Source of the DNA: a bacterium | Lineage (GTDB): Bacteria > UBP18 > UBA7526 | Reading direction: 5' to 3' | Assembly: GCA_030619985.1 (NCBI GenBank) | Contig: JAUXAI010000051.1 | Span: forward strand, 1 to 8,727 | DNA length: 8,727 nucleotides | Part shown: positions 1-8,727 of the stretch, piece after piece | Layout of the letters: each line of letters begins with the position of its first letter | How positions within the stretch are numbered: the first letter of the stretch is position 1 | Position numbers and translations under genes: made by a program | Notes under the pieces: model-generated | What the model saw: only the letters and a program-made list of their open reading frames with translations | Told to the model about the DNA's origin: nothing | Databases searched by the model: none

Positions 1-2828
1 CTGGCCACCTCTTCTGGGGTGCCAGAGGCAACAATAAAGCCCCCCTCCTCTCCTCCCTCTGGCCCCAGATCGATGATGTAGTCTGGGGTCTTTATCACTT
101 CCGGATTATGCTCAATGACTAAGACCGTATTCCCGGCGTCAACCAAGCGATTGAGAACATCCAATAGTTTCTGAATATCGGCAAAGTGAAGTCCGGTGGT
201 TGGTTCATCTAAGATATAGAAGGTCTTGCCCGTGCTTCTCTTAGAAAGTTCTGTGGCCAACTTCACCCGCTGGGCCTCTCCCCCAGATAGGGTGGTGGCG
301 CTCTGGCCCAATTTCATATATCCTAATCCTACATCGTATAAGGTCTGTAACTTATGCTTGATCTTGGGGATATTCTTGAAGAATTCTAAGGCCTCCTCAA
401 CGATCATATCTAAGACATCTGCGATACTCTTTCCCTTATACTTGATCTCCAAGGTCTCCCTATTGAACCTCTGCCCCTTACAGACCTCGCAGGAGACATA
501 GACATCGGGCAGGAAGTGCATCTCGATCTTTATTATCCCTTCCCCCTGACAGGCCTCACACCTTCCTCCTTTCACATTAAAGCTAAACCTCCCCGGCCTA
601 TATCCCCTCATCTTGGATTCTGGAATCTGGGAGAATAGTTCTCTAACGGGGGTGAAGACCCCGGTATAGGTTGCTGGGTTAGAACGCGGGGTCCTTCCAA
701 TGGGATCCTGGGTAATGATGATTACCTTATCAATATTCTCTAGGCCCTCTATTCTGTCGTGCTTCCCAGCCCTTTCCTTTGACTTATAAAACTTACTCGC
801 TAAGGCGCGATATAGGGTCTCATCTACCAGGGTGGATTTTCCGCTTCCCGATACTCCAGTAATACAGACAAATACACCCAAGGGGATGGGAACCTTTATA
901 TTCTTTAGGTTGTGCTCCCTAGCACCTACAATAGTCAGATACTTCCCTTTCAGCTTTCTTCTCTTTTTCGGCACCTCAATCTTCAACTCTCCTTTAAGAT
1001 ATCTTCCGGTGAGAGACCTCTTGCATCTCATGACCTTCTCTACTGATCCAGTGACTACTACCTCTCCCCCATGCCTCCCGGCACCTGGACCCAGATCGAT
1101 GATGTGATCTGCAGACCTTATGGTCGCCTCATCATGCTCTACCACCAGGACGGTGTTCCCCAAGTCTCTTAAGGCCTTCAGAGTATTCAATAATCTCCTA
1201 TTATCCCTCTGATGGAGGCCAATGGAGGGTTCATCCAAAATATATAATACACCCACCAGTCCACTCCCTATCTGGGTGGCGAGCCTGGTCCTTTCACCTT
1301 CACCCCCCGATAGGGTTCCCGCCATCCTATCGATGGTGAGGTAATCTAGTCCCACATTGACTAAGAAGTTCAACCTCTCTCTTATCTCCTTGATTACCTC
1401 CCTTCCGATCAGGGCCTCTTTCCTGCTCAACTTCAAATTGCTAAAAAACCTCAGGGCTTGCTTAATACTTAAGACGCAGACTTCGGCAATGGACTTCCCT
1501 CCCACGGTAACCGCCAGGCTCTCCGGCTTCAGCCTGGCTCCCTTACAGTCCGGGCAGGAACGGGTTCTCATATACTTATTCCTTATCTCCTCTCTCACAT
1601 ACTCTGATTCCGTCTGATGATATCTTCTTTCAAGTTGAGTAATTATCCCCTCAAATGGACGATAGAACTCCCTGGTCGTCCCATGCATCTCTAAACGGAA
1701 GTCGAGATAATCCTCACCCGAGCCATAGAGAAGGATGTCTCTCTGTTTCCTTTTTAAGTTCTTCCAAGGGGCGTGAAGACTGAAGTCATAATGCTCTGCC
1801 ACAGTCTCTAACTGCTGAAAGTAGTACCTCTCTGCAGCATACTTCCACTTATGCCTCCTGGTAGTGATGGGCTCGCTCCAGGGAAGAATGGCTCCCTCAT
1901 AGACAGAGAGATTCCTATCAGGAACCACTAAATCCGGGTCGACCTCCATCCTTATTCCCAATCCATCGCATCCCGGACAGGCACCATAAGGGGAGTTGAA
2001 GGAGAACATCCTGGGGGATAGTTCCCCGAAACTGATCCCGCAGTTTATACAAGCGAAGTGTTCACTAAATAAAAGTTCAGATTTTTGATTTTTGATTTTT
2101 GATTTTTGATTTTTGATTTTTATTACTACGATTCCCTTTCCCAACCTCAGAGCAGTCTCCACAGAGTCAGCGAGCCTGGATTTTATTCCCTTCTTTACTA
2201 TTAGCCTATCTACAATAACCTCGATATCATGCTTCTTATACCTATCCAAAGAGGGAACCTCTGCTAAGTCATAAACCTTACCATTCACTCGGGCCCTCAC
2301 ATACCCTTCCCTCTGAATATCTTCAAATAATTTTTTATATTCTCCCTTCCTTCCTTTTATTAGAGGGGCTAATATCTGAATCCTGGTCTCCTCCTGTAGT
2401 TCCAATATTCGGTCGGTGATCTCCTGTGCTGTCTGGGGAGAGATCTCCCTCCCACATTTGGGACAGTAGGGCACCCCGATCCGGGCGAAGAGCAGTCTCA
2501 GATAATCGTAGATTTCAGTCATGGTCCCCACGGTCGACCTGGGATTGGCCCCGGCCTTCCTCTGCTCAATGGCGATGGCCGGAGAAAGGCCCTCAATGGA
2601 TTCCACATTTGGCTTCTTCAACTGTTCTAAGAACTGACGAGCATAGGCAGAGAGAGATTCCACATACTTCCTCTGCCCTTCAGCATAGAGAGTATCGAAA
2701 GCCAGGGAACTCTTTCCAGAACCTGATAGCCCAGTAATGACCACCAGCTTATTCCTGGGAATCTCAAGGTCGATATCCTTGAGATTATGTTCCTTTGCTC
2801 CTTTTATGATAATGGCTTCCCTTCTCAT
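1..2828 (-). CDS. uvrA: UvrA, excinuclease ABC subunit A (3' end cut by window edge)
   Basis: UvrA is the DNA damage-recognition ATPase of nucleotide excision repair. It acts as a dimer and loads UvrB on lesions. I translated the minus strand from ATG at 2828; it stays open for 942 codons to base 1. Visible are Walker A I (GLSGSGKSS, residues 33-41), the RSTVGT segment, zinc-finger cysteine pairs just after residue 260, signature I (residues 506-513), Walker [13 protein letters not shown], Walker A II (GVSGSGKST, about 658-666), the [14 protein letters not shown] segment, the CEAC...CEVC zinc finger, LSGGEAQR signature II and Walker B DEPTTGLH. The last visible residues, GTPEEVA, lie roughly a dozen residues before the usual end. 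The ATG overlaps the upstream TGA (ATGA), with GGAG 9 nt before it. Oddities are a repeat-encoded basic linker at residues 237-250 and signature I reading LSGGEGER. Confidence 0.97.
2080..2121 (-). repeat. Six perfect 7-bp tandem repeats inside uvrA
   Basis: The plus strand reads GATTTTT six times without error (AAAAATC on the uvrA coding strand). The 42 bp equal 14 codons, so uvrA stays in frame. They encode a basic, polar linker ([14 protein letters not shown]-like, about residues 237-250) immediately before the first zinc-binding cysteine pair, where other UvrA proteins have a short acidic or neutral linker. Because 7 is not a multiple of 3, gain or loss of one or two units would shift the frame, while three units would add or remove exactly 7 residues. 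The unit contains no stop in any of the three sense frames. Confidence 0.95.
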
Positions 2829-3286
2829 TTTATTAGACTCCAGGCAATGGTCAATACTATCCCAATCCCGAAGAGGCAACCCGACATCTTTCCCATGGAA
2901 CTCCCCAGGGGGGTGCGTGCTTGCTCTATTCCGCGTCTCTTTAAAACTTCGGCAACCTTTCCTTCAAATAACCCAGCGAAAGCATCAGTAATGGCATCCC
3001 CTGCTGCCCCTCCCACAATGGCCCCCAACACTCCAGCAAAACTTGCCCCGATCAAAGCAGCCATACCTAAAATCCCGGTATCTATGGTGCCGAAGACAAT
3101 ATCCGCTGCTACAGTATTTATCTTTCTTCCAGAAACGCACAAGGGAATCCAGGGGAGGAACCCTAAAGCGATTAGTGCCGGACCGATCAAGACCTTATGC
3201 TGGATGGTGAAAGAAATGACGCTGATAATAACAATGCTTAAGATAATTACATTCAATAAAGAGGCCCGGAAGGAATCGAACTTCAA
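2825..3286 (-). CDS. Small glycine-rich integral membrane protein, function unknown
   Basis: I do not recognise this 153-residue protein. It starts with about 27 mostly hydrophobic residues ([16 protein letters not shown]), followed by a second hydrophobic segment (about 31-52). A long glycine/alanine-rich stretch (about 60-110) contains a [18 protein letters not shown] core reminiscent of glycine-zipper helix packing. After a charged segment (about 111-130) comes a last hydrophobic helix (about 132-151). Three to five membrane passes are plausible. The start is TTG at 3286, supported by GGGAG 7 nt upstream and by overlap with the radical SAM stop (TTGA). Its TGA overlaps the uvrA ATG. It therefore sits translationally locked between the radical SAM gene and uvrA. 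No catalytic residues are evident. Confidence 0.8.
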
Positions 3287-4368
3287 GAGTATTCTCCCGA
3301 AAGGAGGTGAGGATTCCCGATCCTTACTTTCTTTAATCCCGCTTCTAAGGCGACCTCCTGGCAGCGATAAGCATGATCCTTAGAGGTAGTAGGCAGATCC
3401 TTCATATAGAAGTGGGGATAGAAGCCGAGTAGAGAATAGGGAATCTCAGGATTCAATTTAGCAATGAAGTTAGCGATATTCCTAACCTCCTTTTCGTCAA
3501 CATATCCTGGAATAAGTAAAGTGCTGGCGATTAAGAAAGGGGGCTTCGGCCTCTCCTCAATCAGTTTGGATAGAGATTCAAAGTTTTTTAGAGTCTGTCT
3601 ATTGCTCACGCTGGTTAATGCGATATGGAGGTTCTCATCCCAGGCCTTCAAATCAAACTTTATGCATCCCCCACTCTCTAAGCTCAATCTGGCCGCCCTC
3701 TCTAAGAGTTCAGGATTCATACTTCCATTCGTCTCAAAGCAGACCCTTAAGTTTTTCTTCTTCTCCAAAGCTAACTTAGAGGCTTCTAAGGCATGGGTTA
3801 ACTGGGGGGTGGGATCCCCTCCGAAGTAGCAGATGCAGGCCACTCTCTCATCCACCGCATCGACTAGTTCCTGGGCGCTTCGTAGGTTCATCTTAGAGAG
3901 CAAATTTCTATAGTGCCAGTTCTGGCAGAAGAGGCAGTTATAGGTGCAGGCGCCATAGAAGACGGCCAGGTTAGAGTAGCCGATCTCTTTACTTCCCTCA
4001 CAGACCCAGTCGGCAACGCAGTTCGTAGGTAGGGAATCATAATACCACTCTACCACCGCCCCCTCTTTGGTCCCTGCTAAGTTGATTAACTTTCCTTCTT
4101 TATTCAAGCGCAGTCCGCAGTAGCCTTTTTCTCCCTCTCCTATCTGGCACTTGTTAATACAGATTGAGCACTTCGCCCCTTCTGGACTCCTCGGTGGTTC
4201 CAGAGGAAGATGAAAGGCCTCTCTGGTCTTGATATGTAATTCCTTTATCTGGGGCAAGACCTCATCTGGAAATTTCCTAATGCAATCTACACAGTAGCCT
4301 ATATTCTGAGAGATTAGCTTAGACCTCTTCCCACACCTCTTGCATTTTACTTCTTCTCTTCCTTCCAT
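3283..4368 (-). CDS. Radical SAM protein, PflA/AmrS-like, with N-terminal zinc ribbon
   Basis: This is a predicted cytosolic [4Fe-4S] radical SAM enzyme of 361 residues. The cluster motif CxxxCxxC is at C141, C145 and C148 (ACTYNCLFCQNWHY), followed by GGDPTP (SAM-binding GGE-like motif), FETNG and KFDLKAWD strands typical of pyruvate formate-lyase activase relatives (COG1180/COG1313 type). Upstream are a zinc-ribbon-like set (C9, C12, C26, C29) and a second cysteine group (C67, C70, C74, C84; CxxCxxxC...GYCG) often seen in this subgroup. The substrate is unknown; no glycyl-radical partner lies nearby. An ATG at 4383 is also in frame, but the ATG at 4368 directly follows AAAGGAG, so I prefer it. 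The sequence between 4383 and 4368 belongs partly to an inactivated gene fragment. Its stop overlaps the next start (TTGA). Confidence 0.88.
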   Translation of the reverse strand: MEGREEVKCKRCGKRSKLISQNIGYCVDCIRKFPDEVLPQIKELHIKTREAFHLPLEPPRSPEGAKCSICINKCQIGEGEKGYCGLRLNKEGKLINLAGTKEGAVVEWYYDSLPTNCVADWVCEGSKEIGYSNLAVFYGACTYNCLFCQNWHYRNLLSKMNLRSAQELVDAVDERVACICYFGGDPTPQLTHALEASKLALEKKKNLRVCFETNGSMNPELLERAARLSLESGGCIKFDLKAWDENLHIALTSVSNRQTLKNFESLSKLIEERPKPPFLIASTLLIPGYVDEKEVRNIANFIAKLNPEIPYSLLGFYPHFYMKDLPTTSKDHAYRCQEVALEAGLKKVRIGNPHLLSGEYS

Positions 4369-4438
4369 AGCTCCTTTCCACATAACAGGCTAAGAACCTC
4401 ACCCCTAAGGAATCAGAGGTAACTGGTTTAATCTTCAT
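4319..4438 (-). pseudogene. N-terminal remnant of a UPF0282-type MBL-fold metallo-hydrolase
   Basis: A 39-codon frame opens at ATG 4438, overlapping the kinase stop (ATGA), with GGGAG 6 nt upstream. These are the hallmarks of a genuine coupled gene start. Its first 21 residues begin MKIKPVTSDSLGVRFLACYV, which I recognise as the start of the UPF0282 family (pattern MKI-PLA-SLGVRS-AT-VET, normally about 300 residues). After codon 21 (about base 4376) the resemblance stops: the frame runs through the ribosome-binding site and start of the radical SAM gene out of frame and ends at 4319. The metal-binding histidines are all absent, so the product cannot be an active hydrolase. I infer an internal deletion. 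A functional leader peptide is an alternative. The family match is from memory of the pattern, not a search. Confidence 0.6.
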
Positions 4439-5037
4439 CCTAGTCTCCCAATGCTCCTCATAATCTGCATGATTAGTCCACTGAATAGAGGAATGGTGAG
4501 ATTGTCCTTCCTTCCTGGTGAGAATAGTTCCACAATGGATGCTGTCAAGGCGCCAATGAGAAGAATACCGAAACTTAACTTTAATCTTAAAACTAAGAGA
4601 ACGATCCCTATTAAGAGACAAGCGAGTAAGGATCCCAGTCCTCCTTCCAGGCTTTTCTTTTTTATTTTGATCCTTCCATATTTCTTCCCAACAACGGAGG
4701 CGGCCAGGTCCCCACAGGCTACGAAACATAGACTGGCCATGGCGATTCCCTTTTCAAATAATAAGACGGATAGAAAAGCACCAGAGATGTAATAAGGATT
4801 ACCAGAGAACCTATTCCTCTCTTCCTCCTTAATAATCCCTCCTAAATATTTAAGTGTCCACTGGTTAAATCTTGGGTAGCGAAGACGAAGAAAATCAGCC
4901 AAAAAGAAGAAAATAAAGAAAATCCCAAAGACTACTAAGGAAATTCTCTTATCTGTGAGATAATAGATTGTGGGAAGAAGTAATCCTCCCAGAAGATGCC
5001 ATAGATACCTTATCGGTTTATTCAAAACATGCCTCAT
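4435..5037 (-). CDS. Diacylglycerol/polyprenol kinase family membrane protein (SEC59/COG0170-like)
   Basis: This 200-residue integral membrane protein resembles the CTP-dependent dolichol/phytol/diacylglycerol kinase family, which phosphorylates lipid alcohols. Seen: an N-terminal RYLWHLLGG segment (family RK-xH-xxG pattern, residues 10-18), hydrophobic helices at about 17-27, 33-50, 84-108, 133-150 and 155-170, and the diagnostic GDLAASVVGKKYG motif (109-121) followed by KKKSLEGGLG (126-135). Then come E170 and a DN pair (178-179), matching the family's G-D-xx-AS-xx-G...KS-x-EG...E...D-N order. The start is probably ATG 5037; an in-frame TTG at 5049 lacks a ribosome-binding site and lies beside an inverted repeat. 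It is the first gene of the leftward operon. Whether its substrate is diacylglycerol, dolichol-like or another prenol cannot be told from the sequence. Confidence 0.8.
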   Translation of the reverse strand: MRHVLNKPIRYLWHLLGGLLLPTIYYLTDKRISLVVFGIFFIFFFLADFLRLRYPRFNQWTLKYLGGIIKEEERNRFSGNPYYISGAFLSVLLFEKGIAMASLCFVACGDLAASVVGKKYGRIKIKKKSLEGGLGSLLACLLIGIVLLVLRLKLSFGILLIGALTASIVELFSPGRKDNLTIPLFSGLIMQIMRSIGRLG

Positions 5038-5049
5038 TCCACTCGGCAA

Positions 5050-5137
5050 TCTGATTACACAGATTTTTAAAGACGATTACACAGATGTTCTAAACAGGTT
5101 TTATCGGTGTAATCTTCTTATAATCGGTGTAATCAGA
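5050..5137. repeat. 88-bp imperfect palindrome built from GATTACAC repeats
   Basis: Two direct copies of GATTACACAGAT (5053-5064, 5075-5086) face two copies of ATCGGTGTAATC (5103-5114, 5123-5134). The outer arms pair over 15 positions with one mismatch (5050-5064 with 5123-5137), the inner arms over 12 with one mismatch, leaving a 16-nt loop. In RNA from the leftward promoter this would form a long hairpin in the 5' leader, ending 12 nt before the kinase ATG at 5037. Similar short repeats are common between genes in some candidate-phylum genomes. It may be a dispersed repeat, an mRNA structural element, or both. Confidence 0.8.
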
Positions 5138-5147
5138 GACCTCTTTT

Positions 5148-5176
5148 AGTATACTATAATATCTCGAAAAAGGCAA
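5148..5176 (-). promoter_or_regulatory. Sigma70-like promoter for the kinase-radical SAM-uvrA operon
   Basis: Read on the minus strand: -35 TTGCCT (5176-5171), a 17-nt spacer, and -10 TATACT (5153-5148). This matches 4 and 5 of 6 consensus bases at ideal spacing. Transcription would start near 5141, giving a leader of about 100 nt that contains the GATTACAC palindrome. The -35 box lies 3 nt outside the left arm of the inverted-repeat element. The prediction is from sequence only. Confidence 0.55.
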
Positions 5177-5179
5177 CTT

Positions 5180-5337
5180 GCCCCGTTAGAGAAAGGTCGT
5201 CCTTGGACGACCGTGCTCTCTTACTTTATTATGAGGGCGCGCATTCGCTTGCCCCCTCTACTAAGAAAGCCCGAATAACAAGGTTCTTGCCGCTTTGCGG
5301 CAAGGCTTTCGTATTGTAGCATTATCTCTAACGGGGC
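5180..5337. repeat. 158-bp element: 13-bp perfect terminal inverted repeat enclosing three hairpins
   Basis: The ends are GCCCCGTTAGAGA (5180-5192) and its exact reverse complement (5325-5337). Inside are three hairpins. Hairpin A is GGTCGTC-CTTG-GACGACC (5195-5212, a CUUG tetraloop if transcribed). Hairpin B is GAGGGC-GCG-CATT-CGC with closing GCC/CCTC (5233-5258). Hairpin C is CTTGCCGC-TTT-GCGGCAAG (5286-5304) set inside GAAAGC/GCTTTC (5265-5270 with 5305-5310). There is no open frame of note and no clear target-site duplication. The whole can fold as a multibranched structure with a closing stem. Candidate explanations are a MITE-like non-autonomous insertion, a dispersed palindromic repeat, or a structured RNA. 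It occupies the divergent spacer between two promoters. Confidence 0.75.
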
Positions 5338-5366
5338 TTGCTATTCTTCATTTTACATGGTATGAT
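5338..5366 (+). promoter_or_regulatory. Sigma70-like promoter for the barrel gene
   Basis: The -35 is TTGCTA (5338-5343), followed by a 17-nt spacer and -10 TATGAT (5361-5366), matching 4 and 5 of 6 consensus bases. The start would fall near 5373, leaving a leader of only about 16 nt, enough for the ribosome-binding site. The -35 box begins directly after the right arm of the inverted-repeat element (5325-5337). Confidence 0.55.
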
Positions 5367-5376
5367 TAATTTTAAA

Positions 5377-5382
5377 GAAAGG
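5377..5382 (+). promoter_or_regulatory. Ribosome-binding site fixing the barrel-gene start at 5389
   Basis: GAAAGG ends 6 nt before ATG 5389. The frame is open from 5338, but only the 5389 start puts a lysine-containing n-region directly ahead of a hydrophobic signal core, and it follows this site. The upstream start at 5365 has no comparable purine run. Confidence 0.6.
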
Positions 5383-5388
5383 TCAAAT

Positions 5389-6942
5389 ATGAGATGGAAA
5401 TTATTACTTCTCATCTCTTTGCTTCTCTTTCCTTTCCCAATCTGGGCTAAGGAGGGAGAGAAGAAGGTCGAATTCATCCCTCGGGCAAATATGGCCCTGG
5501 AGATGGGTCGTTACTTCCATAACTGGCCAGGTTATGCCTGGAGGTTCAGGAGAAGAGTCAATATAGATCTCTTTAAGTTTGGAAACAAGGTCCTCTTCTT
5601 TGAGTATGAGGATGAGAGTATCTTAGGAAGTAATAGAGTAAGTGAGGACGATCCCCACAAGACCTGCCATGAGCTCACCTATCTGGGATTGAGGCAGGAG
5701 TGGGAGAAGAGTAGTCTCTCTTTTTTCTATACGCACATCTGTCATAATTGGGTGGATAGGACAACAAGCAAGTCCAGGCTCTGGGATGTGGTAGGAGCAA
5801 GGTGGGAGACGAAGGGGATGAGATTGGGGTATAAGAATGAGGGGATAGATTTCGATTCCCAAAAGGAGTTTGAGTTCCTGAATAAGTTCAATGGTATGGC
5901 CTCTTTAAGCGCAGTGACTACCTCTGGGAACGGCAGATATTATGCAATAAGTGAAGGAGGAATAAGATACGATATCCTAAGGTATCGAAACGGGATTCCC
6001 TATCTCCTGACCAATCTCAGCGCTACCTTTGATTCCAACCTGAAACCTAACCTCACCGTAGAGTCTGGAGTGAGGTTTCACCTGAAGAATTTTGACCTCA
6101 CCCCCTTCATAGAGTACGGGCATCAATACGATCTCGAAAGGTGGGAAGGCTCTGTGGCAAATCTTTTCTTCACCGGTCTACGCCTGGAGACCCATGGTGA
6201 TGAGTTAGTGCCTACTTTTAGAAGGAATTCTCCCTTCCTTCCCGAGTTACATGTCGGGGGCCACTATGCCAAGATCTTGGGGAGTGATGAGTTTGGCTGG
6301 GATAGCGATGTGGCCTTCAACTTGGACCTCTACCGAAGGGATAGATTGACTGCTTTCCTAAATACTGGCTTAGCGATAAATACCTCAACAAAGAATCAGA
6401 AGCCCTACTACCTCGGCTATTCCTTAGAACCAGGTTTAGCAATAGATTTTGATAAAAATGTTTTAGATCTCTTCTTCCGCCACTGGTCGAGGCATGACGG
6501 CAAGGCCCATGATGGGATTACAGAGGGATATAAACTAATAGGAACCAGATTTCAGAGCCGGGGAATGAAACTGGGATATGCAAATGAGGGAATAGATTTT
6601 GATTCTGAGAGGAATTTTGAATTCTTGAAGAAGGTTGACTGGAAGGTCTCAGCAGGGGGGTATGCCAATACCGCAAACTATGACTATGATTGGGAGGCAG
6701 AGGCTGGAGCAAGGTGGGATATCCTGAGGCATAAGAGAAAGATCCCCTATCTCTTAGCCAACCTTCGTCTCTTGCAGGGTCCCAATACAGATGGGGACTA
6801 TACTATGGAGGCCGGAGTGAGGTTCTGCGGCAAGAAGGGGGATGCCAGTCTTTTTACTCAGTACCGCTACCGGGAGAATGCCTCTCGCTTCGGTGGTTAT
6901 GAGGCTAAGCAGACGATAATGGGGGTGAGATTCGAATTTTAG
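5389..6942 (+). CDS. Predicted outer-membrane beta-barrel protein with internal duplication
   Basis: The product is 517 residues. Residues 1-20 form a signal peptide (MRWK, leucine-rich core, FPIWA then KEGEKK). The remainder is rich in alternating aromatic/charged strands and ends GVRFEF, with a terminal phenylalanine as in BamA-recognised barrels. Two units repeat. LGYKNEGIDFDS (motif from residue 144) recurs as LGYANEGIDFDS (from 393), RYDILRYRNGIPYLL (193) as RWDILRHKRKIPYLL (442), and VESGVRF (224) as MEAGVRF (473). All three pairs are exactly 249 residues apart; nearer the N-terminus the offset is about 253. Each unit could make 10-12 strands, giving either two small barrels or one large one. 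I cannot assign a Pfam family or substrate. The gene stands alone, with its own promoter and short leader. Its stop abuts the stop of a minus-strand barrel fragment. Confidence 0.85.
   Translation: MRWKLLLLISLLLFPFPIWAKEGEKKVEFIPRANMALEMGRYFHNWPGYAWRFRRRVNIDLFKFGNKVLFFEYEDESILGSNRVSEDDPHKTCHELTYLGLRQEWEKSSLSFFYTHICHNWVDRTTSKSRLWDVVGARWETKGMRLGYKNEGIDFDSQKEFEFLNKFNGMASLSAVTTSGNGRYYAISEGGIRYDILRYRNGIPYLLTNLSATFDSNLKPNLTVESGVRFHLKNFDLTPFIEYGHQYDLERWEGSVANLFFTGLRLETHGDELVPTFRRNSPFLPELHVGGHYAKILGSDEFGWDSDVAFNLDLYRRDRLTAFLNTGLAINTSTKNQKPYYLGYSLEPGLAIDFDKNVLDLFFRHWSRHDGKAHDGITEGYKLIGTRFQSRGMKLGYANEGIDFDSERNFEFLKKVDWKVSAGGYANTANYDYDWEAEAGARWDILRHKRKIPYLLANLRLLQGPNTDGDYTMEAGVRFCGKKGDASLFTQYRYRENASRFGGYEAKQTIMGVRFEF
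5818..6828 (+). repeat. Core of the tandem 249-residue (747-nt) units within the barrel gene
   Basis: Anchor codons at 5818 and 6565, 5965 and 6712, and 6061 and 6808 are each 747 nt apart, so the second halves of the units align without indels. Protein identity is high around the NEGIDFD and DILR-IPYLL motifs. The DNA has diverged at many silent positions, so the duplication is not recent. The N-terminal halves of the units are much less alike. Confidence 0.8.
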
Positions 6943-7041
6943 TCACCACTTGTATCTTATGCCAAAAAGACCAAAGTCATCCGTCTTTCCATCGCATCGA
7001 TCAGTATCATGCTTGTGCCATATCTGACAGAAGAGACTCAA
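6943..7041 (-). pseudogene. C-terminal fragment of a second barrel gene, no start
   Basis: The minus-strand frame ending with TGA at 6945-6943 encodes about 32 residues finishing DDFGLFGIRYKW, a typical barrel C-terminal strand with a terminal aromatic. It aligns without gaps, stop to stop, with the last 32 residues of the intact barrel protein: S-L-F-x-Q, R at position 15, G at 18, G-x-R-aromatic at the end. Upstream the frame passes into the terminator T-tract and closes at TAA 7065-7063. There is no usable start, so I read it as the 3' relic of a lost, convergent homologue. The match is short and chance cannot be excluded. Confidence 0.5.
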
Positions 7042-7075
7042 AAAGAAAAAGGGGCAAGAAATTTATCTTGCCCCT
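7040..7075 (-). terminator. Rho-independent terminator of the RND/PG0541 unit
   Basis: On the minus strand a perfect 10-bp stem (AGGGGCAAGA / TCTTGCCCCT, 7075-7066 with 7059-7050; 6-nt loop) is followed by TTTTTCTTTTT, an almost uninterrupted T tract. On the plus strand the same stem is followed by a poor T tract (AATTTGTT), so it may also weakly terminate the barrel transcript. Confidence 0.88.
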
Positions 7076-7114
7076 AATTTGTTCTGCGGTCATTGCTTGA
7101 TATTCATGCTCTCT

Positions 7115-7168
7115 CGGATGCCAGCGAAGCGCATCCGGCATCTGCGTTTTAATCTGCGATAATCTGCG
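7115..7168. repeat. Hairpin plus ATCTGCG direct repeats in the spacer
   Basis: CGGATGC (7115-7121) pairs with GCATCCG (7131-7137). An alternative GATGCC/GGCATC pairing (7117-7122 with 7137-7142) is mutually exclusive with it. Just beyond are three ATCTGCG words (7140-7146, 7152-7158, 7162-7168), the last two with a 10-bp period. In the leftward transcript these lie in the 3' untranslated region between the PG0541-type stop and the terminator. They look like dispersed intergenic repeat debris; no function is evident. Confidence 0.55.
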
Positions 7169-7171
7169 TCT

Positions 7172-7468
7172 TCAAATCATTTCCTCCAAAGGGAGAACAA
7201 AAGCCCCGATTCCTTCCTTGGCAATAGATTCTTTTGACTTTAATTCTCTTACCTTGGCCATAATTCTATCCTTCTTCTCGTCTTCTACGGCGATGGCTAA
7301 CATGCTATTTACTCCCGGCCAGACGTCAGAGTCAAAATGAGGCCCTGAGATAGGACCTTTTCCCAATACCCTATCCCACTTGGTATAGTTCTCAACCCCG
7401 ATTTCTTGCAAGGCTTCCATCATCTCTTCCTCAATGGCCGCATTATAGACAATCAGAACCATCTTCAT
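7172..7468 (-). CDS. PG0541-type transporter-associated small protein (PII-like fold)
   Basis: This is a 98-residue soluble protein with no signal peptide or membrane segment. The pattern MKMVLIVYNAAIEEEMMEAL (1-20), then NYTKWDRVLGKG (27-38), SGPHFDSDVWPG (41-52), a hydrophobic strand with AVEDEKKDRI (60-69), and a C-terminal AFVLPLEEM matches what I recall of the PG0541 family. Those proteins are small ferredoxin-like/PII-like proteins encoded next to RND efflux permeases. It starts 29 bp after the RND stop, with AAGGAG (7480-7475) 6 nt before its ATG, and is followed by a strong terminator, so it is the last gene of the efflux unit. A regulatory or accessory role on the pump is inferred from association only; no ligand-binding residues can be assigned. 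Confidence 0.82.
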   Translation of the reverse strand: MKMVLIVYNAAIEEEMMEALQEIGVENYTKWDRVLGKGPISGPHFDSDVWPGVNSMLAIAVEDEKKDRIMAKVRELKSKESIAKEGIGAFVLPLEEMI

Positions 7469-7474
7469 TTCTTA

Positions 7475-7480
7475 CTCCTT
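7475..7480 (-). promoter_or_regulatory. Strong ribosome-binding site of the PG0541-type gene
   Basis: AAGGAG on the minus strand lies 6 nt before ATG 7468, directly after the octamer repeats. This supports independent, efficient initiation rather than coupling to the RND stop. Confidence 0.75.
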
Positions 7481-7481
7481 A

Positions 7482-7505
7482 TCAACTTGTCAACTTATTA
7501 ACTTG
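7482..7505. repeat. Three degenerate 8-bp tandem repeats at the RND stop codon
   Basis: TCAACTTG, TCAACTTA and TTAACTTG run head to tail (7482-7489, 7490-7497, 7498-7505). The last copy contains the RND TAA stop and part of its final codons. The minus-strand unit carries TAA or TGA, so the array acts as a multi-frame stop cassette just before the next ribosome-binding site. Confidence 0.7.
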
Positions 7506-8727
7506 TTACCTTCTTTATTCTCTCTTCGAAGATAGAATAAAGGGTGGGAACAAAAACCAAAGTGATCAAAGTAGAAACGATTAATCCACCGATGATGGTG
7601 ATACCAAATGGCCTCCAGAACTCTGAACCTTCCCCTCGTAAGAGAGCAAGGGGAAGTAATCCAAAAACAGTAGTAATAGTAGTCATTAAGACCGGTCTAA
7701 GCCTCGTTCTACCGCCAAGGGTGACCGCTTCCCTCACACTATAACCTCTTCCCCTCAGGATATTAATATAACTGATTAAGACGATAGCGTTATTCACCAC
7801 AATCCCTACCAGCATAATGAGTCCAATGAAGGCATCTACGGTAAATATCTGATTAGTAATGAGTAAGGCCCATATTACCCCGATCATGGCAAAGGGAATA
7901 GAGAATAAGATGATGAAGGGATCTCTTAATGATTCGAATTGAGAGGCCATGACCATGTAGACCAGGATTGCTCCCAGGATAAGGGCAAATAATAGGTTCC
8001 TGAAGGACTTCTCCTGCTCTTCCCTCTCCCCACTAAACCTTATGAAGAAGTTAGACGGAATAGTAAGTCCTTCAAGTTTTTCCTTTGCTTCTCTTACAAT
8101 ACTCCCCAGGTCCCGACCATAGATATTCCCCATCACCTTTATTATCCTCTGCTGATCCCTTCTCTCTATCTTCACTGGGCCAATCTTTTCTCTAATGCTT
8201 GCCACATTTGAGAGCCGGATCTGTTTCCCGGATGGTGAGGTGATAAAAATCTTCTCCAGGTCCTCAATTTGGTCTCTATCTTCCTCTCGTAAGCGTACCG
8301 AGATATCGTATTCCTTTCCTCTCTCCCGATATTTAGTAGCCTCCTTGCCGCTCACCAAGTTCTTTATGGTATTACCGATTGTCGAGACATTCAGGCCCAA
8401 TCGGGAAGCCTTCTCCCTATCTACCACTATCTGGAGCTCTGGCTTCCCTTCCTTGCGCGAAATTTCAACATCCCTCACTCCCTCTATCCTCCCTATGATC
8501 TCAGCCACTTTCCGGGCAAGCCTTCTACCAAGATCTAAGTCATATCCCCAGACCTCAATGGTCAGGGGCTTCCCTCCTCCAAGGAGGAGGCCAGCCAGGG
8601 GATCCTCAGTAGAGAACCTCACTTCTGCCCCGGGGAAAGAGGTTAGCAGAGGTCTCAAGGACTCTACAATCTCCTGGGAGGACCTCTTCCTTTCTCTTAT
8701 GGGAACCAACTTGGCCATTGCTATGCC
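7498..8727 (-). CDS. RND efflux permease, C-terminal part (5' end outside window)
   Basis: 409 codons of an inner-membrane, proton-driven RND pump of the HAE1/AcrB superfamily. The frame continues past 8727 (GIA precedes the first in-window ATG at 8718), so that ATG is internal. Numbering from it: periplasmic porter/docking domains at 1-235, including PLTIEVWGYDL (51-61) and a VDREKASRLGLN segment (99-110); then TM8 (about 241-258), ASQFESLRDP loop (258-267), TM9 (266-287), TM10 with GIVVNNAIVLISYIN (305-319), RLRPVLMTT and TM11 (339-361), and TM12 (371-395) ending FVPTLYSIFEER. The VNN in TM10 and the R-P-V-L-M-T-T in TM11 fit the relay region of this superfamily; the TM4 aspartates are outside. 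A complete RND protein has about 1,000-1,050 residues, so roughly 60% is missing. Substrate is unknown. Confidence 0.93.
   Translation of the reverse strand, partial: GIAMAKLVPIRERKRSSQEIVESLRPLLTSFPGAEVRFSTEDPLAGLLLGGGKPLTIEVWGYDLDLGRRLARKVAEIIGRIEGVRDVEISRKEGKPELQIVVDREKASRLGLNVSTIGNTIKNLVSGKEATKYRERGKEYDISVRLREEDRDQIEDLEKIFITSPSGKQIRLSNVASIREKIGPVKIERRDQQRIIKVMGNIYGRDLGSIVREAKEKLEGLTIPSNFFIRFSGEREEQEKSFRNLLFALILGAILVYMVMASQFESLRDPFIILFSIPFAMIGVIWALLITNQIFTVDAFIGLIMLVGIVVNNAIVLISYINILRGRGYSVREAVTLGGRTRLRPVLMTTITTVFGLLPLALLRGEGSEFWRPFGITIIGGLIVSTLITLVFVPTLYSIFEERIKKVTS

Follow-up and report, generated by a model that had tools for sequence, protein, structure and literature searches.

The hairpin cluster at positions 5180-5337 of the window (the whole analysed stretch of 8,727 nt) is, with a probability of roughly 0.85, composed of two mobile palindromic elements: an outer element A and, nested within it, an element B that is unrelated to A. 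The mobility of both elements is strongly supported, and members of both families occur in each of the six genomes by which one small bacterial phylum is represented here, all of them drafts of 53-93% completeness. The general kind of repeat to which A and B belong, MITE-like or REP-like, is already known; new are the rule that the target of A follows YNNR, a minimal form of 28 nt and the link to GIY-YIG genes. The features are located as follows:

5148-5176, minus strand: flanking promoter-like site TTGCCT-17-TATACT, which predates the insertion (flank joining, relatives)
5177-5180, no strand: left copy of the 4-bp target duplication CTTG (sequence; exact 4-bp duplications here in 29 of 72 A elements)
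5181-5336, plus strand: outer element A with terminal inverted repeats CCCCGTTAGAGA / TCTCTAACGGGG, split by B
5195-5212, plus strand: hairpin inside A, GGTCGTCCTTGGACGACC, with CUUG loop, found also in A copies without B
5229-5232, plus strand: TTAT adjoining the B insertion (before B in 23 of 24 aligned copies)
5233-5317, plus strand: nested element B, 85 nt, with three covarying helices (covariance model, copies in six of six genomes)
5233-5261, minus strand: GTAG-tagged imperfect palindrome in B (tag in 21 of 24 copies)
5337-5340, no strand: right copy of the CTTG target duplication (sequence; same duplication count as for the left copy)
5338-5366, plus strand: flanking promoter-like site TTGCTA-17-TATGAT, which predates the insertion (flank joining, relatives)

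Composition of the hairpin cluster

An earlier note on this DNA had described a 13-bp terminal repeat that encloses three hairpins, one of them with a CUUG loop, and these structures are indeed present. Positions 5180-5192 and 5325-5337 form a perfect 13-bp inverted repeat, of which 0.04 pairs were expected by chance in the window, and the three hairpins of the 158-nt cluster lie at 5195-5212 (CUUG loop), 5233-5257 and 5286-5304. The RNA fold of the cluster reached -74.5 kcal/mol (z = -7.6), which was equalled by none of 200 shuffles. Because the terminal bases of the repeat, G at 5180 and C at 5337, fall into the CTTG target duplication, element A proper comprises 5181-5336. A search for tRNA and tmRNA genes returned none, and a further A arm at 639-651 of the window has no partner arm.

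When the window's own genome was searched with 5165-5350, partial matches were obtained that fell into two separate blocks, the outer parts and 5224-5315. In genomes of the same genus or family, solitary copies of 5224-5315 are found as well as tandem arrays with a period of 84 nt, at up to 96% identity, and the outer arms recur in other places as an inverted-repeat element without the B insert. Removal of B (5233-5317) from A leaves 52 + 19 = 71 nt, and three A copies that lack B but share its type of internal A hairpin (G000:C74, G003:C25 and G002:C2), each of 71 nt, align end to end with the A of the window. In a genome of the same genus, another A holds a different palindromic insert (L144). 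The internal structure of the cluster belongs mostly to the nested B, and the inverted-repeat element proposed in the earlier note was correctly recognised as an insertion, but it is not the single unit for which it had been taken.

Element A and its short relatives

The A set consisted of 72 distinct elements of 46-439 nt from the six genomes of the phylum, a few of which were nested within others. The A of the window ends in inverted repeats of 13 bp, CCCCGTTAGAGAT, and is flanked by the target duplication CTTG (5177-5180/5337-5340). Exact 4-bp flanking duplications at the CCCC...GGGG boundary were observed for 29 of the 72 elements, against 4.3 expected from cross-paired flanks, and only 0-3 exact duplications were obtained with boundaries shifted by -4 to +7. 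Mini-elements of 28-30 nt (D; CCCCGTWGATA..TATCWACGGGG), whose outer bases are as in A, were present in every one of the six phylum genomes and absent from 35 other genomes, and 12 of 16 were flanked by exact duplications. All 41 duplications of A and D conform to YNNR, as do 68 of the 72 left and 69 of the 72 right flanks of A, even without an exact copy. The compact A copies (n = 16) fold into a three-way junction in which both sides have changed in 11 of 27 pairs, and 98.4% of the cells are paired, compared to 36-49% when slid.

A has the terminal inverted repeats, the target duplication and the multicopy, non-coding character that are typical of MITEs. Prokaryotic MITEs such as RUP, Correia/NEMIS and MITEAba12 are short, non-coding and present in many copies with terminal inverted repeats and a target duplication (PMC2229807, PMC10969869), and A is like them in size, non-coding nature, repeats, duplication and copy number. 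In contrast to them, the terminal repeat of A, CCCCGTTAGA, lacks the TA ends with which bacterial MITEs usually terminate, its 4-bp target follows YNNR, versions of only 28-30 nt are still flanked by duplications, it contains a covarying three-way junction, and its candidate partner is a GIY-YIG gene and not an IS transposase. Rickettsia palindromic elements (105-146 bp) likewise form long stem-loops and are confined to one bacterial lineage (PMC2229807); their likeness to A and B is one of description, and A differs from them by its YNNR duplication and possible partner gene.

Element B

An alignment of 24 copies of B yielded a common structure of three helices with double changes in 14 of 23 pairs and 94% of the cells paired, and 0 of 500 shuffles reached its covariation score; 46-55% of the cells were paired in the slid control, which is somewhat flattering because the structure was partly drawn from the same sequences. 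The double changes extend across all three helices and are hard to explain otherwise. The covariance model matched the window at 5228-5317 with 102.8 bits (E 3e-22) and also detected B in each of the six phylum genomes. Further copies and covariation among them, for which the earlier note had proposed to search, therefore exist for both families, as 72 A elements, B copies in six of six genomes and double changes in the helices of A as well as B.

TTAT precedes B in 23 of the 24 copies, and the right end of B is mostly TTATTAT (GTATTGT in the window copy). The adjoining TTAT is at the same time the right end of B itself, and insertion without duplication is therefore indistinguishable from a duplication of TTAT. 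The GTAG tag at the palindrome, found in 21 of 24 copies, is on the opposite strand, where the plus strand reads CTAC at about 5258-5261. Across 84,980 species genomes, the B pattern was concentrated in this lineage, mostly in MAGs labelled only 'bacterium' (CSMAG_2684, CSMAG_2709, HyVt-354, KR13_S3.mb.88), with scattered single matches elsewhere. There was none in viral contigs, and the search for autonomous copies, in which a gene would separate the two halves of B, returned only solo half-elements.

Non-autonomous elements derived from IS200/IS605 have hairpin ends and no inverted terminal repeats, insert at a fixed tetranucleotide and stack in tandem. B similarly has hairpin ends, the fixed tetranucleotide TTAT at its insertion side, no inverted terminal repeats and tandem stacking; the likeness lies in these traits, and no TnpA was found in the six phylum genomes. 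GTAG-tagged REPs and BIMEs are tagged imperfect palindromes that form tandem clusters (PMC3733652). B shares with these RAYT-associated repeats the tandem clustering and the tag beside an imperfect palindrome, whose stem covaries, whereas it exceeds the 20-40 nt of a REP unit with its length of about 85 nt and has a further long-range stem that covaries, solo palindromes also existing, and no RAYT/Y1 was found in the six genomes.

A third palindromic family (L005, L134, L124, L136, L146 and others) has AACAAGGTTCT-hairpin-GGCTTTCTTATTT in common with B, is often arranged in tandem and carries another 5' hairpin, GAGACAACTTGCTTGGCTC or GAGCGAAGCGA. One degenerate copy of B (L172, G000:C42:10242-10317) is contained in a reading frame whose product resembles a HEPN-domain protein. 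The right flanks of B copies from two species (L166, G000:C72, and L175/L141, G002:C30) are similar, which probably reflects one old shared insertion.

Promoters and the orthologous spacer

As stated in the earlier note, promoter-like -35/-10 pairs at 17-nt spacing are present on both flanks (TTGCCT/TATACT on the minus and TTGCTA/TATGAT on the plus strand, each agreeing at 9 of 12 positions); 4 promoter-like sites were counted against 1.1 expected. The same note had considered that insertion of the element could have created both of them. When the intergenic flanks were joined across one CTTG, TTGCTA-17-TATGAT and TTGCCT-17-TATACT were both intact, and in the orthologous spacer of three relatives the divergent promoters persist with different elements at the same CTTG. 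The arrangement is CTTG-A(B)-CTTG in the window, ACTTG-D-CTTG in G002, GCTTG-D-CTTG with a D of another subtype in G003, and CTTG-D-CTTG-A-CTTG, with an A of opposite orientation, in G001; all four have conserved -10 boxes. One site has thus been taken by different elements in different species, and both divergent promoters are older than the insertion of A. Positions 5050-5137 of the window contain two crossed inverted repeats of the GATTACACAGATT / AATCGGTGTAATC type that are absent from the orthologous spacers of G001-G003 and represent another inserted palindromic repeat beside A.

A mobile unit that made both promoters would agree with the -35 boxes abutting the edges of the element, but it is refuted by the promoters that remain whole after flank joining and that occur in three relatives, and we give it virtually no chance. 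The earlier note also offered the multibranch fold as an RNA, and a functional structured RNA or attenuator of 158 nt in the spacer would fit the very stable fold (z -7.6) and the helices that covary in both the A and the B family. Such covariation is, however, equally expected of DNA hairpins that are read by an enzyme, the A and B parts are found separately elsewhere as two separately moving DNA families, the spacers of relatives lack such a structure, and the search against Rfam gave no match above the gathering score, which together make an RNA function very unlikely.

Candidate mobilisers

The cluster is best explained by two successive insertions, whereas the enzymes and the chemistry by which A and B moved are inferred. 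A MITE-like A of 71 nt, with 13-bp repeats starting with CCCCG, very probably entered the YNNR site CTTG between two existing divergent promoters, whereby CTTG was duplicated. Subsequently, the unrelated palindromic B of 85 nt inserted into A directly after TTAT.

Decayed genes for GIY-YIG nucleases were detected in three A-ended elements, G003:C27 (E 1e-13), G003:C80 (E 5e-6) and G004:C123 (E 3e-4), one of which is crossed by an assembly gap. GIY-YIG remains recur among the A-ended elements of more than 200 nt, and those that were read contained no further recognisable gene; in the six drafts, no transposase was identified in A-ended partner elements, nor was an intact GIY-YIG gene detected between A ends. 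Elsewhere in the phylum, small GIY-YIG genes are situated close to or between palindromic ends of other kinds, including an intact orthologous pair (G000:C46:32999-33181, G002:C30) that, as recognised by eye, is flanked by CCCCCGCCCCCATTT-type repeats and a TCAA duplication, and these CCCCCGCCCCCATTT-flanked genes are unrelated to those in A. Directly next to the intact GIY-YIG genes of the phylum, a strict 12-mer search gave no inverted repeats, and a looser search gave some. Some small GIY-YIG genes of other phyla are located between 28-29-bp inverted repeats; in L273 and L299 (G008, G029), these repeats are of a common intergenic GTCATTCCCGCGAAAGCGGGAATCC type. At L183 and L193 (G000:C23, G000:C77), a small GIY-YIG gene is found near an apparent tRNA gene, and a portion of the tRNA-like sequence recurs, possibly reflecting insertion into a tRNA gene. 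In the literature, as far as it was covered, GIY-YIG proteins were not tied to bacterial palindromic elements.

Within its family, in which the longer elements contain a gene for a small GIY-YIG nuclease, A would accordingly be non-autonomous, and GIY-YIG proteins are the best candidates for mobilising A and D, a link that rests on three decayed copies in which the nuclease could be a passenger. The nuclease, or a partner enzyme, would cut YNNR with a 4-nt stagger, the hairpin-forming A would be joined into the staggered break, and fill-in would give rise to the 4-bp duplication; we regard the GIY-YIG step as tentative and rather doubtful. Alternatively, A and D could be ordinary MITEs that are moved with a 4-bp duplication by a classical DDE transposase, with the GIY-YIG genes as passengers, to which we assign somewhat less than even odds. 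Terminal inverted repeats with a 4-bp duplication are the usual signature of DDE enzymes, and a transposase gene may have been missed in incomplete drafts, but the only genes recognised in the A-ended elements of more than 200 nt that were read are GIY-YIG remains, and unrelated GIY-YIG genes of the same and of other phyla also lie between inverted repeats. DDE transposases of the IS1380 type produce 4-bp duplications, and this one DDE family was rejected as a source for A because DDE_Tnp_1_4 (PF13701) was absent from six of six genomes.

For B, the folded single strand may be recognised via its hairpins and inserted beside TTAT, as in the IS200/IS605 and REP systems, by an enzyme that the searches of these genomes did not recover. 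We consider it about evenly balanced whether B belongs to the REP/IS200-IS605 type and owes its movement to a Y1 (RAYT-like) transposase that has since been lost or was missed. The GTAG-tagged imperfect palindrome in 21 of 24 copies, the subterminal hairpins, the insertion at a fixed tetranucleotide and the tandem arrays argue for such an origin; the length of 85 nt and the second long-range covarying stem, unlike single REPs, argue against it, as does the result that Y1_Tnp (PF01797; RAYT/TnpA) was found in none of the six incomplete drafts at E<=1. A Y1/RAYT enzyme as present-day mobiliser was rejected, as none was found in the six draft genomes of the phylum.

Biological meaning

How tiny bacterial palindromic repeats move is an old question, and most of them lack a known transposase. 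Here, a single lineage provides boundaries, a 4-bp YNNR rule, a minimum of 28-30 nt, nesting and a candidate enzyme, and because boundaries, target rule and candidate can be read from one lineage, the mobiliser becomes testable in vitro. The spacer studied here has repeatedly been taken by different elements while its promoters stayed intact. The larger A family with its GIY-YIG remains hints at an undescribed way of jumping. We consider it rather unlikely that small GIY-YIG nucleases mobilise a whole class of inverted-repeat elements by cutting YNNR and inserting hairpin DNA with a 4-bp duplication, thereby spawning MITE-like derivatives down to 28 nt and allowing the replacement of elements at one address. 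If true, this would be a route of transposition that dispenses with known transposases of the DDE, HUH or recombinase kind, and it might also operate in other phyla that have GIY-YIG genes between long inverted repeats.
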